This document shows positions 1 to 64,000 of a stretch of 64,000 nucleotides of DNA, in pieces (position 1 is the stretch's first letter; each line of letters opens with the position of its first letter). The position numbers and the translations under genes are program-made. Source of the stretch: Bacteroidetes bacterium RIFCSPLOWO2_12_FULL_37_12 (GTDB lineage: Bacteria > Bacteroidota > Bacteroidia > 2-12-FULL-37-12); assembly GCA_001769655.1 (NCBI GenBank), contig MEPC01000020.1, forward strand, positions 138,516 through 202,515, given 5' to 3'. The notes beneath the pieces were generated by a model, which was not told the origin of the DNA, ran no database searches, and was given only the letters and a program-made list of their open reading frames with translations.

Positions 1-17
1 TTTTTCTTGTTTTTTCA

Positions 18-45
18 AGCCGGCAATAAAATTGTCCGGCTTTTT
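18..45 (+). terminator. Rho-independent terminator of an upstream gene
   Basis: A perfect 6-bp stem (AGCCGG at 18-23, CCGGCT at 36-41) with a 12-base loop is followed directly by a T run. The T run lies on the + strand side, so it should end transcription of a gene that lies to the left of the window. Confidence 0.7.
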
Positions 46-103
46 CATTTTACATAAAACAATTACTAAATTCTAATTTAACGCATTAAAAAATAAAAAA
101 CTA

Positions 104-1066
104 ATGGGACAGAAAATCCAAAAATTCCTAACACCTTTTTTCAGATTTACTTCATTTACTTTTTATATTTTATGGCTTACAATTCCAATGACTTTGGGAC
201 AACAAGTAGGCTATAAATATATTGAAAACGACCCATACACTTACAAGAACTTTTTTTGTTACTTGTACCCTATGAATGTAGATATTGCCAGTCCAACTAC
301 TCTGAGATTTTGAGCAGGAGCTGATTATAAATTGAATAAGATGCTTTCATTTAATCTTGAGTTGGAAAAGGGGGTATTAAATGTAACTAAAGGAGGAATC
401 AACACAAATGGTTTTTTTGTTGAAACAGGTGGGGTATTTAACTTTTTTAGCAGGGAAAAAACAGGAAAAGAAAAATTTGCTTTGAAATCTGAGGGGGGTG
501 GGTGGTATGGTGGGAGTATAACTGTTACTAATATAACACTACCCGATGCCAAGATACTCAAAGAATATGGATTCAGAGCTGGTTTCCTTCATTTTAGTTC
601 TCCAAAAGATTTCAATGATACTGCCAAAGCCACAGGCGGGAGCAGTAAATATGAATACCAAATCTATTATAATATGGAAGGAATTTATGCCGGAGTTTCT
701 ATAGTCCGTACAGTAAAATTGGTAGTAGATGTTGAAGGTTATGGTGTATGTGGTTGGGAAGGAAGAAGTAACTTATATTTTGATTTGATGTATGCACCTG
801 TCATTTCATACTCTGATAATATTAGACCGGATTATCCGAGGGGAGGAAAAGAATTATACACAAAAGAGGACCTTGATAAAGCAATATCAAAAAAACCTTT
901 AGGATGGAGAATTGGCTATGTGGTGAATTACAAAGGATTTATGAGGGCGATGTTTGGAGCTGAAATTGGTTCAAGACCAGGAGTGAATGGAGGAGCTTTT
1001 ATGTTAATGAAATTCGGATTTCCTCTTTTTGGTTTTGATGTTATGAATTTTTCAAAAAAGGAATAA
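104..1066 (+). pseudogene. Outer-membrane-like protein gene interrupted by an in-frame TGA
   Basis: One reading frame runs from the ATG at 104 to the stop at 1064-1066 (320 codons), broken only by a TGA at 311-313. The frame continues without shift on both sides: the text before the stop ends PTTLRF and after it reads AGADYKLNKMLSFNLEL. GGA to TGA is the simplest change, giving RFGAGADY. The N-terminus has a hydrophobic segment (about residues 12-30) ending near GQQ, as in an exported protein. The rest is rich in glycine and aromatic alternation, like a small outer-membrane beta-barrel. The piece after the stop could start only at TTG 332, which would lack a signal peptide. Function unknown. 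It may be a true pseudogene or a base-calling error. Confidence 0.65.
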
Positions 1067-1221
1067 GCAATTATTGCCCACTATAATAAGTATATTTTCA
1101 CCCCCAAAAAACTTCTTAATAATCAATGTTTTTGGGATTTAGTGCTTTAGTGTTTTGGTGGCATATTTTCTTTTTTTGACTTTTTAGAATGGACTCAATT
1201 ATCTTTTCTTAAATAGTAAAA

Positions 1222-1300
1222 TACAAGTGGAATCCAGAACCCACGTTAAAAAACGGGGCAAACCGAAAAGCCATAACAGTTGGAAAATTTAATTCAAAAT
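1222..1300 (+). promoter_or_regulatory. Candidate structured leader RNA, copy 1
   Basis: Three blocks here recur in the same order in front of the next gene: one around AAGTGGAATCCAGAACCCAC (1225-1244), one around ACGGGGCAAACCGAAAAGCC (1253-1272), and one around GTTGGAAAATTTAAT (1279-1293). GTGG and CCAC of the first block can pair. Between blocks 1 and 2 a small CGTT/AACG hairpin can form (1244-1254). The element ends next to the ATG at 1304. It is unlike any riboswitch class I can name. Confidence 0.5.
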
Positions 1301-1303
1301 AAA

Positions 1304-3370
1304 ATGAAAACGCTACAAAAATCAATTTTAATCGCAACGCTCGCCTTTGGCTTGAGCAATGTTGCAAAGGCGCAATGGGTATGGCAAAATCCTTTGCCCC
1401 AAGGCAATGAATTGTTATCAGTTTATTGTACTGATTCCAAAACCGGGTACGCTGTTGGAAAAAACATACTTAAAACAAATGATGGTGGTACTAACTGGAC
1501 AATTTCTACAAATCCGACAACCCGTACTTTATTATCTGTTTATTTTGCAAATGTCAATACAGGTTGTGCGGTTGGAGAGAGCGGAACAATTCTTAAAACA
1601 AGCAATGCTGGTGCAAACTGGAATATTCAAACAAGTGGAACAAGCAATGATTTATTCTCCGTTTATTTTGCCAATGCTAATACCGGGTATGCTGTCGGGG
1701 AAAAGGGAACGATTCTTAAAACAAGTGATGCTGGTACTAATTGGGTAAAACAAACAAGTGGGACATCTGACGATTTATTCTCCGTTCGTTTCTCCGATGC
1801 AGATACCGGATACGCTGTTGGTGAGGGGGGCACAATTCTTAAAACAGGCAATGGTGGTGTCATTTGGATAGCGCAAACAAGCGGGTCTAATAATGACTTA
1901 TTTTCAGTTTATTTTACTAATGGTAAAACTGGGCATGTTGTTGGAGAAAAAGGAACGATTCTTAAAACAAGTGATGGAGCAATTACCTGGACAAATCAAC
2001 CAAGTGGGACAAGTAATGATTTATTTTCAGTTTACTTCACCGGTGCAAATTCCGGTTGTGCTGTTGGTAATGGAGGAACAATTTTAACTACAACGGATGC
2101 CGGCACAACCTGGACAGCACAAACAAGCGGAACAATTGAAAGGTTAAATTCAGCTTATTTTGCAGATGCCGCCATAGGTTATGCTGTTGGAAATATTGGA
2201 ACAATTATTAAAACAAATGATGCCGGAACAAACTGGTCAGCAAAAATATCAACCGTAACAACAAATCAATTGGAATCTGTACATTTTACCGATGCTAATA
2301 ATGGTTGTGTGGTTGGAGATTTTGGAACAATCCTTACAACTTCTAATGGTGGCACTGATTGGACATCACAAACAAGCGGTACAACTAATAAGTTATTTTC
2401 AGTTTTTTATACTGATGCAAATACCGCCTACACAGTGGGAGACAATGCCACTTTACTTAAAACCGTTGATGCTGGTGTTACATGGACAGCGAAACAAGTA
2501 ACAGGTGTATCTGGTAATAGTTTTAGATCCGTTTATTTTACAGATGTCAACACAGGGTATGTTGTTGGCAGTGGAGGAATTATTCTAAAAACAAGCGACG
2601 CAGGCACTAACTGGGCATGGAAGCAATCTACATCGCTTTATAATTTAAATTCTGTCTGGTTCCCAAATGTCAATACTGGTATTGCAGTTGGGGTCTATGG
2701 TGAAATTTTAATAACTAATGATGCTGGCACTATCTGGACAGATTTAACTGCCCCAATTTTATCCGATTCATATAATTCCGTTTATTTCACAGATGCCAAT
2801 ACCGGGTACATTGTTGGTAATAATACCAGTGATGGTATAATTTTAAAAACTACAGATGGCGGTACAACCTGGGTAGCACCTACAAGCGAAATAGTTATGA
2901 AGTTAGAATACGTTTATTTCACAGATGCCAATACCGGTTATGCAGTTGGTTGGACTGGAAATATTTATAAAACAACCAATGCCGGTACAAACTGGTCATT
3001 ACTACCAAACATAACAAACCAAAATTTACAATCCGTTCATTTCACCGATTCCAATACCGGTTACGCTGTAGGCAAGCAAGGAACAATTCTTAAAACAACG
3101 ACCGGAGGGTTGGTAAATATTAATTTTAATTCCAATTATGATTATGATTTTAAAATTTACCCCAATCCCACCAATGGTAAATTTGCCATCGGTTTAAATA
3201 GCAAGATCATTATCGCAGAAATTTACAATTTGCTGGGAGAAAAAGTTTATCAGCAATATTCCTCTCACGAAAATCCGCAAATTGATATTTCCAACTCTAC
3301 AAAAGGGATGTATTTTGTAAAAATTTATGATGGGATAAAATCCTACAATCAAAAAATTATTGTACAGTAA
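1304..3370 (+). CDS. T9SS-secreted YCF48/BNR-like beta-propeller protein
   Basis: The protein has a Sec signal peptide (MKTLQKS... cleaved after KAQ) and about a dozen repeats of roughly 44 residues. Each carries the pattern SVYFTDANTGYAVG...GTILKT.DAGTNW, typical of Ycf48-like/BNR beta-propeller blades. The C-terminal ~85 residues are a T9SS type A sorting domain (YPNPTNGKF... GMYFVKI... QKIIVQ). The frame is open back to a TTG at 1280, but the ATG at 1304 puts the signal peptide at the N-terminus, so I chose it. It should be carried to the outer membrane, cut by PorU-type sortase and attached to the surface or released. Ligand unknown. The gene shares its leader with the next gene, which suggests common control of the two. 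Confidence 0.9.
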   Translation: MKTLQKSILIATLAFGLSNVAKAQWVWQNPLPQGNELLSVYCTDSKTGYAVGKNILKTNDGGTNWTISTNPTTRTLLSVYFANVNTGCAVGESGTILKTSNAGANWNIQTSGTSNDLFSVYFANANTGYAVGEKGTILKTSDAGTNWVKQTSGTSDDLFSVRFSDADTGYAVGEGGTILKTGNGGVIWIAQTSGSNNDLFSVYFTNGKTGHVVGEKGTILKTSDGAITWTNQPSGTSNDLFSVYFTGANSGCAVGNGGTILTTTDAGTTWTAQTSGTIERLNSAYFADAAIGYAVGNIGTIIKTNDAGTNWSAKISTVTTNQLESVHFTDANNGCVVGDFGTILTTSNGGTDWTSQTSGTTNKLFSVFYTDANTAYTVGDNATLLKTVDAGVTWTAKQVTGVSGNSFRSVYFTDVNTGYVVGSGGIILKTSDAGTNWAWKQSTSLYNLNSVWFPNVNTGIAVGVYGEILITNDAGTIWTDLTAPILSDSYNSVYFTDANTGYIVGNNTSDGIILKTTDGGTTWVAPTSEIVMKLEYVYFTDANTGYAVGWTGNIYKTTNAGTNWSLLPNITNQNLQSVHFTDSNTGYAVGKQGTILKTTTGGLVNINFNSNYDYDFKIYPNPTNGKFAIGLNSKIIIAEIYNLLGEKVYQQYSSHENPQIDISNSTKGMYFVKIYDGIKSYNQKIIVQ

Positions 3371-3482
3371 TATACAAGTGGAGTCCAGAACCCACTTCAC
3401 CCCATTGAATAATTTTATAACCAAGGGGTAAAAAAACGGGGCGTAACCGAAAAGCCACACGAGTAGGAAAAATTTAATATAT
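3371..3482 (+). promoter_or_regulatory. Candidate structured leader RNA, copy 2
   Basis: This fills the whole gap between two T9SS genes, from just after the stop at 3370 to the ATG at 3484. The blocks at 3374-3395 and 3434-3457 match copy 1 almost base for base. The spacer between them is longer and holds an ACCCC...GGGGT stem (3399-3429) where copy 1 has a short CGTT/AACG stem. Conserved flanks around a variable-length hairpin look like a folded RNA rather than a protein-binding site. Confidence 0.5.
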
Positions 3483-3483
3483 A

Positions 3484-5208
3484 ATGAAAATGAAAAATAA
3501 AGTTGTTTTAGTAATAATCTTGCTTGCTTTAATTAGCTTGGGATTTTCAGCAAACCATAGTTTTTGCCAATCAGTCCAATGGGCTAAAGCCATTGGCGGA
3601 ACACTTGATGATAATGGTTTCTCCATCACGACAGATGTTTCCGGAAATGTTTATACTACTGGAACTTTTGAGGGAACTGTTGACTTTGACCCGGGTTCAG
3701 GAATATACAATTTAACAACTTCGGGCATTAGAGTTTTTATATCTAAATTAGATGCTGACGGAAATTTTCTATGGGCTAAAGTTTTAGATGGCTCCTCTAC
3801 TACTGAAAGTTACTCTTTATGCATAGACGCTTCAGGTAGTGTTTATACTATTGGTTATTTTGGTGGAATTACGGACTTTGACCCAGATTCAGCAACCTAC
3901 AATTTGACTACTTCCGGATTTAAGGACATTTTCATTTCCAAACTTTCTGCTGACGGAAATTTTCTATGGGCTAGGAATTTTGGTGGAACATCTGATGATT
4001 TTGGTTACTCCATCACCACAGACGATTCAGGTAATGTTTATACCACCGGAACTTTTAAGGGAACTGCTGACTTTGATCCGGGTACGGGAACCTACAATTT
4101 AACTTCTGCGGGCGACTTTGACATTTTCATATCCAAACTAGACGCTAACGGAAATTTTCTATGGGCTAAAACTATTGGAGGAACCTCTATTGATCAAGGT
4201 TATTCTGTAGACACAGACGCTTCGGGCAATGTCTATACCACTGGTTATTTTTATGGAACTGCGGACTTTGACCCAGGCACAGGAACCTACAATTTAACAT
4301 CAGCCGGAAAAGAGGACATTTTCATTTCTAAACTTTCAGCTGAAGGAAATTTTCTTTGGGCTGTATTTATTGGTACAACAAGTACAGACATTGGTTACTC
4401 AATAACCATTGATGCTTCAGGAAATGTTTATTCCACTGGTTCTTTTAAAAATACAGTTGACTTTGACCCAGGTACAGGAACATACAATTTAGTATCTAAT
4501 GGTGGCAGTGACGTTTTTGTATCCAAACTAGATGATTCCGGAAATTTTCTATGGGCTGCTGCCATGGGCGGACAAAGTGGTGATGTAGGTAATTCCATAA
4601 CCGCAGACAAATCTGGAAATGTTTATACTACCGGTTATTTTTCGGGAAGTGGGGACTTTGATCCGGGTGTGGAAACATACAATTTAAGTTCAACATCCAG
4701 CTTCCAACAAAGTTTTGTTTCCATACTTAATACTTCCGGAAATTTTCAATGGGCAGGGGCTATGAATGGAACAAAAAGTATTATTAGCAAATCTATCGCC
4801 GTAGATTCTTTGGGAAATGTTTTTACTACCGGCTCTTTTATAGATTCTGCAGACGTTGATCCGGGTGTAGGAACATATTATTTAACCTCGGGGGAATCTG
4901 ACGAAAACATTTTCATTTCTAAATTATCTAAGATTACGACTGGCTTAATGGAAAGTGTTTTCGAAAATAATTTTGTGATTTATCCTAATATCAGTGCAGG
5001 TAAGTTTCGGATACGGGTACAAAATAGTGCTTCTGTTAAGTTTTTAAGTTTGGATATTTACAATATTCTTGGAGAAAAAATCTACTCCATAGAAAATATC
5101 AATAAAACTAACATAGAAATAAACCTTAGCTATTATTCCAAGGGTATATATTTTGTAAAAATTAATGATGGAATGAAAAATTACCATCAAAAAATTATTG
5201 TACAGTAG
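3484..5208 (+). CDS. T9SS-secreted SBBP-repeat protein
   Basis: The N-terminus is a signal peptide (MKMKNKVVLVIILLALISLGFSANHSFCQ). Nine or so repeats of about 50 residues follow, with the pattern DASGNVYTTGYF.GTADFDPGTGTYNLTS...DIFISKLSA.GNFLWA, the signature of SBBP (beta-propeller) repeats. The last 80 residues form a T9SS type A sorting domain (VIYPNISAGKF... YYSKGIYFVKIND... HQKIIVQ). It is probably a cell-surface or released adhesin-like protein. Its C-terminus is very like that of the gene before it, and both share the leader element, so they look like a co-regulated pair. Function beyond export is not predictable. Confidence 0.9.
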   Translation: MKMKNKVVLVIILLALISLGFSANHSFCQSVQWAKAIGGTLDDNGFSITTDVSGNVYTTGTFEGTVDFDPGSGIYNLTTSGIRVFISKLDADGNFLWAKVLDGSSTTESYSLCIDASGSVYTIGYFGGITDFDPDSATYNLTTSGFKDIFISKLSADGNFLWARNFGGTSDDFGYSITTDDSGNVYTTGTFKGTADFDPGTGTYNLTSAGDFDIFISKLDANGNFLWAKTIGGTSIDQGYSVDTDASGNVYTTGYFYGTADFDPGTGTYNLTSAGKEDIFISKLSAEGNFLWAVFIGTTSTDIGYSITIDASGNVYSTGSFKNTVDFDPGTGTYNLVSNGGSDVFVSKLDDSGNFLWAAAMGGQSGDVGNSITADKSGNVYTTGYFSGSGDFDPGVETYNLSSTSSFQQSFVSILNTSGNFQWAGAMNGTKSIISKSIAVDSLGNVFTTGSFIDSADVDPGVGTYYLTSGESDENIFISKLSKITTGLMESVFENNFVIYPNISAGKFRIRVQNSASVKFLSLDIYNILGEKIYSIENINKTNIEINLSYYSKGIYFVKINDGMKNYHQKIIVQ

Positions 5209-5349
5209 TATTCTGTTCTATCTGTTCCCTTTTTTTCAGCAATTAGCTAGTGATAGCACTGGATTATCATGCTAAAATAAGTGTACACGTTTTTGTATTC
5301 AATTTTCATGACAATTTAGATAAGATGGCTGTATTTTCTGATTTGTCTT

Positions 5350-5532
5350 CCGTAAACCCAATGACAGTTATTGGCTAAATCAATACTTTATTATATACAT
5401 TTAGCCGGAAACCCAATGGCAGTTATTGGCTAAATCTATACTTTATTACATACATTTAGCCGGAAACCCAATGGCAGTTATTGGCTAAATCTATACTTTA
5501 TTACATACATTTAGCCGGAAACCCAATGGCAC
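5350..5532. repeat. 55-bp tandem repeat, three units plus a partial fourth
   Basis: Units begin at 5350, 5405, 5460 and 5515, exactly 55 bases apart. The second and third are identical, the first differs at a few bases, and the fourth stops after about 18 bases. Each full unit contains GGCTAAAT ... ATTTAGCC, an 8-bp perfect inverted repeat with an 18-base loop. The array can therefore fold into a row of hairpins. Confidence 0.9.
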
Positions 5533-5578
5533 TAAAACTAGAGAAAATTTTCATACCTTTGATTGCCTGAAAGAAGTT

Positions 5579-5696
5579 GATATTTAAAAAAACGCTACTA
5601 TTAATAGATATTTAAAATGCGCTATAACAAGATATGATAATAAAAATACGCTACGAGCAAAGATTAAAGGTAAGGTATGATAATAAGAAAGCGCTA
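5579..5696. repeat. Degenerate array of GATAT..AA..CGCTA motifs
   Basis: Four related segments lie at 5579-5597, 5607-5624, 5631-5653 and 5675-5696. Each starts with (G)ATAT or GTATGATAATA and ends CGCTA, joined by A-rich sequence. They could be binding sites or the remains of an older tandem repeat. Confidence 0.55.
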
Positions 5697-5819
5697 TAAA
5701 AAAAGGGGAAAATATACGCAATGCGTAGATAAAATTATTATGTGTGATGCTATGACGACAGTGCGACTCTCAAATTGTCAGGAAAAAGATAACTTAACCA
5801 AAAATTTTAACGACAGAAA

Positions 5820-6266
5820 ATGATATTGCCACGATACCCATTAACAACAGGATTAGAATTACAGACATTTGAATTTATCAGCGAAGGTACCAAAGGACGA
5901 ATTCCAAAACTTGTACTATTTACGCAGACAAATTTGAGAGATTTTTACATTCTTTCTTTCGGGGATAAAGATAAATTTACTGGGGACATTGACGATAAAG
6001 TAATTTCAAACAACGGAGATAGTGAAAAAGTATTGGCGACAGTGATAGCAACTATTTATGCATTCACCGACAAATATCAAGATGCCTACATTTATGCTAC
6101 TGGTAGTACAAAAGCACGAACACGACTTTACCGAATGGGAATTTCAAAATATCTTTCCGAGGGTAAAAGGGACTTTGAAATCTATGGAGAACTAAAAGAC
6201 GGCTGGGACGATTTTAAAAAAGGAATTGACTATAACGGATTTCTTGTTAAACGAAAAAAATCATAA
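5820..6266 (+). CDS. DUF6934-like conserved protein
   Basis: The 148-residue soluble protein has no signal peptide or membrane segment. It has the features I associate with the Bacteroidota DUF6934 family: FEFISEGTKGRIPK near the start, a central NGDSEKVLATVIATIYAF helix, and the stretch YIYATGSTKARTRLYRMGISKY. The assignment is from memory of family members and was not searched. A 52-codon ORF follows 9 bases downstream, and such two-gene pairs are often toxin-antitoxin-like, but nothing here proves that. No catalytic motif is visible. The ATG at 5820 is the first in frame and the following gene is on the same strand. Confidence 0.7.
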   Translation: MILPRYPLTTGLELQTFEFISEGTKGRIPKLVLFTQTNLRDFYILSFGDKDKFTGDIDDKVISNNGDSEKVLATVIATIYAFTDKYQDAYIYATGSTKARTRLYRMGISKYLSEGKRDFEIYGELKDGWDDFKKGIDYNGFLVKRKKS

Positions 6267-6275
6267 CTTTGTACA

Positions 6276-6434
6276 ATGAAAATAAAAGAACTAAATAAAA
6301 GAAAAGTACCAATTGTAAAGATTGACAAGTCATTGGACAGATATAACGGTCTTGTTTTGTCTCCAGACAAGTTGGAAAAAGCCAATGAAGTATTAAGGAC
6401 AATTGGACTTCCGAAACAGTGGACAAACAAGTAG
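6276..6434 (+). CDS. Small 52-residue partner of the DUF6934-like gene
   Basis: The ATG at 6276 opens a 52-codon frame ending in TAG 6432-6434. The peptide begins MKIKELNKRKVPIVKID and ends GLPKQWTNK. It is basic at the N-terminus and has one likely helix (PDKLEKANEVLRTIG). It starts 9 bases after the preceding stop, on the same strand, as in a two-gene operon. It is too short for most ORF lists. The paired arrangement suggests an antitoxin or accessory role, but this is inference. Confidence 0.55.
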   Translation: MKIKELNKRKVPIVKIDKSLDRYNGLVLSPDKLEKANEVLRTIGLPKQWTNK

Positions 6435-6459
6435 CGCCACTGATAAGAGGGAATTTATT

Positions 6460-6570
6460 GAAATTTATTTTTTGGGGGAATACATCGGTAACCAAATTTT
6501 TGTGCTTTTATTATAGGTTTGTGGTTTACGAAAGTTTTACGCTTCTACCCCCCCCAAAAAAATAAACTTC
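6460..6570. repeat. Inverted repeat with G/C-run arms
   Basis: The left arm 6460-6478 (GAAATTTATTTTTTGGGGG) is nearly complementary to the right arm 6551-6570 (CCCCCAAAAAAATAAACTTC). The loop is 72 bases. It sits between the small gene above and a remnant of a T9SS tail and may mark a rearrangement. Confidence 0.5.
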
Positions 6571-6590
6571 ATAAACCCCCAAAACGTTAT

Positions 6591-6761
6591 CTAAAAACAT
6601 CCATAGTGATTTCAACTTCCGGCTTATCGCCCGGGCTGTATTTCTGCGCTTGGGTGGATGAAAAAAGGGAATGTGTTGCAATACAGAAAGCTCGTGGTGG
6701 TGCGGTGAGGGGGGATTTAAAACAGCACACCGCTAATCTTGTAGCCATTCCTTCTTGCTGA
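6591..6761 (+). pseudogene. Possible remnant of a T9SS sorting domain
   Basis: In the + frame, translation gives ISTSGLSPGLYFCAWVDEKR followed by VAIQKAR. This matches the end of a T9SS type A sorting domain (..LSPGLYFVRV...QK). Nothing upstream in frame encodes an exported protein. The frame then runs on into non-conserved sequence and into the end of hicA on the other strand. I read it as the decayed 3' end of a lost surface-protein gene. Chance resemblance is possible. Confidence 0.35.
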
Positions 6762-6951
6762 TATTTGCTTGTTTTAAAATTTTCATAAGTAAAGGAATAC
6801 CTATGTCCTTTTTGTGGGGGTTGGGGATGGTTAAAATTAAAGTTCCTTTTTTCATATAGGGATGTTTGCCTCCGTATAATGGACCCTCAAATCCCAAATC
6901 TTTTAACCTTCGGAACAATACTTTCCATGAAACAGGAGAAAATTTATGCAT
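6733..6951 (-). CDS. hicA: HicA-type mRNA interferase toxin
   Basis: The 72-residue protein from the ATG at 6951 shows the HicA pattern: SWKVLFRRLKDLGFEGP, then GGKHPYM (the HicA histidine), then LTIPNPHKKDIGIPLLMKILKQANISKKEWL. HicA proteins have a double-stranded-RNA-binding-like fold and cleave mRNA. The frame is open further up to 7023, but the start at 6951 gives the normal family length and an 8-base overlap with the end of hicB, typical of translational coupling. The order hicB-hicA is the reverse of the classical E. coli pair but is common. Confidence 0.88.
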   Translation of the reverse strand: MHKFSPVSWKVLFRRLKDLGFEGPLYGGKHPYMKKGTLILTIPNPHKKDIGIPLLMKILKQANISKKEWLQD

Positions 6952-7207
6952 AAACTTTTCTATTGTGTTTCCTGGAAAGCAAGCCAACTTTTGTTTTTCC
7001 GATAGGTGGTATCGGAAGCCCATGCTTTAACCGGACAATAAGCCATCCCTCTATTACTTCCTTGAGATTTTCTCTACAGGATTCCAGTGTTTTTCCCTGT
7101 GCCCAAACCCCTTTTAAAACAGGTATTTCCCCATAATAAGGTTCATTATCTTCAATAATCTCATACTTCGCCATTTCAAGGGCGGTTTGCATATATTCAA
7201 TTAACAT
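6944..7207 (-). CDS. hicB: HicB-type antitoxin
   Basis: The 87-residue protein matches the HicB N-terminal RNase-H-like fold: YEIIEDNEPYYGEIPVLKGVWAQGKTLESCRENLKEVIEGWL, followed by a short basic tail. HicB binds and blocks HicA. Many HicB proteins also bind their own promoter through a C-terminal DNA-binding domain. Here the tail is short, so repression may need the complex. Starts at 7207 (MLIEYM) and 7192 (MQTAL) are both possible. hicA overlaps its 3' end. A TAnnTTTG promoter core lies at 7240-7247. Confidence 0.88.
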   Translation of the reverse strand: MLIEYMQTALEMAKYEIIEDNEPYYGEIPVLKGVWAQGKTLESCRENLKEVIEGWLIVRLKHGLPIPPIGKTKVGLLSRKHNRKVYA

Positions 7208-7239
7208 ATCTTGCGATTTGAAAGTAAAAATTAATATTG

Positions 7240-7247
7240 CAAATATA
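7240..7247 (-). promoter_or_regulatory. Bacteroidota promoter core for hicBA
   Basis: On the - strand this reads TATATTTG, a perfect TAnnTTTG -7 element. It lies 33 bases before the hicB ATG, leaving a leader of about 25 bases. Confidence 0.5.
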
Positions 7248-7343
7248 CTCGACTTTTCTTAAAGAAAAAAAAGAAATATGTCAAAGTTAGTCAGGTTTCA
7301 CAATAGACCAAAATCAATAACCACATTTTTCGCTCTGTATTGG

Positions 7344-7351
7344 TATATTTG
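7344..7351 (+). promoter_or_regulatory. Bacteroidota promoter core for the phosphatidylserine decarboxylase gene
   Basis: TATATTTG fits the TAnnTTTG -7 consensus and lies 29 bases before the ATG at 7381. Confidence 0.55.
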
Positions 7352-7380
7352 TCCTCTCAATAACCATAACACTATCCATA

Positions 7381-8043
7381 ATGCGTATCCACAAAGAGGG
7401 CTATATCATTCTGTTCTGGGGCTTCTTGTTGTTGCTCCTCATCAATGTGATTATTTATTTTTTTACAGGGAGAATGACACTCAGGATTTTCAGCTCTTCC
7501 CTCAGTATCATTTTGTATTTTTTTCTTCTTCAATTTTTTCGTTCTCCAATCAGAAAACTGCCTCACAATTCCTCCATCATTTCAGCGCCCGCGGATGGAA
7601 AAATCGTGGCTATTCAGGAAGTCATGGAGGAAGAATATTTTAAAGACAAACGCATTCAGGTATCCATTTTCATGTCGCCGCTGAACGTGCACGTAAACTG
7701 GATACCTGTTTCAGGCACCATCACAACCGCCAGGTATCATCCGGGTTTGTATCTGGTAGCGTGGCACCCGAAATCAAGCACAAAAAACGAACGTACTACA
7801 GTTGTCATTAAAACGGAACAAGGACAAGAGATATTGGTGCGGCAGATAGCGGGTTACGTGGCACGAAGAATTATCTGTTATCCCAAAGAAGGAGAATCAG
7901 TGACACAAGGAAGCGAGCTGGGATTTATAAAATTCGGTTCACGGGTTGATTTATTTCTTCCGTTACATACAACACTTTCTGTTAAAACAGGAGATGTGGT
8001 TAAAGGGGTGGAAACAGAGATTGGGAAAATGAAATTTTTTTAA
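7381..8043 (+). CDS. psd: Phosphatidylserine decarboxylase family protein
   Basis: The 220-residue protein is of the short Psd type common in Bacteroidota. It has two hydrophobic segments in the first 60 residues (LFWGFLLLLLINVIIYFF and ILYFFLLQFF). The family core follows: SAPADGKIVAI, FMSPLNVHVNWIPVSG, and KFGSRVDLFLP near the end. The enzyme cuts itself between Gly186 and Ser187, turning the serine into the pyruvoyl group that decarboxylates phosphatidylserine to phosphatidylethanolamine at the membrane. The GS pair, the upstream HVN histidine and the length all fit an active enzyme. A promoter core lies just upstream. Confidence 0.92.
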   Translation: MRIHKEGYIILFWGFLLLLLINVIIYFFTGRMTLRIFSSSLSIILYFFLLQFFRSPIRKLPHNSSIISAPADGKIVAIQEVMEEEYFKDKRIQVSIFMSPLNVHVNWIPVSGTITTARYHPGLYLVAWHPKSSTKNERTTVVIKTEQGQEILVRQIAGYVARRIICYPKEGESVTQGSELGFIKFGSRVDLFLPLHTTLSVKTGDVVKGVETEIGKMKFF

Positions 8044-8044
8044 G

Positions 8045-8052
8045 TAACTTTG
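8045..8052 (+). promoter_or_regulatory. Bacteroidota promoter core for the 8075 gene
   Basis: TAACTTTG fits TAnnTTTG and lies 23 bases before the ATG at 8075. It begins just after the psd stop, so the downstream gene may be transcribed on its own. Confidence 0.45.
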
Positions 8053-8074
8053 TTCGTTTATAATCAAATACCCG

Positions 8075-8734
8075 ATGAACTACTATAAAAAAGTTACGCT
8101 TTCATTTATCCTTGTATTTTTCTCCCTCTCGATATTCAGCGCTCATGCTCAGGGGATCCGGTATCCCAAAAACGACACTATCCGGATGGTTATTAAGAAT
8201 GAAATCGTTCGTTTTTTTTCTGCCTCCTTCTGGAGTGGAGTAGAAATTCCGGTAACCAACCGCAAATCGGTTTATATTTCGGGAATAGCTACGTATGGTT
8301 CTCCCTCCGGTCGCTATGACCAGATAACCGGCTGGGGCGCAGAATTTCAATATCGTAATTACCTCGGTAAAGGAAGCTTTATCACCGACCGTCCTATTTA
8401 TTTTGCTTATCAGCTTATGGGAAGAAGGATTTTTGAATTTGAAGAAAATACCACTCCTATTTATACAACTGACCAGTACGGGTACCAAAAAATCACCGGA
8501 GAAAATTATTCTGAAACAAAAAAAGGATATACGGTTTTTTATGGGGGCATGCTGATTGGAATGCAGTTGTTCATAAACGAAATTTTTACTGTTGATTTGA
8601 ACTTCGGTGGCGGACTGCGCCTTACTCGTATGGACGGCTCAAAACAATTTACCCGTTATAAAGGCATAACCGAACTCGACTATTCGGGTGTTCTTCCACG
8701 CGCAGGATTTATCATCGGAATTATTCACCGGTGA
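8075..8734 (+). CDS. Exported outer-membrane-like protein, paralogue of the 9014 gene
   Basis: The protein has a clear signal peptide (MNYYKKVTLSFILVFFSLSIFSAHAQG). About 195 residues of alternating polar/hydrophobic strands follow, with aromatic-rich segments (EFQYRNYLGKGSF, VDLNFGGGLRLTR). The end is LDYSGVLPRAGFIIGIIHR. This looks like a small outer-membrane beta-barrel or periplasmic strand-rich protein. The gene at 9014 shares its layout, the RNYLGK motif and the LDY(S/T)G...IG/VGII end, so the two are paralogues. No functional family is recognised. Confidence 0.8.
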   Translation: MNYYKKVTLSFILVFFSLSIFSAHAQGIRYPKNDTIRMVIKNEIVRFFSASFWSGVEIPVTNRKSVYISGIATYGSPSGRYDQITGWGAEFQYRNYLGKGSFITDRPIYFAYQLMGRRIFEFEENTTPIYTTDQYGYQKITGENYSETKKGYTVFYGGMLIGMQLFINEIFTVDLNFGGGLRLTRMDGSKQFTRYKGITELDYSGVLPRAGFIIGIIHR

Positions 8735-8784
8735 ACTGATAAATAATGGGTATAGTAAGATTTTTATGGGTTACTACAGAACTA

Positions 8785-8884
8785 TCTGGTTTGAGTATGT
8801 AGCCAAGCTGGTGTGATAGGTACTTAAACCCAAAGTGAGGTTTAAGTCGCAACCACATTAGCTGGGCTACTGACTTAAACCAGA
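8785..8884. repeat. 100-base imperfect palindromic element
   Basis: The 25-base arms at 8785-8809 and 8860-8884 pair with four mismatches. Inside lies a second perfect 9-bp hairpin, ACTTAAACC (8822-8830) with GGTTTAAGT (8839-8847). The whole forms a long cruciform or stem-loop in the gap between two paralogous genes. It resembles a REP- or MITE-type element. No ORF is inside. Confidence 0.75.
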
Positions 8885-8909
8885 ACGTGCACCTTTAATA
8901 TTTAAAACC

Positions 8910-8931
8910 GAGACACGGAGCACCGTGTCTC
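8910..8931. repeat. GAGACACGG hairpin
   Basis: GAGACACGG (8910-8918) and CCGTGTCTC (8923-8931) pair perfectly around AGCA. There is no T run, so it is not a standard terminator. It is probably a dispersed intergenic palindrome. Confidence 0.7.
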
Positions 8932-8943
8932 TACAACAAACGC

Positions 8944-9010
8944 CCTATACCCCTATACCCCTATACCCCTATACCCCTATACCCCTATACCCCTATACCC
9001 TATATCCCTC
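8944..9010. repeat. (CTATACCC)n octamer repeat, G-quadruplex-capable on the - strand
   Basis: About seven tandem copies of the 8-mer CTATACCC end only a few bases before the ATG at 9014. On the - strand this gives GGGG tracts separated by TATA, a standard quadruplex pattern. Related arrays lie at 12628-12670 and at the end of the window. Confidence 0.9.
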
Positions 9011-9013
9011 CCA

Positions 9014-9679
9014 ATGGCACACAAAATCTTTCCAGTTTTTATTCTTTTTATAATACCATTTAAAATACTTGCCTTCAAACTACCCTCAAACGAACCTTCA
9101 GCCCGTACCATTTATACTGTTGATTTTTTCCGGCTTGTGCAAGGTACTTTTGAATTATCACGAGAAAAACCATTTACAAAAAACCGTTCCTTGCATATAG
9201 CATTGTTGGGAACGTATGCATCAACGAAAGGCCTTGCCAAGCCCTATCTCGAAGCGCAGGATTTTTCTTATACGAAGAGTTATACAGGGATTGACCAACG
9301 GAGCAAAGAGTTGCGCGGGGGCGGCGTTAACATCCAGGTTAGAAATTACCTGGGCAAGAACCCAACACTTTTTGAGGGTTTTTTCCTTTCATCCGAATTT
9401 ATTGCAAGATATCTTTTCATTAATTCACTCGTTTATGATTACGAGCTTGAATCGGAGAGGGAACTAAACTCTGAAATGATTCAGGGGTATTTAGGGTACA
9501 ATGTTGGATGGCAAAAAATTTTCCGGCATGTAGTTTCGTTGGATTTTCATGTAGGCGGTGGATTCTGGTACAGTAAATATTCCAACGAAAAAAAACCTAC
9601 AAAATATCAACAAAGCTATCAGCTCGACTATACAGGATTTTTTTTTAATTCCGGTATTCTGGTAGGTATTATTATATAA
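9014..9679 (+). CDS. Exported outer-membrane-like protein, paralogue of the 8075 gene
   Basis: The N-terminus is a signal peptide (MAHKIFPVFILFIIPFKILAF). The mature part of about 200 residues has strand-like aromatic/glycine patterns (VNIQVRNYLGKNP, VSLDFHVGGGFWYSKY) and ends LDYTGFFFNSGILVGIII. Length, the RNYLGK motif and the terminal strand match the gene at 8075. Both are probably small beta-barrels from a duplication. The ATG at 9014 directly follows a C-rich octamer repeat, an unusual ribosome-entry context. Function unknown. Confidence 0.8.
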   Translation: MAHKIFPVFILFIIPFKILAFKLPSNEPSARTIYTVDFFRLVQGTFELSREKPFTKNRSLHIALLGTYASTKGLAKPYLEAQDFSYTKSYTGIDQRSKELRGGGVNIQVRNYLGKNPTLFEGFFLSSEFIARYLFINSLVYDYELESERELNSEMIQGYLGYNVGWQKIFRHVVSLDFHVGGGFWYSKYSNEKKPTKYQQSYQLDYTGFFFNSGILVGIII

Positions 9680-9700
9680 CCCCCACACCGCAATAAATCC

Positions 9701-10636
9701 ATGGAAATCCATCAAGGCATTGAAAATCTTCCGAAATTCCGTAATCCGGTGATCACAACGGGTACGATGGATGGCGTTCACCTTGGGCATCTTAAAATAA
9801 TTCAATGCCTCAGGGAAGAAGCCCAAAAATCGGAAGGTGAGTCCATCGTTTTTACCCTTTGGCCCCATCCAAGAATAGTGCTTTATCCGGAAGATAATCA
9901 ATTGCGCTTGCTTAATACATTGGATGAAAGAATGAATCTGCTTTCAAAAGCAGGGGTTGAACATTTAATTATATGCCCATTTACAAAAAAGTTTTCCCGG
10001 CTTACTTCTCTTCAATTCATCAGAGATATTCTCTTGCAAAAAATCGGCGCCAGAAAACTAATTGTCGGTTACGACCATCATTTTGGCAGGAACCGTTCGG
10101 GTTCTTACGAGGACCTGAAAAAACTTTCCACCGGACTTGGATTTGAACTATTCAGAGTCACACAGCAGTTAGTTAAGAACACTCCGGTTAGTTCCACTAA
10201 AATACGGATTGCACTTGAAAAAGGTCAAATAGAAAAATCCAATGAAATGTTGGGGTATGATTTTTCATTTACCGGAAAAGTGACGGAAGGAAAAAAAGTA
10301 GGCGCCACTATTGGTTTTCCTACAGCAAATATTGAAATAGCCGAAACCTATAAGATGATTCCTGCCGACGGGGTGTATAATGTTAAAATACGTATAGATG
10401 ATAAAATGTTTTATGGAATGTTGAACATTGGCTTTCGACCAACCCTGTATGGTCAAAACAGAACTATTGAAGTACATCTGCTTGATTTTGCGGAAAATAT
10501 CTATGGAAAAACGCTTACCGTTTTTGTTTCTAAGATACTCAGGAAAGAGAAAAAATTTGAGAATGTGCAGAAACTGAAAGAGCAGTTGATGCTGGATGAA
10601 AAAGAAACCCGTGAATTTTTTATCAAAGGGAAATAA
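9701..10636 (+). CDS. ribF: Bifunctional riboflavin kinase/FAD synthetase
   Basis: The 311-residue length is typical of RibF. The N-terminal FAD synthetase half has the nucleotidyltransferase motif TTGTMDGVHLGHLKII (residues about 20-35) and GYDHHFGRNRSG (about 123-134). The C-terminal riboflavin kinase half shows VTEGKKVGATIGFPTANIE, then GVYNVKI and ..MLNIGFRPT. It phosphorylates riboflavin to FMN and adenylates FMN to FAD in the cytoplasm. It begins 21 bases after the preceding gene, so co-transcription is possible, although the functions are not related. Confidence 0.95.
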   Translation: MEIHQGIENLPKFRNPVITTGTMDGVHLGHLKIIQCLREEAQKSEGESIVFTLWPHPRIVLYPEDNQLRLLNTLDERMNLLSKAGVEHLIICPFTKKFSRLTSLQFIRDILLQKIGARKLIVGYDHHFGRNRSGSYEDLKKLSTGLGFELFRVTQQLVKNTPVSSTKIRIALEKGQIEKSNEMLGYDFSFTGKVTEGKKVGATIGFPTANIEIAETYKMIPADGVYNVKIRIDDKMFYGMLNIGFRPTLYGQNRTIEVHLLDFAENIYGKTLTVFVSKILRKEKKFENVQKLKEQLMLDEKETREFFIKGK

Positions 10637-10696
10637 CAACGTAATCGGATTTGGTAACGAATAAATGACTACATACTAAATATCAATTTATTTCTT

Positions 10697-10704
10697 TATT
10701 TTTG
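10697..10704 (+). promoter_or_regulatory. Bacteroidota promoter core for the 10750 gene
   Basis: TATTTTTG fits TAnnTTTG. It lies 46 bases before the ATG at 10750, in the gap after ribF. Confidence 0.4.
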
Positions 10705-10749
10705 CCTATCCAAATAAGTATTCATTAAACATTTCACTAACCCGTAACC

Positions 10750-12555
10750 ATGAAAACACTCCCATTAATCGTTGCTTGCCTGCTTGTTTCTATAGAGCAC
10801 CGGGCACAAAATGTTCTGCTCTCTGAAAATTTCACAACGTATGAAGCTACTGCCGGCACTGCTCCGGCAGGTTGGTTTTTTTCGAGCCATGCCAGTTATA
10901 CTTCTACAACGAATTCAGGTCCCAGCGGTCCCAATTCTTATAAATTCGGAGCCACTAACACGGAAGTAATAACCGCTGAATTTCCGGAGATCGCCGATTC
11001 AGTTATTTTCTGGATCAAAGGAGTAAGCACCGATTCCTTAAGCAGTTTCCTGATTGAACAATATAACAAATCAGCACTTACCTGGGACACTCTTACGTTA
11101 ATACTACCAATTTCAAAAACAGGTACTGTGTATCGTTTTGCACTTGATTCTGGAACCAGCCAGCTAAAATTTACTTATTTTAAATCAGTCGGCAATCTTG
11201 CGTTTGATGATTTCAGTGTCACTACAAATAATACTGCTGATTTTACAGCTCCGGTAATCACTTTAATAGGACCCGCGGCAATGACTGCATTCACCGATAC
11301 CGTATTTAATGACCCGGGTGCCACTGCCATGGATAATGTGGATGGAGATATCTCTGGAAAAATTGTACGAACAGGTTTTATCAAATCAGATAGTGTGGGA
11401 ACATACACCTTGTTTTATAATGTTTCAGACCTCGCTGGAAACCCTGCACAGGAAGTTACTAGAATTGTAACTATCATTGATAGCGACACTATTCCACCCG
11501 TTATAATTCTTAATGGAACAGCTCCTTATAGCATGACAGTGGGAGGAAGCTATTTGGAATCAGGCGCAACCGCCTTCGATAATGTGGATGGTGACCTCAC
11601 TTCTTCCATTTCCATTTCCGGTTCGGTTGATTCCTCTCAAACAGGAATTTACCAGATTTCTTATTCTGTTACAGATAATTCCGGAAATACAGCTACCATT
11701 ATTCGTGAAGTACATGTCTATAGTCAACCCGGTTTGAGTTGCGCTTATCCGTTTTTCTCCGAATATATTGATCCGGTAAGCGGAAATTCAAAAGTCATTG
11801 AGATTTATAATCCAACCGGATTTAATATCAATATGAGTGAATATTCGTTGCATAAATTTACAAACGGTGCCACTTCTTCTACCGTACAGAACTTAGACGG
11901 CATTTTACAAGCAGGCGGTACTTATATTATTTGTCATGATCTGGCAGATACGACAGTACTTGTTATGGCAAACTTAAAGTCATCATTCTTTTCATTTAAC
12001 GGTGATGATGGGCTCATGCTGATGAAAGGCAGTGATACGTTGGATATTTTTGGAAGAATTGGCCAGGACCCGGGAGCGTCATGGGCAAATTCCGACTCAA
12101 CAATTACTACAGCCAATATGACGTTGCGTAGAAAAGCAAGTGTCACATTCGGAGTAATTAATAATCCTTCTGCATTTGACCCATCCGCACAGTGGTTTCC
12201 TTTTGATGCGGCTGATTTTTCGGGACTTGGAAACCATACCATGGATACCTGTGATTTTTCTACCAACATGAAAAATGATTTAGCAGTGGCAGAAAATAAT
12301 TTTTATCTTTTTCCAAACCCAGCCATTAATTATTTATCTTTTACATCATCAAATACCGATGATAATATTTCTGGTTTCGAAATAATTGATATAAGCGGAC
12401 ATGTAATTGTAAAAGAGAAAATAAATTTTACGAAGAATATTAATTTTCAGAAAGTTAACATTCAGAATATAAAACCCGGTTTTTATTTTTTAAACCTTAC
12501 AACTGAAAATAAGAAAGCCAAGCAGCAGTACTATAAGTTTATTGTTATCAGGTAG
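10750..12555 (+). CDS. T9SS-secreted protein with DUF5011 and lamin-tail domains
   Basis: A short signal peptide (MKTLPLIVACLLVSIEHRAQ) is followed by a jelly-roll-like region (about 20-155). Two DUF5011-type Ig-like domains come next (about 165-245 and 250-325), each with the repeated pattern VFNDPGATAMDNVDGDISG / YLESGATAFDNVDGDLTSS. A lamin-tail domain follows (SEYIDPVSGNSKVIEIYNPT, about 340-460), then a T9SS type A sorting domain (YLFPNPAINYL... KPGFYFLNLT). It should be a surface or released multidomain protein. Ig-like and lamin-tail modules often accompany extracellular nucleases or adhesins, but no catalytic domain is visible here. Confidence 0.88.
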   Translation: MKTLPLIVACLLVSIEHRAQNVLLSENFTTYEATAGTAPAGWFFSSHASYTSTTNSGPSGPNSYKFGATNTEVITAEFPEIADSVIFWIKGVSTDSLSSFLIEQYNKSALTWDTLTLILPISKTGTVYRFALDSGTSQLKFTYFKSVGNLAFDDFSVTTNNTADFTAPVITLIGPAAMTAFTDTVFNDPGATAMDNVDGDISGKIVRTGFIKSDSVGTYTLFYNVSDLAGNPAQEVTRIVTIIDSDTIPPVIILNGTAPYSMTVGGSYLESGATAFDNVDGDLTSSISISGSVDSSQTGIYQISYSVTDNSGNTATIIREVHVYSQPGLSCAYPFFSEYIDPVSGNSKVIEIYNPTGFNINMSEYSLHKFTNGATSSTVQNLDGILQAGGTYIICHDLADTTVLVMANLKSSFFSFNGDDGLMLMKGSDTLDIFGRIGQDPGASWANSDSTITTANMTLRRKASVTFGVINNPSAFDPSAQWFPFDAADFSGLGNHTMDTCDFSTNMKNDLAVAENNFYLFPNPAINYLSFTSSNTDDNISGFEIIDISGHVIVKEKINFTKNINFQKVNIQNIKPGFYFLNLTTENKKAKQQYYKFIVIR

Positions 12556-12565
12556 CAGTAATTAA

Positions 12566-12670
12566 CAGGTATAAAGGTATAGGAGTATAAGGTATAAAGG
12601 TATAGCGAAAATGTAACTTTATTCACTCCCTATACCCTATACCCTATACCCTTATACCCTTATACCCTTC
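12566..12670. repeat. Inverted pair of octamer repeats (GGTATAAA)n / (CCCTATA)n
   Basis: Four or five GGTATA(A/G)-type units (12566-12606) face C-rich units CCCTATA/CCCTTATA (12628-12670). The two arms can pair into a long imperfect stem. The C-rich arm has six CCC runs (GGG on the - strand) and ends one base before the ATG at 12672. Confidence 0.85.
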
Positions 12671-12671
12671 C

Positions 12672-13292
12672 ATGCTCTTAAAAATAAGTTCGAAAGAAGT
12701 ATCTCAGCGTTCCATCGCAAAAGTTGTTGAATGTCTGAAAAGCGGTGGTGTCATCATATATCCTACCGACAGTGTATATGGTATGGGATGTGATTTGTAT
12801 AACCACAAGGCAGTAGAACGAATTTGTCTTATCAAAGGAATACGTCCTGAGAAATCAAATTTTTCGATTTTGTGTCACGATTTGAGTAATCTTTCTGAAT
12901 ATTCAAAACAGATTGACACTCCTTTGTATAAGATTATGAAAAGAGCATTACCAGGTCCTTTTACTTTTATTTTGCCTGCCACCAATCTGGTACCCAAGTT
13001 ATTTAAGTCCAGGAAAAAAACGATTGGCATAAGGGTTCCGGATAATATTATTGTAAGTACAATTATTAAAGAGTTGGGAAATCCTTTGGTTTCAACTTCA
13101 ATATATGATGATGATGCCATTCTGGAATATGCCAGTATTCCTGAGGAGATACATGAGAAATATAAGAAAACAGTGGACATAGTCATTGATGGAGGACCGG
13201 GTCATAAGACACCAACCACCGTGGTAGATTGTTCGGGAGGTTCTATTCAGATAATCAGGCAGGGGTTGGGGAATCTGGATGAGTATAGGTGA
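12672..13292 (+). CDS. Sua5/YciO/YrdC family protein (threonylcarbamoyl-AMP synthase-like)
   Basis: The 206-residue YrdC-fold protein has GGVIIYPTDSVYGMGCDLYNHKAVERI, then KGIRPEKSNFSILCHDLSNLSEYSK, ..PGPFTFILPATN..., TIGIRVPDN and STS near 155. This family makes threonylcarbamoyl-AMP from threonine, bicarbonate and ATP for the t6A tRNA modification. The wording around residues 55-70 (KGIRPEKSNFSIL) is closer to the YciO branch, whose activity is less certain, so I give no gene symbol. The start directly abuts a C-rich repeat. It overlaps the open frame of the next gene by four bases. Confidence 0.88.
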   Translation: MLLKISSKEVSQRSIAKVVECLKSGGVIIYPTDSVYGMGCDLYNHKAVERICLIKGIRPEKSNFSILCHDLSNLSEYSKQIDTPLYKIMKRALPGPFTFILPATNLVPKLFKSRKKTIGIRVPDNIIVSTIIKELGNPLVSTSIYDDDAILEYASIPEEIHEKYKKTVDIVIDGGPGHKTPTTVVDCSGGSIQIIRQGLGNLDEYR

Positions 13293-13315
13293 TTTTAATT
13301 TATTCTAAACTAAAA

Positions 13316-13930
13316 ATGTTTTTGAAAAGATTTTTCGTCCCTTTATTATATTTTCAGTTTTCCTTTTTTTTATTGACGGCTCAGGAAAGCCCTATTCTTT
13401 TCAAGCCCGAACAACTACCTGGATTTCCTCCCTCTATTACTGATTTTAATGCGTGGAATCTGGAGGTAGCAATTTCCATGAATTATCTGGCACTCGATGC
13501 TTCAGATTTAATATCCCAACTAAATAAAGACAAGACGCCGGATTCTTATTCCCTGTCGGCTCAGGAAGTGTTGAAAGGTTTAGATGAAAAAGGGTGTCGT
13601 GGAATTCTGATTCATAAATACGGTGACGAAGAACAATTCAAATTTTATGAAATCAATTATTTTCTTTTTGATACTCCTGAGCATGCTGTTGCCTGTATGG
13701 ATATACTCAAAAACTATAAAGGGAAAATGTTGAATAAAGTTTTTCAGCCAGCCGACGGCTTGTTTAATTTTAAAACGGGAGAAAAACAAAAAATATGGCA
13801 CTATACGACCAATTGGGGAGAGAAATTTCTGGCGATTATTCAACAAAAAAATCTTCTGGTATTTGTAGTAACCGATGAGAAGATTCGTGTGGAAGATTGT
13901 ATGCGGCTGGCGGTGAAGGGGGTGAAGTGA
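13316..13930 (+). CDS. Exported hypothetical protein
   Basis: The frame is open from a GTG at 13289 that overlaps the previous stop. The ATG at 13316 places a good signal peptide at the N-terminus (MFLKRFFVPLLYFQFSFFLLTAQ). The mature 180 residues are soluble-looking, with YLALDASDLISQLNKDK and CRGILIHKYGDEEQFKFYEINYFLFDTPEHAVACMDILKNYKG. No family or catalytic motif is recognised. It is probably periplasmic and co-transcribed with the YrdC-fold gene. The two functions have no obvious link. Confidence 0.75.
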   Translation: MFLKRFFVPLLYFQFSFFLLTAQESPILFKPEQLPGFPPSITDFNAWNLEVAISMNYLALDASDLISQLNKDKTPDSYSLSAQEVLKGLDEKGCRGILIHKYGDEEQFKFYEINYFLFDTPEHAVACMDILKNYKGKMLNKVFQPADGLFNFKTGEKQKIWHYTTNWGEKFLAIIQQKNLLVFVVTDEKIRVEDCMRLAVKGVK

Positions 13931-13965
13931 GGGAGGGCTTTCCAATAACTATTAGTTAACAATAA

Positions 13966-14316
13966 TCAATTTTTAGGACGGTTTATGTGTTTTTCTATTT
14001 CAATTAAAACCTGTTCAAGAGTAATTTCAGTTGTTGGAAATACATTTTTACCAATATGTTTATGATGAGGAAAAGTAGAAATGTTTTTCCAGTGTTCTGC
14101 ATTATCCCATCTGATAATCATCTTATGGTTTTTGTCCATCCAGTGAAAAGAATATTTCCGTTCCTTATTTGCAAATCGGTATTCTTTTACAGAAAGAGTA
14201 CTTTTATTATAAAATGTAATTATAACTTTGCATGTGAAAAGGGTCCTTTCATTTACATATTTCAGAATCTTTAAACTTGAAATAATGTGCTTAAACTCCT
14301 TGGCAAGATTTAGCAT
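13966..14316 (-). CDS. TumE/DUF6516-like toxin
   Basis: The 116-residue protein has the features I know from the TumE (DUF6516) family: KYSFHWMDKNHKMIIRWDNAEHWKN followed by STFPHHKHIG and VFPTTEITLEQVLIEIEKHI. The RWDNA and FPHHKH motifs are the conserved core. Members are toxins of type II-like pairs with a small helical antitoxin. Its partner gene ends 7 bases inside its start, so the two are translationally coupled. No database search was possible. The family call rests on these motifs. Confidence 0.72.
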   Translation of the reverse strand: MLNLAKEFKHIISSLKILKYVNERTLFTCKVIITFYNKSTLSVKEYRFANKERKYSFHWMDKNHKMIIRWDNAEHWKNISTFPHHKHIGKNVFPTTEITLEQVLIEIEKHINRPKN

Positions 14317-14609
14317 TTTTCAAGGGTAATAAGCTCTTTTTCATACATGGAAACTGCTTCAGAAGCAAAACGCCAATCCAAAAGATCGTCTTCAAGATTA
14401 AAATTCTCTACGTGAGAACTTTTTAATTTTTTTTCAAATTGTTTAAAAGTCATGCGATACTTTTTCTGAAAAAAAGATACTATGTTTTTGTATTCTTCGA
14501 TTTTACTAAGCGTTAAAAGTTTTGCCTGATTTGCGGCAAAACTAAAAATATCATTATAACCGTGATGATGGATATTATCTGTCAGTGTTTTTAATGTTTG
14601 TACATGCAT
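14310..14609 (-). CDS. TumA-like antitoxin, partner of the TumE-like gene
   Basis: The 99-residue, mostly helical, charged protein has IEEYKNIVSFFQKKYRMTFKQFEKKLK and ends with the acidic stretch NFNLEDDLLDWRFASEAVSMYEKEL. The E-DD-LDW...A pattern near the C-terminus is common in partners of TumE-type toxins. It lies first in the two-gene operon, as expected for an antitoxin, and overlaps the toxin gene by 7 bases. A promoter core is found 23 bases before its ATG. Confidence 0.65.
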   Translation of the reverse strand: MHVQTLKTLTDNIHHHGYNDIFSFAANQAKLLTLSKIEEYKNIVSFFQKKYRMTFKQFEKKLKSSHVENFNLEDDLLDWRFASEAVSMYEKELITLEKC

Positions 14610-14631
14610 AAATTTTATTCTGATTCGAATA

Positions 14632-14639
14632 CAAAGTTA
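14632..14639 (-). promoter_or_regulatory. Bacteroidota promoter core for the TumA-TumE-like operon
   Basis: On the - strand the site reads TAACTTTG, a perfect TAnnTTTG element, 23 bases before the ATG at 14609. Confidence 0.5.
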
Positions 14640-14810
14640 CATCAAAATTACAAATAATTTTTTATATAAAAATAATTTACCTTTGGAAAAGGAATAGAGC
14701 GTACTTAAAGGAGTATTTATACACTTTTACAGGAAATGAAGAACAAGTTAGGAACAAATCATATAATTATTTTGGAATGAACAGTATCAAAAATTTTAAT
14801 CCCAAAAAAC

Positions 14811-17027
14811 ATGAAAAACCCACATAAAAAACCATTTATCCTATTATTATTTTATTTCTGTTATCTCCCCCTCCCCGCCCAACCCCTCAAAAAATCCATT
14901 ACCCTCGAGGACATCTGGCAGAAATCAACTTTCGCCACTAAATCGGTTTATGGCATTGACTGGATGAAAAACGGAATGTTTTATACATCGCAGGTACATA
15001 ACGATTCGTTGGATGTTGACTTTGTAATCCGTTATGAAATCCTAAGCGGAAAAATAAAAGATACCTTGCTTTCAGGATTACTATTGAAACAAAATCCCGG
15101 GGATAAACCGGTTTCTATTGAAAGTTATCAATGGAATGAAGATGAAACCAAAGCCCTTATCAGCACTGAAGGAGAACAAATATATAGGCGTTCTTATAAA
15201 TACCAATATTACATCTATGACTTAATAACAAAAAAAATCACAAACCTTTCCAAAAATGGGAAAGCCCTTTATGCGACATTTTCTCCTAACGGGAAAAAAG
15301 CCGCTTATGTGCGCGATAATAATCTTTTTGTTTTTGACCTCGATGGGGAAACAGAGACACAAATTTCCTCTGGCGGTGAATTCAATAAAATAATCAACGG
15401 CGCTTGTGACTGGGTTTACGAGGAGGAATTTGAGTTTGCACAGGCATATCAATGGTCGCCAACTAATGAGAGGATAGCATTTTATCAGTTTGATGAACGG
15501 CAGGTGAAAGAATTTTCCATGGATATCTGGGGCGATTTGTACCCGGGACAATACCGTTTTAAATATCCTAAAGCAGGAGAAAAAAATTCTATTGTTACCA
15601 TATTTGTTTACGATATTCAAAAAGGGACCACACTTCGCATGGAAACCGGTGATGAAACGGACCAGTATATTCCGAGAATTAAATGGACAAAAAATCCTAC
15701 TATACTTTCTATCCTGAGAATGAACCGTCTTCAAAACAAGTTGGAAATATTGCTGGCAGACGCTGTAACCGGAAAAACGAATGTTGTCTATTCCGAATCA
15801 ACGAATACGTATATTGAAATAAATGACAATCTCACGTTTCTTGACGACCGGAAATCATTTCTATATTCCAGCGACAAAGACGGGTACCGGCATTTGTATT
15901 TGTACGATATGGAGAAAAAAACCGAATTGAAATTAACTTCCGGTAACTGGGAAATTGATGAAATATCCGGTATAGATGAAAAAAATCAAAAAGTATATTT
16001 TATCTCTACTGAAAGTTCTCCCGTAAATCGTGATTTTTACTCGCTCAATTTCACGAAGCCAAAGAAACCGATAAAAACAAAACTTAATGCCACTAATGGC
16101 ACTGTCACTGTTTCCATGAATCCTGATTTTTCATTTTATATTGAAAATTTCAGCAACGCAAATTCTCCCACCGTCATTACATTACGGACTCAGGACGGGA
16201 ATAAGGTCAGAGCACTGGAAGAAAACGCAACATTAAACAAAACGATGACACACTATAGTTTGTCAAAGAAAGAATTTTTTACTTTTCGCAATCAATCCGG
16301 CGTTGAACTGAACGGGTGGATGATAAAACCGGTTGATTTTAATCCTGAAAAAAAATATCCTGTCTTGATGAATGTGTATGGAGGACCCGGAAAACAAACT
16401 GTTTTGAATGAATGGGAGGGAAAAAATTATTTCTGGGAACAATTACTGGCACAGAAAGGATATGTGCTGGTATCGGTTGATAACCGTGGCACAAAAGGAA
16501 GGGGAGCTGAATTTCTGAAATCCACTTATAAACAGCTTGGAAAACTGGAGTTGGAAGACCAGAAAGATGCCGCAAAATATCTTGCCGGACATTCTTATAT
16601 TGATAAAGACCGCATCGGTATTTGGGGGTGGAGTTATGGAGGATACATGTCATCACTTTGCATCACGTTGGGGTCGGATGTTTTTAAGATGGCAATTGCA
16701 GTGGCACCCGTCACCAGCTGGCGGTTTTATGACACTATTTATTCGGAAAGATTTTTACAATTACCAAAAGATAATCCATCGGGTTATGATGATTATTCTC
16801 CGCTAACACATGCTGATAAATTGAATGGTAAATTTTTACTCATTCATGGAACCTCTGACGATAATGTTCATTTTCAAAATTCCATGGAATTTCAAACAGC
16901 ATTGATTAAAGCGGGAAAACATATTAAGTCATTTTTTTATCCTAATAAAAATCATGGCATTTACGGTGGAAATACGCGCTTGCATCTCTATGTCCTATTA
17001 ACGGAATTTATTGAGGGGAATTTGTAA
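14811..17027 (+). CDS. S9B dipeptidyl peptidase IV
   Basis: The 738-residue protein has a signal peptide (MKNPHKKPFILLLFYFCYLPLPAQ), a DPP IV N-terminal beta-propeller (about 90-450) and a C-terminal alpha/beta hydrolase. The propeller carries the DWVYEEEF motif whose glutamates bind the substrate N-terminus. The catalytic triad is visible: Ser608 in GWSYGGY, Asp683 in HGTSDDNVH, His715 in KNHGI. The enzyme removes X-Pro dipeptides from peptides in the periplasm or at the outer membrane. It is a common peptide-utilisation enzyme in Bacteroidota. All key residues are present, so it should be active. It is not in an evident operon. Confidence 0.95.
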   Translation: MKNPHKKPFILLLFYFCYLPLPAQPLKKSITLEDIWQKSTFATKSVYGIDWMKNGMFYTSQVHNDSLDVDFVIRYEILSGKIKDTLLSGLLLKQNPGDKPVSIESYQWNEDETKALISTEGEQIYRRSYKYQYYIYDLITKKITNLSKNGKALYATFSPNGKKAAYVRDNNLFVFDLDGETETQISSGGEFNKIINGACDWVYEEEFEFAQAYQWSPTNERIAFYQFDERQVKEFSMDIWGDLYPGQYRFKYPKAGEKNSIVTIFVYDIQKGTTLRMETGDETDQYIPRIKWTKNPTILSILRMNRLQNKLEILLADAVTGKTNVVYSESTNTYIEINDNLTFLDDRKSFLYSSDKDGYRHLYLYDMEKKTELKLTSGNWEIDEISGIDEKNQKVYFISTESSPVNRDFYSLNFTKPKKPIKTKLNATNGTVTVSMNPDFSFYIENFSNANSPTVITLRTQDGNKVRALEENATLNKTMTHYSLSKKEFFTFRNQSGVELNGWMIKPVDFNPEKKYPVLMNVYGGPGKQTVLNEWEGKNYFWEQLLAQKGYVLVSVDNRGTKGRGAEFLKSTYKQLGKLELEDQKDAAKYLAGHSYIDKDRIGIWGWSYGGYMSSLCITLGSDVFKMAIAVAPVTSWRFYDTIYSERFLQLPKDNPSGYDDYSPLTHADKLNGKFLLIHGTSDDNVHFQNSMEFQTALIKAGKHIKSFFYPNKNHGIYGGNTRLHLYVLLTEFIEGNL

Positions 17028-17148
17028 ATGAAACAAGCATGGTAGAAGTGGATGAATTTTGCAAAACCTCATTTTACTAATTCGCTAACCGGATTGTACT
17101 TATAATCTTCATTTTCAATATTTCAATATCCGAATACCTCAGTCCGAC

Positions 17149-18060
17149 ATGTGTAAAAACGCAACACATTCATTACCTCGTTTACCCCAATTTCTGATTG
17201 TTGGTGCAAGAAAAGCCGGAACAACATCCTTAGATTATTATTTAAGTCAACACCCCGAAATCTTTTTACCAAAGGGACCTATAGAGCCCCATTTTTTCAT
17301 TGCCGATACTATCCGGCACCTTAACGTTTCCGACCATGTTTATACCTATCAGAAATATGTAAATCTTTTTATTTCAGCCAAAGAAACCCAATTGATAGGA
17401 GAGGGGAGCACCGGCTATCTTCATTTTCATGAAAAAGCAATACCCGCAATCAAAAAACATCTCGGAAATGAGGTTTCCATTATTATCATTTTGCGTGAAC
17501 CGGTGTCACGTTGCATTTCTGATTATCAATTTGTAAGACGGCTGGGGATTGAAAAACTTTCATTTGAATCTGCTCTTTTAAAGGAGAAAGAACGCTCTCA
17601 GGTTGCATCACAATATCAGTACACCTGGTATAGCATTTACTCACCTCATGTGAAAGCATACCTCGAAAATTTCGATCGGGTTCATATTTGTTTTCAGGAG
17701 GATTTAGACGCTCATCCCCAAAAAACAGTAAAGGAAATTTTCCGTTTTTTAAAAGTAGATGAAAATTTCGTCACGGATTTTTCGGTTCGAAGAAATGTCG
17801 GAGGGTGGATGCCGGGGAATCAAAGAATTTATAATTTTTTGATGCGGTTTGAATTATTTTACAGATATTTCAAGAATGTTATTATATCCATACCTTTTCT
17901 ACATAAATTATGTAAAAAAATATTTCTTGATGTGATTATAGGGAGAATAAAATTAAAAATTAAACCAGAAACAGAAAAACAGTTGAAAGATTATTTCCGG
18001 AATGATGTGCTGGAACTTCAGAAAATTACGGGCAGAGATTTATCCCATTGGCTGAAATAA
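17149..18060 (+). CDS. PAPS-dependent sulfotransferase domain protein
   Basis: The 303-residue protein starts with the 5'-phosphosulfate-binding loop FLIVGARKAGTTSLDYYLSQHP (residues about 14-35). The 3'-phosphate-binding segment IIILREPVSRCISDY follows (about 112-126). These are the hallmarks of the sulfotransferase superfamily, which moves sulfate from PAPS to a sugar or peptide. No signal peptide is present. It is followed 11 bases later by a glycosyltransferase-like gene and then by a second glycosyltransferase. The most likely job is sulfation of a surface polysaccharide. Acceptor unknown. Confidence 0.88.
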   Translation: MCKNATHSLPRLPQFLIVGARKAGTTSLDYYLSQHPEIFLPKGPIEPHFFIADTIRHLNVSDHVYTYQKYVNLFISAKETQLIGEGSTGYLHFHEKAIPAIKKHLGNEVSIIIILREPVSRCISDYQFVRRLGIEKLSFESALLKEKERSQVASQYQYTWYSIYSPHVKAYLENFDRVHICFQEDLDAHPQKTVKEIFRFLKVDENFVTDFSVRRNVGGWMPGNQRIYNFLMRFELFYRYFKNVIISIPFLHKLCKKIFLDVIIGRIKLKIKPETEKQLKDYFRNDVLELQKITGRDLSHWLK

Positions 18061-18071
18061 ATAACTATTGA

Positions 18072-19544
18072 ATGACTCCTTCCCAACTACAAAAATTAAC
18101 CGATAGATTAATTTCATCCGCCAATCAGGAGATTGATAAAAATAATTTTAAAAGCGCTTACTTTTTTCTTTCATCTACAGCAGGGTTATGCCGCCGTTTT
18201 CCGTTTTGTTTCACCCACGAGGGCTTGGAAGAGTCGTTGCAACGTTCGACAAAAAAATTTTTTGAAAATCAAAAATTTCCACCCGGAGAAAAAAAGGTTA
18301 TTACCTGGGTCATTGCTACTTCCATCCGTTCTACAGGCGGACACTCTCGATATGCATTAAATCTTATACGGAATCTTAGTGACATTGAAATGAATAAGCA
18401 AACTGCTGAAAGCAATCAGCCAACGGCTATTCATTTGATACTCACGAATCAAATCGCACCAATTCCGGAAATGATGAAACATTTTAATCAGGGACAAATC
18501 CATAATCTGAACAACGACACGAAAGACCCGATAGAAAAGATAATGATTCTGCGCGAGCTGATTGAGAAAAATACAACCCATCATATTTATTATCTCATTG
18601 ATCCGGATGACGTGCTGACCATACTTTCATTGCAAAGTCATAATTATTCATCTACGTACATCAATCATTCGGATGAAACTTTCTGGGCTGGAAATAAGTT
18701 GGCAAAACAGTACGCTGAAATGAGATACGAAGGACTTTATATTTCTAAGCATTTCCGGAAAATTGATAAAGCAAGTTCTGTAATTTTTCCTATCCCCATT
18801 GAAGAAAATAAAATATCGTTAGTGCCACCAGCACCCGAAAATCATCCGGTGCTTGAAAAAATCAGGAATATTCCAAAAAGTGCTTTTGTTTGCCTCTCTG
18901 TGAATCCCGTTTACAAACTTACTCCTTACAAACAATACGATTTTTATGAAACACTCGAACGGATTCTAGAAATAGCTCCTCATGTATGGTTAATCGCAGT
19001 GGGACATGGTATTCCTGAAAAATTAAAATTAGTTTCACTGCGTTTTATGGAACGTGTCATTCTTTGGAATTCATATCCTTATGATTTATCGCCTTTGTTT
19101 TCACGCGCAAACCTTTTGTTGGATGGTTTCCCGCTTGGTTCCACCACTGTATTATTGGAATACCTGCGTTTTAAAAAACCATTTTTGACATTGGCAATTC
19201 CACAGGCAGATGTATTGGGCTCGCAAGACCCGCGATTGAGTTGCCCGGAGTTTGAAGTTTCCAACCGGATTTCTTATTTGCAAAAAGTACAAAGCATGGT
19301 GGAATACTACCCGGAACATAAAAAAATGGCAGAGGAATATTACGATCGCTTTTTACGTTTTAAAAACTTAGATTACAAACCCGTTCTTAAATTTGATTCC
19401 GACTTTACGATGAGCGATGAGTTGATTCTCGAAATATTAAGACATACACACGGTTTTTCGGGGATGGATTTTTATAAATTTGTGATTAAGTTGAGGGTTC
19501 CGCTTTGGGTGAAGTGGAGGATAGTGAAGGGAATGAAAAATTAA
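18072..19544 (+). CDS. Glycosyltransferase-like protein (GT-B type)
   Basis: The 490-residue cytoplasmic protein has the GT-B feel: an N-terminal Rossmann-like half with STGGHSRYALNLIRNL (about 96-111), and a C-terminal half with KSAFVCLSVNPVYKLTP, VWLIAVGHGIPEK and RVILWNSYPYDLSPLFSRANLLLDGFPLGSTTVLLEYLRFKKPFLTL. The last part resembles the nucleotide-sugar site of O-GlcNAc-transferase-like/GT4-like enzymes. Donor and acceptor cannot be told. It lies between a sulfotransferase and a GT2 enzyme on the same strand, which supports a glycan-building role. Confidence 0.7.
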   Translation: MTPSQLQKLTDRLISSANQEIDKNNFKSAYFFLSSTAGLCRRFPFCFTHEGLEESLQRSTKKFFENQKFPPGEKKVITWVIATSIRSTGGHSRYALNLIRNLSDIEMNKQTAESNQPTAIHLILTNQIAPIPEMMKHFNQGQIHNLNNDTKDPIEKIMILRELIEKNTTHHIYYLIDPDDVLTILSLQSHNYSSTYINHSDETFWAGNKLAKQYAEMRYEGLYISKHFRKIDKASSVIFPIPIEENKISLVPPAPENHPVLEKIRNIPKSAFVCLSVNPVYKLTPYKQYDFYETLERILEIAPHVWLIAVGHGIPEKLKLVSLRFMERVILWNSYPYDLSPLFSRANLLLDGFPLGSTTVLLEYLRFKKPFLTLAIPQADVLGSQDPRLSCPEFEVSNRISYLQKVQSMVEYYPEHKKMAEEYYDRFLRFKNLDYKPVLKFDSDFTMSDELILEILRHTHGFSGMDFYKFVIKLRVPLWVKWRIVKGMKN

Positions 19545-19599
19545 TCATTATTCATTTTTTGTTTTATGTTATATGTTTTTTTCATATTTCGGGGGTGGT

Positions 19600-19632
19600 T
19601 TGGAATTAATGGTTAAATGGTTAGATGGTTCC
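19600..19632. repeat. (ATGGTTAA)n octamer repeat
   Basis: ATGGTTAA, ATGGTTAG and ATGGTTCC follow each other with a period of 8 just before the GT2 gene. It is the complement type of the array at 29510-29575. Confidence 0.6.
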
Positions 19633-19647
19633 AATAATACGTGAATT

Positions 19648-20490
19648 ATGCTTAGCATTTTAATTGTGTTCTATAATCGTTCTTCTGCTACCATCAGGTT
19701 GGTAGAGTCATTGTTGAAATATCCCATAGAAGGTGCTTTTGAAATTCTTATCTATGATAATGCCAGCCATCCGGAAGAATTTAAAAAACTGGATGTGAAT
19801 TTAAAAAATACCGGTAGCAGTATTATTTCAATTTATCATGGAAATAAGAATACCGGATACGGAACTGCTATGAACCGGTTGGCAATACAGGCAAAAGGAA
19901 AGCATTTCATGCTCTTAAATAACGATACCTTTTTTAAGGAGAATAAATTAAAAGAATTTTATAATGAGTATCTGAAAAGAGGAGCATCTCAAATTCTCAG
20001 TTGCCGGGTAGTAAATCAAATAGGCGCTGTTCAGAACAAAGGTTGTTATTTCCATTTGTTGAGCAGTAAAATTAAGGAACTTGTATCGTTATTTTTTCCA
20101 AACGTATTCAAACCCGATTATTATCCTGCCTGTTGCTGGCTAATTTCTCAACATAATTTTTTCCATATAAATGGATTTGATGAAACGTATTTTATGTATG
20201 GGGAAGATGCTGATTTTGCATTACGGGCAAAAAAAAAGGGTATTAGAAATCTATTATCCGGTGAAGGAGAAATTGTCCATGACTACTCTAAAACAAACCA
20301 AATCTGTTTGTTTAGATACCTTCTATTGCACTTTCAAGGGAAAAAATTATTTATGAGAAAAAATTGCACAGGTATTGTGAGAATATTGTTGTGGACAGTG
20401 TCACTCATGCATAGTTTGTTGAGAATTGCAACGCTTACAGGGGGGAAAAAACACAGGGCGTTGGTGAAATTGTATGTTCGGGGGTGGTAA
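19648..20490 (+). CDS. GT2 family glycosyltransferase
   Basis: The 280-residue protein has a GT-A fold: MLSILIVFYNRSSATIRLVESL at the start, EILIYDNAS (about 35-43), and MNRLAIQAKGKHFMLLNNDTFF with the metal-binding acidic motif near residue 93. FDETYFMYGEDADFALRAKKKG comes later (about 175-196), the acceptor-side motif of rhamnosyltransferase-like GT2 enzymes. The C-terminal end is basic and amphipathic and may touch the inner membrane. It probably adds a sugar to a surface glycan together with the preceding genes. Confidence 0.88.
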   Translation: MLSILIVFYNRSSATIRLVESLLKYPIEGAFEILIYDNASHPEEFKKLDVNLKNTGSSIISIYHGNKNTGYGTAMNRLAIQAKGKHFMLLNNDTFFKENKLKEFYNEYLKRGASQILSCRVVNQIGAVQNKGCYFHLLSSKIKELVSLFFPNVFKPDYYPACCWLISQHNFFHINGFDETYFMYGEDADFALRAKKKGIRNLLSGEGEIVHDYSKTNQICLFRYLLLHFQGKKLFMRKNCTGIVRILLWTVSLMHSLLRIATLTGGKKHRALVKLYVRGW

Positions 20491-20547
20491 AGGAAAAAGG
20501 AAAAAGGAAAAAGAAAATAGGAAATAGGAAATAGAAAATAGAAAATC
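20490..20547. repeat. Period-7 purine microsatellite
   Basis: GGAAAAA, GAAAATA, GGAAATA and GAAAATA units follow with a period of 7 in the gap between convergent genes. No ORF or terminator is visible here. Confidence 0.75.
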
Positions 20548-20564
20548 ACTCCTGCTTTAAAATT

Positions 20565-21857
20565 TTATAAAACATCCCCCGGTCCCACCACCGCTTCCAT
20601 CAACGTTTCAGGTTCAAGATATTTTACCGCCAACTGCTGAATTTCTTCCGGAGTTATGTTTCTTAGAATTTCAATGTATCTTCTGTAAAAGGAATAATCC
20701 AACCCCGATTCATAAATAGTTGAAAACTTATCCATCTGGCTGAATGGCGAGGAGAGGGAAGCGAGAAATCCACCCAGCATGTAGTTTTTTACGCGGTTCA
20801 GTTCATCGTTAGAAACAGGTTCTTTCCTAAGAATGTTTATCTCTTTATAAATTTCTTCCAATACCTTTTCAGTCATTTCTCCTTTGGAATCGGTGGCTAT
20901 CATAAAAATACCAAAATCGCGGGATGGAATCAAAGCCGAACCAATGCCATACGTATAGCCCTTTTCTTCGCGGATATTTGACATCAGCCGGGAACCAAAA
21001 TAACCCCCCAGTATTTCATTTAATACCTTAAAACCAGGATAATCGGTATGGTTCCGTGTAAAAAGAATTTTTCCGATTCGAATGGATGCCTGTACGGTTT
21101 TTGGTCTTATTAAATTATTTTGTTTTTGCGAAGAACTTGAAAATGGAATTGTTCCGGTAAATATACCTGTGGTATTTTTCAGCGGATTATTGCCGAAATG
21201 TTCTGCTATATTATTTAAATCTTCCGATTGAGTTTTTCCTGAAACAAGAACGATACAGTTTCCCGGATTGAGTTTATCACGATAAAAAGAAAATAGTTGA
21301 TCCTGTGAAATAGCATTGTAGTCAGATTCATTCAAATCCTGCGTGTAGGGATGTTCTTTGCCAAGAAGCGTTGCCAAAAAAAGTTTTCTTGCCAGATACT
21401 CATTTTTCTTTTGATTGACCCTCAGCGATTTTATTCTTTTTTTGAGAAGCAGTTTTAATTCATTTTCAGGAAAGTTCGCATTCAGAATTATTTCGTTAAC
21501 CAGCGGGAGAAGTTTTTGTAAATGTTTACGTAATGAAAAGAAAACTACAGACGTAAAATCCATGCCGGTATTGGTTTCAAAAAAAACACCCAGGTGGTCT
21601 AAGTTTTCATGAATTTCTTTTGATGTGAAATTTCCGGTTCCTTCAAAAAGCATGGATGCAGTGACACTTGCCAATCCTTTTATTTTTTCATCCCGGAAAC
21701 CTGCTTTAAATAAAAATTCAATTTTGAGCACATCCTGAGCCCCCGAATTAAGATAATAAAGCTGTAACCCGTTCTGCAGGGGAAAACTATTCACCTCCGG
21801 TACCTTTGCCGAATGAATCGGATAAATTTCGGGTTGTTTTTGCCTGTCTAATGACAT
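20565..21857 (-). CDS. M16 peptidase family, non-catalytic subunit
   Basis: The 430-residue protein has the M16 two-domain fold: FLFKAGFRDEKIKGLASVTASMLFEGTGNFTSKEI at the start and NIREEKGYTYGIGSALIP (about 290-307) in the C-terminal half. The zinc motif HxxEH is missing: the aligned region reads SVTASMLFEG. The arginine-tyrosine pair used in substrate binding (REEKGYTYG) is kept. This is the usual picture for the partner subunit of bacterial M16B heterodimers. The catalytic subunit is encoded directly upstream on the same strand. Confidence 0.9.
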   Translation of the reverse strand: MSLDRQKQPEIYPIHSAKVPEVNSFPLQNGLQLYYLNSGAQDVLKIEFLFKAGFRDEKIKGLASVTASMLFEGTGNFTSKEIHENLDHLGVFFETNTGMDFTSVVFFSLRKHLQKLLPLVNEIILNANFPENELKLLLKKRIKSLRVNQKKNEYLARKLFLATLLGKEHPYTQDLNESDYNAISQDQLFSFYRDKLNPGNCIVLVSGKTQSEDLNNIAEHFGNNPLKNTTGIFTGTIPFSSSSQKQNNLIRPKTVQASIRIGKILFTRNHTDYPGFKVLNEILGGYFGSRLMSNIREEKGYTYGIGSALIPSRDFGIFMIATDSKGEMTEKVLEEIYKEINILRKEPVSNDELNRVKNYMLGGFLASLSSPFSQMDKFSTIYESGLDYSFYRRYIEILRNITPEEIQQLAVKYLEPETLMEAVVGPGDVL

Positions 21858-21924
21858 TTTTTTATTTTTTATTTCTTAAACCTTCAAGGTTTGCTAGCGC
21901 CTCAAATCCATACCAAATCTTGAA

Positions 21925-21970
21925 GGTTTTTCCAATTTCCAATTTCTAATTTCTAATGCCTAATGTCTAA
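21925..21970. repeat. Period-7 microsatellite (AATTTCC/AATTTCT)n
   Basis: Six to seven heptamers of the type AATTTCC, AATTTCT, AATGCCT and AATTCCT lie between the two M16 genes and run into the last codons of the upstream one. Confidence 0.6.
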
Positions 21971-23298
21971 TTCCTCAAATAATACATCACCGACACATTC
22001 TCCTCTTTCAAAATATTCTTTGCGCAATTCATAAATTGTTCCAGTGTCACCGCTTGAATCTGTTCCGCTTCTTTGTTAAACAAATCAGCATTTCCCAGAC
22101 ATTCTGAATAAGCCAGCCCTGCCGCTATGTTAAATAAGCTCATGTCTGAAAAAATCAAGGAGGACTCTGCTTTATTTTTAACTTTTTCAAATTCCTTTAT
22201 GGGAACCGGTTGATTTATTACATTCCGTAAAACATTAAATACAGCTTCTTCACCCTGTTGCACCGAAAAATCTTCATTTAACCTTCCTTCAATTACCAAT
22301 AACCCGCGGTCAGTTGAACCGGTAGTGTAGGCGCTAATCGTATTAAACAGTTGTTTTTTCTTAACCAATTGGTCATATAATTGCGATGCCTCCCCTCTGC
22401 CCAACAAATCACTCAATAAATCCACTGCAAAATAATCGGGATGCAATCGTTCTACTGTATGAAACGTCATATACAATGCATCCAACGGAACATCTGATTT
22501 AATGACTTCTGTTCTTTTGCTCACCTGTATCGGTTCATTGGAAATTTTTCGTACCGGTTTAATACCTGCAGGAATTGGCTCAAACCATTTTTTACATAAG
22601 TCCATTGCTTTTTCAGGAATCACATTTCCTGCAATTACCAAAATGGCATTTGATGGGCAGTAATGCTTTTTAAAAAAACTTTTCACCTCATTCATGCTTG
22701 CATTTTCTATATGCGAAATATCTTTGCCTATCGTAGCCCATTTATAAGGATGAACTTTATAACACAGCGGACGTAATTTCAACCATGCATCTCCGTAAGG
22801 TTGATTCAGATAACGTTGTTTGAATTCCTCAATCACAACTTTTCGTTGAATTTCCAAGCTCTCATTAGAAAATGCCAAACTCAGCATGCGGTCCGACTCA
22901 AGCCAAAAAGCCGTTTCCAGATTCTTTGCCGGAAGCTGACAATAATAGTTTGTGATATCAGGAGTAGTGAATGCATTATTTTCACCTCCGACATTTTGCA
23001 AGGGTTCATCATAAGAAGGAATATTAACTGAACCGCCAAACATCAGATGTTCAAACAAATGAGCGAAACCGGTAAGGGTTTCCTCTTCATCACGGGAACC
23101 TACATCGTAAAGAACATTTACAACCGCCAACTCGGAAGAAGGGTCAGGGTGGATGATGACGCGAAGGCCATTGGAAAGGATGTGTTTTTGGAAATTAATC
23201 AAAACCGGCAAACGTTTATAAGCCAGCAAACTTACATGAAAAATTTGATTTACAGATAAATGGACTATAAATCCAGGCGCTCTTTCACCCCTCTCCAT
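21967..23298 (-). CDS. M16 zinc metallopeptidase, catalytic subunit
   Basis: The protein has the inverted zinc motif HLFEH (in GFAHLFEHLMFGG, about residues 81-93) and the downstream glutamate region (VVIEEFKQRYLNQPYGDAW). Both are needed for zinc binding and peptide cleavage. It forms a pair with the non-catalytic M16 gene downstream. The start is uncertain. The first ATG (23298) lies inside a dispersed palindromic repeat and gives a non-conserved N-terminus. TTG codons at 23211 or 23202, just before INFQKHILSNGLRV, fit the family better. It probably degrades peptides in the periplasm or cytoplasm; no signal peptide is seen with either start. Confidence 0.9.
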   Translation of the reverse strand: MERGERAPGFIVHLSVNQIFHVSLLAYKRLPVLINFQKHILSNGLRVIIHPDPSSELAVVNVLYDVGSRDEEETLTGFAHLFEHLMFGGSVNIPSYDEPLQNVGGENNAFTTPDITNYYCQLPAKNLETAFWLESDRMLSLAFSNESLEIQRKVVIEEFKQRYLNQPYGDAWLKLRPLCYKVHPYKWATIGKDISHIENASMNEVKSFFKKHYCPSNAILVIAGNVIPEKAMDLCKKWFEPIPAGIKPVRKISNEPIQVSKRTEVIKSDVPLDALYMTFHTVERLHPDYFAVDLLSDLLGRGEASQLYDQLVKKKQLFNTISAYTTGSTDRGLLVIEGRLNEDFSVQQGEEAVFNVLRNVINQPVPIKEFEKVKNKAESSLIFSDMSLFNIAAGLAYSECLGNADLFNKEAEQIQAVTLEQFMNCAKNILKEENVSVMYYLRN

Positions 23299-23325
23299 TT
23301 TTTGGAGAGGGGCTGGGGTGAGGTT
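23287..23325. repeat. CCCCTCTCC / GGAGAGGGG palindrome, copy 1
   Basis: ACCCCTCTCCA and TGGAGAGGGG pair around TTTT and are followed by CTGGGGTGAGG. The reverse complement of the same string appears at 61312-61351. This is a dispersed intergenic repeat. Confidence 0.8.
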
Positions 23326-23329
23326 TGGT

Positions 23330-24454
23330 TCACTTCAACTTCTCCAGATCCATCCCGCATTTCCCACAGGTACCTTGCTTGTCACTCGTTTCTTCGAGAT
23401 GCATAGGACAATAATATTTACTGCCGCCTTCCGAATCCTTTGCAAACCGGGGAGCAAAGAATCTGAATGATAAACCAAAGGTAGTTTGATGTTGAGAGGC
23501 GGCTTGCGTGTAATAATCAGAAGTATTCAGGTATTGATAAACAGGCAAATCAGTCGCGGCATAAATAGTAAAATTATTCCAGGTAAAACTTAACTGTGGA
23601 GTAATAAAAATTTTTTTGTATCCCGTAGCTTCCGGAAAATAGGTGGAAGGTTTCAGATATATTAATGCTTTAGGGCTGGTAGTCATTCTATCTACCCATT
23701 CGTACCTTGCTTGTAACGTAACTCCTAAAAAATTAAAAAATGACTTTCCGGCAAAAAGCCCGACACTTGCAAAATCACCTAATTTTTCACCATTCGGATT
23801 CCATCCCTTATTTATATAGGTAGCATTGGCAAATAAACGGAAATTTGATTCGGATAATCCCCAGAAAAAAAATGAATAATAGATAATGTCAGTGGCACCT
23901 GAAGAAAGTTGAACAGCTTGTGGTTTAGGTACATAATAAATTTCTTTTGAAAAAGGTTCTACTCTTACTGATGAATCGTTAAAGCTCCCCAAGGGGAGTT
24001 TGTATCCCAGCCCAAGTGTCACTTCTGTCTTGTATTTCTCGGAAGTGCGGTTTATAACATCGTAGCGTGGAAAAATAATTAAATCACCCTTGCCTTTTGA
24101 TTCATACGTGGCATCCGGTTCTTTATTTATACCTGTTTCTTTTTTATTGAAATAATATCCGCTTTCCAACGAAAGGGTTAAATCTTTCGTGACCCCATAA
24201 CCCAACTTGAAATATTCATAATCACTGTTGAAACCATCAAACGTTCGGGCAGTATCCGGTTTGTTTTTTTTATAGAATTTATTTGTGCTGATGAATTGAA
24301 AATTTGTGTTCAGGTCTATTTGATTTTCTAATAATACACCCTGAGACGCACCACCTGCTATAGGACTACCACTACCCCCAGCGCAACATTGGGCATATAT
24401 TTTAGAACAAAAAAATTGAGTGACACAAAGCAGAAATGTGAGGAAAATTTTCAT
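23330..24454 (-). CDS. Outer-membrane channel-like protein with C-terminal heavy-metal-binding domain
   Basis: From the ATG at 24454 the protein opens with a signal peptide (MKIFLTFLLCVTQFFCSKIYAQ) and a CCAGGSGSP segment. About 300 residues of alternating beta strands follow, typical of an outer-membrane barrel (LTLSLESGYYFNKK, TEVTLGLGYKLPLGSF, VTLQARYEWVDR). The last ~30 residues are a heavy-metal-binding domain: YYCPMHLEETSDKQGTCGKCGM, with C-P-M-H and C-x2-C-G-M. The frame is open to 24481, but that would put nine residues before the signal peptide. Fusion of a barrel to this metal motif suggests a role in copper or other metal handling at the outer membrane. The specific metal is not deducible. 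Confidence 0.75.
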   Translation of the reverse strand: MKIFLTFLLCVTQFFCSKIYAQCCAGGSGSPIAGGASQGVLLENQIDLNTNFQFISTNKFYKKNKPDTARTFDGFNSDYEYFKLGYGVTKDLTLSLESGYYFNKKETGINKEPDATYESKGKGDLIIFPRYDVINRTSEKYKTEVTLGLGYKLPLGSFNDSSVRVEPFSKEIYYVPKPQAVQLSSGATDIIYYSFFFWGLSESNFRLFANATYINKGWNPNGEKLGDFASVGLFAGKSFFNFLGVTLQARYEWVDRMTTSPKALIYLKPSTYFPEATGYKKIFITPQLSFTWNNFTIYAATDLPVYQYLNTSDYYTQAASQHQTTFGLSFRFFAPRFAKDSEGGSKYYCPMHLEETSDKQGTCGKCGMDLEKLK

Positions 24455-24470
24455 TTTGATAAAGGAATTT

Positions 24471-25724
24471 CTAATGTGCAACCATCAGCTTCATCATTTT
24501 GTCCCGGGAAGGATTCATCTTAATAAAATATAACCCATTATTCATTTCCCGTGTGTTGAATTCAAGAGTATTTTTTCCTTGAAGCGTGGTGCCGGAAAAA
24601 ATTGTTTTGGTTTTTACTCCAATGCTGTTATAAACATCAATGCTAACCGTTAATGGTTTCACAGCATTAAAAGATAAAATTGCTTTATCATCAACAGGAT
24701 TTGAAAACAGATCCAAAGAAGATAAGGAACATTGTAGAGTTTCATTTATACTGGTAACCGCTATTGTTTTACTGACCGACTTTGAACCACATTCATTGGA
24801 GGCATACATGATAACGGTAAACGTCCCAGTACTTTTGTATTTAAAAACAGGATCCTTATCTGAAGAACTTCCCTGACCTAAGGTCCATGCATACACATCA
24901 GTTGAATAAGGATGTGTGGTAATGTTTTGAGAAGTGTTCGTAAATTTGACGGTCATGGGAGAACCATATCCAATCTGGTATGAAAAATCGGGCTCAATTT
25001 TTTTCTTAAAGAAATAAACTAACGAGTCGGTTTTGGTATTTCCGGAATTATCTTTTACAGTGAGAATGTATGAAGTGGTAACAGTAGGAGCAAAAGTTAC
25101 AGAGTCCCCACTAAAGGTAAGACCATCTTGAGTATTCCAAGTAAATGTATAGGGGGGAGTTCCTCCCATGACCGGTATCGTGGTAAATGGAACAGGTTGA
25201 GTTCCGCAAACTACTTTTGTATCGGGGAGGTTCACATTAAAGGCAACTGCATTATCAATTGCGTTCTGCATAGTTGTTGAATTCACTGTATTGTTTGCAT
25301 TATACAAAACCTTGTGGTCACTGCCGCCAAGAACAACTATTTTAGGCATACCGGCGCTTCCGTAATCATCCATACTAATGGCTTGATTAATAAATGTTTT
25401 CTGGTTTGTTACGCCGATACCGGATGCCCATCCGGTAATATCGTTACAGGAATTGTTGGCATAATCGTCAACCAGATAAAACAAGACCCTACCCGGATTG
25501 GATGTTTGATAGCTGTTAACTACGTTGAAGGCAGTTTTTGTAGGACCTGCACAAGCACCGCATGGCATTACCCAGCATAGCACTATTATTTTGCCTTCGT
25601 TCAATTCTGAAAATAAATTATGCGATCCTCCGCTACAATCACTAACCGTAAAATTAGTGGCTGTTTGAGAATGTAACAAATTGGATAGCAGAATGGTGGT
25701 TGAAACTAAAAGTAGTTTTTTCAT
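24471..25724 (-). CDS. T9SS-secreted thioredoxin-like protein with Ig/PKD domains
   Basis: A signal peptide (MKKLLLVSTTILLSNLLHSQ) is followed by a thioredoxin-like domain, FTVSDCSGGSHNLFSELNEGKIIVLCWVMPCGACAGPTK, whose CGAC sits where thioredoxins have CxxC (about residues 55-58). One or two Ig/PKD-like domains follow (GGTPPYTFTWNTQDG; VYAWTLGQGSSSDKDPVFKYKSTGTFTVIMYASNECGS). A T9SS sorting domain closes the protein (NPVDDKAIL... NNGLYFIKM). It is probably an extracellular redox-active or decayed redox protein. The next gene on the strand encodes an outer-membrane protein with a metal-binding tail, so the pair may share a metal or redox task. Confidence 0.82.
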   Translation of the reverse strand: MKKLLLVSTTILLSNLLHSQTATNFTVSDCSGGSHNLFSELNEGKIIVLCWVMPCGACAGPTKTAFNVVNSYQTSNPGRVLFYLVDDYANNSCNDITGWASGIGVTNQKTFINQAISMDDYGSAGMPKIVVLGGSDHKVLYNANNTVNSTTMQNAIDNAVAFNVNLPDTKVVCGTQPVPFTTIPVMGGTPPYTFTWNTQDGLTFSGDSVTFAPTVTTSYILTVKDNSGNTKTDSLVYFFKKKIEPDFSYQIGYGSPMTVKFTNTSQNITTHPYSTDVYAWTLGQGSSSDKDPVFKYKSTGTFTVIMYASNECGSKSVSKTIAVTSINETLQCSLSSLDLFSNPVDDKAILSFNAVKPLTVSIDVYNSIGVKTKTIFSGTTLQGKNTLEFNTREMNNGLYFIKMNPSRDKMMKLMVAH

Positions 25725-25745
25725 TTTTTTTAAATTTTAAGAATG

Positions 25746-25753
25746 CAAATATA
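25746..25753 (-). promoter_or_regulatory. Bacteroidota promoter core for the 25724-23330 operon
   Basis: On the - strand the site reads TATATTTG, a perfect TAnnTTTG element, 22 bases before the ATG at 25724. Confidence 0.55.
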
Positions 25754-25810
25754 GTATATTTGATTTATAGTACAAAATAACAATTATCATGTTTATGTTT
25801 AACAAAATAT

Positions 25811-25818
25811 TATATTTG
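25811..25818 (+). promoter_or_regulatory. Bacteroidota promoter core for mqnC
   Basis: TATATTTG fits TAnnTTTG and lies 27 bases before the mqnC ATG. It faces the divergent promoter at 25746-25753. Confidence 0.55.
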
Positions 25819-25844
25819 TGTACTGATAACCCCTCACCCAATCC

Positions 25845-26972
25845 ATGACTTCCAACGGACATAACCAATCATTCAATACTTCTTTATTACTCGAAAAATC
25901 TCTCCGGCTTGAGTTTCTTACGCAAGAGGAAGGTGTTTATTTATTCCATCAAGCACCATTGGCGGACTTGATTTTTACCGGGAATACACTCAGGAAAATT
26001 CATAAACCCGATAATGCTGTAACATGGATTATTGACCGTAATTCAAACACGACAAATGTATGTATCGCCAACTGTAAATTTTGCAATTTTTTCCGGAGAC
26101 CCGGGCATGAAGAATCGTACATAACAACCATAGACCAGTACAAACAAAAAATAGATGAAATGTACCGGCTGGGCGGTGAACAATTACTTTTGCAGGGAGG
26201 TCATCATCCGGAATTAGGATTGCGCTTTTATACCGATTTATTCCGGGAATTAAAAAGTTTGTATCCCACCTTAAAACTTCATGCCTTGGGTCCGCCTGAA
26301 GTAGCTCATATTTCTAAACTGGAAAGTATGACGCATAAAGAAGTGCTTAAAGAACTTGTAGCCGCTGGGCTGGATTCATTGCCGGGCGCAGGCGCTGAAA
26401 TTTTAAATGACCGTGTGAGACGTATGATTTCGAAAGGTAAGTGTAATGGGAGAGAATGGCTTGATGTCATGCGTGCGGCTCACCAACTAAAACTTACTAC
26501 CAGCGCCACGATGATGTTCGGGCATATTGAAACGATAGAAGAGCGTTTTGAGCATTTGGTATGGTTACGCGAAGTTCAATCCGAAAAGCCAAAAGATGCC
26601 AAAGGATTCATTGCATTCATTCCCTGGACATTTCAGGATGTTGATACTATTTTGCAAAGAATAAAAGGGATTTCAAATCAGGTGACCACCGATGAATACA
26701 TAAGAATGATTGCGTTATCGAGGATAATGTTGCCTAATATTCAGAATATTCAGGTATCGTGGTTAACGGTGGGTCCGCAAGTGGCGCAGGTTTGTTTGCA
26801 TGCCGGCGCTAACGATATGGGCTCAATTATGATAGAGGAAAATGTTATTTCTGCCGCCGGTGCAAATTATAAATTTGATGCAAAGGGCATTCAGGAATGC
26901 ATACGTCAGGCAGGATTTGAACCCCGTAAGAGAAATCAACAATATGAATGGTTGGAGTTGGTAGAAAAGTAG
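25845..26972 (+). CDS. mqnC: Cyclic dehypoxanthinyl futalosine synthase
   Basis: The radical SAM protein (375 residues) has the cluster motif C73-x3-C77-x2-C80 in NVCIANCKFCNF. Family-specific text follows: QLLLQGGHHPELGLRFYTDLF, LHALGPPEVAHI, LVAAGLDSLPGAGAEILNDRVRRMIS and TSATMMFGHIETIEERFEHL. These match MqnC, which closes the ring of dehypoxanthinyl futalosine in the futalosine route to menaquinone, rather than MqnE (aminofutalosine synthase). All motifs are intact. No other mqn gene is in the window. A promoter core is directly upstream. Confidence 0.92.
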   Translation: MTSNGHNQSFNTSLLLEKSLRLEFLTQEEGVYLFHQAPLADLIFTGNTLRKIHKPDNAVTWIIDRNSNTTNVCIANCKFCNFFRRPGHEESYITTIDQYKQKIDEMYRLGGEQLLLQGGHHPELGLRFYTDLFRELKSLYPTLKLHALGPPEVAHISKLESMTHKEVLKELVAAGLDSLPGAGAEILNDRVRRMISKGKCNGREWLDVMRAAHQLKLTTSATMMFGHIETIEERFEHLVWLREVQSEKPKDAKGFIAFIPWTFQDVDTILQRIKGISNQVTTDEYIRMIALSRIMLPNIQNIQVSWLTVGPQVAQVCLHAGANDMGSIMIEENVISAAGANYKFDAKGIQECIRQAGFEPRKRNQQYEWLELVEK

Positions 26973-26995
26973 AACGGGTTTCAAACCCCCTTGTA

Positions 26996-28435
26996 CTACA
27001 TAGTATTCATTTTAATCTTCCTCGCAATTTCTTCCATATAATTTTTGAATTTCCGGTCTGTATCCATTAAATCGTTGACCGTTTGAACGGCATGAATCAC
27101 CGTGCTGTGGTCACGGTTGCCAAAAAATGTCCCGATAGTTTTGAGAGAGGACTTGGTCATGTCTTTAGCAAAGAACATAGCAATTTGTCTTGCCTGCACT
27201 ACTTCCCGTTTCCGGGTTTTTGATTTGAGCGAATCATCAGGCATGTCAAAATAATCACACACAAGTTTCTGGATATAGTCAATGCTGATTTCACGCGTGA
27301 TGTTTTTGATAAAGTTCTTCATCATCTGCTTTGCCATGTTCAGATTTATTTCTTTCCTGTTGAGAGATGACTGAACGATGAGGCAATGCAGAGCTCCTTC
27401 CAATTCCCTTACGTTGGTATTGATATTATGAGCAATATATTCAACAATGTCTTTAGGAATTTCTATACCATCTGCATACATCTTTTTCAGGAGAATGGCT
27501 ACGCGTGTTTCAAAGTCAGGGGGTTGCAGGTCAGCCGTCAGTCCCCATTTAAAACGGGAGATGAGGCGTTCCTCGATATCTTTCATTTCCATAGGAGGGC
27601 AATCCGATGACAATACAATTTGTTTTCCTGAATGATAATGATTATTGAAAAGATGGAAAAAATTATCCTGGGTTCTTTCTTTCCCTGAAAGAAAATGAAT
27701 ATCATCTATTAACAATACATCTATTTGCTGATAAAAATTATTAAACTCCGACAGATTATTATTCTTTACTGCTTCGATGTATTGGCTTGTAAATTTTTCA
27801 ATAGAAACATACAATACAATTTTTTCAGGGAAAAGTTCTTTTACCTGATTACCGATAGCATGAATAAGATGAGTTTTTCCAAGTCCTGTCCCTCCGTAAA
27901 GCATTAAAGGATTAAATGCAGGATTTCCTGGTTTATTAGCAACCGCATATCCCGATGCACGGGCAAGAGAATTACATTCTCCCTCTATAAATGTTTCAAA
28001 TGTATAACTGGGATTCAGTTGCGGGTCAACATGATTCTTTTTTAATCCGGGAATTATAAACGGATTCCGTATGGAAGTGCTAATATTAATAGGTAGTGAA
28101 ATGGGAGTATTCCGTGCAGGTCCGTTATTTAGGGTGGGAATATTTATGGTATAAGGATGTTTATCATCATTACCAGAATCCACTACGATATTGTATTCCA
28201 GACGGGCATCTTTTCCTAATTCACGGCGAATGGTTTTTCTCAGCAACGATACGTAATGTTCTTCAAGCCATTCATAAAAAAATTGACTTGGAACCTGAAT
28301 GGTAAGTACACCGTTGTTAAGCTTAATAGGTCTGATTGGTTCGAACCAGGTCTTAAAACTTTGACTGGGAATATTTTCCTGAATTATCTTTAAACAACTA
28401 TTCCACACTGCGAAAATGTCTCTCTCTTTTTCCAT
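26996..28435 (-). CDS. dnaA: Chromosomal replication initiator DnaA
   Basis: The 479-residue protein has all four DnaA domains: the N-terminal DnaB-interacting part (VWNSCLKIIQENIPSQSFKTWFEPI), a linker, the AAA+ domain and the DNA-binding end. Walker A is GGTGLGKTHL (181-190), Walker B is VLLIDDIHFLSGKE, and sensor text REELEGAL-like is present (NVRELEGALH). The helix-turn-helix ends with FFGNRDHSTVIHAV, the DnaA-box recognition signature. It opens the replication origin and acts as transcription factor. I looked for TTATCCACA boxes around it and found no cluster, so the origin is probably elsewhere. Confidence 0.97.
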   Translation of the reverse strand: MEKERDIFAVWNSCLKIIQENIPSQSFKTWFEPIRPIKLNNGVLTIQVPSQFFYEWLEEHYVSLLRKTIRRELGKDARLEYNIVVDSGNDDKHPYTINIPTLNNGPARNTPISLPINISTSIRNPFIIPGLKKNHVDPQLNPSYTFETFIEGECNSLARASGYAVANKPGNPAFNPLMLYGGTGLGKTHLIHAIGNQVKELFPEKIVLYVSIEKFTSQYIEAVKNNNLSEFNNFYQQIDVLLIDDIHFLSGKERTQDNFFHLFNNHYHSGKQIVLSSDCPPMEMKDIEERLISRFKWGLTADLQPPDFETRVAILLKKMYADGIEIPKDIVEYIAHNINTNVRELEGALHCLIVQSSLNRKEINLNMAKQMMKNFIKNITREISIDYIQKLVCDYFDMPDDSLKSKTRKREVVQARQIAMFFAKDMTKSSLKTIGTFFGNRDHSTVIHAVQTVNDLMDTDRKFKNYMEEIARKIKMNTM

Positions 28436-28512
28436 AATAAATAAAAGGGGGCGTTATAAGTTTAAATTTGGGAATCGAACATGCAAAAACACTCATTCAA
28501 TCTATCAGAGAG

Positions 28513-28520
28513 CAAATGTA
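28513..28520 (-). promoter_or_regulatory. Bacteroidota promoter core for dnaA
   Basis: On the - strand the site reads TACATTTG (TAnnTTTG). It is 78 bases before the dnaA ATG, leaving a longer leader than for neighbouring genes. Confidence 0.4.
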
Positions 28521-28562
28521 CTATTCCCTTTTGATATAAAAAAAATAAAAAGCAAAAAAAAA

Positions 28563-29495
28563 TTAAATTTTCACGAAATTTTTTTCAAGGGGCATTAAAG
28601 AGGATTGGAATGATTTTTGTCCGGTGCGTTTTGAGAATACAATTTCTATTTTTCCTACATAAATTCCTCCAAATCCGGTTTGACTGATTAATGTTTTTTT
28701 TAAGTTAGGAGAAAGCACTTCATCGGGTTTTGTAAGGAATGTATGTGTATGCCCTCCCAGAATAATGTCAATATCACTGACCGATGTTGCTACTTTCTTG
28801 TCATCCACCATATCATTGTGATAGGAATAGCCAAGGTGTGAGAGGCAGATAATTAAATCACATTTATGTTTTTTCTTAAGCAACTCCACTTGTTCTCTGG
28901 CGGCTTTCACGGGATCATTGTAAATAATATTTCCATATAATCTCTTGAGTACCAAACCTTCCAATTTTATTCCCAGTCCAAACACTCCGATGCGGATTCC
29001 TGAAAATTCAAATATTTTATTTGGGATGACTTTCCCATTCAACGGAGAATCCTTAAAATCATAGTTGGAAATGATAAACGGAAAGTTAGCAAATTTTAGT
29101 TGGTCCGATAAGAGCTCTGCTCCGTTGTCAAATTCATGATTTCCGAGAGTGGAGGCATCGTATCCCATTTCACTCATCATTGTAAATTCAACTTCCCCTT
29201 TAAAAAAATTAAAATAAGGTGTACCCTGAAGAATGTCTCCGGAATCAAGTAGAAGTACATTCCGATATTCTTTGCGAATTTGTTTAACTAAGGTAGCTCT
29301 GCGTGCAATACCACCCATTCCCCCGTATTTTCTTCCATCGTCTGGAAATGGTTCTATTCTCGAATGTGTATCGTTGGTGTGTAATAAAATTAATTTTACA
29401 TCTTCTTCGTTGGCTAACAAGGAGAATGGAATTTCAGGAAGTGCGCTTAGTAGCGTTAATCCTGCTGTTTGTCTGATAAATTGTCGTCTTTCCAT
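28563..29495 (-). CDS. 5'-nucleotidase/UshA-type metallophosphoesterase, catalytic domain only
   Basis: The 310-residue protein starts with a twin-arginine-like leader (MERRQFIRQTAGLTLLSALP) and has the calcineurin-like metal motifs: LLHTNDTHSRIEP (D, H), LLDSGDILQGTPYF (GD), TLGNHEFDNG (GNHE), ICLSHLGYS and GGHTHT. Normal UshA-type 5'-nucleotidases are about 550 residues with a C-terminal substrate-binding domain. That domain is encoded by the separate gene at 29620-30369, directly upstream on the same strand. The two probably form one periplasmic nucleotide hydrolase. The Tat-type leader suggests folding before export. Confidence 0.9.
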   Translation of the reverse strand: MERRQFIRQTAGLTLLSALPEIPFSLLANEEDVKLILLHTNDTHSRIEPFPDDGRKYGGMGGIARRATLVKQIRKEYRNVLLLDSGDILQGTPYFNFFKGEVEFTMMSEMGYDASTLGNHEFDNGAELLSDQLKFANFPFIISNYDFKDSPLNGKVIPNKIFEFSGIRIGVFGLGIKLEGLVLKRLYGNIIYNDPVKAAREQVELLKKKHKCDLIICLSHLGYSYHNDMVDDKKVATSVSDIDIILGGHTHTFLTKPDEVLSPNLKKTLISQTGFGGIYVGKIEIVFSKRTGQKSFQSSLMPLEKNFVKI

Positions 29496-29509
29496 AAAAT
29501 ATCAAATCA

Positions 29510-29575
29510 ACTAACTATCTAATCATCTAACCTTCTAACCATTTAACCATTTATCCATCTAACCATCTAACAATA
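29510..29575. repeat. (ATCTAACC)n octamer repeat
   Basis: Eight imperfect units of the type ATCTAACC, ATTTAACC and ATTTATCC lie with a period of 8 between the two halves of the split 5'-nucleotidase. Confidence 0.85.
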
Positions 29576-29619
29576 GTTCACCCCAATTATTGAATTGAAT
29601 ATTACTTTAAATCATTCAC

Positions 29620-30369
29620 CTATTTCATCTTCACCCTTCCTTCCAAAACGGCTGAAATTTTTTTTCCTTCCGCAGTTTGTTCTCTTACAAATTCAAGCAT
29701 GGCGTCTCTCACTTTAACTCCGGCATCAATCCGGCTTTTTGCATTTTTAAGAAATAGTAAATCATCTCCACCATCAGCCAGGTAATCCGAAATGGCTAAA
29801 TTATAATTTTTAGTTATATCCAACGGATTTTCCCCTATGAAAATATCTTCTGCGCCACTATTATATATAGTGTACCGTGCATGAGAAACCGGAATGCCTC
29901 CTCTTTTAGCCATATAATCAAATAATTCATGAACCTGTGAACCGTCTAAGGTTAACACAACAATTTGATTTTCAAAAGGCATTATTTCAAATATGGCGCC
30001 CACTGTAATATTTCCTTTGGCAAGATTTACGCGGATTCCTCCAGTATTAATTAACGAAAAATCAATTTTTGTTTTTGAATACTGCCCGGCTTTCACATAA
30101 ATAATATCCGCCAGAAGATTTCCGAGCTTTGATTCAGGGAATCCTTTTTTCAATTCTTCCTCTGTAAATCCAATTACCTCATTCATTATTTCATGTACCT
30201 GTTTTTGATAGGGTTGAAGATGAGCCACCATGGCGCTGTCTTCTTTTATTTCATTGTTTATAATTTGATTGCTCCCTGACTTGGTAACTGATTTATAGAG
30301 CGATGGCTGTGCACAGGAATATACCAGCCAGATAAGAGGTAGAATATAAATTTTTCGAACGAACTTCAA
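29620..30369 (-). CDS. 5'-nucleotidase C-terminal (substrate-binding) domain lipoprotein
   Basis: The 249-residue protein has a lipoprotein signal (MKFVRKIYILPLIWLVYSCAQ, cysteine 19). The complete 5'-nucleotidase C-terminal domain follows: ESKLGNLLADII, DFSLINTGGIRVNLAKGNITVGAIFEIMPFENQIVVLTLDG, and LAISDYLADGGDDLLFL, the last with the substrate-stacking region. It has no metal site of its own. With the Tat-type catalytic protein encoded just downstream it makes up a full two-domain enzyme, split into two chains and tethered to a membrane by its lipid. Confidence 0.9.
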   Translation of the reverse strand: MKFVRKIYILPLIWLVYSCAQPSLYKSVTKSGSNQIINNEIKEDSAMVAHLQPYQKQVHEIMNEVIGFTEEELKKGFPESKLGNLLADIIYVKAGQYSKTKIDFSLINTGGIRVNLAKGNITVGAIFEIMPFENQIVVLTLDGSQVHELFDYMAKRGGIPVSHARYTIYNSGAEDIFIGENPLDITKNYNLAISDYLADGGDDLLFLKNAKSRIDAGVKVRDAMLEFVREQTAEGKKISAVLEGRVKMK

Positions 30370-30556
30370 AAATTATTTTCTTAATGTATTAAAATTAAAT
30401 TTTCTTCATAAACAGATATAAGATGCAAACATCCGTATAATTTTTATAAATACAAAAGGAAATCAAATTCTTATTTTCAGGTGCTGGAAATAGTGTCCAA
30501 AACTGATTTTATACGAACAATATTGTTAGTAGAAAATTATCAATGATTGTCCGGAA

Positions 30557-30643
30557 GTGCCGTAGGCACGAATTTATATTGTAAGGACGGACTTTAGTCC
30601 GCCCTTCAAGTATGTATGGTTATAACAAAAGTGCCGTAGGCAC
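30557..30643. repeat. Two GTGCCGTAGGCAC palindromes around a GGACGGACT hairpin
   Basis: GTGCC-GTA-GGCAC occurs at 30557-30569 and again at 30631-30643. Between them GGACGGACTTTAGTCCGCC (30585-30603) folds into another hairpin. This fits a REP-like element in the gap before the methyltransferase gene. Confidence 0.75.
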
Positions 30644-30656
30644 GATACATATCTAA

Positions 30657-31589
30657 TCATTTCCTGCACACCACTCTCAAAACGCCCCCTCTTCCCATCA
30701 TTGATTCACAAACAGATAATATAATAGCAACAGGTAATAAAAAACCAGCAAGGAGAAAGTAAAAAGTTTTTTTGTAAAAGGGCAATTTTATTTCTTTCTT
30801 CAGAATTTTATACAGATACTCCGGTTCGCGGGTAAACAAATTCATCAAACTCTGCAAAAAACCATAGGGACTTTGCTCAAAAGAAAATGTTTTTATATTA
30901 GTAATAGCAAACCCTTTACCGGTAAGCAATTTGATAAGTCCTTTTTTGGAAAAATGATAATAATGTCTTTCAAAATCAAGATGAAACCAAAACTTACCCG
31001 AAAGAACCGACTGCCAGCTATTGAAATTTGGTACTTCCAAAAAAAGATATCCTGAAGGATTCAACAACTTGTAAATTTTTTCAAGTGTTTCAGAGGGATG
31101 CTCGATATGTTCCAGCACATGCCAGATAATGATAGCATCGAATGTGTTTGTCCCGAAATTACATTCTACAAAAGGTTTTGTATAGATAGTAATCCCTTCG
31201 GTTTGCAATGCACGGGTTGCCGCTAATTCTGAACGTTCAACCCCAAAAGCCGGATGCTTGAGTTTATTAAGATACTTCAGTAGTAATCCTCTTCCACAGC
31301 CAATATCCAGAACTTTTCCTTCAGGTGAAATCAATGAATGAATCCACCAGGTCCGTCGCAGGGTGGCTCCCTCAACCATCTTTTCCAGCGGAGAAATAAA
31401 TTTCACATTATTCTCTCCATAGTAAGCGCTGGAATATTGTTCTTCCAATTTCTCCGGATGGGGAACCGGAAATGTTTCGCCTGTTCCACAAGAACTGCAT
31501 ATACGCAAGGTTTCACTTTCCTTTAGCAAGGGTTTTTCGGTAAACGAAGTAAAACCACAACAAATACATGCGAAAGATGCAGGGGGCAT
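30657..31589 (-). CDS. Class I SAM-dependent methyltransferase with N-terminal zinc ribbon
   Basis: The first 45 residues carry a CxxC pair (CICCGF) and a second CSSCG, forming a zinc ribbon. The methyltransferase domain has the SAM loop VLDIGCGRGLLLKYL (about 93-107), the acidic residue near FGVERSELAA, and the motif FDAIIIWHVLEHIEHPSETLEKIYKLLNPSGYLFLEVPN. The C-terminal ~50 residues hold a hydrophobic segment (FYFLLAGFLLPVAIILSVCESMMG), so the enzyme may sit on the membrane. Such proteins often modify sugars or lipids in surface-glycan pathways. The substrate is not known. Confidence 0.88.
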   Translation of the reverse strand: MPPASFACICCGFTSFTEKPLLKESETLRICSSCGTGETFPVPHPEKLEEQYSSAYYGENNVKFISPLEKMVEGATLRRTWWIHSLISPEGKVLDIGCGRGLLLKYLNKLKHPAFGVERSELAATRALQTEGITIYTKPFVECNFGTNTFDAIIIWHVLEHIEHPSETLEKIYKLLNPSGYLFLEVPNFNSWQSVLSGKFWFHLDFERHYYHFSKKGLIKLLTGKGFAITNIKTFSFEQSPYGFLQSLMNLFTREPEYLYKILKKEIKLPFYKKTFYFLLAGFLLPVAIILSVCESMMGRGGVLRVVCRK

Positions 31590-31670
31590 GATTAATAAAG
31601 AATATTTTACTGAAATTTGCGGGTTACTAAAGGGAATCTAAAATTGCTTGTAACTATTCAGCAAAAAAAG

Positions 31671-31773
31671 TTATCACGCAAAGTCGCAGAGAACGCAAAG
31701 AAAAAAATCATAAATGATTTTTTTACTCTGCGAACTTAATACTTTGCGGTCATTGCGCCTTTGCGTGACATAA
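31671..31773. repeat. Nested palindromic element (CACGCAAAG type)
   Basis: The outer arms TTATCACGCAAAG..CGCA (from 31671) and TGCGCCTTTGCGTGACATAA (to 31773) pair. Inside, TCGCAGAG (31684-31691) pairs with CTCTGCGA (31726-31733), and an 11-bp perfect hairpin lies at the centre (31701-31724). The element is about 100 bases, without an ORF, between divergent genes. I recall similar elements from other Bacteroidota. Confidence 0.8.
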
Positions 31774-31828
31774 AAACCGCCTGAGTAGTAACAATTGCCT
31801 TTAAGTCCCAAAACATTTGCAAGAAAAC

Positions 31829-33847
31829 ATGGCTTCTTCCTCTAAAAAATTTCCCAGAACAAAAAGTGGTAACCCACAAGACAGAGTTATGTCTCCAAAG
31901 GTAACTATAAAGCAGGAAAAAAATACATCCCGGAGTCATATTCTAAGTTTATTGATTATTTTACTTGTCACGTTTCTTGTATATGTGCCTGTGTTGAAAA
32001 GTGAGTTTATCAACTGGGACGACTCCGGATATGTGAGAGATAATGTCCTTATAAAAGAACTTAGCGTTGAAAAAATAAAAGAAATTTTTTCTGCCAATGT
32101 GATGGGCAATTACCAACCCATTACCATACTCGGCTATGCGTTGCAGTATCATTTTTATGAGAACGAACCCAATGGATATCACTTAGTAAATGTTTTACTG
32201 CATCTGATAGCTGTTACCATGGTTTATATTATGATTTTGAAGCTATCAGGAAAAATTCCCGTTGCTTTTGTCGCCGCATTTATTTTCGGAGTTCATCCCA
32301 TGCATGTGGAGTCAGTGGCGTGGGTATCGGGTATGAAAGACATGCTCTATGGCTCATTTTTTTGCGCTTCGGTGATTACCTACATCTCCTACCTGAAGAA
32401 AAAAGAAAAAGGGGTATATTATTATGCGCTGTCATTATTCTTTTTTATTTTGTCCATCCTTTCAAAAGGAATGGCAGTATCACTGCCTGTTGTTTTGATT
32501 TGTACCGATTATTTGGTTTTTTCAAAATTACGTCTGAAAAATTTTCTCGATAAAATCCCTTTCTTCCTCTTATCGCTCATCTTCGGATTACTTGCTTTTT
32601 ATTTTCAAAAATCGGAGGATGCCATACAGGGAAATCAGACCTATCACCTTTTTGACCGCGTAGTATTTGCCAGTTATGGATTTTGCATGTATTTGTTTAA
32701 ATTCATCCTACCGTTCAATTTATCGGGATTTTATCCGTATCCACTTAAAAACAGCGAAGGATTTCTGGCATTCTGGTATTACCTGTTTCCACTGATAACA
32801 GCATTTATTTTGTATATCATTTTTAGAGCATTCCGAAAACAAAATTTGATTTTTGTCTATGGATTCGCCGTTTACATCATTACCGTATTTTTAGTATTGC
32901 AATTAATTCCGGTTGGAAGTGCAGTCATGGCAGACCGTTACACGTATCTTCCCTATATCGGAATTGCCTTGTTAGTCGGACATTATTGGCAAAAATATTC
33001 GGGAAATAATTCTCCGTTGACTGTTTCTACAAGATATATGCTGAATTTTATTCTTATTTTATTTCTATGTACTATAACGGTCTCGGGTTGGAGCAGGGTA
33101 AAAATTTGGAAAAATGCAGGAATCTTCTGGTCAGATATGCTGAGCAAGTATCCTAACCTGTCGTATGCTTATGCTAACCGGGGGCAGTATTATTACAATG
33201 ACTTAAAAGACAAAGACAAAGCGTTGGCGGATTATAATCAAGGGGTTACTGTGGATCCCCGCTCGTATCATACTTTTAAAAACAGAGGATTTCTGCATTA
33301 TAAAGAAGGAGAAATTTATAAATCAAGAGGGGATTTTGAAAAAGCAGGTTTTGAATTTGAGCAGGCGTTGTCCGATTTTAACAAAACTATTTCATTGAAA
33401 GATGATTTTGACGAAGCATACAACAACCGCGGCTCTGTTTATTTCAGCACGAATAAATTTGATTCGGCTATCATGGATTACACCAAAGCCATTCTGTTAA
33501 ACAAGCGGTATGCTGAAACGTATGGAAATCGCGCCAATGCCTATAGCGTGTTGAAAAAATTTGATCTTGCGTGGAAGGACTACGATGTTTTTCTTGGTTA
33601 TTTTCCCAATCATAAACTGGCGTATTACTGGAGAGGACTTGCGAAATTTAATCTGGGAGAAACCAACGGGGCTTTGAATGACTATAACAAAGCCATTACG
33701 CTTGAGCCGAAATTTGCCGCCGCATATTTAGATCGTTCCCGCTTATTACTCTCCCAGAATCGTAAAAACGAAGCGCTGAAGGATGCCATAAGAGCAAAAG
33801 AACTGGGAGCGGTTGTAGAAGATGAATATATAAAGCAATTGCAGTAG
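31829..33847 (+). CDS. Membrane GT-C/TMTC-like protein with C-terminal TPR repeats
   Basis: A short basic tail is followed by about ten membrane helices (residues about 35-430). The first periplasmic loop carries EFINWDDSGYVRDN, and HPMHVESVAWVSGMKDMLYG comes later. Both are typical of TMTC-like/DUF1736 GT-C glycosyltransferases. Four or more TPR repeats follow (about 440-670: YNQGVTVDPRSYHTFKNRGFLHYKEGE..., DEAYNNRGSVYFSTNKFDSAIMDYTKAI). Eukaryotic relatives O-mannosylate proteins. Here a role in protein or surface glycosylation is a guess. The frame starts at TTG 31817, but the ATG at 31829 is more likely. Confidence 0.82.
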   Translation: MASSSKKFPRTKSGNPQDRVMSPKVTIKQEKNTSRSHILSLLIILLVTFLVYVPVLKSEFINWDDSGYVRDNVLIKELSVEKIKEIFSANVMGNYQPITILGYALQYHFYENEPNGYHLVNVLLHLIAVTMVYIMILKLSGKIPVAFVAAFIFGVHPMHVESVAWVSGMKDMLYGSFFCASVITYISYLKKKEKGVYYYALSLFFFILSILSKGMAVSLPVVLICTDYLVFSKLRLKNFLDKIPFFLLSLIFGLLAFYFQKSEDAIQGNQTYHLFDRVVFASYGFCMYLFKFILPFNLSGFYPYPLKNSEGFLAFWYYLFPLITAFILYIIFRAFRKQNLIFVYGFAVYIITVFLVLQLIPVGSAVMADRYTYLPYIGIALLVGHYWQKYSGNNSPLTVSTRYMLNFILILFLCTITVSGWSRVKIWKNAGIFWSDMLSKYPNLSYAYANRGQYYYNDLKDKDKALADYNQGVTVDPRSYHTFKNRGFLHYKEGEIYKSRGDFEKAGFEFEQALSDFNKTISLKDDFDEAYNNRGSVYFSTNKFDSAIMDYTKAILLNKRYAETYGNRANAYSVLKKFDLAWKDYDVFLGYFPNHKLAYYWRGLAKFNLGETNGALNDYNKAITLEPKFAAAYLDRSRLLLSQNRKNEALKDAIRAKELGAVVEDEYIKQLQ

Positions 33848-33921
33848 TAGTAGTATTACCACTGTATTATACTGCAATCGGTATAAATTTCGTGTAACTC
33901 TGTTAATTGTTCCATTGCTAC

Positions 33922-33972
33922 ATTGTTTCATTGTTGTGCTGAAATCATGGAGTTAATTAACAATGAAACAAT
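33922..33972. repeat. Inverted repeat ATTGTTTCATTGTT / AACAATGAAACAAT
   Basis: The 14-bp perfect arms lie at 33922-33935 and 33959-33972. The region before the left arm also shows an 8-base rhythm (ATTGTTCC, ATTGCTAC, ATTGTTTC). It lies in the convergent gap and may act as a bidirectional terminator, but has no T run. Confidence 0.7.
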
Positions 33973-34046
33973 AGAACAATATGTCAATATAGACATTTGC
34001 TAAAATTTGTTCCATTTACAGTATTCAATCGTATTACCTCCGTATT

Positions 34047-35285
34047 TCACTCATACCTCAACGCCTCAATCGGATCAAGGCGCGACGCTTTCCATGCAGG
34101 ATAATATCCTGAAATCATTCCCACTAAATAGCAAACGAATAATCCTGCCAATACCCAAACCCATGGAAAAATAAACGATCCTCCGAGATAATAAGATGCC
34201 AGATTGCCGAACAGGATGCCCAGCAAAATTCCAAGCAAGCCGCCTAATTGACAAATCACGACTGCTTCTACCAGAAATTGCTGACGGATAAGCAGAGAAG
34301 TGGCACCCATTGCTTTTCGCACTCCGATTTCGCGGGTGCGTTCAGTGACACTAACCATCATAATATTCATTAAGCCGATAGCGGCACCAAGCAGGGTGAT
34401 TATACCAATTAGAGAGGCGGCAATGGAAACAGTTCCAATACTGTCTATCAGTGCCAGTGCCAGCGAATCACTTTTGGAAATGGAAAAAGATTCTTCTTGG
34501 TTAATGCCATCTTTTCTTATCAAACGCATAACAGCCAGTGCGTTGTTTTCTGTTTCTTCCAGCTCACTGGGATCTTTCACGGCAATATTTATTTCATAAG
34601 AAGTAGAATTATCATAATTAACTTTAATAGCATTCTCTATAGGAATGACTACCAGCCGGTCTGCGGTACCCGCCATCGTGCTTCCTTTCGGTTCAAACTG
34701 TCCAATCACACGATATGCCCTGTTGAAGAAAAACAGTTGTTGATTTACGGCATAACCGGAAGGAAAGAGCATGGCGGCAATCTCCGCGCCTACGATGCAC
34801 ACATTGTCACCATGCATTAATTCCAGGTTCGAAAAATTTCTACCCCCTCTGAAATTATATTGTTTTAATCCCAGAAAGGTTTCGTCGGTACCTTGCACAG
34901 TGACATTCGGATTGGTGCGGGCATATTGACTTTTCAACGTGGCATCGTCAGTAACAGTGACACTAAGATTCACAATGGCATTCGTCTGAAATTTTTGTTT
35001 AAACTCCGCGGCTTCCTTATAGGTAATGGAAGGATATCTTTTTCTTTTTTTTCCTTTCTTGCGTATATGCGGACCAGAACCGGGTTCGCGGTTTCTGATT
35101 TCTAACGTATTGGAACCTAAGGAGGAGAAACTATTGTTGATGTTTCCTTTCAAGCTGTCAATAGCGGTAAGGATTCCCACCAATGCGCTGATGCCTACGG
35201 CAATGATGAGCGCCGTAAGATTAGCTCTCAGCAAATTTGTTTTGATGGAACGGAACGCTTCTTTTATATTTTCGAAGAGGAGCAT
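34047..35285 (-). CDS. MacB/FtsX-type ABC transporter permease
   Basis: The 412-residue protein has one N-terminal helix (LTALIIAVGISALVGILTAI), a periplasmic MacB_PCD domain (about 45-240) and three C-terminal helices of the FtsX domain (about 280-400). The FtsX part has VSVTERTREIGVRKAMGAT and ends YPAWKASRLDPIEALRYE, the standard coupling and closing motifs. Such permeases act with a LolD/MacB-type ATPase to move lipoproteins, peptides or drugs out of the inner membrane. No ATPase gene is next to it in the window, so its partner is elsewhere. A promoter core is at 35303-35310. Confidence 0.93.
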   Translation of the reverse strand: MLLFENIKEAFRSIKTNLLRANLTALIIAVGISALVGILTAIDSLKGNINNSFSSLGSNTLEIRNREPGSGPHIRKKGKKRKRYPSITYKEAAEFKQKFQTNAIVNLSVTVTDDATLKSQYARTNPNVTVQGTDETFLGLKQYNFRGGRNFSNLELMHGDNVCIVGAEIAAMLFPSGYAVNQQLFFFNRAYRVIGQFEPKGSTMAGTADRLVVIPIENAIKVNYDNSTSYEINIAVKDPSELEETENNALAVMRLIRKDGINQEESFSISKSDSLALALIDSIGTVSIAASLIGIITLLGAAIGLMNIMMVSVTERTREIGVRKAMGATSLLIRQQFLVEAVVICQLGGLLGILLGILFGNLASYYLGGSFIFPWVWVLAGLFVCYLVGMISGYYPAWKASRLDPIEALRYE

Positions 35286-35302
35286 GGGGGGTGAAAGTGG
35301 GG

Positions 35303-35310
35303 CAAAGGTA
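35303..35310 (-). promoter_or_regulatory. Bacteroidota promoter core for the MacB-type permease
   Basis: On the - strand the site reads TACCTTTG (TAnnTTTG), 18 bases before the ATG at 35285. Confidence 0.4.
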
Positions 35311-35452
35311 CGGAAAAGAAGGGAGGCGCATTATTTATGCTTTCACGCTTAGCGGCATTATGATGGTTGCCGGTCGGTTTAATACCGAAAGAGCAAATCA
35401 AATCTCAATAAAGATGGTGGAAATTATTTTTATTAAATAATGTGATTTTCTA

Positions 35453-35482
35453 TTGTTTTTTAAAAATAATATATTACATTTG
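35453..35482 (+). promoter_or_regulatory. Bacteroidota promoter of the 35528 operon
   Basis: TTG at 35453-35455 and TACATTTG at 35475-35482 are 19 bases apart, which fits the -33/-7 layout of the Bacteroidota housekeeping sigma factor. The ATG is at 35528. Confidence 0.6.
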
Positions 35483-35527
35483 CAACGCTAATGTAATTTA
35501 TTTAATCTCATTTAACCTAAATTTACT

Positions 35528-36550
35528 ATGAACTTCTTCATCACTAACAGAGAAATTATTAAACAAAATGGCAAAGAAACCATTCGTGAAAACGGACGTG
35601 AACATGCCGGCGATAATCTGCGATTCGGTACTTATGACCTTATCAAAAAAGAATTTAATCTATTCCCGGAACCAGCCAACCTGCCTGAAACCCTGTATGA
35701 TAATCTTAACATCAAGAAAACCGTTAATTTGAAGGGCTCCGCTCTCTTTTTCAAAACCCTCTACGACGAATTATCAAAACCGGGAAAACCGCTCAAAGCA
35801 GGCGAAATTGAAAAAGGAGATGTTTTGTTCTTTATTCATGGATTTAACACCGACCTGCAGGGTGTAAGAGACGACTTCGCCAGATTGCATAAAAAATATG
35901 TGGAAAATCCCGATTCTACTGTCAAACATATTATGATATTTACCTGGCCCGGGAGGTCGCCGCTCATACCCTTACATTACTTTGACGATAAAAAAGATGC
36001 AATCCGTTCCGGCGAAGCATTGGCAAGGGGCTTTGAGAAGGTTACAGCATTTTTCAAAGAGTTTTTCCTGAAAGACAGAAATCCCTTGTGCAACAGAAAT
36101 ATTCACCTCATGGCTCACTCCATGGGCAACCGGGTGCTGAAACATGTACTACTGGAACTGGACAAGAAAGGAATTGCTAAACCTGAGTTATTCAGCGAAA
36201 TTATTTCCATTGCCGCCGATATAGAATATACCATCTTTGAAAAAGGAGAAGCGTACCATTCTTTGATTGATTTGGGTAAACGTGTGCATGTTTATTATCA
36301 CAATAATGACCGTGTTCTGGATATTTCTGCCTTTACAAAAAATTTCACCAATCGTCTGGGGAAACATGGCAGAAAAAGTATAGACCCCACTCTGGAGGAT
36401 GTGTTTGATGTGAATGCCACTAAAACCAAAGACGACCCGGAATACAATTTTAAGACCGATGCTTTTAATCACTGGTATTATTACAGTTCAAAACAAGTGG
36501 TCAACGATATTATAAATGTTTTTAAAGGAGGAAGGACGAAGCTAGGTTAG
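35528..36550 (+). CDS. DUF900-like alpha/beta hydrolase
   Basis: The 340-residue soluble protein has an alpha/beta hydrolase core: DVLFFIHGFNTDLQGVRDDFARLHKKY (oxyanion HGF, about residues 100-125), then IMIFTWPGRSP, and the nucleophile elbow LMAHSMGNRVLKH (Ser about 198). These match the DUF900 hydrolase group. No signal peptide is present. It is the first of three same-strand genes spaced 93 and 36 bases apart, with its own promoter. A lipid, ester or peptide substrate is possible; nothing in the sequence tells which. Confidence 0.8.
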   Translation: MNFFITNREIIKQNGKETIRENGREHAGDNLRFGTYDLIKKEFNLFPEPANLPETLYDNLNIKKTVNLKGSALFFKTLYDELSKPGKPLKAGEIEKGDVLFFIHGFNTDLQGVRDDFARLHKKYVENPDSTVKHIMIFTWPGRSPLIPLHYFDDKKDAIRSGEALARGFEKVTAFFKEFFLKDRNPLCNRNIHLMAHSMGNRVLKHVLLELDKKGIAKPELFSEIISIAADIEYTIFEKGEAYHSLIDLGKRVHVYYHNNDRVLDISAFTKNFTNRLGKHGRKSIDPTLEDVFDVNATKTKDDPEYNFKTDAFNHWYYYSSKQVVNDIINVFKGGRTKLG

Positions 36551-36643
36551 TCAGTAATCGGTGTCAGACAATTTGTTTTTCATGTAAGAAATACTTGTCA
36601 GATTATTTCATATTTTGAATTTGACACATTAAACAATAAACCT

Positions 36644-37546
36644 ATGCCATACGATTTTCTTATATCCAACGAAACAAGTTCAACCGGAAGGGTTGTACAC
36701 TGTGCCCAACTCGCCGGTTCAAGTGAATCAAAGTTTGTTATTGGATACAGTACAATGTATCAAGGCAATACGGGTCTGTTTAATACAACCGTTGATAGCC
36801 AAAAAGTTTATAAACCGGCTGACTATGAATCCCGTTTTGGTTTCTGGTCTTATTTTATTTATCCAACGGCAAAAGCCGAAAGCAAGGGCTCCTTTTCCTG
36901 CCTGAATACGTATGACCGGGCAAAATTCACATTCAGTTTTATGCAGTATGCCGCACATGTGCCTAACGGTGACTTTGTAAAATTTTTAAAAAACTTACTG
37001 ACACTTCCGAATGCCGGCGCTTATTTCCCAAAACTAATTATAAAAGAAAGTAGAATTTTTTACAAAGATCAGAATGGCACATTGAGTCGGTTAGAAGATG
37101 ATAATTCTACCATGCCTCTTATGAATTATTTTAATCCCTCACTTAGTGAAATTGAGCGTCAGGAACTAATTTGCTCTGCGAGAATGGTTCATTGGGCAAC
37201 TAACGACCCTGAACACCGGAGAGTGCAGGTTGAAACCGCAATTGAGCATTTCAAAAAAAACATGGTGGAATACGACAAGCGGTTCGAATTGAATCAGATA
37301 CCGGCAAAAGTATGTCAGTTAGTTTGTGATATTCGCCACCAGGGTAGAGCAAAAAATGATAGAATAGCTGCTGCACTGAATACAGGTGGTGATTTTGAAG
37401 TTGCTTACCGGAATCTTCTTACTATAGGAGATACGAATTATGCAGAAAGAATTAAAACTATAGACAGTACTATTTCGGAACTTCAGGCAAAAGGTTTGTT
37501 CAGTAAAAAATACAATGCCTCCGATAATTCATTTATAGATACTTAA
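36644..37546 (+). CDS. Conserved protein of unknown function, middle gene of the 35528 operon
   Basis: The 300-residue protein has no signal peptide or membrane helix. It shows a compact conserved-looking stretch, YDRAKFTFSFMQYAAHVPNGDFVKFLKNLLTLPNAGAYFPKL, and near the end ICSARMVHWATNDPEHRRVQVETAIEHFKKNM. The first stretch recalls lysozyme- or chitosanase-like helical folds (TF.F.QYAA), but no catalytic pair is clear, so I give no function. It lies between a hydrolase and a membrane protein in one operon, which suggests the three work together. Confidence 0.6.
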   Translation: MPYDFLISNETSSTGRVVHCAQLAGSSESKFVIGYSTMYQGNTGLFNTTVDSQKVYKPADYESRFGFWSYFIYPTAKAESKGSFSCLNTYDRAKFTFSFMQYAAHVPNGDFVKFLKNLLTLPNAGAYFPKLIIKESRIFYKDQNGTLSRLEDDNSTMPLMNYFNPSLSEIERQELICSARMVHWATNDPEHRRVQVETAIEHFKKNMVEYDKRFELNQIPAKVCQLVCDIRHQGRAKNDRIAAALNTGGDFEVAYRNLLTIGDTNYAERIKTIDSTISELQAKGLFSKKYNASDNSFIDT

Positions 37547-37582
37547 ATTAATTAATATTTTAACCAATAACCAACAAAAACC

Positions 37583-38188
37583 ATGTGTTCACAATACACT
37601 GTTTTATCATGGGTATTAATTGCCCTAATCGTTGTTCTCTTTTTTGTGCTTGCAATATTTACTAACATGTTAAGAGACGCCGTTACCAATATGGCTTCGT
37701 TCATGGAAGCAGCCGCAAAAAATCCGCGATATGCAGGTAAAAGCGAAGACGAAATTCCGAAACCCTTTAGCTTGTCACGGGTACAGTTGGCTGTTTGGAC
37801 CACGATTATAAGTTGTTGTTATATATATCTTGCCTTATGCGGGGCTTGTACTTTAGAAATTAATTCTACTGCTTTGATTTTAATGGGAATAAGTGCAGGA
37901 ACCACCACCCTTGCAAGTACCATTGATAAAAGCCAGGAAACACAGTTAAGGCACCAGAACGAGCCATCCAAGGGATTTCTGATGGATATTATGTGCGATA
38001 ACAACGGTATAAGCGTTCATCGTTTTCAGAATATTGTATGGACGGTAATTGCCATTGCAACGTACCTTTGTTATATTGAATTATCAGTTTGCAAACTACC
38101 CGACCTTGACGGAACTTTAATTGCGATGACAGGAATCAGCAGTTCTGCATATCTGGGGTTGAAGATAAATGAGAATGGGAAGGGGTGA
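37583..38188 (+). CDS. Membrane protein of unknown function, last gene of the 35528 operon
   Basis: The 201-residue protein has four or five membrane helices: VLSWVLIALIVVLFFVLAIF, VWTTIISCCYIYLALCGACT, ALILMGISAGTTTLASTI, VWTVIAIATYLCYIEL and LIAMTGISSSAYLGLK. A motif occurs twice: PFSLSRVQLAVWT...MGISAGTT in the first half and SVHRFQNIVWTVI...MTGISSSAYLG in the second. This looks like an internal duplication. A soluble loop (DKSQETQLRHQNEPSKGFLMDIMCDNNG) separates the halves. Family not recognised. It may be the membrane partner of the two preceding genes. Confidence 0.65.
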   Translation: MCSQYTVLSWVLIALIVVLFFVLAIFTNMLRDAVTNMASFMEAAAKNPRYAGKSEDEIPKPFSLSRVQLAVWTTIISCCYIYLALCGACTLEINSTALILMGISAGTTTLASTIDKSQETQLRHQNEPSKGFLMDIMCDNNGISVHRFQNIVWTVIAIATYLCYIELSVCKLPDLDGTLIAMTGISSSAYLGLKINENGKG

Positions 38189-38274
38189 GATATAACTCTA
38201 ATGTTAATTATATTTTTTTTGTGTTTGGTACGGATTGTTTTTTTGTTTTATGATTATTATTTAACATTTTTATC

Positions 38275-39180
38275 GTGATAGAAGAAAAAATAAATTTATT
38301 TATGGCTGTAGCGATACCCGAAGAGATTGAAATATGGAGTGAAATTGAATTTTCTAAGATGCAAAGTGCTGTTATGGGTATTATGGCTGCTTTTGCTCTT
38401 ACGATAATTGTACTACTAATTGAAAGATTTACAGAATTTAAAAACAAAGAGTACAATAAAAATAAAGGGAATAATGAAATATGGCAATCAGTTATAGTTG
38501 CATTTATTTCTGTATTTTATTCCAGCGTTGTAGGTAATGTTCTTTTTGGTTCTGTAGCTGGAGAATTAAAAAATTTGAAGCATACATTTATGATGGGTTT
38601 ACCCCCTTCTTTCTGCTTTGTTCTTTCGGTTATTTTACTCATGTACGCTATTGTTTTATTAATAAAAGCTTCTGATGTTTCCGGAAAAGATTTGAAGAAA
38701 TTATATTCATTTTCTGTTCATTTTTTAGGTGGTTTTATTTTACTTTCATTTTCTTATAATTTTGCCACAACTGTTATTGCATGGAATGCAGTTAAGAATA
38801 ATGTTATCGGAATTAAGATGTTTAAAGATATACAAACTATTTCTTACGTGTTTGTAGTTTTATTTATTTTATCATTGTTGACTTGGATATTAAAATGGAA
38901 ATATTTTAGTGTGAGCAAATGGTTACAAAAAATTACAAATAAACCAAACATTTCTTCACCACCTTTTAAATATTTTATTTATTCATGTTTGTTAATGGTT
39001 ACCCTCTGTGGGGTGGTACAGACATACTTCATGTTAAAACAAGAAGCATTGATAAAAATACAATTTTTTGAATTATTTATTTATACCTATCATTTTATTT
39101 ATTTTTTTCTTACATCATGGTTAATTTTACTAATTCCGCCTTACAAAGATAATACGGTTGTCCAAGTTTCTTCATCTTGA
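38275..39180 (+). CDS. Polytopic membrane protein of unknown function
   Basis: The 301-residue protein has about seven predicted helices (for example VMGIMAAFALTIIVLLIERF, SVIVAFISVFYSSVVGNVLFG, FVLSVILLMYAIVLLI, FLGGFILLSFSYNFATTVIA, YVFVVLFILSLLTWIL). Starts at GTG 38275 and ATG 38302 are both possible. Base composition is lower in GC than the operon before it. The next gene, an OLD-type ATPase/nuclease, begins 82 bases later on the same strand. A membrane protein coupled to such a nuclease would fit a two-gene defence module, but this is inference. Confidence 0.6.
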   Translation: MIEEKINLFMAVAIPEEIEIWSEIEFSKMQSAVMGIMAAFALTIIVLLIERFTEFKNKEYNKNKGNNEIWQSVIVAFISVFYSSVVGNVLFGSVAGELKNLKHTFMMGLPPSFCFVLSVILLMYAIVLLIKASDVSGKDLKKLYSFSVHFLGGFILLSFSYNFATTVIAWNAVKNNVIGIKMFKDIQTISYVFVVLFILSLLTWILKWKYFSVSKWLQKITNKPNISSPPFKYFIYSCLLMVTLCGVVQTYFMLKQEALIKIQFFELFIYTYHFIYFFLTSWLILLIPPYKDNTVVQVSSS

Positions 39181-39262
39181 TAAAAAATTGATTACTAAAT
39201 GAGGTTTTAGATATTTCAAATATTAAAAAAATATTTTACATTATTAATACATTATAAACAAC

Positions 39263-41212
39263 TTGAAACTTTCCTTCAAAACGAAATATTCATCAATTGA
39301 AACATTTAATCCGGTTGACCTTCCAAATTTTACCGTTTTAACAGGATTAAATGGTAGTGGCAAAACCCATTTGCTTGAATCAATTCAAAATGGGAAATCA
39401 ATAATAGATGATATTCAACAAAATGAAATCACTTATTTTGACTACAAAACATTTTTTGTACAAGATGAACAACCAGCTAATAATGACCAGCTTGGACAGG
39501 AAAGGTTCAGAGCATTTCATCAACTTTGCTCTGGTACAAATATCTACAATGTTAACTTAACTGAGCAATTCAAATCGTTTAAGGCAACTTTCGGAGCTGA
39601 ATATCAAGAGGTATTAGCACTTTCTAGTGGGAAATCACTTTTTGATGTATCCCTTGAAGACCTAAAAGGAAATATCCGGCTATTTACTAAACTTAGTACA
39701 TACAAACAACAGATAGCATCAATTTTCAACAGACCAGAAATTAAGAGGGAACCATCGGCTATGGCTCTATTTTCCTTAATCAAGAGATCATCAAAAATTC
39801 CTATTGATATGGACAGGGATGAATTTGACAGCCTGTATAACCCTGTAACTCTTCAAAATGACTTTATACACTCACAACTTAGTAAAGTATTTTTAAATTA
39901 TAAATTTAAAGAATACGAAGAACTTGTTATAAAAAAAGTTGAACAAGCACAATACGGTACCTTTTGTAAGTATAAATCCAAGGAAGATTTTAGAAAGAAT
40001 TATGGCATTGAACCGTGGACAGAAATTGAAAAAATATTAACAGCTTTTGATTCTTTTGACTTTGAAATAACTAATCCAGATAAATTGAAAATTATTTTTC
40101 CATACAACAACATTACTTTTACTGCTCAATTAATCCATAAAATAAAAAAAATACCAATTCCTTTTAAAGATTTATCTTCAGGAGAAAAAGTATTATTTGC
40201 TCTTGTATTAAGTCTGTACAATACAGAAAAAGATAAGATTTTCCCCAAGCTTTTATTATTAGATGAGGTTGATGCATCCTTGCACCCTTCAATGACAAAG
40301 AATTTGTTAGCTGTGGTAAAAAATACTCTTGTAATGGAAAACAATATCAAAGTCATAATGGTGACACACTCCCCTTCAACAATTGCCTGCGCCGATGAAG
40401 AAAGTATTTATATTGTTAATAATGAGGGGCTTGAAAAAATTGAAAAAAGAACTAAGCAGGAAGCATTAAATGTGTTATCAAATGGATTTGGGGCGATTAC
40501 TTTTGAAGAATCTGAATTTGGAATGTCATATAACTTATCTCAAAACCCTTTACCATTTCTATTTACCGAAGGAATAACCGATAAAATAATTTTGGAAACC
40601 GCGTGGGACAAATTACATCCAAATACGAAACGACCTTTTTATATACAGGACTTTTTTGATGCGAAATCATTAGGTACCCTATTTAGCAGGGGAGATTTAA
40701 TTCCAGATGGAATCTTTCTTTGTTACGAAAACAAATCTTTCTTTGCCCTATTTGATTTTGATAGTGAGGGATATACTCAATGGAATAGCAACAGTGATAA
40801 ATTTAAGGAAACAATTGAAACGGATCCTTTTAAATGCTTAACTAATAAACACCACTCAATCAACGCATACAAATTACTTTTACCTGTACCAGATAATGAA
40901 ATTAAAAAACAAGTAATCACTACAGGTCATGATACTCATAAACATAAGTCGATATTACAAATTGAACACTTATTTTATGGCAAACCGCAGTTAGATCCTT
41001 ACTTCTTTACTGACAAAATAGTTGGGGATGGTAAGGTAATTACATTTAAGGGTGAGAAAAAGAAAGAATTTGCAAAATCACTTTCAAACCTCAATAAAGA
41101 TGATTTTAAAAATTTTATTCCGATTTTTGAAAAAATTGAAGAAATTTTAAGAAATGAAAAAAAAGAGAGCGCACTTCCAACACCTGAAAATGGACATAAA
41201 GTGATAATTTAA
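39263..41212 (+). CDS. OLD-family AAA ATPase with C-terminal TOPRIM nuclease domain
   Basis: The 649-residue protein starts at TTG 39263, which gives an N-terminus two strands before Walker A (GLNGSGKT, 28-35). A signature LSSGEKVLFALVLSLY (about 302-317), Walker B LLLLDEVDASLHPS (about 330-343) and a histidine switch VIMVTHSPSTIA show an ABC/SMC-like ATPase. The second half has the TOPRIM pattern: glutamate in LFTEGITDKIILETAW (about 433) and the DxD in FALFDFDSEG (about 496). This is the layout of OLD-family nucleases, which include phage-defence proteins. No UvrD-type helicase (GajB) follows, so it is not Gabija. The neighbouring membrane gene may be its partner. Confidence 0.82.
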   Translation: MKLSFKTKYSSIETFNPVDLPNFTVLTGLNGSGKTHLLESIQNGKSIIDDIQQNEITYFDYKTFFVQDEQPANNDQLGQERFRAFHQLCSGTNIYNVNLTEQFKSFKATFGAEYQEVLALSSGKSLFDVSLEDLKGNIRLFTKLSTYKQQIASIFNRPEIKREPSAMALFSLIKRSSKIPIDMDRDEFDSLYNPVTLQNDFIHSQLSKVFLNYKFKEYEELVIKKVEQAQYGTFCKYKSKEDFRKNYGIEPWTEIEKILTAFDSFDFEITNPDKLKIIFPYNNITFTAQLIHKIKKIPIPFKDLSSGEKVLFALVLSLYNTEKDKIFPKLLLLDEVDASLHPSMTKNLLAVVKNTLVMENNIKVIMVTHSPSTIACADEESIYIVNNEGLEKIEKRTKQEALNVLSNGFGAITFEESEFGMSYNLSQNPLPFLFTEGITDKIILETAWDKLHPNTKRPFYIQDFFDAKSLGTLFSRGDLIPDGIFLCYENKSFFALFDFDSEGYTQWNSNSDKFKETIETDPFKCLTNKHHSINAYKLLLPVPDNEIKKQVITTGHDTHKHKSILQIEHLFYGKPQLDPYFFTDKIVGDGKVITFKGEKKKEFAKSLSNLNKDDFKNFIPIFEKIEEILRNEKKESALPTPENGHKVII

Positions 41213-41321
41213 TAGATGTGTGCAATGCTAAAACGCTCCGATTGAACGACAATACTAACTTTGAACCAACAGACAAAAACGAAACGAGAATTATTTTAAT
41301 AAACTTTAAATTTACAATAAT

Positions 41322-42922
41322 ATGAAATTTTTTTCTTCTCAAGTCTTGTCTTAATGACAAACGCATTAATCTATGGACAAGAAACACAAAAGTGTCCTGA
41401 CAACAAAGTAACAATAACAAAAACAGATGTTTCTTGTTTTTCAGGAAACGATGGTAAAATCATTATTACAGTACTTGCTCCTGAGATTAAAGCATTTCAA
41501 CTTGTAAATAACACGGACAATAAAATTGTTTTTGACTTTACAACAGATACAGTATTTGGCTTTCTTACTTCGGGTTCTTATCGGATTGTATCCAAGGACA
41601 CAAGTAATAATCTTTGTTTCACAGACATTACAATAAAACAACCCGATCAATTAAAATTTACTGCTGATAGTATTATTACTTCCAATAAGCCCAATAAAGA
41701 TAGAAGTGATGGAAGTTTGACAGTAAATTTTACTGGTGGAATGAAGCCCTATACACTTTATATAAACAATTCAGATAAGACATACATTGACACATTTAAG
41801 TTGGGGAACTCAACTAATAAAATAATTGATAAGCTCTCCTCGAGGGTTTATACAATTATCATAAAGGATAACAACGATTGTCAAACCCAAGGAATTCAAT
41901 ATGAATTAATCGCAAAAGATAATTTTGGATTCAGTGTTCAAAAAAATCCAAAAACTTGTAAGAGCAACGCTGAATTTAAAATTCTTCTCAAGGATGGACG
42001 TCCACCATTTTCAGTTAGTGTATCAATAAATGGAAATCCTTCATTCTCTCAATCTTATCAGACACTATCAGAATTTCCAGTTCAACTTTCTGATTTAGGT
42101 GATTATGTTGTTACAATTCAAGACAGAAGAAATTTACCAATTCACTTTCCCTTTAAATATGAAAATGTTGATTGTAAATTAAAGGTAAAAACAAATCAAA
42201 TATCTCAGTCTAATCTTGATAATCCTACCAATGGAAAAATTCAAATTCAATTTCAATATGGGGCATCGCCTTATAGCGTAAAGTGTATTGACAACCTTAC
42301 TAAAGTAACTTTAGCAGAAACAAAAAGTGAAAATCATAACCAAGAATTTGCTAATTTAAAAGAAGGAAATTATACTATCACAGTTGAAGATGCATATGGT
42401 CGCTCGTTCGATACTTTAATTAGTATTAACACCAAAATTATTTCTGGAGATGAGGCAAAAAAAGGATTTGAAAAAAACAAAAATGAATTGCTTGGTCAAT
42501 TATATACTTGTGAATGTAATAAAGACAGATTGGAAAATTGGCAGTCGGGTATTCGGGTAACTGTTGCGATTGTTAGTTTGGCTGGTTCTATTGCTTCTGC
42601 CGGTGTTGGTACATTAGTAAGCGGAATAATTTCTGGAGTAGTGACTATGGGTGGAATGTTGACAAATGAATATGTTCCTGACAAAAAGATTGACATTTTA
42701 AAATCCAATTTTTTGAAACTAAAAGAAATTGAGGCGCTATACAACAAGTATCCTGTAACAAACTTTGACCAAGCAAATTGGAATACACAAAAAGTAATAG
42801 AATATGAGGCATTAAAAAAACGGATTGAAGATGAATTAAGCCAACTCAATAAAGAGTTTGCGGCAACTTGTAAAGACAAAAAATTGAAGGGAAAATATGG
42901 TTGGGAAAAAAAATCAAACTAA
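41322..42922 (+). pseudogene. SprB-like surface protein gene with a -1 frameshift in its signal peptide
   Basis: The main frame (ATG 41354 to 42922, 522 codons) starts MTNALIYGQ, the end of a signal peptide without its beginning. ATG 41322 begins MKFFSSQ in another frame and stops after 10 codons. Adding one T to the T7 run at 41328-41334 would join them as MKFFFFSSLVLMTNALIYGQ, a perfect signal peptide. The mature part has SprB-like Ig repeats (VSCFSGNDGKIIITV...GSYRIVSKD...ITIKQPD), then GGMKPYTLYINNSD. A C-terminal hydrophobic segment follows (VTVAIVSLAGSIASAGVGTLVSGIISG), then a helical tail. No T9SS tail is present. Whether the gap is an error or a slippage switch is open. Confidence 0.7.
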
Positions 42923-42985
42923 ATACTCTATCACAAATTGAAAGGAAGTAGCTATGAACGAACGACAGCACAGTACACAACATGA

Positions 42986-43109
42986 TGGCTAAATGCAATT
43001 TATTTTTTGTTGGTGGAACGGGTTTTCCAGCGTTTGTACTTTTTAATTACGTTCGTGCGGTCGACAAGAACGTAGCAGTTAAGACGCAAAAAATAAACTG
43101 CATTAACCA
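42986..43109. repeat. 124-base structured inverted-repeat element
   Basis: The outer arms 42986-43009 and 43087-43109 pair over about 22 positions with one bulge and two mismatches. Inside are two further hairpins: TGGAA/TTCCA (43014-43029) and a perfect ACGTTC/GAACGT (43049-43073). The three-branched shape suggests a folded RNA or a mobile or recombination site. No ORF is inside. It lies directly before livG. Confidence 0.7.
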
Positions 43110-43134
43110 CTTTTCGTTAGAAAATAATGAATAG

Positions 43135-43839
43135 ATGATGCTCCGATTACAAAATATCACCTTCTCCTTTGCCCCCGAAAAGCAAATCCTCAAAGACCTT
43201 TCATTCTCGTTGGAGGAGAAAAAGATTTATGCGTTGATGGGAGCAAACGGAAGTGGGAAGACCACATTATTCAATTTCATTACGGGCTTCATCCAACCGC
43301 AAAGAGGTGAAATTTTCTTCGGTGGGAAAAATCTAACATGCCAACCACCTTACAAAATAAACCAACAAGGCATTGGTAGAACCTTTCAGGACTTGCGGCT
43401 CATTACAAAACTTTCGGTGAAAGAAAATATCGTTTTGGCAATGCAGCAAAACCCAAGCGACAACTGGCTCAATGCAATGTTTCCTGAAAATTTTCATCGC
43501 AATACAAACACAATATTGGAGAAAAAAGCAGATGAAATTGTTGATCATTTTTTTCTAAGCGATGTGAAAAATTCTTTGGCGGCTGAAATTTCTTACGGAC
43601 AACAAAAATTGCTTTCACTTGCTTGTTGTGTGGCAAACGGTGCAAGTTTGCTTTTGCTGGATTAACCTGTAGCTGGTATTAATCCCGAATATAGAAATAA
43701 AATTAAAGATTTACTTTTGCAACTGAAGGCAGAAGGGAAAACAATTTTATTGATAGAGCATAATTCTGAATTTATTGAACAGGTGAGTGATAACATATTT
43801 TTTTTAAGTAATGGCACTCTTATGAAATTTAATAATTAA
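43135..43839 (+). pseudogene. livG: livG-type ABC ATPase broken by a TAA at the Walker B glutamate
   Basis: The frame encodes a LivG-like ATPase: Walker A GANGSGKTT (37-45), Q-loop region GIGRTFQDLRLI, signature ISYGQQKLLSLACC, then SLLLLD and a TAA at 43663-43665. The same frame continues PVAGINPEYRNKIKDLLLQL...KTILLIEHNSEF and stops properly at 43837-43839. A full copy would be 234 residues with LLLLDEPVAG, so the stop replaces the catalytic Glu (GAA to TAA). As read, only a 176-residue protein without Walker B Glu, D-loop and H-loop is made, and it cannot hydrolyse ATP. Composition drops from about 45% to 25-30% GC right after the stop. Either a pseudogene, a recombination joint or a base error. 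Confidence 0.85.
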
Positions 43840-43899
43840 CCATCACTAAAAAATAATGTATCAGTACAAGAAGCATATTTATAGAATTTAACAAAAATC

Positions 43900-45942
43900 A
43901 TGAAAAAACTTTTTCTGCTTTTACAAAAAATATTATTAAGTATTATCCAAACACAAACAGCTCAATGGGTAATAGGATTATTTCTTGATTTGTATAACAT
44001 CCTGAAATTTACTTGGTTTATTGTATTGTTTCTATTCATAGGTTCTTTTGCTCTTCTCAACGTTGACCAGGCAAATGATGCATTTGACGCACTAAATAAC
44101 CCAAAAAATTATTTTAATTATTTAAACATTTTTTTTACTTTATTTTCTACTGTATTATGGTCATTTAGTAATTGGTATAGTTCAAGGATATTATTGAAAT
44201 TAGAATCCATACCTTCTTATAATATAACAATCAATATTTTTCTTCACAAGTGGTTACCTCGGGTGTTTGGGATAATTCCTTATATCATTGTTGCTATTGC
44301 TTTTGTAAAACCGCTTTGTGAGATTAGTTGCTCATTTGTGATTTTAATTTTTCTTGCTATTTTCTTCTTCCTTTTTGTAACTTTAAGAAGGAGATTTTAT
44401 TTGATAAAAGATGGTTTTGAAACGAAAGAAATGTCATTCAAATCGTTGGATAAGAAAAGCAAATGGGTCATTATTTTATCTATAATATTTGTCATCCTGT
44501 GTAATTTTGTTTTCCTATGGTATCCTGTAGGAAAAGTGGTAGCAAGATGGGCCGGACCGGCTTCGCTTATTATTTTAGGACTTGCTATTTGGTCGTTTGC
44601 AGGTATGGTAATTTCCTTTTTTGATTACCGTCTCAAGTTTCCATTTTCAATAGCAATTTTTATGACCGTATTTGGATTTAGTTATTTTAACAATAACCAT
44701 CAGATTCGTGTTGATAAAGAAAGAAAATATAATTCCTATTCCGGAATAAAATCACTATCTGTAAATGAATATTTCAAAAAATGGATTGAAAGCAGACCGG
44801 ACAAAGATAAATACTCCCGTTATCCTGTTTTTATCATAGCGGCAGAGGGTGGCGGCATAAGGGCTGCTTATTGGACATCTTCAGTGCTTGCAAAACTTCA
44901 ACAGGAAAACCCTGCTTTTTTTTATCATACGTTTGCTATCAGTTCTGTTTCGGGTGGAACTGTTGGTAGCGCTATCTTCACTTCACTGTATATTGATAGT
45001 GTCGTTCATGATTCCAGTAAAGCAAAACCCTCTCTTGAATTAGTAAGAGACATTTTATCTGAAGATTTCCTATCTCCCTTAAATGCTGCCCTTATTTTTC
45101 CTGACCTCATTCAGAAATTTTTGCCATTTTCTTTTGGCTGTTTGGATAGAGCAAGGTGGTTAGAAGACAGTTGGGCGGATGCATACAAAATGTACACAGG
45201 TCTAAATACATTAGATAGTAATTTTTTAGATTTATGGAAAAACAGTAATTCGTATTTCCCTGCATTGTTTATGAATGGTACAAAAGTAGAAACCGGTGAA
45301 AAAACAATTATGTCTAATTTGAAATTAACAGACACCGAGTTTTCAGATATTATTGACTTGCAAGAAAAAATTCATAAAAATACAGGTTTAAAGACCGCAA
45401 TGCTTTTGAGTGCAAGGTTTCCGCTCGTAACACCCCCAGGTACAATCACCGATTCTGAGCATCCATGTAATGACCTCTATAATGTAGTTGATGGAGGATA
45501 CAAAGAAAATAGTGGTTTACAGACAGCGCTCTCTATTGTTAAAATTATTTATGATATAAAGAAAGATAGTAGCAATAAAATTCCGGAAATTTGCATAAAT
45601 CTTATTTTTCTTAAAAACTCTGATACTGAGCTTGAAACAAAAAAAGCGATTAAAGGTCCCTATGAAATCAGAGCACCCATTAATGCTTTTTTAAACTCCT
45701 GGGACAATAATGTAATCGGACTAATTTCAATAACGAAAAATTTCTTTTCTTTGGACTCTGCCATATTAGACAGTTTTAGTATTTTTAAACTTGATAGAAA
45801 GGAAGGGATTCTTCCATTAGGATGGGTATTATCTTCTAAAGCACAAAAACGAATAAATTTCCAAATAGATAATATTTCAACTCTGGAGAATAAACAATCG
45901 TTTAAGGCAGTGATTAATCGTTTGAATAAAAAAATAAAATAG
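43900..45942 (+). CDS. Membrane-anchored patatin-like phospholipase
   Basis: The first ~290 residues hold about eight membrane helices (FTWFIVLFLFIGSFALL, YIIVAIAFVKPL, WVIILSIIFVILCNFVFLW and others). The C-terminal ~390 residues are a patatin-like domain: oxyanion GGGIRAAYW (from residue 317), nucleophile Ser351 in SSVSGGTVG, and catalytic Asp531 in VVDGGYKENSG. In the nucleophile elbow, serine takes the place of the usual first glycine. Patatins cut acyl chains from phospholipids, and some act as membrane-damaging effectors in phage defence. The gene lies between livG and livF, 60 and 10 bases from them, and is AT-rich like other embedded genes. Role in the transporter operon unknown. Confidence 0.82.
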   Translation: MKKLFLLLQKILLSIIQTQTAQWVIGLFLDLYNILKFTWFIVLFLFIGSFALLNVDQANDAFDALNNPKNYFNYLNIFFTLFSTVLWSFSNWYSSRILLKLESIPSYNITINIFLHKWLPRVFGIIPYIIVAIAFVKPLCEISCSFVILIFLAIFFFLFVTLRRRFYLIKDGFETKEMSFKSLDKKSKWVIILSIIFVILCNFVFLWYPVGKVVARWAGPASLIILGLAIWSFAGMVISFFDYRLKFPFSIAIFMTVFGFSYFNNNHQIRVDKERKYNSYSGIKSLSVNEYFKKWIESRPDKDKYSRYPVFIIAAEGGGIRAAYWTSSVLAKLQQENPAFFYHTFAISSVSGGTVGSAIFTSLYIDSVVHDSSKAKPSLELVRDILSEDFLSPLNAALIFPDLIQKFLPFSFGCLDRARWLEDSWADAYKMYTGLNTLDSNFLDLWKNSNSYFPALFMNGTKVETGEKTIMSNLKLTDTEFSDIIDLQEKIHKNTGLKTAMLLSARFPLVTPPGTITDSEHPCNDLYNVVDGGYKENSGLQTALSIVKIIYDIKKDSSNKIPEICINLIFLKNSDTELETKKAIKGPYEIRAPINAFLNSWDNNVIGLISITKNFFSLDSAILDSFSIFKLDRKEGILPLGWVLSSKAQKRINFQIDNISTLENKQSFKAVINRLNKKIK

Positions 45943-45952
45943 AATTTTCAAA

Positions 45953-46654
45953 TTGTTAAGCATAGAAAACATATCCACCGGCTACGGCAAAAAGCAAGTG
46001 CTTTTTGATGTTTCATTTGAGGTGAAGCAAGGCGAAATTGTTTTGCTTGCAGGAAGCAACGGCAGCGGAAAATCTACTTTGCTCAAAGCTATTTACGGAA
46101 TGTTGCCGCAATGGAACAACGGACAAATAATCTTTGATGGAGAAAACATTACAGGTAAACCAACAGCAGTACTTTTGAAAAAGGGTTTGCTCTATATTCC
46201 TCAAAAGAACAACCTCTTTGAAGACCTCACCGTGAAAGAGAATTTGGAAATGGCTGGCTTAACCCTTGACAAACGAACTTTGCAACCGCGAATAGAAAAT
46301 GCACTTTCAATTTTCACCGCACTTGTGCCACACCTGCACCGGACACCAATGAAACTTAGCGGAGGCGAACGCCAGTTGCTCACTTTGGCAATGGCAACAT
46401 TGCACCAACCGAAAATGATTTTGGTTGACGAACCATTTACCGGATTATCACCTCAAAATATTACCTTTATGGCTGAAAATATTAGAGTATTAAACCAAAA
46501 AAGTGGAATCACTATACTGATTGTTGAACATCGGGTTAAAGAGAGTTCAAGAATTGCCAACAGGGTAATTGGTTTAAAACTTGGAAGGGTTTTCAGTGAA
46601 ATGGAAGTGAACGCAAATTTTAATTTCAACCAATTAAATTCAGTATTCGTTTAA
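45953..46654 (+). CDS. livF: LivF-type branched-chain amino acid ABC transporter ATPase
   Basis: The 233-residue protein starts at TTG 45953 (MLSIENISTGYGKKQVLFDV). Walker A is GSNGSGKST (34-42), the signature is KLSGGERQLL (about 139), and Walker B is MILVDEPFTGLSP with its glutamate intact. The H-loop is LIVEHR. This is the usual LivF length. It should form the ATPase pair with LivG, which is broken upstream. Base composition changes from high GC (row 46321 about 57%) to low (row 46441 about 28%) immediately after Walker B, as in livG. It is followed 12 bases later by livK. Confidence 0.9.
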   Translation: MLSIENISTGYGKKQVLFDVSFEVKQGEIVLLAGSNGSGKSTLLKAIYGMLPQWNNGQIIFDGENITGKPTAVLLKKGLLYIPQKNNLFEDLTVKENLEMAGLTLDKRTLQPRIENALSIFTALVPHLHRTPMKLSGGERQLLTLAMATLHQPKMILVDEPFTGLSPQNITFMAENIRVLNQKSGITILIVEHRVKESSRIANRVIGLKLGRVFSEMEVNANFNFNQLNSVFV

Positions 46655-46666
46655 AAAATAAACACA

Positions 46667-47797
46667 ATGAAAAAATTAAAAATCCTTTTCACACTTTCTG
46701 TTTTTGTGTTTGCTTTTGTTGGATGCGATTCTTGCAACCAGAAAACAATGAAAGAAGAAATAAAGATTGGTGTTGTTTTATCTCTGACTGGTAAAGGAGC
46801 AACTTATGGAATGAATGCAAAAAATGGTATGCAGCTAGCAATTGAAGAACTAAATAAAAAGTCTCCGTTTGATAAACAAAATATCTCTTTAATCATTGAG
46901 GATTCAAAATCATCTGCTTATTCTGCTCTTTCAGCATTTAATAAACTTATTGAGATTGATCATGTGCCTGTTGCAGTTGGGTTTGTGTTAAGTGATGAAG
47001 TATTAGCATGTGCTCCTATTGCTGAAAAACAAAAAATTATTTTGCTTACAACAGCTGCTGGTAGTGATAAAATTAAAGATGCAGGAGATTATATATTTCG
47101 CAACAGAGAAAGCGGAAATTTTCAATCAAAAGCTATTGCAGAATTTGCTTTCAATAAACTTGGTTTTAAAGAATTTGCTGTACTGTATTCAAATTCTGCA
47201 AATGGGGTTTCCTACAAAAATGCATTCGTAAATTCAATTCAAAGTTTGGGAGGAAAGGTTGATCTTATTGAAGGATATAATGAAGGCAAAACGAATTACA
47301 AAGATGAAATTGAAAAATTAAAACATACGAAAGTTGCTTCGGTTTATTTGGCTGGTCTTGATGTTGAATTAGGACAAATACTAAAACAATCAAAAGAATT
47401 AAATTTCTCTCCGCAATTTCTATCAAGTGCTGGAGGAATAAGTCCAAAACTTTTAGAGATTGCCGGAAATGCATCCGAAGGGCTTATTTGTGGGAGTTCC
47501 CCATTTGATACATCATCTACTGATTTGCATATTAGAGATTTTATTCAATCTTATATTTCACATTTCAATCAACAGCCAGATTTTATTTCTGCTAATTCTT
47601 ATGATGCGATTTATATGTTGGCGAATCTTTTCTCAGAAGGTAAAACTACATCCGAAGAAATAAAAAAAGGACTTTATGGTATCAAAAATTACAAAAGTAT
47701 AGGTGGCGTTACAACATTTGATAGTGATGGAGAAGTAATAAAACCAATATCAATTGTAAAAGTTATTTATGGAAAATTCACTCCTTTTAACAAATAA
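46667..47797 (+). CDS. livK: LivK-type substrate-binding lipoprotein
   Basis: The 376-residue protein has a lipoprotein signal (MKKLKILFTLSVFVFAFVGCDSC; cysteine 20). The type I periplasmic-binding fold of the branched-chain amino acid family follows: KIGVVLSLTGKGATYGMNAKNGMQLAIEELN, then IDHVPVAVGFVLSDEVLACAPIAEKQKIILLTTAA and FAVLYSNSANGVSYKNAF. It captures the substrate for LivHMGF. In this family the substrate can be branched-chain amino acids, amides, urea or other small molecules; it cannot be told here. It lies between livF and the metallophosphoesterase gene, 12 and 9 bases away. Confidence 0.9.
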   Translation: MKKLKILFTLSVFVFAFVGCDSCNQKTMKEEIKIGVVLSLTGKGATYGMNAKNGMQLAIEELNKKSPFDKQNISLIIEDSKSSAYSALSAFNKLIEIDHVPVAVGFVLSDEVLACAPIAEKQKIILLTTAAGSDKIKDAGDYIFRNRESGNFQSKAIAEFAFNKLGFKEFAVLYSNSANGVSYKNAFVNSIQSLGGKVDLIEGYNEGKTNYKDEIEKLKHTKVASVYLAGLDVELGQILKQSKELNFSPQFLSSAGGISPKLLEIAGNASEGLICGSSPFDTSSTDLHIRDFIQSYISHFNQQPDFISANSYDAIYMLANLFSEGKTTSEEIKKGLYGIKNYKSIGGVTTFDSDGEVIKPISIVKVIYGKFTPFNK

Positions 47798-47806
47798 ATT
47801 AAATAA

Positions 47807-50092
47807 ATGAACTACAACTATAGTATTTTACACCTATCTGATATACATGTTGGTGAGCTTTCAGAAGAGTTTAAACATGGTTTTGCGAAGAACATAGTTT
47901 CTAATTTAAGTGAGGTGATCGATAAAATAAAAGAGGGCTTGGGAAATGAAGACCCTGACTTTGTAGCAATATCAGGTGATTTAGTTTGTGTTGGGAAAAA
48001 TGACAAGGAGCATGAAGAATCAGTTGCAACAATAAATGGGTTGATTGAGAAATTGGGTATAAAGGATAAAAGAAGAGTTTTTGTTGTTCCAGGAAATCAC
48101 GATGTTAATAGAACTGATAATTATAAAGAAAGGTTGACTAATCACATTGATTTGTTTCTGAATAATTTTTATAGCGATACAGAAAAGACCGCTGACAGGA
48201 TACCAAAAATCTCATTTAAAAAAGAAAAAGATTATTCATCTTTTAAGAATAATAAATGGGTGTTTAAAGATGAAAACTTGCCAATTGTTTTTGTAAATCT
48301 ATGGTCTGCTCACCCGTTCATTCCTGAACAGTCACCTAATTGGCTTGTAAAAGCTTTTCCTAATCTTCAAGATAGATGGGCATTTGACAGAGGATTAGTT
48401 CCAGATGAACAATTGAACACAATCAATGAACAATTAAAAGCAGTTAAAGGGCATAATTTGATTGTAGCAATCGTTCACCATAATCTTTTGCCAATGATGC
48501 GATCAGGATTTCGGGCAGACGATCATTATTTTGCAGAAACAAACATGTTGGCAAATGGTCCGGAAGTATTAGAAAAAATGAAAGAATGGGGTGTTTCACT
48601 TGTTCTGCATGGTCATAGGCATCAAAATTATGTAATGTCACCATTAGATTTTCAGAATAAACCGAATTCTAATAGTAACAATCACTTGAATAATATTTTT
48701 TTGATAGGTGCACCTAGCGTAGGACTCAATACCACTGCACTTAGCCAACAAACACCTGCTGGTCAATCAAGTCCCCCTTTTGATTTTCTAGGGTTTAATT
48801 TAATAAAAATCCGCCAATCAATTTATGGAGAAATTTATGGAGAAATAAATGCGTATCGTTCATCGCCAGGTGTAAACATTTCTTTTATAAAACAAACCGG
48901 ATATCCAATAACAATTTTAAGGGGGAAGGAAAAACCAATTAATTTTTACTCCTCAAGGGTGGGACTGAAGGAACTTGGGAATCAATTAATAGATGCTGAA
49001 AGAGGGGTCACAATACTTCACTATCATCATTATGCTGATTGGTATGATGAAAATAGTATCTCACCAATAAAATTACTTTGGAACAAGGTAATTGAAGATA
49101 GAGGGGCAATAGAATCCTTAGTTCATTTAATTAAGCCTACTTCGGATCATTCACTCTTTCAAAAATCTTTAAAAACAGCTATTAATAGAACTTTAAAACT
49201 GGATCACTATAGCGCTTCTTTAATAAAACATTTGAAAGAAATAAAATCACATGTAATTACAGATGCACTTCATGGCAAACATCAGAATCATGCTTTCCTA
49301 AGTTTAGTCGCAAATTTGCCTACCGAAGAAACCAGATTAGGGAATTATGCAATTGAACTATTGCGTTTAGCCAACGATCCGAATTTCTATACCCACAAGT
49401 GTGTGTATTTTTGGCCTGATTTTAAAGAAAAAATAGCACAGGGGAATACTCAACATAAATGGGCTGAGAGAAAAATGAAATGGCTTATTGATTCCATTCT
49501 TGCCAGTAGTAATTTTAAAAATATCAATTTCTCATGGCTTCCATACGGAATTTCAGGACATATTGGACAAAGTGTTATTTCTTTGTCCTATAAAGGGCAA
49601 GACTCTAATAGGGTAAATAATACATGGCCTGCATCGATATTTATTGGTTATGGTGATAAAAATTTGACAATCTCTAACGATGAGGACAGAAGTGTGTTAT
49701 TTATGCCTCATAACTATAATGAACATCTACCTTCTGGAGTTTTGATGAGAGACATCAGGGTATTGATGAAAAAAATTGTATATCCTTTATCGGGTCGATT
49801 AAGTGAAGATTTTCCACTTTATAAGAATGGCAAAGTTTATAACGGTAATATAAAATTTGTTGCAGGACTATTTGGGGTTTCTGTTTCATTAGAAGGTTTT
49901 GAAAAAAACTTAAAAAGTAGAAACGCTAAGGTTGAGAATGGACTTACTATATCAAAGAATCAACTTGAAAGTTTATTTAGTTGGGTAGCTTCTGAAAAAA
50001 TGCAAAAGCATAAAGATGTGGCAAGTTCTTTCAATATTCCATGGGACAGAGAAGATTATAAATTTCTAATGAAGAAAATCAGCGGCAAATGA
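47807..50092 (+). CDS. Metallophosphoesterase with a large unknown C-terminal domain
   Basis: The first ~300 residues are a calcineurin-like phosphoesterase: LHLSDIHVGEL (D12, H14), AISGDLVCVGK (GD 57-58), VVPGNHDVNRT (GNHD 96-99), AIVHHNLLP and VLHGHRHQN. The full metal set is present, close to the CpdA group, which acts on cyclic nucleotides or other phosphodiesters. The remaining ~450 residues match no family I know; they include ILHYHHYADWYDENS and FLSLVANLPTEETRLG. The gene starts 9 bases after livK and overlaps the radical SAM gene by four bases (ATGA). This indicates translational coupling and a joint function. Confidence 0.8.
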   Translation: MNYNYSILHLSDIHVGELSEEFKHGFAKNIVSNLSEVIDKIKEGLGNEDPDFVAISGDLVCVGKNDKEHEESVATINGLIEKLGIKDKRRVFVVPGNHDVNRTDNYKERLTNHIDLFLNNFYSDTEKTADRIPKISFKKEKDYSSFKNNKWVFKDENLPIVFVNLWSAHPFIPEQSPNWLVKAFPNLQDRWAFDRGLVPDEQLNTINEQLKAVKGHNLIVAIVHHNLLPMMRSGFRADDHYFAETNMLANGPEVLEKMKEWGVSLVLHGHRHQNYVMSPLDFQNKPNSNSNNHLNNIFLIGAPSVGLNTTALSQQTPAGQSSPPFDFLGFNLIKIRQSIYGEIYGEINAYRSSPGVNISFIKQTGYPITILRGKEKPINFYSSRVGLKELGNQLIDAERGVTILHYHHYADWYDENSISPIKLLWNKVIEDRGAIESLVHLIKPTSDHSLFQKSLKTAINRTLKLDHYSASLIKHLKEIKSHVITDALHGKHQNHAFLSLVANLPTEETRLGNYAIELLRLANDPNFYTHKCVYFWPDFKEKIAQGNTQHKWAERKMKWLIDSILASSNFKNINFSWLPYGISGHIGQSVISLSYKGQDSNRVNNTWPASIFIGYGDKNLTISNDEDRSVLFMPHNYNEHLPSGVLMRDIRVLMKKIVYPLSGRLSEDFPLYKNGKVYNGNIKFVAGLFGVSVSLEGFEKNLKSRNAKVENGLTISKNQLESLFSWVASEKMQKHKDVASSFNIPWDREDYKFLMKKISGK

Positions 50093-51567
50093 ATTGTGAA
50101 ATTAGAAATATACAATTATTCTCAGTTCCATCTGATTATGGTCACGGAGCAAATGACGGAGCTTATTATCCTGTTGGATTATTATCAATAGGATCACATT
50201 TAAATCGAGTGTTGCCGAATATAGATGTTTCGATTATTGATAGACATCATGACGATAAAACAATTGCTAATGCCAGTATTGTAGGAATTTCTGCAAGTAG
50301 CACTCTCAATTATCGGAATGTATTACAATGTGCGCTTGAAGCAAAAAAGAATGGTAGCGTTGTAGTTTTAGGTGGACCTCATGCAACTCAACTGGCAAAT
50401 CAAATAATGAATAATCAAGATAGTGTTGTAGATTTTATAATTAGAGGAAATGGAGAAATTTCCTTTCAAAAATTAATAACTGCATTAATTAATAATTTTT
50501 CTTTGGAGACCGTTCATAATTTAAGTTGGAAGAATCATTTTGGACAGATAATCCATAATCCTCTAAGCAATTTCGTATGGAAGTATGACGATTTTTTACC
50601 ACTAAATTTTTCGCTTCTTAGAAACAATATTCAATTTTATTGGAATGCATTTAGAAATAAAATAGATTCTTCTATTGACGCTGCCTTTGTTGTTTTTACA
50701 CATTTTGGTTGTGGTTACAGGGAAATGATGGTAAAGAGAAAACCCAATGGAAGTTGGTGCAGTTACTGCTCTTTAAATGACTTATTGTTTTCAAGAGACC
50801 CAAAAAATATTGTAAATGAAACACTTCAATTAATCAAAGAGAATCGATTACCCAAAGGGTCAAATATTTTACTCAAATGTTATGGTGATAATGTTGGAAC
50901 ACATATAACCCTTCTCGAAAAATTAAAAGACCAAATCAGAGAATCAAAAGAGTGGAACGAGTATAATATCGTTTGGACATTTTATTGTCAAAGTAGTAGG
51001 ATTACTGAACAGACAGCAAAATTATTGTCATCAATTAATACTCAAAATTTATATATAGGTTTTGATTCAGTTGATGATGAGGTTCAGAAATTAAATGGAT
51101 TAGGAACTTCAAGGAAAAATCATATTCAGGCGACACAACTTTGTAAAAAAAATGATATAAAAATTCAAGCTGGCTTCGTTTTAGGTTGTATAGGTGAAAC
51201 CATTAACTCTATTAATAAGACTTTATTATTTGCTGAAAAAATGTCAAAAGAAAAATTATTGGAAAGAATTAATTCTGCAATATTATTTATTATCCCCGGA
51301 TCCCCTGCTTATGAAAAGTTATGTGAGAAAGAACCATGGATAAAAGACTTGGATATTTTAGATACAGACGAAATCCAATATTATTGGGTGAAGCATTTCT
51401 GTCCTAATCTTTCTAATGATACCTATACTGGAATTCGGTTACTTAAAGACGCAGCAAACTACCTTGATGAATTAAGTCCTGGTCCACATGCAAGCATGGG
51501 ATATATAAGCAAAAGGCTACATTCTGAAAATATCTTCACAGAAGCTCTTGAACCAATAAATTTATGA
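50089..51567 (+). CDS. B12-binding-type radical SAM protein with an unusual cysteine spacing
   Basis: The N-terminal ~130 residues look like a B12-binding Rossmann domain (YPVGLLSIGSHLNRVLP, IVGISASSTLNYRNVLQCAL, VVVLGGPHAT, FIIRGNGEISFQKLI). A radical SAM TIM-barrel follows (LYIGFDSVDDEVQKLNGLG, AGFVLGCIGETINSINKTLLFAEKM). The cluster cysteines appear to be C208, C224 and C227: FGCGY...SWCSYCSL, that is C-x15-C-x2-C instead of C-x3-C-x2-C. A 12-residue insertion thus sits in the cluster loop. The gene overlaps both the phosphoesterase gene and livH by four bases. The substrate is unknown. Confidence 0.72.
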   Translation: MNCEIRNIQLFSVPSDYGHGANDGAYYPVGLLSIGSHLNRVLPNIDVSIIDRHHDDKTIANASIVGISASSTLNYRNVLQCALEAKKNGSVVVLGGPHATQLANQIMNNQDSVVDFIIRGNGEISFQKLITALINNFSLETVHNLSWKNHFGQIIHNPLSNFVWKYDDFLPLNFSLLRNNIQFYWNAFRNKIDSSIDAAFVVFTHFGCGYREMMVKRKPNGSWCSYCSLNDLLFSRDPKNIVNETLQLIKENRLPKGSNILLKCYGDNVGTHITLLEKLKDQIRESKEWNEYNIVWTFYCQSSRITEQTAKLLSSINTQNLYIGFDSVDDEVQKLNGLGTSRKNHIQATQLCKKNDIKIQAGFVLGCIGETINSINKTLLFAEKMSKEKLLERINSAILFIIPGSPAYEKLCEKEPWIKDLDILDTDEIQYYWVKHFCPNLSNDTYTGIRLLKDAANYLDELSPGPHASMGYISKRLHSENIFTEALEPINL

Positions 51568-52445
51568 TAGGCATTCAAATAATTAGTAATATTCTTATCT
51601 CAAGTGCATTTATTGCTTTGGCTTCTAGTTCATTTGCCTTAATTTACTACCCAACCAAATTCTTTCACCTCGCCCACGCAGCCATAATCACTTTCGGGGC
51701 ATACTTCGTTTTTCTTTTCGCTAATAAATTTTTAATTCCTTTTCCGGTTTCAGTTGCGTTGGCAATTGCAGTAGCAACTATAGTTGGTGTGGCTTGTGAG
51801 GTTTTAGTTTACAGCCAAATGCGAAAAAGAAATGTTCCTGCATTGGCGTATCTCATTGCATCCATTGGTTTGTATGTGGTGCTGCAAAATTGCATTTCAC
51901 TTTTCTTCGGAGACGATACCAAAATCATAAACACCGCAGAGGTAACAGTTGGCAATCAGATTTTCGGTGCATACATCACCACCGTCCAAATCATAACCAT
52001 TTTTGTTTCCATTGCTTTGTTCATTGCAGTCAACTTATTTCTGCATTACACAGCAACAGGTAAATCTATTCGTGCCGTTGCAAGCAATCCAGAACTCTGC
52101 AACATTTACGGAATCTCATCCAACAAAATAATTTTAATTGCATTTGGCATCGGTTCAGCATTGGCAGCCATAGCCGGAATACTTTCTGCAATGGACACCA
52201 ACATGACACCCACTTTCGGTTTCAATCTTTTGCTTTACGGAGTAGTGGCAATGATTATAGGAGGCGTTGGCAGCACAAGAGGACTTATTGCAGGTGCGTT
52301 GCTGGTAGCCACGGCACAGCATCTTTCAGCGTATTACATAGACACAAAATGGATGGATGCAGTTACCTACATCATTCTCATTTTATTTTTAATCTGGAAA
52401 CCGCTTGGTTTTTCAGGAAAAAGTTTGAAGAAAGTAGAAATTTAA
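51564..52445 (+). CDS. livH: LivH-type ABC transporter permease
   Basis: The 293-residue protein has eight or so membrane helices of the LivH type: LASSSFALIYYPTKFFHLAHAAIITFGAY at the start, the coupling-loop text TATGKSIRAVASNPELCNIYGISSNKIILIAFGIGSALAAIAGIL, and VVAMIIGGVGSTRGLIAGALLVATAQ. With LivM it forms the membrane channel of the transporter. The first ~80 bases are very AT-rich (row 51541 about 25% GC) like the radical SAM gene. From about 51650 the gene switches to about 48% GC. Its start overlaps the radical SAM stop (ATGA). Confidence 0.92.
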   Translation: MIGIQIISNILISSAFIALASSSFALIYYPTKFFHLAHAAIITFGAYFVFLFANKFLIPFPVSVALAIAVATIVGVACEVLVYSQMRKRNVPALAYLIASIGLYVVLQNCISLFFGDDTKIINTAEVTVGNQIFGAYITTVQIITIFVSIALFIAVNLFLHYTATGKSIRAVASNPELCNIYGISSNKIILIAFGIGSALAAIAGILSAMDTNMTPTFGFNLLLYGVVAMIIGGVGSTRGLIAGALLVATAQHLSAYYIDTKWMDAVTYIILILFLIWKPLGFSGKSLKKVEI

Positions 52446-52475
52446 CTATCTTTGTAGAACAAATTTTTAAAAGAT

Positions 52476-52697
52476 ATGCTCACAACCATAAAAGGAATTT
52501 ACAACCACGGTCAAATCATTCTTACCGAACAACCGCCTGTAAAAACAAAGACAGTGGTGATGATCACATTCCTTCCTGCGAAGAGAAGTAAGACCTCGCA
52601 AGGGAAACAGAAAATTATATTAGGACTTTTGGAAGGTAAAATCAAACTATCTGATGATTTCAATAAACCATTGGATGATTTGAAAGAATATATGTAG
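52476..52697 (+). CDS. Putative antitoxin of the PIN-domain toxin
   Basis: The 73-residue protein opens MLTTIKGIYNHGQIILTEQPP, a strand-rich N-terminal pattern seen in small antitoxins paired with PIN toxins. A basic linker (AKRSKTSQGKQK) follows, then an acidic helix ending PLDDLKEYM, which could block the toxin. It starts 30 bases after livH and ends 2 bases before the toxin gene. The order antitoxin-toxin and tight spacing fit a VapBC-type pair. The exact antitoxin family is not certain. Confidence 0.7.
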   Translation: MLTTIKGIYNHGQIILTEQPPVKTKTVVMITFLPAKRSKTSQGKQKIILGLLEGKIKLSDDFNKPLDDLKEYM

Positions 52698-52699
52698 AG

Positions 52700-53098
52700 A
52701 TGGATTATTTACTTGATACACACGTTTGCATTTGGGCTATTGCAGAACAAAATAAATTATCTGCAAAAGTTAAAAAGATTTTGCATAATCCTAAAAATCG
52801 TTTTTGGGTAAGCAAAGTTAGTTTGTTTGAAATAGCCGTAAAACTAAAAGTCGGAAAACTGACTGAATTCAAGACATCATTTTCGGAATTTGTCAGGTCT
52901 ATCTATTTGTCGGGCTATGAAATGTTACCTGTAAAAGACGAGCATCTGGAATCATACACTATCATTGATTTTGAAGAATCTCACCGCGATCCTTTTGACC
53001 GTTATCTGCTTGCTGCATCTCATTTTGAAAATTTGGCGATCATTACAAAAGATGAAAAGTTTGAATATTATTCCAAAATAATTAATATTATTTGGTAG
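52700..53098 (+). CDS. VapC-type PIN-domain toxin
   Basis: The 132-residue PIN domain has the acidic metal site: Asp6 in LLDTHVCIWAI, a glutamate in VSLFEIAVKLKVGKL, and two aspartates in HRDPFDRYLLAAS, with ITKDEKFEYY near the end. PIN toxins of this type cut RNA, often tRNA or rRNA. The paired antitoxin gene lies 2 bases upstream. The pair sits between livH and livM, and the toxin stop falls only 8 bases before the livM ATG. The insertion therefore keeps the operon transcript continuous. Confidence 0.88.
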   Translation: MDYLLDTHVCIWAIAEQNKLSAKVKKILHNPKNRFWVSKVSLFEIAVKLKVGKLTEFKTSFSEFVRSIYLSGYEMLPVKDEHLESYTIIDFEESHRDPFDRYLLAASHFENLAIITKDEKFEYYSKIINIIW

Positions 53099-53106
53099 CG
53101 ATATTT

Positions 53107-53988
53107 ATGGAATACATCTTACACCTTTTCATTCTCATTTGCTTTTACACTTTGCTTTCGCAAAGTTTAAATCTCTCTGCCGGTTTCACCGGACTGATTT
53201 CATTAGCACATGCAGGTTTCTATGGAATAGGTGCATACACCACCGCCATCCTTTCAACACAGTTTGGTTTTACTTTTTGGTTGAGTATTCCTTTGGCAAT
53301 GCTCATTAGCGGAGCAATTGCATTTATCGTTTCACTTATTGCCTTGAGGACAGTGGAAGATTATTTTATTATATGCACTTTGGGCATTCAGGTTATTCTT
53401 TTTTCTATCATGAATAACTGGATGGGCTTGACAAGAGGACCCTTAGGCATTCCGGGCATCCCATCTATTTCACTTTTCGGTTTCAGCTTAGACAGCAAAA
53501 TTTCATTTCTCACACTTTCACTTTTCTTTGTTACATTCGTATGGTTTGTGTTGCGTAACATTTCCAAGTCAGGTTTCGGCAAAACACTGACAGCAATCAG
53601 CGAGGATGAAATTTACACTCAGAGTATTGGCAAAAATGTTTACCTATCCAAAACAGTTTCATTTACAATGAGTGCCATGTTTGCCGCCATTCCCGGGACA
53701 TTGTATGCTCACTACATCTCTTACATTGACCCGACAAGTTTCACAGTGAACGAATCTATTTTCGTTCTCTCTATCGTAATCATTGGAGGACTTGGCAACC
53801 TTACAGGAAGTTTTTTAGCCGCCACATTTTTAGTTCTGTTACCCGAAGCGCTCCGCTTTGTCGGTATGCCCAACAGCATAGCCGCCAACATGCGACAAAT
53901 TATTTACGGACTTATTTTAGTTGTGGTGATGATGACAGGAAAAAAAGGAGTGAAAGAATTGTTCATGCTCAAAACCCCATTGTCTTAA
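53107..53988 (+). CDS. livM: LivM-type ABC transporter permease
   Basis: The 293-residue protein (from the ATG at 53107; the frame is open from TTG 53092) has eight or so helices of the LivM type: LSAGFTGLISLAHAGFYGIGAYTTAIL, FIVSLIALRTVEDYFIICTLGIQVILF, LRNISKSGFGKTLTAISEDEIYTQSIG (the ATPase-coupling loop) and FVLSIVIIGGLGNLTGSFLAATFLVLLPE. It completes the LivHM channel. It is the last gene of the operon. GC is higher than in the embedded genes and matches livH and the first halves of livG and livF. Confidence 0.92.
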   Translation: MEYILHLFILICFYTLLSQSLNLSAGFTGLISLAHAGFYGIGAYTTAILSTQFGFTFWLSIPLAMLISGAIAFIVSLIALRTVEDYFIICTLGIQVILFSIMNNWMGLTRGPLGIPGIPSISLFGFSLDSKISFLTLSLFFVTFVWFVLRNISKSGFGKTLTAISEDEIYTQSIGKNVYLSKTVSFTMSAMFAAIPGTLYAHYISYIDPTSFTVNESIFVLSIVIIGGLGNLTGSFLAATFLVLLPEALRFVGMPNSIAANMRQIIYGLILVVVMMTGKKGVKELFMLKTPLS

Positions 53989-54026
53989 TTTCCCCTTTTA
54001 TTCTTATACCTGATTTTTGTTTGGCA

Positions 54027-54034
54027 TACATTTG
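54027..54034 (+). promoter_or_regulatory. Possible promoter core for the CYTH-Fic genes
   Basis: TACATTTG fits TAnnTTTG, 11 bases before the ATG at 54045. The leader would be very short. No -33 box is clear. Confidence 0.3.
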
Positions 54035-54044
54035 AACCTCCCCC

Positions 54045-54581
54045 ATGAAAAACATTGAATCAAAAGTAAAAGTGGACGGCTTTTCAGCTACGTTTAAATA
54101 CCTGAAAATTGCAGGGATTCGCTATAAGGGTATTTTACGCCAGAAAGATACTTATTTCAATACGCTCACCGGTTATCTAAAACACAGGAAAATAAATGGA
54201 AAAGAAAATCAACTGATTTGCTATGAACGCGATTATTCCGATGTGAGGAATATTTCCTATTACAAAATCATCAAAGTCCCGGGAATTAATTTCTGTAAGG
54301 AGTTGTGTGACACCCTCAAAAAAACATATCATACAAAAGCGGTTATTCTGAAAACACGGCGACTTTGGATTTACAAAAACACAAGAATCCACTTAGACAA
54401 AGTTAAGGATTTAGGGCTCTTTGTTGAATTGGAAACCGTTGAAGGAAAGAACAATAAACGGTCTTCCCAAAAAGAACATGATAACCTGAGAAAACTACTT
54501 CATCTTGACAGATATGAAAACATTCAATGTTCTTATCTGGATTTGGTTGTTAATAGGATGAAGGGTGCTCATTACCTATAA
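54045..54581 (+). CDS. CYTH-domain protein (class IV cyclase/triphosphatase-like)
   Basis: The 178-residue protein has the CYTH tunnel pattern: IESKVKVDGF at the start, then GIRYKGILRQKDTYFNTLTGYLKHRKING (D-TYF and LKxR), LICYERDY, AVILKTRRLWIY and NTRIHLDKVKDLGLFVELETVEG (the HLD...LG.F.ELE motif). CYTH enzymes act on triphosphates or make cAMP. The first E-x-E-x-K motif is reduced to E-x-K-x-K, so activity is uncertain. It overlaps the start of the truncated Fic gene by 17 bases. A promoter-like core upstream suggests it may be separate from the liv operon. Confidence 0.75.
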   Translation: MKNIESKVKVDGFSATFKYLKIAGIRYKGILRQKDTYFNTLTGYLKHRKINGKENQLICYERDYSDVRNISYYKIIKVPGINFCKELCDTLKKTYHTKAVILKTRRLWIYKNTRIHLDKVKDLGLFVELETVEGKNNKRSSQKEHDNLRKLLHLDRYENIQCSYLDLVVNRMKGAHYL

Positions 54582-55329
54582 GAAATGGTATAACTACTCA
54601 GCGCCAATAAAAGTGCAAAGTGAACTGGAACAAAATGATGCCGGTACTCGCACATTGCCCGGTACTTTACTGAAAAATGGTCTCACCGGTGAAATTATTT
54701 ACACACCACCCGATAACCGTGACACTATTCATAATCTGATGAAAAATTTTGAAAACTTCATTAATTCACAAGAAGATGATTCGCCGGTTTTGATTAAATT
54801 AGCGATTCAGCATTACCAATTTGAAAGCATTCATCCATTTTATGATGGCAATGGTCGTACAGGTCGTATTGTAAATGTGCTTTACCTGATGATGAACAAC
54901 CTGCTGGAAAACCCTATTCTTTATCTCAGCGGATATATCATTAAAAACAAAACCGATTATTACCGTCTTTTGCAGGAAGTCCGCACAAAAAATAATTGGG
55001 AAGAATGGATTATTTATATACTTAAAGGTATAGAACAAACATCCCGTGAAGCAATTGACAAAATCAATAATATAAATACACTATTTGACAAAACCATAGA
55101 GGTGGCAAAAAAGAAATCTCCTCGAGTGTATTCAAAAGAACTGATTGAGCATCTCTTCGTTCAGCCATACACTAAAATTGAGTACGTTACCACTGCCTTG
55201 GAACTGGAACGGAGAACCGCCTCCAAATATTTACAGGAAATGGAACGAATTGGAATATTGGAAAGTCAAACGATATGGAAGGAAGTTATTTATGTTAACC
55301 CGCGGCTATATGAACTTCTTAAAAAATGA
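54565..55329 (+). CDS. Fic-domain protein lacking its N-terminal part
   Basis: The 254-residue protein has the complete Fic motif HPFYDGNGRTGR (90-101) and the flap text GEIIYTPPD (about 42-50), followed by a winged helix with EYVTTALELERRTASKYLQEMERIGIL. Fic enzymes transfer AMP to a protein hydroxyl. Related Fic proteins of about 370 residues have an N-terminal helical domain with the (S/T)xxxE(G/N) inhibitory helix. Here the frame begins at GTG 54565, inside the end of the CYTH gene, and that part is missing. Either a truncated gene or a form without autoinhibition. The CYTH gene occupies the space where the N-terminus should be. Confidence 0.8.
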   Translation: MLITYKKWYNYSAPIKVQSELEQNDAGTRTLPGTLLKNGLTGEIIYTPPDNRDTIHNLMKNFENFINSQEDDSPVLIKLAIQHYQFESIHPFYDGNGRTGRIVNVLYLMMNNLLENPILYLSGYIIKNKTDYYRLLQEVRTKNNWEEWIIYILKGIEQTSREAIDKINNINTLFDKTIEVAKKKSPRVYSKELIEHLFVQPYTKIEYVTTALELERRTASKYLQEMERIGILESQTIWKEVIYVNPRLYELLKK

Positions 55330-55366
55330 AAATTCTCACATGCATAGCATAAATCTGGTGAGATTA

Positions 55367-55446
55367 TCATGTACATATATTTATCGTTCTTGCACACGAG
55401 AAAGGTTTCATGTACATGTCGTGTACATGACAAAACTTTCATGTAC
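55367..55446. repeat. TCATGTACA motif array with a palindrome
   Basis: TCATGTACA occurs at 55367-55375 and 55408-55416, its reverse complement TGTACATGA at 55422-55430, and TCATGTAC at 55439-55446. The middle pair forms a 9-bp inverted repeat with a 5-base spacer, like an operator. It lies in the convergent gap after the Fic gene. Confidence 0.6.
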
Positions 55447-55519
55447 CATTTTCCAATATCTATTTTCATTTGAAAAATATAAATATTTTTGTTACTGTTT
55501 AGTCCAATAAATGTATAGC

Positions 55520-55571
55520 CACGAATTACACTAATTGAAAAAAATAAAATAACCAATTCGTGTAATTACTG
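55520..55571. repeat. CACGAATTACAC-type inverted repeat
   Basis: CACGAATTACACTAATTG (55520-55537) pairs with CAATTCGTGTAATTACTG (55554-55571) with three mismatches around an A-rich loop. It resembles the element at 56873-56945 and belongs to the dispersed intergenic palindromes of this genome. Confidence 0.7.
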
Positions 55572-55611
55572 ACAAAAAAATTAACCGACTGAACAGTAAC
55601 AAATTACTAAA

Positions 55612-56841
55612 TTATTTTCCCCCCGCGTTCAACGCCGCCACCCACCCACTGCTCCAGGCATTCTGAAAATTGAAGCCCCCTGTTAATCCGTCTATATCCA
55701 TCACTTCCCCTGCGAAATAAAGATTAGGAACTAATTTACTTTCCATAGTGCTAAAATTAATTTCTTTTAAACTGACACCACCGCAGGTTACAAACTCTTC
55801 CTTAAAAGTGGTTTTGCCTTGCACCTGATATTCATCTTTCGAAAGAATGTAGATAAGCGCGTTGGAATTTTTCTTTAATAAATCAGCCCATCGGATGTTT
55901 TCTCCTATACCCGCTTTGGTTAAAAAATAATTCCATAGCCGTTTTGGTAATTCAAAAGGACAGTTATTCAACAATCCCCTTGAAGGATTATTTAATCGTT
56001 GATTTAAAAACTCTTTGCGTATCTCTTCTTCGGAATGTAATGGTAGCCAATTTATTATAAACCTGAAATTATAATTCAAATCATTCAGAATACGCGCACC
56101 CAGCGAGGATGCCTTCAATACTGCCGGTCCGCTCATTCCCCAATGGGTAATCAGCAAGGGACCTTCCGTTTCTAATTTTGTGTCACTTATACGGATTTTA
56201 ATGTGTGACACTGATATGCCCATGAGTTGAGTAATGGAATTTCCGGGAATATTAAAAGTAAATAATGAAGGTACAGGTTTTAAAATAGTATGCCCGAATT
56301 TTTTCAACCAATCGTAAGCAGATGCATTGGAATTTCCACCCGTGGCAATAATTAATTGAGCACATTCAAAGACATCCCCTGTATTTGTAGTAAGTGTGAA
56401 AGTGGAATTATCGTTTTTTACGATTTCAGTAATTTCTACATTTGTATTTATAGTAACCCCTGCTTTTATTGCTTCCATGAGCAGGGAATTAACAACGGTT
56501 TCTGAATTATCAGTGACAGGAAATATTCTTCCATCGGGTTCAGTTTTTAATTCAACCCCTCTTTGCGTGAACCAGCTTATAGTATCTTTTGTTGAAAATC
56601 TGCTGAAAACATTGCGTAATTCTTTTTCGCCACGGGGGTAATTTTTTACCAGCAGGGCATTATCGAAACAGGCATTTGCCACATTGCATCGTCCCCCACC
56701 GGAAATACGAACTTTAGAAAGTAGCTTTGAACTTTTTTCAATAATGGAAACGTGACAATCTTTGTGGAGTTGGGCACAATTTATGGCGGCGAAAAATCCT
56801 GCGGCGCCACCTCCTAAAACGATGATTTGTTTTTGATTCAA
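55612..56841 (-). CDS. HI0933-like FAD-dependent flavoprotein
   Basis: The 409-residue protein opens with the dinucleotide-binding loop IIVLGGGAAGFFAAINCA and family motif KLLSKVRISGGGRCNVANA (about residues 40-58). It continues with LIIATGGNSNASAYDWLKKFGHTI and ends with TCGGVSLKEINFSTMESK...LYFAGEVMDIDGLTGGFNFQNAWSSGW. This is the full HI0933/BaiN-like family layout, which binds FAD and acts as NAD(P)H-linked oxidoreductase on unknown substrates. The length is normal and the motifs intact. Confidence 0.93.
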   Translation of the reverse strand: MNQKQIIVLGGGAAGFFAAINCAQLHKDCHVSIIEKSSKLLSKVRISGGGRCNVANACFDNALLVKNYPRGEKELRNVFSRFSTKDTISWFTQRGVELKTEPDGRIFPVTDNSETVVNSLLMEAIKAGVTINTNVEITEIVKNDNSTFTLTTNTGDVFECAQLIIATGGNSNASAYDWLKKFGHTILKPVPSLFTFNIPGNSITQLMGISVSHIKIRISDTKLETEGPLLITHWGMSGPAVLKASSLGARILNDLNYNFRFIINWLPLHSEEEIRKEFLNQRLNNPSRGLLNNCPFELPKRLWNYFLTKAGIGENIRWADLLKKNSNALIYILSKDEYQVQGKTTFKEEFVTCGGVSLKEINFSTMESKLVPNLYFAGEVMDIDGLTGGFNFQNAWSSGWVAALNAGGK

Positions 56842-56872
56842 TTTTGTTATTGTTCAGTTGGATTATTTTTTT

Positions 56873-56945
56873 GCCACTGATTACACTGATTAAAAATTAA
56901 ATGAAAAAGAGTAGTATTATAAAATAAATCCGTGCAATCTGTGGC
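56873..56945. repeat. GCCACTGATTACACTGATT inverted repeat
   Basis: The arm 56873-56892 and the arm 56926-56945 (AAATCCGTGCAATCTGTGGC) pair with four or five mismatches. It is of the same type as 55520-55571 and lies between two - strand genes. Confidence 0.75.
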
Positions 56946-57010
56946 TGAATTTTTCTTGCAACCGATTAGTAACTCATTTATCTGAAATTTTAGTTTTTTA
57001 GTTTCAAAAA

Positions 57011-58747
57011 TCAAATCCTCATCTGATAAGTATATAATTCAAAATATCTTCCCTTTTTGTCAATTAGTTCCTGGTGGGTGCCCTGCTCAGCAATACACCC
57101 ATCTTCAATAACCAGGATCTGCGTTGCTTTACGGATTGTGCTTAAGCGATGGGCAATTACAAACGTAGTTCTGCCTCTGAACAATTCTTCTAAACTTTTT
57201 TGAATCAGCGCCTCGCTTTCTGTGTCCAGATTGGAAGTGGCTTCATCGAGAATTATTATTTTAGGGTCAGCCAGTACCGCACGGGCTATGGCTATGCGTT
57301 GCCGCTGACCTCCCGAAAGTTTAACGCCGCGTTCACCGATTAACGTATCCAGACCGTTTTCAAAACGGTCTGTAAATTCGTTTACATAAGCCGCTTTCAC
57401 TGCTTGCTGTAATTGTTCAGCAGTGGCGCCGGGTCTTGGAAATAAAATATTTTCCCGGATGGTCCCTTCAAATAAAAATTCATCCTGAAGTACTACGCCT
57501 AAATTTTTACGGTAACTTCTCAGTGACACTTTTGAAAGGTCTTTACCGTCAATCGTTATGATGCCGGAATCGGGAGTGATAAAAGAAGCCGCCAGGGATG
57601 CCAGTGTTGTTTTTCCGGAGCCGGAAGTTCCAACTAACGCAGTGACAGAACCGCTGGGAGCATCAAAACGGATGTTTCGCACTACTTCTTTTCCTTCCTG
57701 ATAAGCAAAAGAAACATTTTCGAATTTTATATTTCCGGTAATTCCATTCAGATGAATAATCCTTTTAGTGTCATCGTTTTCCGGTTCCATGTTCATAATC
57801 TCTTCGGTTCTGTCTAATCCCGCAAATGCCTCCGTAAGCTGACTTCCTATATTGCTCATCTGAACTAAAGGAGCAATCATAAATCCCAGATAAAGTGTAA
57901 ATGAAAGAAATTCACCAATGGTCAACTGATCGTGCATAATTCGGTATCCTCCGATTCCCATGATGGCAGTGGATGCGAGTCCGAGTAAAAAGGCAGAAGA
58001 ACTGGTTAATAAAGCCGTGGATGTCAGCGAGCTTTTCACATTCAGAAAAAGACGCTCCACCCCTTTTTCAAAAGCATCGGTTTCCTGCTGTTCGGCATTA
58101 AACCCTTTGATGACACGAATTCCGCTGATGGTTTCAGTTAACCGTCCTGTTACTTCTGCGTTTATCTCACCTCTCTTTTTAAAGATGGGCCGGATGTACC
58201 CGAATGCTTTTAGAGCAATGAAGGCAAAAATGCTGACGGGCACTAAAACATACAAAGTCATCATTGCGCTTATTTTAATAAGCAAAATCAATGAAACAAT
58301 CGCAGTAAGTGTACCACCCGTTAGTTGCACCAGACCGGTGCCTACCAGATTTCTAACTCCTTCCACATCGTTCATAATCCGGGAAACCAAAGCGCCGGAT
58401 TTGTTGTTATCAAAATACCGGATGGGAAGTGAAAGAATTTGTTTCTGAACTTTTACCCTGAGTTGCGATATTAAATGTTGTGCCTCCACACTAAGGAGTT
58501 TTGTCAGCAGATAGGATGTCACCGATTGTACCAGAATGGAACCGGTTACCACCCAAAGCAGAATTTTCAGCATGGATAAATTTTTGTGCACAATCACATC
58601 GTCCATCAGGTATTTAGTGGCACCCGGCAGAACGAGACCTGCTAACCGGCTGATTACGATTAACAGTAAACCGATAAATACAATTTTTCTTCTAGGCCAG
58701 ATGAATGCCTTAAAGGCATCTACAAGCGATACTTTATGTTTTTTCAT
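57011..58747 (-). CDS. MsbA-like ABC exporter (half-transporter)
   Basis: From the ATG at 58747 the protein is 578 residues: six membrane helices (about 20-310) and an ATPase domain with Walker A GTSGSGKTT, signature LSGGQRQRIAIARAV, Walker B IIILDEATSNLD and H-loop IAHRLST. The length and order match MsbA-type exporters of lipids or lipid-linked molecules. The open frame extends to 58804 but would overlap the end of the next gene, so the later start is chosen. The preceding gene on this strand is a truncated surface protein that ends 41 bases before this start. Confidence 0.93.
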   Translation of the reverse strand: MKKHKVSLVDAFKAFIWPRRKIVFIGLLLIVISRLAGLVLPGATKYLMDDVIVHKNLSMLKILLWVVTGSILVQSVTSYLLTKLLSVEAQHLISQLRVKVQKQILSLPIRYFDNNKSGALVSRIMNDVEGVRNLVGTGLVQLTGGTLTAIVSLILLIKISAMMTLYVLVPVSIFAFIALKAFGYIRPIFKKRGEINAEVTGRLTETISGIRVIKGFNAEQQETDAFEKGVERLFLNVKSSLTSTALLTSSSAFLLGLASTAIMGIGGYRIMHDQLTIGEFLSFTLYLGFMIAPLVQMSNIGSQLTEAFAGLDRTEEIMNMEPENDDTKRIIHLNGITGNIKFENVSFAYQEGKEVVRNIRFDAPSGSVTALVGTSGSGKTTLASLAASFITPDSGIITIDGKDLSKVSLRSYRKNLGVVLQDEFLFEGTIRENILFPRPGATAEQLQQAVKAAYVNEFTDRFENGLDTLIGERGVKLSGGQRQRIAIARAVLADPKIIILDEATSNLDTESEALIQKSLEELFRGRTTFVIAHRLSTIRKATQILVIEDGCIAEQGTHQELIDKKGRYFELYTYQMRI

Positions 58748-58788
58748 GTTGTCCGGAATGTTGCGGAAAGCTACGAAATAAATCAGAC

Positions 58789-61221
58789 CTAATGCGTCAA
58801 ACAATTATTTGCATCACGCACAGTTATGGTGTAGGTACCTGCTGTCAGTGCGGAAAAATTTACCGGAGTGCCGGAGGCAACATTATTGAATGACCACGTA
58901 CTTCCACCATCTTTTGAGTAATCGTAGGGTGCAGTGCCACCGGTAGCTGTGACGTTTATAGCACCGTTAGTTTGCCCAAAACAAGAAATGTTGGTTTGAG
59001 AATTCAAATTAATTACAATTTGCGCCGGCTCAGTGACATTTATGGTTTTTATAACCTTGCATGTATTGGCGTCGGTTACTGTCACGGTGTAATTACCGGC
59101 TGTCAGTCCTGAAATACTTGAAATTGTTGAGGTAGTTGACCATGAATATGTATAGGAAGGAGTGCCACCTGTACCGGAAGCCGATGCCGCTCCTGTAGCG
59201 GCGCATGGACATAAAATATTCGTTTGAGAAGTAGTGGCATCCACGTTGTTTATGGTAAACGGCTTGTTGGTTAACGCCGCCGTGTTGCCGCAGTTATCAG
59301 TAACCGATCCTACAAGGTTTAAGCTGAAAGAACCGCTGGTAGTCAAAGCGGGACTAATAGTGGCAGTAAAAGTATTTTCAAATTGCCCCCCTACACTGCA
59401 TGCGGCGCCAGTGACACCGGAGAGTGTGTAGGGACCTCCGGGTCCGGTGAGTGTAAAATCGGAATTTGAAACCGTACTGCACAAAACGTTTTCAGAGAAA
59501 TTAAAAGTTATTTGAGTGGCACCGCAGGCAATCGGTGTAATAACGGATTGAAAAGATGGCGCTACATTATCATAAATTGTAGCTGTAGATGAGCTGAAAT
59601 CAATGGTATAGCCGTTGGTAGAAGTAGAAAACTGGCTTACATTAATGGCGTACGTTTGTCCGATAACGACAGGAATGACTGCATTAAAAGGCGTTCCTCC
59701 GGCGCCTTGTGAATTTGAACCGGAGCCACCATTGGGACCCGTTAAACCATCAGTAGCAGAATAATTACAACTTACTTCCAATGCTGAGTTGCCATAAATA
59801 TCGGAGCAATTTGCAGAAGTTAAATTATAAACAGCCCAGTCATAATCATCGGTCAATTTATTCGGAGTAATTTCAAAATCTAAATTTCCGGATGCGAGGG
59901 TAGTAAAAATATACCACACATCATTTTTCTCACCGGAAGAAAGACAGGAGGTTGAACTATTTATTTCCGGAGCGATATTTCCTGTTCCCGAATAGGCATT
60001 GGCTTCGGAATAAGAACTCTGACATATAGGTATTGAATTAATGCAATCCTGCGGACTTGGGGGACAATTATTTACCGTTACATAATTATTTTTTGATTCA
60101 GCATCGGATCCGGAAGAATTAGTAACTGTTAAAGTAACATTATAATTACCGGCGGTGCTGTAAGTGATGGTAGGATTTTGAGCGGTGGAAGTAGCCGGAG
60201 TGCCACCGGTGAAAGTCCAACTCCAGGAAGTTGGTGAGTTTGTACTCAGGTCAGTAAATGCAACCGTGGCACCGGTGCAAATAGTAAGAGGAGTTCCGGA
60301 AAAATCGGCGACGGGTGGGGGAGGGGTTTGCACACAAACTCCAAATGTTCCGGTACCGGATGAATATTTCCAGATGCGGATATAATAAGTAGAGCCAGAC
60401 GTTAATCCGCTTCTGCTGATAAAAGGCATCGAGCCGTTATTTGAATCATCGTCATCACATTCCAATTCCGTAATGCCGGTACTGCATGACGAGGCACTGT
60501 AAACCGTCATGCCACCGTCTGTGATAGTGCCGGTTTGTGTGTCAATCCAGACGGAGCCACCGGCAGGAGCAGTAAATTTATACCATACATCGGGAGCGCC
60601 TGGAGTGGCACAAGAAGGAGTTCCTCCGTTTGCGGCATTACTGGAATAGGTAGCGCCTACGGTTGTGCCACTTGTATAAGAACAGGAACCGCCAACGGTC
60701 AAGGTGACAGCATTGCAGGGAGAATCGTTTGCGGCTGGAGGATTATCGTAAACACAAATTTTAAATGTACCGGTTCCACTGGAATATTGCCAGAAACGAA
60801 CGTAGTAAGTGGCACCGGAAGTCAAGCCGGTAGCCGCTATCATTGGCATTAAACCATTAGCGGAACCATCATCATCGCAGGTAATCTGAGTGACAGCCGT
60901 ACTGCAATTAGTGGCACTGTAGAGAGCCATTCCACCATCTGTAATGGAATTGACATCTGTGTCTATGGTGATATTACCGGAAGCGGGTGCTACAAATTTA
61001 TACCAGACATCCGGAGCGCCCGGAGTTGCGCAGGTAGGTGTTCCACCATTCGCCGCATTATTGTTATACGTATTTCCTACAGTGGTCCCATTAGATAATG
61101 AACAGGAAGCGCCAACTGTCAAAGTAACTGCAGTACAAGGAGAATCACCTTGGGCAAAACAACGGTTACTATAAAAACAAAAAACCGGAATGGAAAAAAA
61201 TAGAATTATATTTTTTTTCAT
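58789..61221 (-). CDS. PKD/SprB-type surface protein lacking a C-terminal sorting domain
   Basis: The 810-residue protein has a signal peptide (MKKNIILFFSIPVFCFYSNRCFAQ). Two jelly-roll-like repeats follow (about 27-160 and 170-300), each with DSPC.AVTLTVG..C....GTTVG.TY and DVWYKF.AP..G. Next come a PKD domain (GTPLTICTGATVAFTDLSTNSPTSWSWTF), another jelly-roll, an Ig-like domain, and two SprB repeats (TNILCPCAATGAASASGTGGTPSYTYSWST and TNISCFGQTNGAINVTATGGTAPYDYS). It stops abruptly after DANNCLTH. Normal proteins of this kind go on with more repeats and a gliding/T9SS C-terminal domain, which is missing here. It may be truncated at the 3' end. Confidence 0.85.
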   Translation of the reverse strand: MKKNIILFFSIPVFCFYSNRCFAQGDSPCTAVTLTVGASCSLSNGTTVGNTYNNNAANGGTPTCATPGAPDVWYKFVAPASGNITIDTDVNSITDGGMALYSATNCSTAVTQITCDDDGSANGLMPMIAATGLTSGATYYVRFWQYSSGTGTFKICVYDNPPAANDSPCNAVTLTVGGSCSYTSGTTVGATYSSNAANGGTPSCATPGAPDVWYKFTAPAGGSVWIDTQTGTITDGGMTVYSASSCSTGITELECDDDDSNNGSMPFISRSGLTSGSTYYIRIWKYSSGTGTFGVCVQTPPPPVADFSGTPLTICTGATVAFTDLSTNSPTSWSWTFTGGTPATSTAQNPTITYSTAGNYNVTLTVTNSSGSDAESKNNYVTVNNCPPSPQDCINSIPICQSSYSEANAYSGTGNIAPEINSSTSCLSSGEKNDVWYIFTTLASGNLDFEITPNKLTDDYDWAVYNLTSANCSDIYGNSALEVSCNYSATDGLTGPNGGSGSNSQGAGGTPFNAVIPVVIGQTYAINVSQFSTSTNGYTIDFSSSTATIYDNVAPSFQSVITPIACGATQITFNFSENVLCSTVSNSDFTLTGPGGPYTLSGVTGAACSVGGQFENTFTATISPALTTSGSFSLNLVGSVTDNCGNTAALTNKPFTINNVDATTSQTNILCPCAATGAASASGTGGTPSYTYSWSTTSTISSISGLTAGNYTVTVTDANTCKVIKTINVTEPAQIVINLNSQTNISCFGQTNGAINVTATGGTAPYDYSKDGGSTWSFNNVASGTPVNFSALTAGTYTITVRDANNCLTH

Positions 61222-61250
61222 AAAATATTTTGTTCGAAAACATTAGAATA

Positions 61251-61258
61251 CAAAATTA
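61251..61258 (-). promoter_or_regulatory. Bacteroidota promoter core for the 61221 gene
   Basis: On the - strand the site reads TAATTTTG (TAnnTTTG), 30 bases before the ATG at 61221. Confidence 0.45.
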
Positions 61259-61311
61259 AATTTTGTCCGGGGGTTGTAAAGGTATGAAAAATATATTACT
61301 ATTTCAAAAAG

Positions 61312-61351
61312 ACCTCACCCCAGCCCCTCTCCAAAATGGAGAGAGGTGAGA
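61312..61351. repeat. CCTCACCCCAGCCCCTCTCC palindrome, copy 2
   Basis: This is the same string as 23287-23325 in reverse complement. CCTCTCC and GGAGAG pair around AAAAT. Confidence 0.8.
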
Positions 61352-61381
61352 GATTCGCTATGCGAAAATTATAATTTGGTT

Positions 61382-61570
61382 TTAGAAATTTTTACCTTTT
61401 ATTTTGAACATCAACTTTCTTTCAAGGGGTGTCTGCGCATCATACAGAAAGCTGTTCATACTCTCAAGCCATTCAAATATTTCAGAAGGAGATAGTTTTT
61501 GATGGGCGCGAACCTGCTCATCTGTAACCGTATAGTAAAAACCTTCTTTTGTATTCCTTTTTTTTTTCAT
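61382..61570 (-). CDS. Small conserved-looking protein
   Basis: The 62-residue protein (MKKKRNTKEGFYYTVTDEQVR...) has the layout of short bacterial proteins with YTVTDEQ..., followed by a helix PSEIFEWLESMNSFL and an R/K-rich end. Such proteins are often found next to nucleotidyltransferase or toxin genes. Here it stands alone, 33 bases before the aldolase gene ends. The ATG at 61570 has a usual A-rich context. Function unknown. Confidence 0.5.
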   Translation of the reverse strand: MKKKRNTKEGFYYTVTDEQVRAHQKLSPSEIFEWLESMNSFLYDAQTPLERKLMFKIKGKNF

Positions 61571-61603
61571 ACAAAAAGTTTTTCGAAATTCGCCTTTAAT
61601 TTT

Positions 61604-62662
61604 TCAAGCCAGCCCAATCCCTTTCTCCAGATAAACGTCTTGAATTGCATTCAGCAATGCAACTCCGTCTTTCATGGGTTTCTGAAATGCTTTTCTTCCT
61701 GAAATCAATCCGGTGCCGCCCGCTCGTTTGTTAATCACAGCCGTTTGCACTGCTTCAGCCAAATCACCTGTCCCCTTGGATTCACCACCGGAATTGATTA
61801 ATCCTGCACGACCCATGTAGCATCCGGCTAATTGGTAACGTGTGAGGTCAATAGGATGGTCTGAAGAAAGTTGAGTGTAAACCTTTTCATGCGTTTTGCC
61901 AAAATTCAGGGCTTTGTAGCCCCCGTTGTTGGTGGGAAGTTTTTGCTTAATAATATCGGCTTGAATAGTGACACCCAGATGATTTGCCTGGCTCGTTAAG
62001 TCGGCAGAAGTGTGATAATCAATGCCATCCTTTTTGAAACCGCTGTTACGGAGATAACACCAGAGAACTGTGGCTAATCCTTTCTGATGTGCATACTCAA
62101 ACACCTGAGCAATTTCCACAATCTGGCGCGCTGATTCGGGGGAGCCGAAATAAATAGTGGCGCCAATTGCCGCGGCGCCGAGATTCCAGGCAGAGTCAAC
62201 GGTTCCAAAAAGAATCTGATCATACTTATTCGGATACGTAAGAAATTCATTGTGATTGATTTTTACAATGAAAGGAATCTTATGCGCATATTTTCTGCAA
62301 GAGACAGCCAATACACCAAAAGTGGAAGCCACTGCATTACATCCGCCTTCCATGGCAAGCTTAATAATGTTTTCGGGGTCAAAATAAACGGGATTGGGTG
62401 CAAAAGATGCACCGGCAGAATGTTCAATGCCCTGGTCCACCGGCAGAATGGATACATATCCGGTGCCACTCAATCTTCCATGATTGAATAGTGAAGAAAG
62501 ATTTCGCAAGACCTGAGGATTACGGTTTGAACCGGTCCATATACGGTCCAGAAAATCCGGACCCGGAGCATGTATCATCTCACGAGGGATGGTCTTGCAC
62601 TGATGCGCTAAAAGTTTTTCGGCATTTTCACCGAGTAGTTGTGTAATGGATTGCAGGGACAT
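61604..62662 (-). CDS. fbaB: Class I fructose-bisphosphate aldolase (DhnA/FbaB type)
   Basis: From the ATG at 62662 ([18 protein letters not shown]) the protein is 352 residues. Motifs of DhnA-type class I aldolases: [90 protein letters not shown] and [10 protein letters not shown]...[19 protein letters not shown]. It splits fructose-1,6-bisphosphate through a Schiff base on lysine. The frame is open to 62704, but the later ATG fits a promoter core at 62685-62692 and avoids overlap with the next gene. Confidence 0.92.
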
Positions 62663-62684
62663 GGGGATGGGGGTTAGGTAATTG

Positions 62685-62692
62685 CAAAAATA
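62685..62692 (-). promoter_or_regulatory. Bacteroidota promoter core for the aldolase gene
   Basis: On the - strand the site reads TATTTTTG (TAnnTTTG), 23 bases before the ATG at 62662. It supports that start. Confidence 0.45.
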
Positions 62693-62700
62693 ACAAAATT

Positions 62701-63816
62701 TCAATAAACCGTCAAAGTCGGGTCAATTTCCTGTGCCCAGGCAATAATTCCTCCTTTTAGATTTGCGGTATTATTAAATCCAAATTCATCATTAAGTTTT
62801 CTAACAGCCGTAGCGCTTCTTTTTCCTGAACGGCAATAAATTACTACGGGCACATCCTTTCTTATTTTATCAATGTGTTTATTCAGAGAAGACAGTGGGA
62901 TTAATAATCCTCCGATATTGCTGATTTGATATTCCATGGGTTCACGCACATCGAGAAGCTGAATTGCCTCGCCGGCATCCAACCTGCGTTTTAGTTCTGT
63001 AACTGTTATTTCTTTCATGTTGTTTTTAGGATTACAAAATTCTTCATAATCAATGAGTTTTTTTACGGTGGGATTTTCTCCGCAAACCGGACACGCAGGG
63101 TCTTTATCAATGGTTAGTAAAACCGGATGAAAAGATAATAAATCTATGGTAAATAATTTTCCGTTCAGAGGTTCGCCGGTGAGGGTTATTATTTTTATGA
63201 TTTCATTCGCCTGAAGAGTACCAGCCACGCCGGGTAGCACGCCAAACACTCCCGCTTCAGCGCAGGAAGGAACTGTGCCGGGAGCCGGTGGTTCCGGAAA
63301 AAGGCACCGGTAACAGGGACCATTCCGGTAATTGAAAACACTTAATTGTAAATCAAAGCGGTAGATGGAAGCAAAAACATTTACCTTTTTCAATAGCACA
63401 CAGGCATCGTTTACTAAGTACCTCGTGGGAAAATTATCGGTTCCATCAGCGATTATATCATAATTCTGGATAATTTGCAGAGCATTTTCGGAAGTCAGCC
63501 GTGTGTTGAAACTGTCTATCTTTATAAAAGGATTTATTTCTTTTAATCTTTCCGCCATCACCTCTGTTTTTTGTTTACCAATTGAACTTTGTCCATACAT
63601 GATTTGACGTTGTAGATTACTCTCATCAATTTTATCAAAATCCAAAATACCGATGTTTCCAACGCCCGCCGCGGCGAGATAGGGAAGCATGGCATTGCCA
63701 AGTCCGCCACAGCCAATCACAAGAATCTTGGCTTGTTTCAGTTTTTCCTGACCTTCTTTTCCGATTTCAGGAAGAATGAGATGACGATGATAGCGCAGGA
63801 GTTCGCGGGGAGACAT
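62701..63816 (-). CDS. ThiF/MoeB-type E1-like adenylyltransferase fused to rhodanese
   Basis: The 371-residue protein has an E1-like domain: [21 protein letters not shown] (ATP loop, about 34-54), [40 protein letters not shown], the zinc pair CYRC and CPVC, and [25 protein letters not shown]. The last ~100 residues are a rhodanese domain with active Cys328 in [13 protein letters not shown]. The enzyme adenylates the C-terminal glycine of a ThiS/MoaD-like sulfur carrier and passes sulfur to it. It serves thiamine or molybdopterin synthesis; no other gene of either pathway lies in the window, so I give no symbol. Confidence 0.92.
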
Positions 63817-63904
63817 GGGGGAGAGGGTGGGATTAAATTTACGATTTTTGATTTACGATTTGTTGCTCTTTGTGTTTATGAAATTGCATAGCAGAAAAAA
63901 AAAA

Positions 63905-64000
63905 TAACATAAAACATAAAACACAAAATGATTAATGTTAAACGAAAAACCCCTCAATACCTCTATACCTCTATACCTCTATACCCCTATACCCCTATAC
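63905..64000. repeat. Heptamer and octamer repeats at the window end
   Basis: ACATAAA units (63907-63930) are followed by CTATACCT and CTATACCC units from about 63956 to the end. The C-runs again give GGGG on the - strand. The array may run on beyond the window. No gene is seen after 63816. Confidence 0.75.

Follow-up and report, generated by a model that had tools for sequence, protein, structure and literature searches.

Two leaders before T9SS genes belong to the DUF805 RNA family, whose covariation suggests two pseudoknots in tandem shortly before the start codon

The window, i.e. the whole 64-kb stretch of DNA analysed here, contains two leader RNAs of a catalogued family, DUF805 RNA, which comprises cis-acting 5' UTR elements of Bacteroidota (Rfam RF03081, type cis-reg, clan CL00115). 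Comparison of about 230 leaders in total suggests that the RNA consists of two H-type pseudoknots in tandem. Judging from its position relative to the start codon, the leader probably controls translation initiation of the single downstream gene, a reading to which we assign a probability of roughly 60%.

Copy 1 is located at positions 1222–1289 and copy 2 at positions 3373–3473 of the window, both on the forward strand. They obtained cmscan scores of 61.4 and 54.5 bits, respectively, compared to a gathering cut-off of 51.1 bits, and were the only two matches above cut-off when the whole window was scanned against Rfam. Both matches are full length, with E-values for the 64-kb window of 8.5e-9 (copy 1) and 3.6e-7 (copy 2). 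When aligned with MAFFT, the two copies show a mean column identity of 81%; copy 2 carries an insertion of 32 nt, and the remaining differences are few and small. The blocks in common (1222–1283 and 3373–3467) have the same order and strand, as stated in a preliminary description of this DNA, and the bit scores and E-values of both copies against RF03081 place their likeness far beyond chance. The same description considered the element undescribed, which is refuted by the matches to RF03081 above cut-off and by the existence of the related family RF02914. DUF805 RNA is said to have been described in a paper from 2017.

Each leader is followed by a protein gene on the same strand. The distance between leader and AUG, measured between the final G of GUAGG and the start codon, is 20 nt for gene 1 (1304–3370, ATG 1304) and 16 nt for gene 2 (3484–5208, ATG 3484). 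The start of gene 1 is most likely ATG 1304 and not TTG 1280, which was given in the list of open reading frames. Gene 1 codes for a YCF48/BNR-repeat protein (PF14870) and gene 2 for an SBBP-repeat protein (PF06739), both with a T9SS sorting domain (PF18962). The two T9SS genes had been described as non-identical, which agrees with these assignments; since their bodies differ, they are not simple copies of one another. Copy 2 was also correctly described as filling the gap between the genes: it begins 3 nt past the stop codon of gene 1 (TAA 3368–3370) and is followed by ATG 3484. A DUF805-domain gene, the source of the family name, was not found downstream of either window copy. Such genes were observed behind only 9 of 138 and 9 of 111 leaders, so that they are not family-defining.

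The gene ahead of copy 1 (104–1066) features an in-frame TGA at 311–313. A similar protein lacking this stop is also encoded by the genome, behind another DUF805 leader (C19:40418–40485, in L128), and due to the TGA, which is absent from the C19 protein, the gene in the window looks like a pseudogene. Further downstream, the window contains a 55-bp tandem repeat (5350–5531; 3.3 copies, 96% matches) with inverted ends TTAGCC/GGCTAA and no long open reading frames around it. Intergenic tandem repeats of 7–8 bp are located at 8943–9009 (CCCTATAC), 12628–12668 (CCCTATA) and 63952–64000 (CCTCTATA). A long imperfect hairpin on the reverse strand (8783–8886), which matches a miRNA family only weakly and well below cut-off, is possibly a terminator or a small mobile element.

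The interpretation of the leaders as a folded cis-acting RNA, already put forward in the preliminary description, is supported by the Rfam family and by compensatory changes in the stems and in two loop contacts across 43 families. These families are represented in alignment A1 with 110 leaders. In a prior-free covariation scan of A1, the column pairs 14-39 and 50-68 ranked high besides the known stems P1 and P2, with 15-38 and 49-69 adjoining them. The four pairs constitute two contacts, PK1 (CC of loop 1 with the GG ahead of stem 2) and PK2 (CC of loop 2 with the GG of GAGUAGG). For P1, P2, PK1 and PK2 together, 93.1% of the cells in A1 are paired. Changes on both sides were found in 101 cells compared to 21.1 in shuffled alignments, and none of 500 shuffles reached the observed number, although this control is inflated by kinship among the sequences. 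Slid controls were all far lower, with pairing of at most 52% after a slide by one column. For the four loop-contact pairs alone, 93.8% of cells are paired, with 48 double changes against 11.7. Individual families also contain two-sided changes, indicating repeated events: 11 families for pair 50-68, 6 for 42-56, 5 for 14-39 and 3 each for 49-69 and 15-38.

A second sample comprised 120 further sites, which were picked by the 3' core pattern after removal of near-copies of A1. The pair 50-68 was C-G in 90 sites, U-A in 16, U-G in 12 and C-A in 2, corresponding to a standard pair in 118 of 120 (Fisher p 1.2e-10); as the pattern fixes C 49, Y 50, R 68 and G 69, the test of PK2 is here one of association between C/U and G/A only. 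PK1 was paired in 67 of 68 sites at each position.

Based on the covarying loop contacts, the data suggest two H-type pseudoknots in tandem, in which the CC of the P1 loop pairs with the GG before P2 and the CC of the P2 loop with the GG of GAGUAGG. With just 2 bp each and partly near-invariant letters, PK1 and PK2 might also represent loop contacts with a different geometry. A pseudoknot between CGG 37-39 and CCG 49-51 was rejected based on column counts, because changes at 38 or 39 are unmatched at 49-50. The window leaders resemble RF03081 in sequence, in the stems P1 and P2, in their place before genes and in their occurrence in Bacteroidota. However, PK1 and PK2 are missing from the covariance model of RF03081, which can hold just P1 and P2.

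Both P1 and P2 are able to form in the two window copies. In copy 1, P1 (1227–1244) pairs GUGG 1227–1230 with CCAC 1241–1244 around the loop AAUCCAGAAC and P2 (1257–1272) pairs GGC 1257–1259 with GCC 1270–1272, both according to the Rfam alignment; P1 covaries in A1 and P2 corresponds to columns 40-42/56-58. PK1 (1234–1256; columns 14-39 and 15-38) would connect C1234 and C1235 of the loop with G1256 and G1255, and PK2 (1263–1283; columns 49-69 and 50-68, also in the further sites) C1263 and C1264 with G1283 and G1282. In copy 2, P1 is extended (3376–3397) and pairs AAGUGG 3376–3381 with CCACUU 3392–3397, as judged from the sequence and the minimum free energy fold, whereas the Rfam alignment sets the 3' arm further on. 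P2 (3440–3456) is formed by GGC 3440–3442 and GCC 3454–3456 of the same columns in the Rfam alignment. By homology with A1, PK1 of copy 2 (3385–3439) would pair C3385 and C3386 with G3439 and G3438 and span an inserted hairpin; PK2 (3447–3467) would pair C3447 and C3448 with G3467 and G3466. Folding of the single sequences is unremarkable (z values of -0.62 and -0.95), as expected with short pseudoknotted helices.

The inserted hairpin of copy 2 (ACCCC/GGGGU, 3399–3429) lies between P1 and P2, has a length of about 30 nt and is forced into P1 by the RF03081 model. A hairpin specific to each copy had been proposed before, which holds for this insert. The second proposed hairpin, CGTT/AACG in copy 1, is present as letters, but lacks conservation across the family and needs G1255, which in the model of the family is paired with the P1 loop (PK1). 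Analogous extra hairpins between P1 and P2 were found in leaders of several other genomes, where the loop is complementary to the letters right before P2 (UUCGC/GCGAA, UUCCAUU/AAUGGAA, CUUGU/ACAAG, CUGU/ACAG and others). Two-sided changes were observed in all five pairs of this contact, with only 70% of cells paired due to unequal loop lengths. For the inserted hairpin of copy 2, no clear loop contact was found. Extra-hairpin leaders, most of them below the Rfam cut-off, are also present in clusters of PixA, DUF1842 and DUF1843 genes (L064, L088, L090 and L119), where a separate leader precedes each of several genes.

DUF805b (RF02914), a family of the same clan, corresponds to the 3' unit alone, a GGC-loop-GCC hairpin followed by GAGUAGG. 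It has no 5' hairpin, and its consensus includes the PK2 letters CC and GG. A diverged leader in front of another T9SS gene of the window's genome (C4:27750–27838) resembles RF02914 below cut-off (21.4 compared to 35.6 bits).

The preliminary description had proposed a search of Bacteroidota genomes and a test for covariation; the family turned out to be widespread, with covarying stems and loop contacts. The window's genome features seven copies at RF03081 level. A model built in this study added two diverged copies, the one at C4:27750–27838 and a weaker one at C19:33831–33892. RF03081 was found above cut-off in 24 of 60 relatives from the class and in 55 of 396 genomes from the phylum; in total, 69 of the 396 genomes of the phylum sample gave matches. 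The search at order level yielded matches in the window's own genome only. The number of leaders per genome ranges from one to eight. In named genomes, the 3' core pattern matched at least 120 stretches, nearly all from Bacteroidota, together with a few from Ignavibacteria and one from a MAG labelled Sphingomonadales. In the 60 relatives, 36 matches to the pattern were listed, compared to none for the reversed control. A phage origin was rejected, with a single 3' core match in viral contigs.

The genes headed by the leaders are diverse and include DUF805, TM2, PixA, DUF1842/1843, AHSA1, aquaporin, rhodopsin and outer-membrane barrel genes, among others. A tie to T9SS genes, as formerly assumed, was found in the window's genome, but not elsewhere. 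T9SS genes follow five of its seven Rfam-level copies (six of eight with the diverged C4 copy), compared to 150 sorting domains listed for its 3.9 Mb, which we estimate at roughly 4% of genes. One of the five copies (in C19) adjoins a broken gene. In other genomes, T9SS genes were found behind 9 of 134 leaders and in the second sample behind at most 1 of 111. Both values are within the background of the relatives (a few per cent), and a general enrichment was thus rejected; the over-representation is local to the window's genome. A remnant leader followed by a broken gene with a T9SS sorting domain was observed in C19 (L128, 6007–6067, reverse strand). It seems that duplication and loss in this genome affected leaders and pieces of T9SS genes together, as units.

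The distance between leader and AUG is conserved, with a median of 20 nt and 140 of 148 leaders within 15–29 nt; the median in the second sample was again 20 nt. The spacer is A-rich at positions -3, -6, -12 and -13, which were reported as initiation determinants in Bacteroidia not using Shine-Dalgarno pairing, and ribosomes of Bacteroidia conceal the anti-Shine-Dalgarno sequence (PMC9976891). Counts of the -7 promoter element (TAnnTTTG) upstream of the leaders were scattered without a fixed distance, and leaders may follow the upstream gene directly, as is the case for copy 2. The approximately 20 nt between leader and AUG leave scant room for an intrinsic terminator. Since the leader is tied to the start codon rather than to a promoter and there is little space for a terminator, we infer an effect on translation initiation. 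The two small hairpins would follow each other in series, the CC loop of each pairing with the GG just 3' of it. The last pairing partner would be located about 21 nt before the AUG, where the upstream edge of the 30S footprint is expected. A folded block that forms or opens beside the start region may then control translation initiation; alternatively, the block may be bound by the ribosome or by an RNA-binding protein. The constant distance to the AUG would also fit an mRNA-stability element. Since no pathway is common to the downstream genes, the signal cannot be guessed from them.

The leader might instead be bound by a global RNA-binding protein or a small RNA, through which a stress or envelope regulon would be controlled at the level of translation or mRNA stability. 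The targets, diverse and frequently membrane or secreted proteins, would be in line with such a function, as would the copy number of one to eight per genome and the high conservation of unpaired letters. However, no candidate partner was identified, and we regard this alternative as rather unlikely.

The near-invariance of many unpaired positions (AAAAAC, GAAAA, GAGUA) might also be explained by a small-molecule or ion riboswitch, i.e. a tandem-pseudoknot aptamer whose ligand exposes or hides the start region. Compact H-type pseudoknots before the AUG are typical of translational riboswitches such as preQ1, SAM-II and SAM-V, in which, by analogy, a hairpin loop pairs with nucleotides further downstream that closely precede the start codon. 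In contrast to these, the DUF805 leaders have neither a known ligand nor a Shine-Dalgarno sequence to hide. They gave no sequence match to these riboswitches above cut-off, with PreQ1 and SAM-II at chance level for one variant leader. No metabolic theme is common to the DUF805, TM2, AHSA1, PixA/DUF1842, aquaporin, rhodopsin and T9SS genes, and Rfam lists the family as cis-reg and not as riboswitch. Taken together, we consider a riboswitch improbable.

A function as DNA element (promoter, operator or recombination site) is very improbable. A few leaders do lie inside cassette-like units flanked by attC-like repeats, but these are only a handful, orientation and AUG distance are fixed whereas a promoter at fixed position is absent, and the interleaved pairs covary. 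Attachment sites were rejected as an explanation, with attC-like ends near 7 of 142 leaders and 9 of 140 control windows, i.e. at control level. Inside the cassettes, the leaders adjoin gene starts and are separate from the attC-like repeats. IntI-like integrase matches below the curated cut-off were obtained in all ten genomes tested, but also in all 14 control genomes. In L148 and L149, the cassette-like unit between attC-like repeats contains a leader and a small DUF378 gene. The repeats of L148 (115–239 and 787–911) have a length of 125 nt and are 100% identical; those of L149 are located at 63–121, 943–1001 and 2496–2554. Several other leaders were found near contig ends.

Copy 1, copy 2 and the C19 copy are close paralogues, more similar to each other than to the remaining copies in the genome, with flanking letters in common, and the window copies derive in part from duplication inside the genome; that upstream DNA was merely duplicated along with two paralogous T9SS genes and lacks a function is nevertheless hardly credible, as similarity is not confined to two paralogues and the element, with compensatory changes, is found ahead of unrelated genes across many families of Bacteroidota, and as a complete explanation, duplication is refuted by this distribution and covariation.

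The window thus adds two further copies to a known RNA family of unexplained function. The two loop contacts account for its invariant CC and GG letters and link DUF805 with DUF805b, and the structural model turns a presumed cis-regulatory element into one for which concrete point mutations can be named. We tentatively suggest that DUF805 and DUF805b may form one modular class of tandem pseudoknots, with an invariant 3' pseudoknot about 20 nt before the AUG and at least one exchangeable 5' pseudoknot. Such a class could serve Bacteroidota as a portable element for the control of translation that in some cases travels on mobile gene cassettes. In a phylum with ribosomes that disregard Shine-Dalgarno sequences, it would place a fold at a set distance before the AUG.
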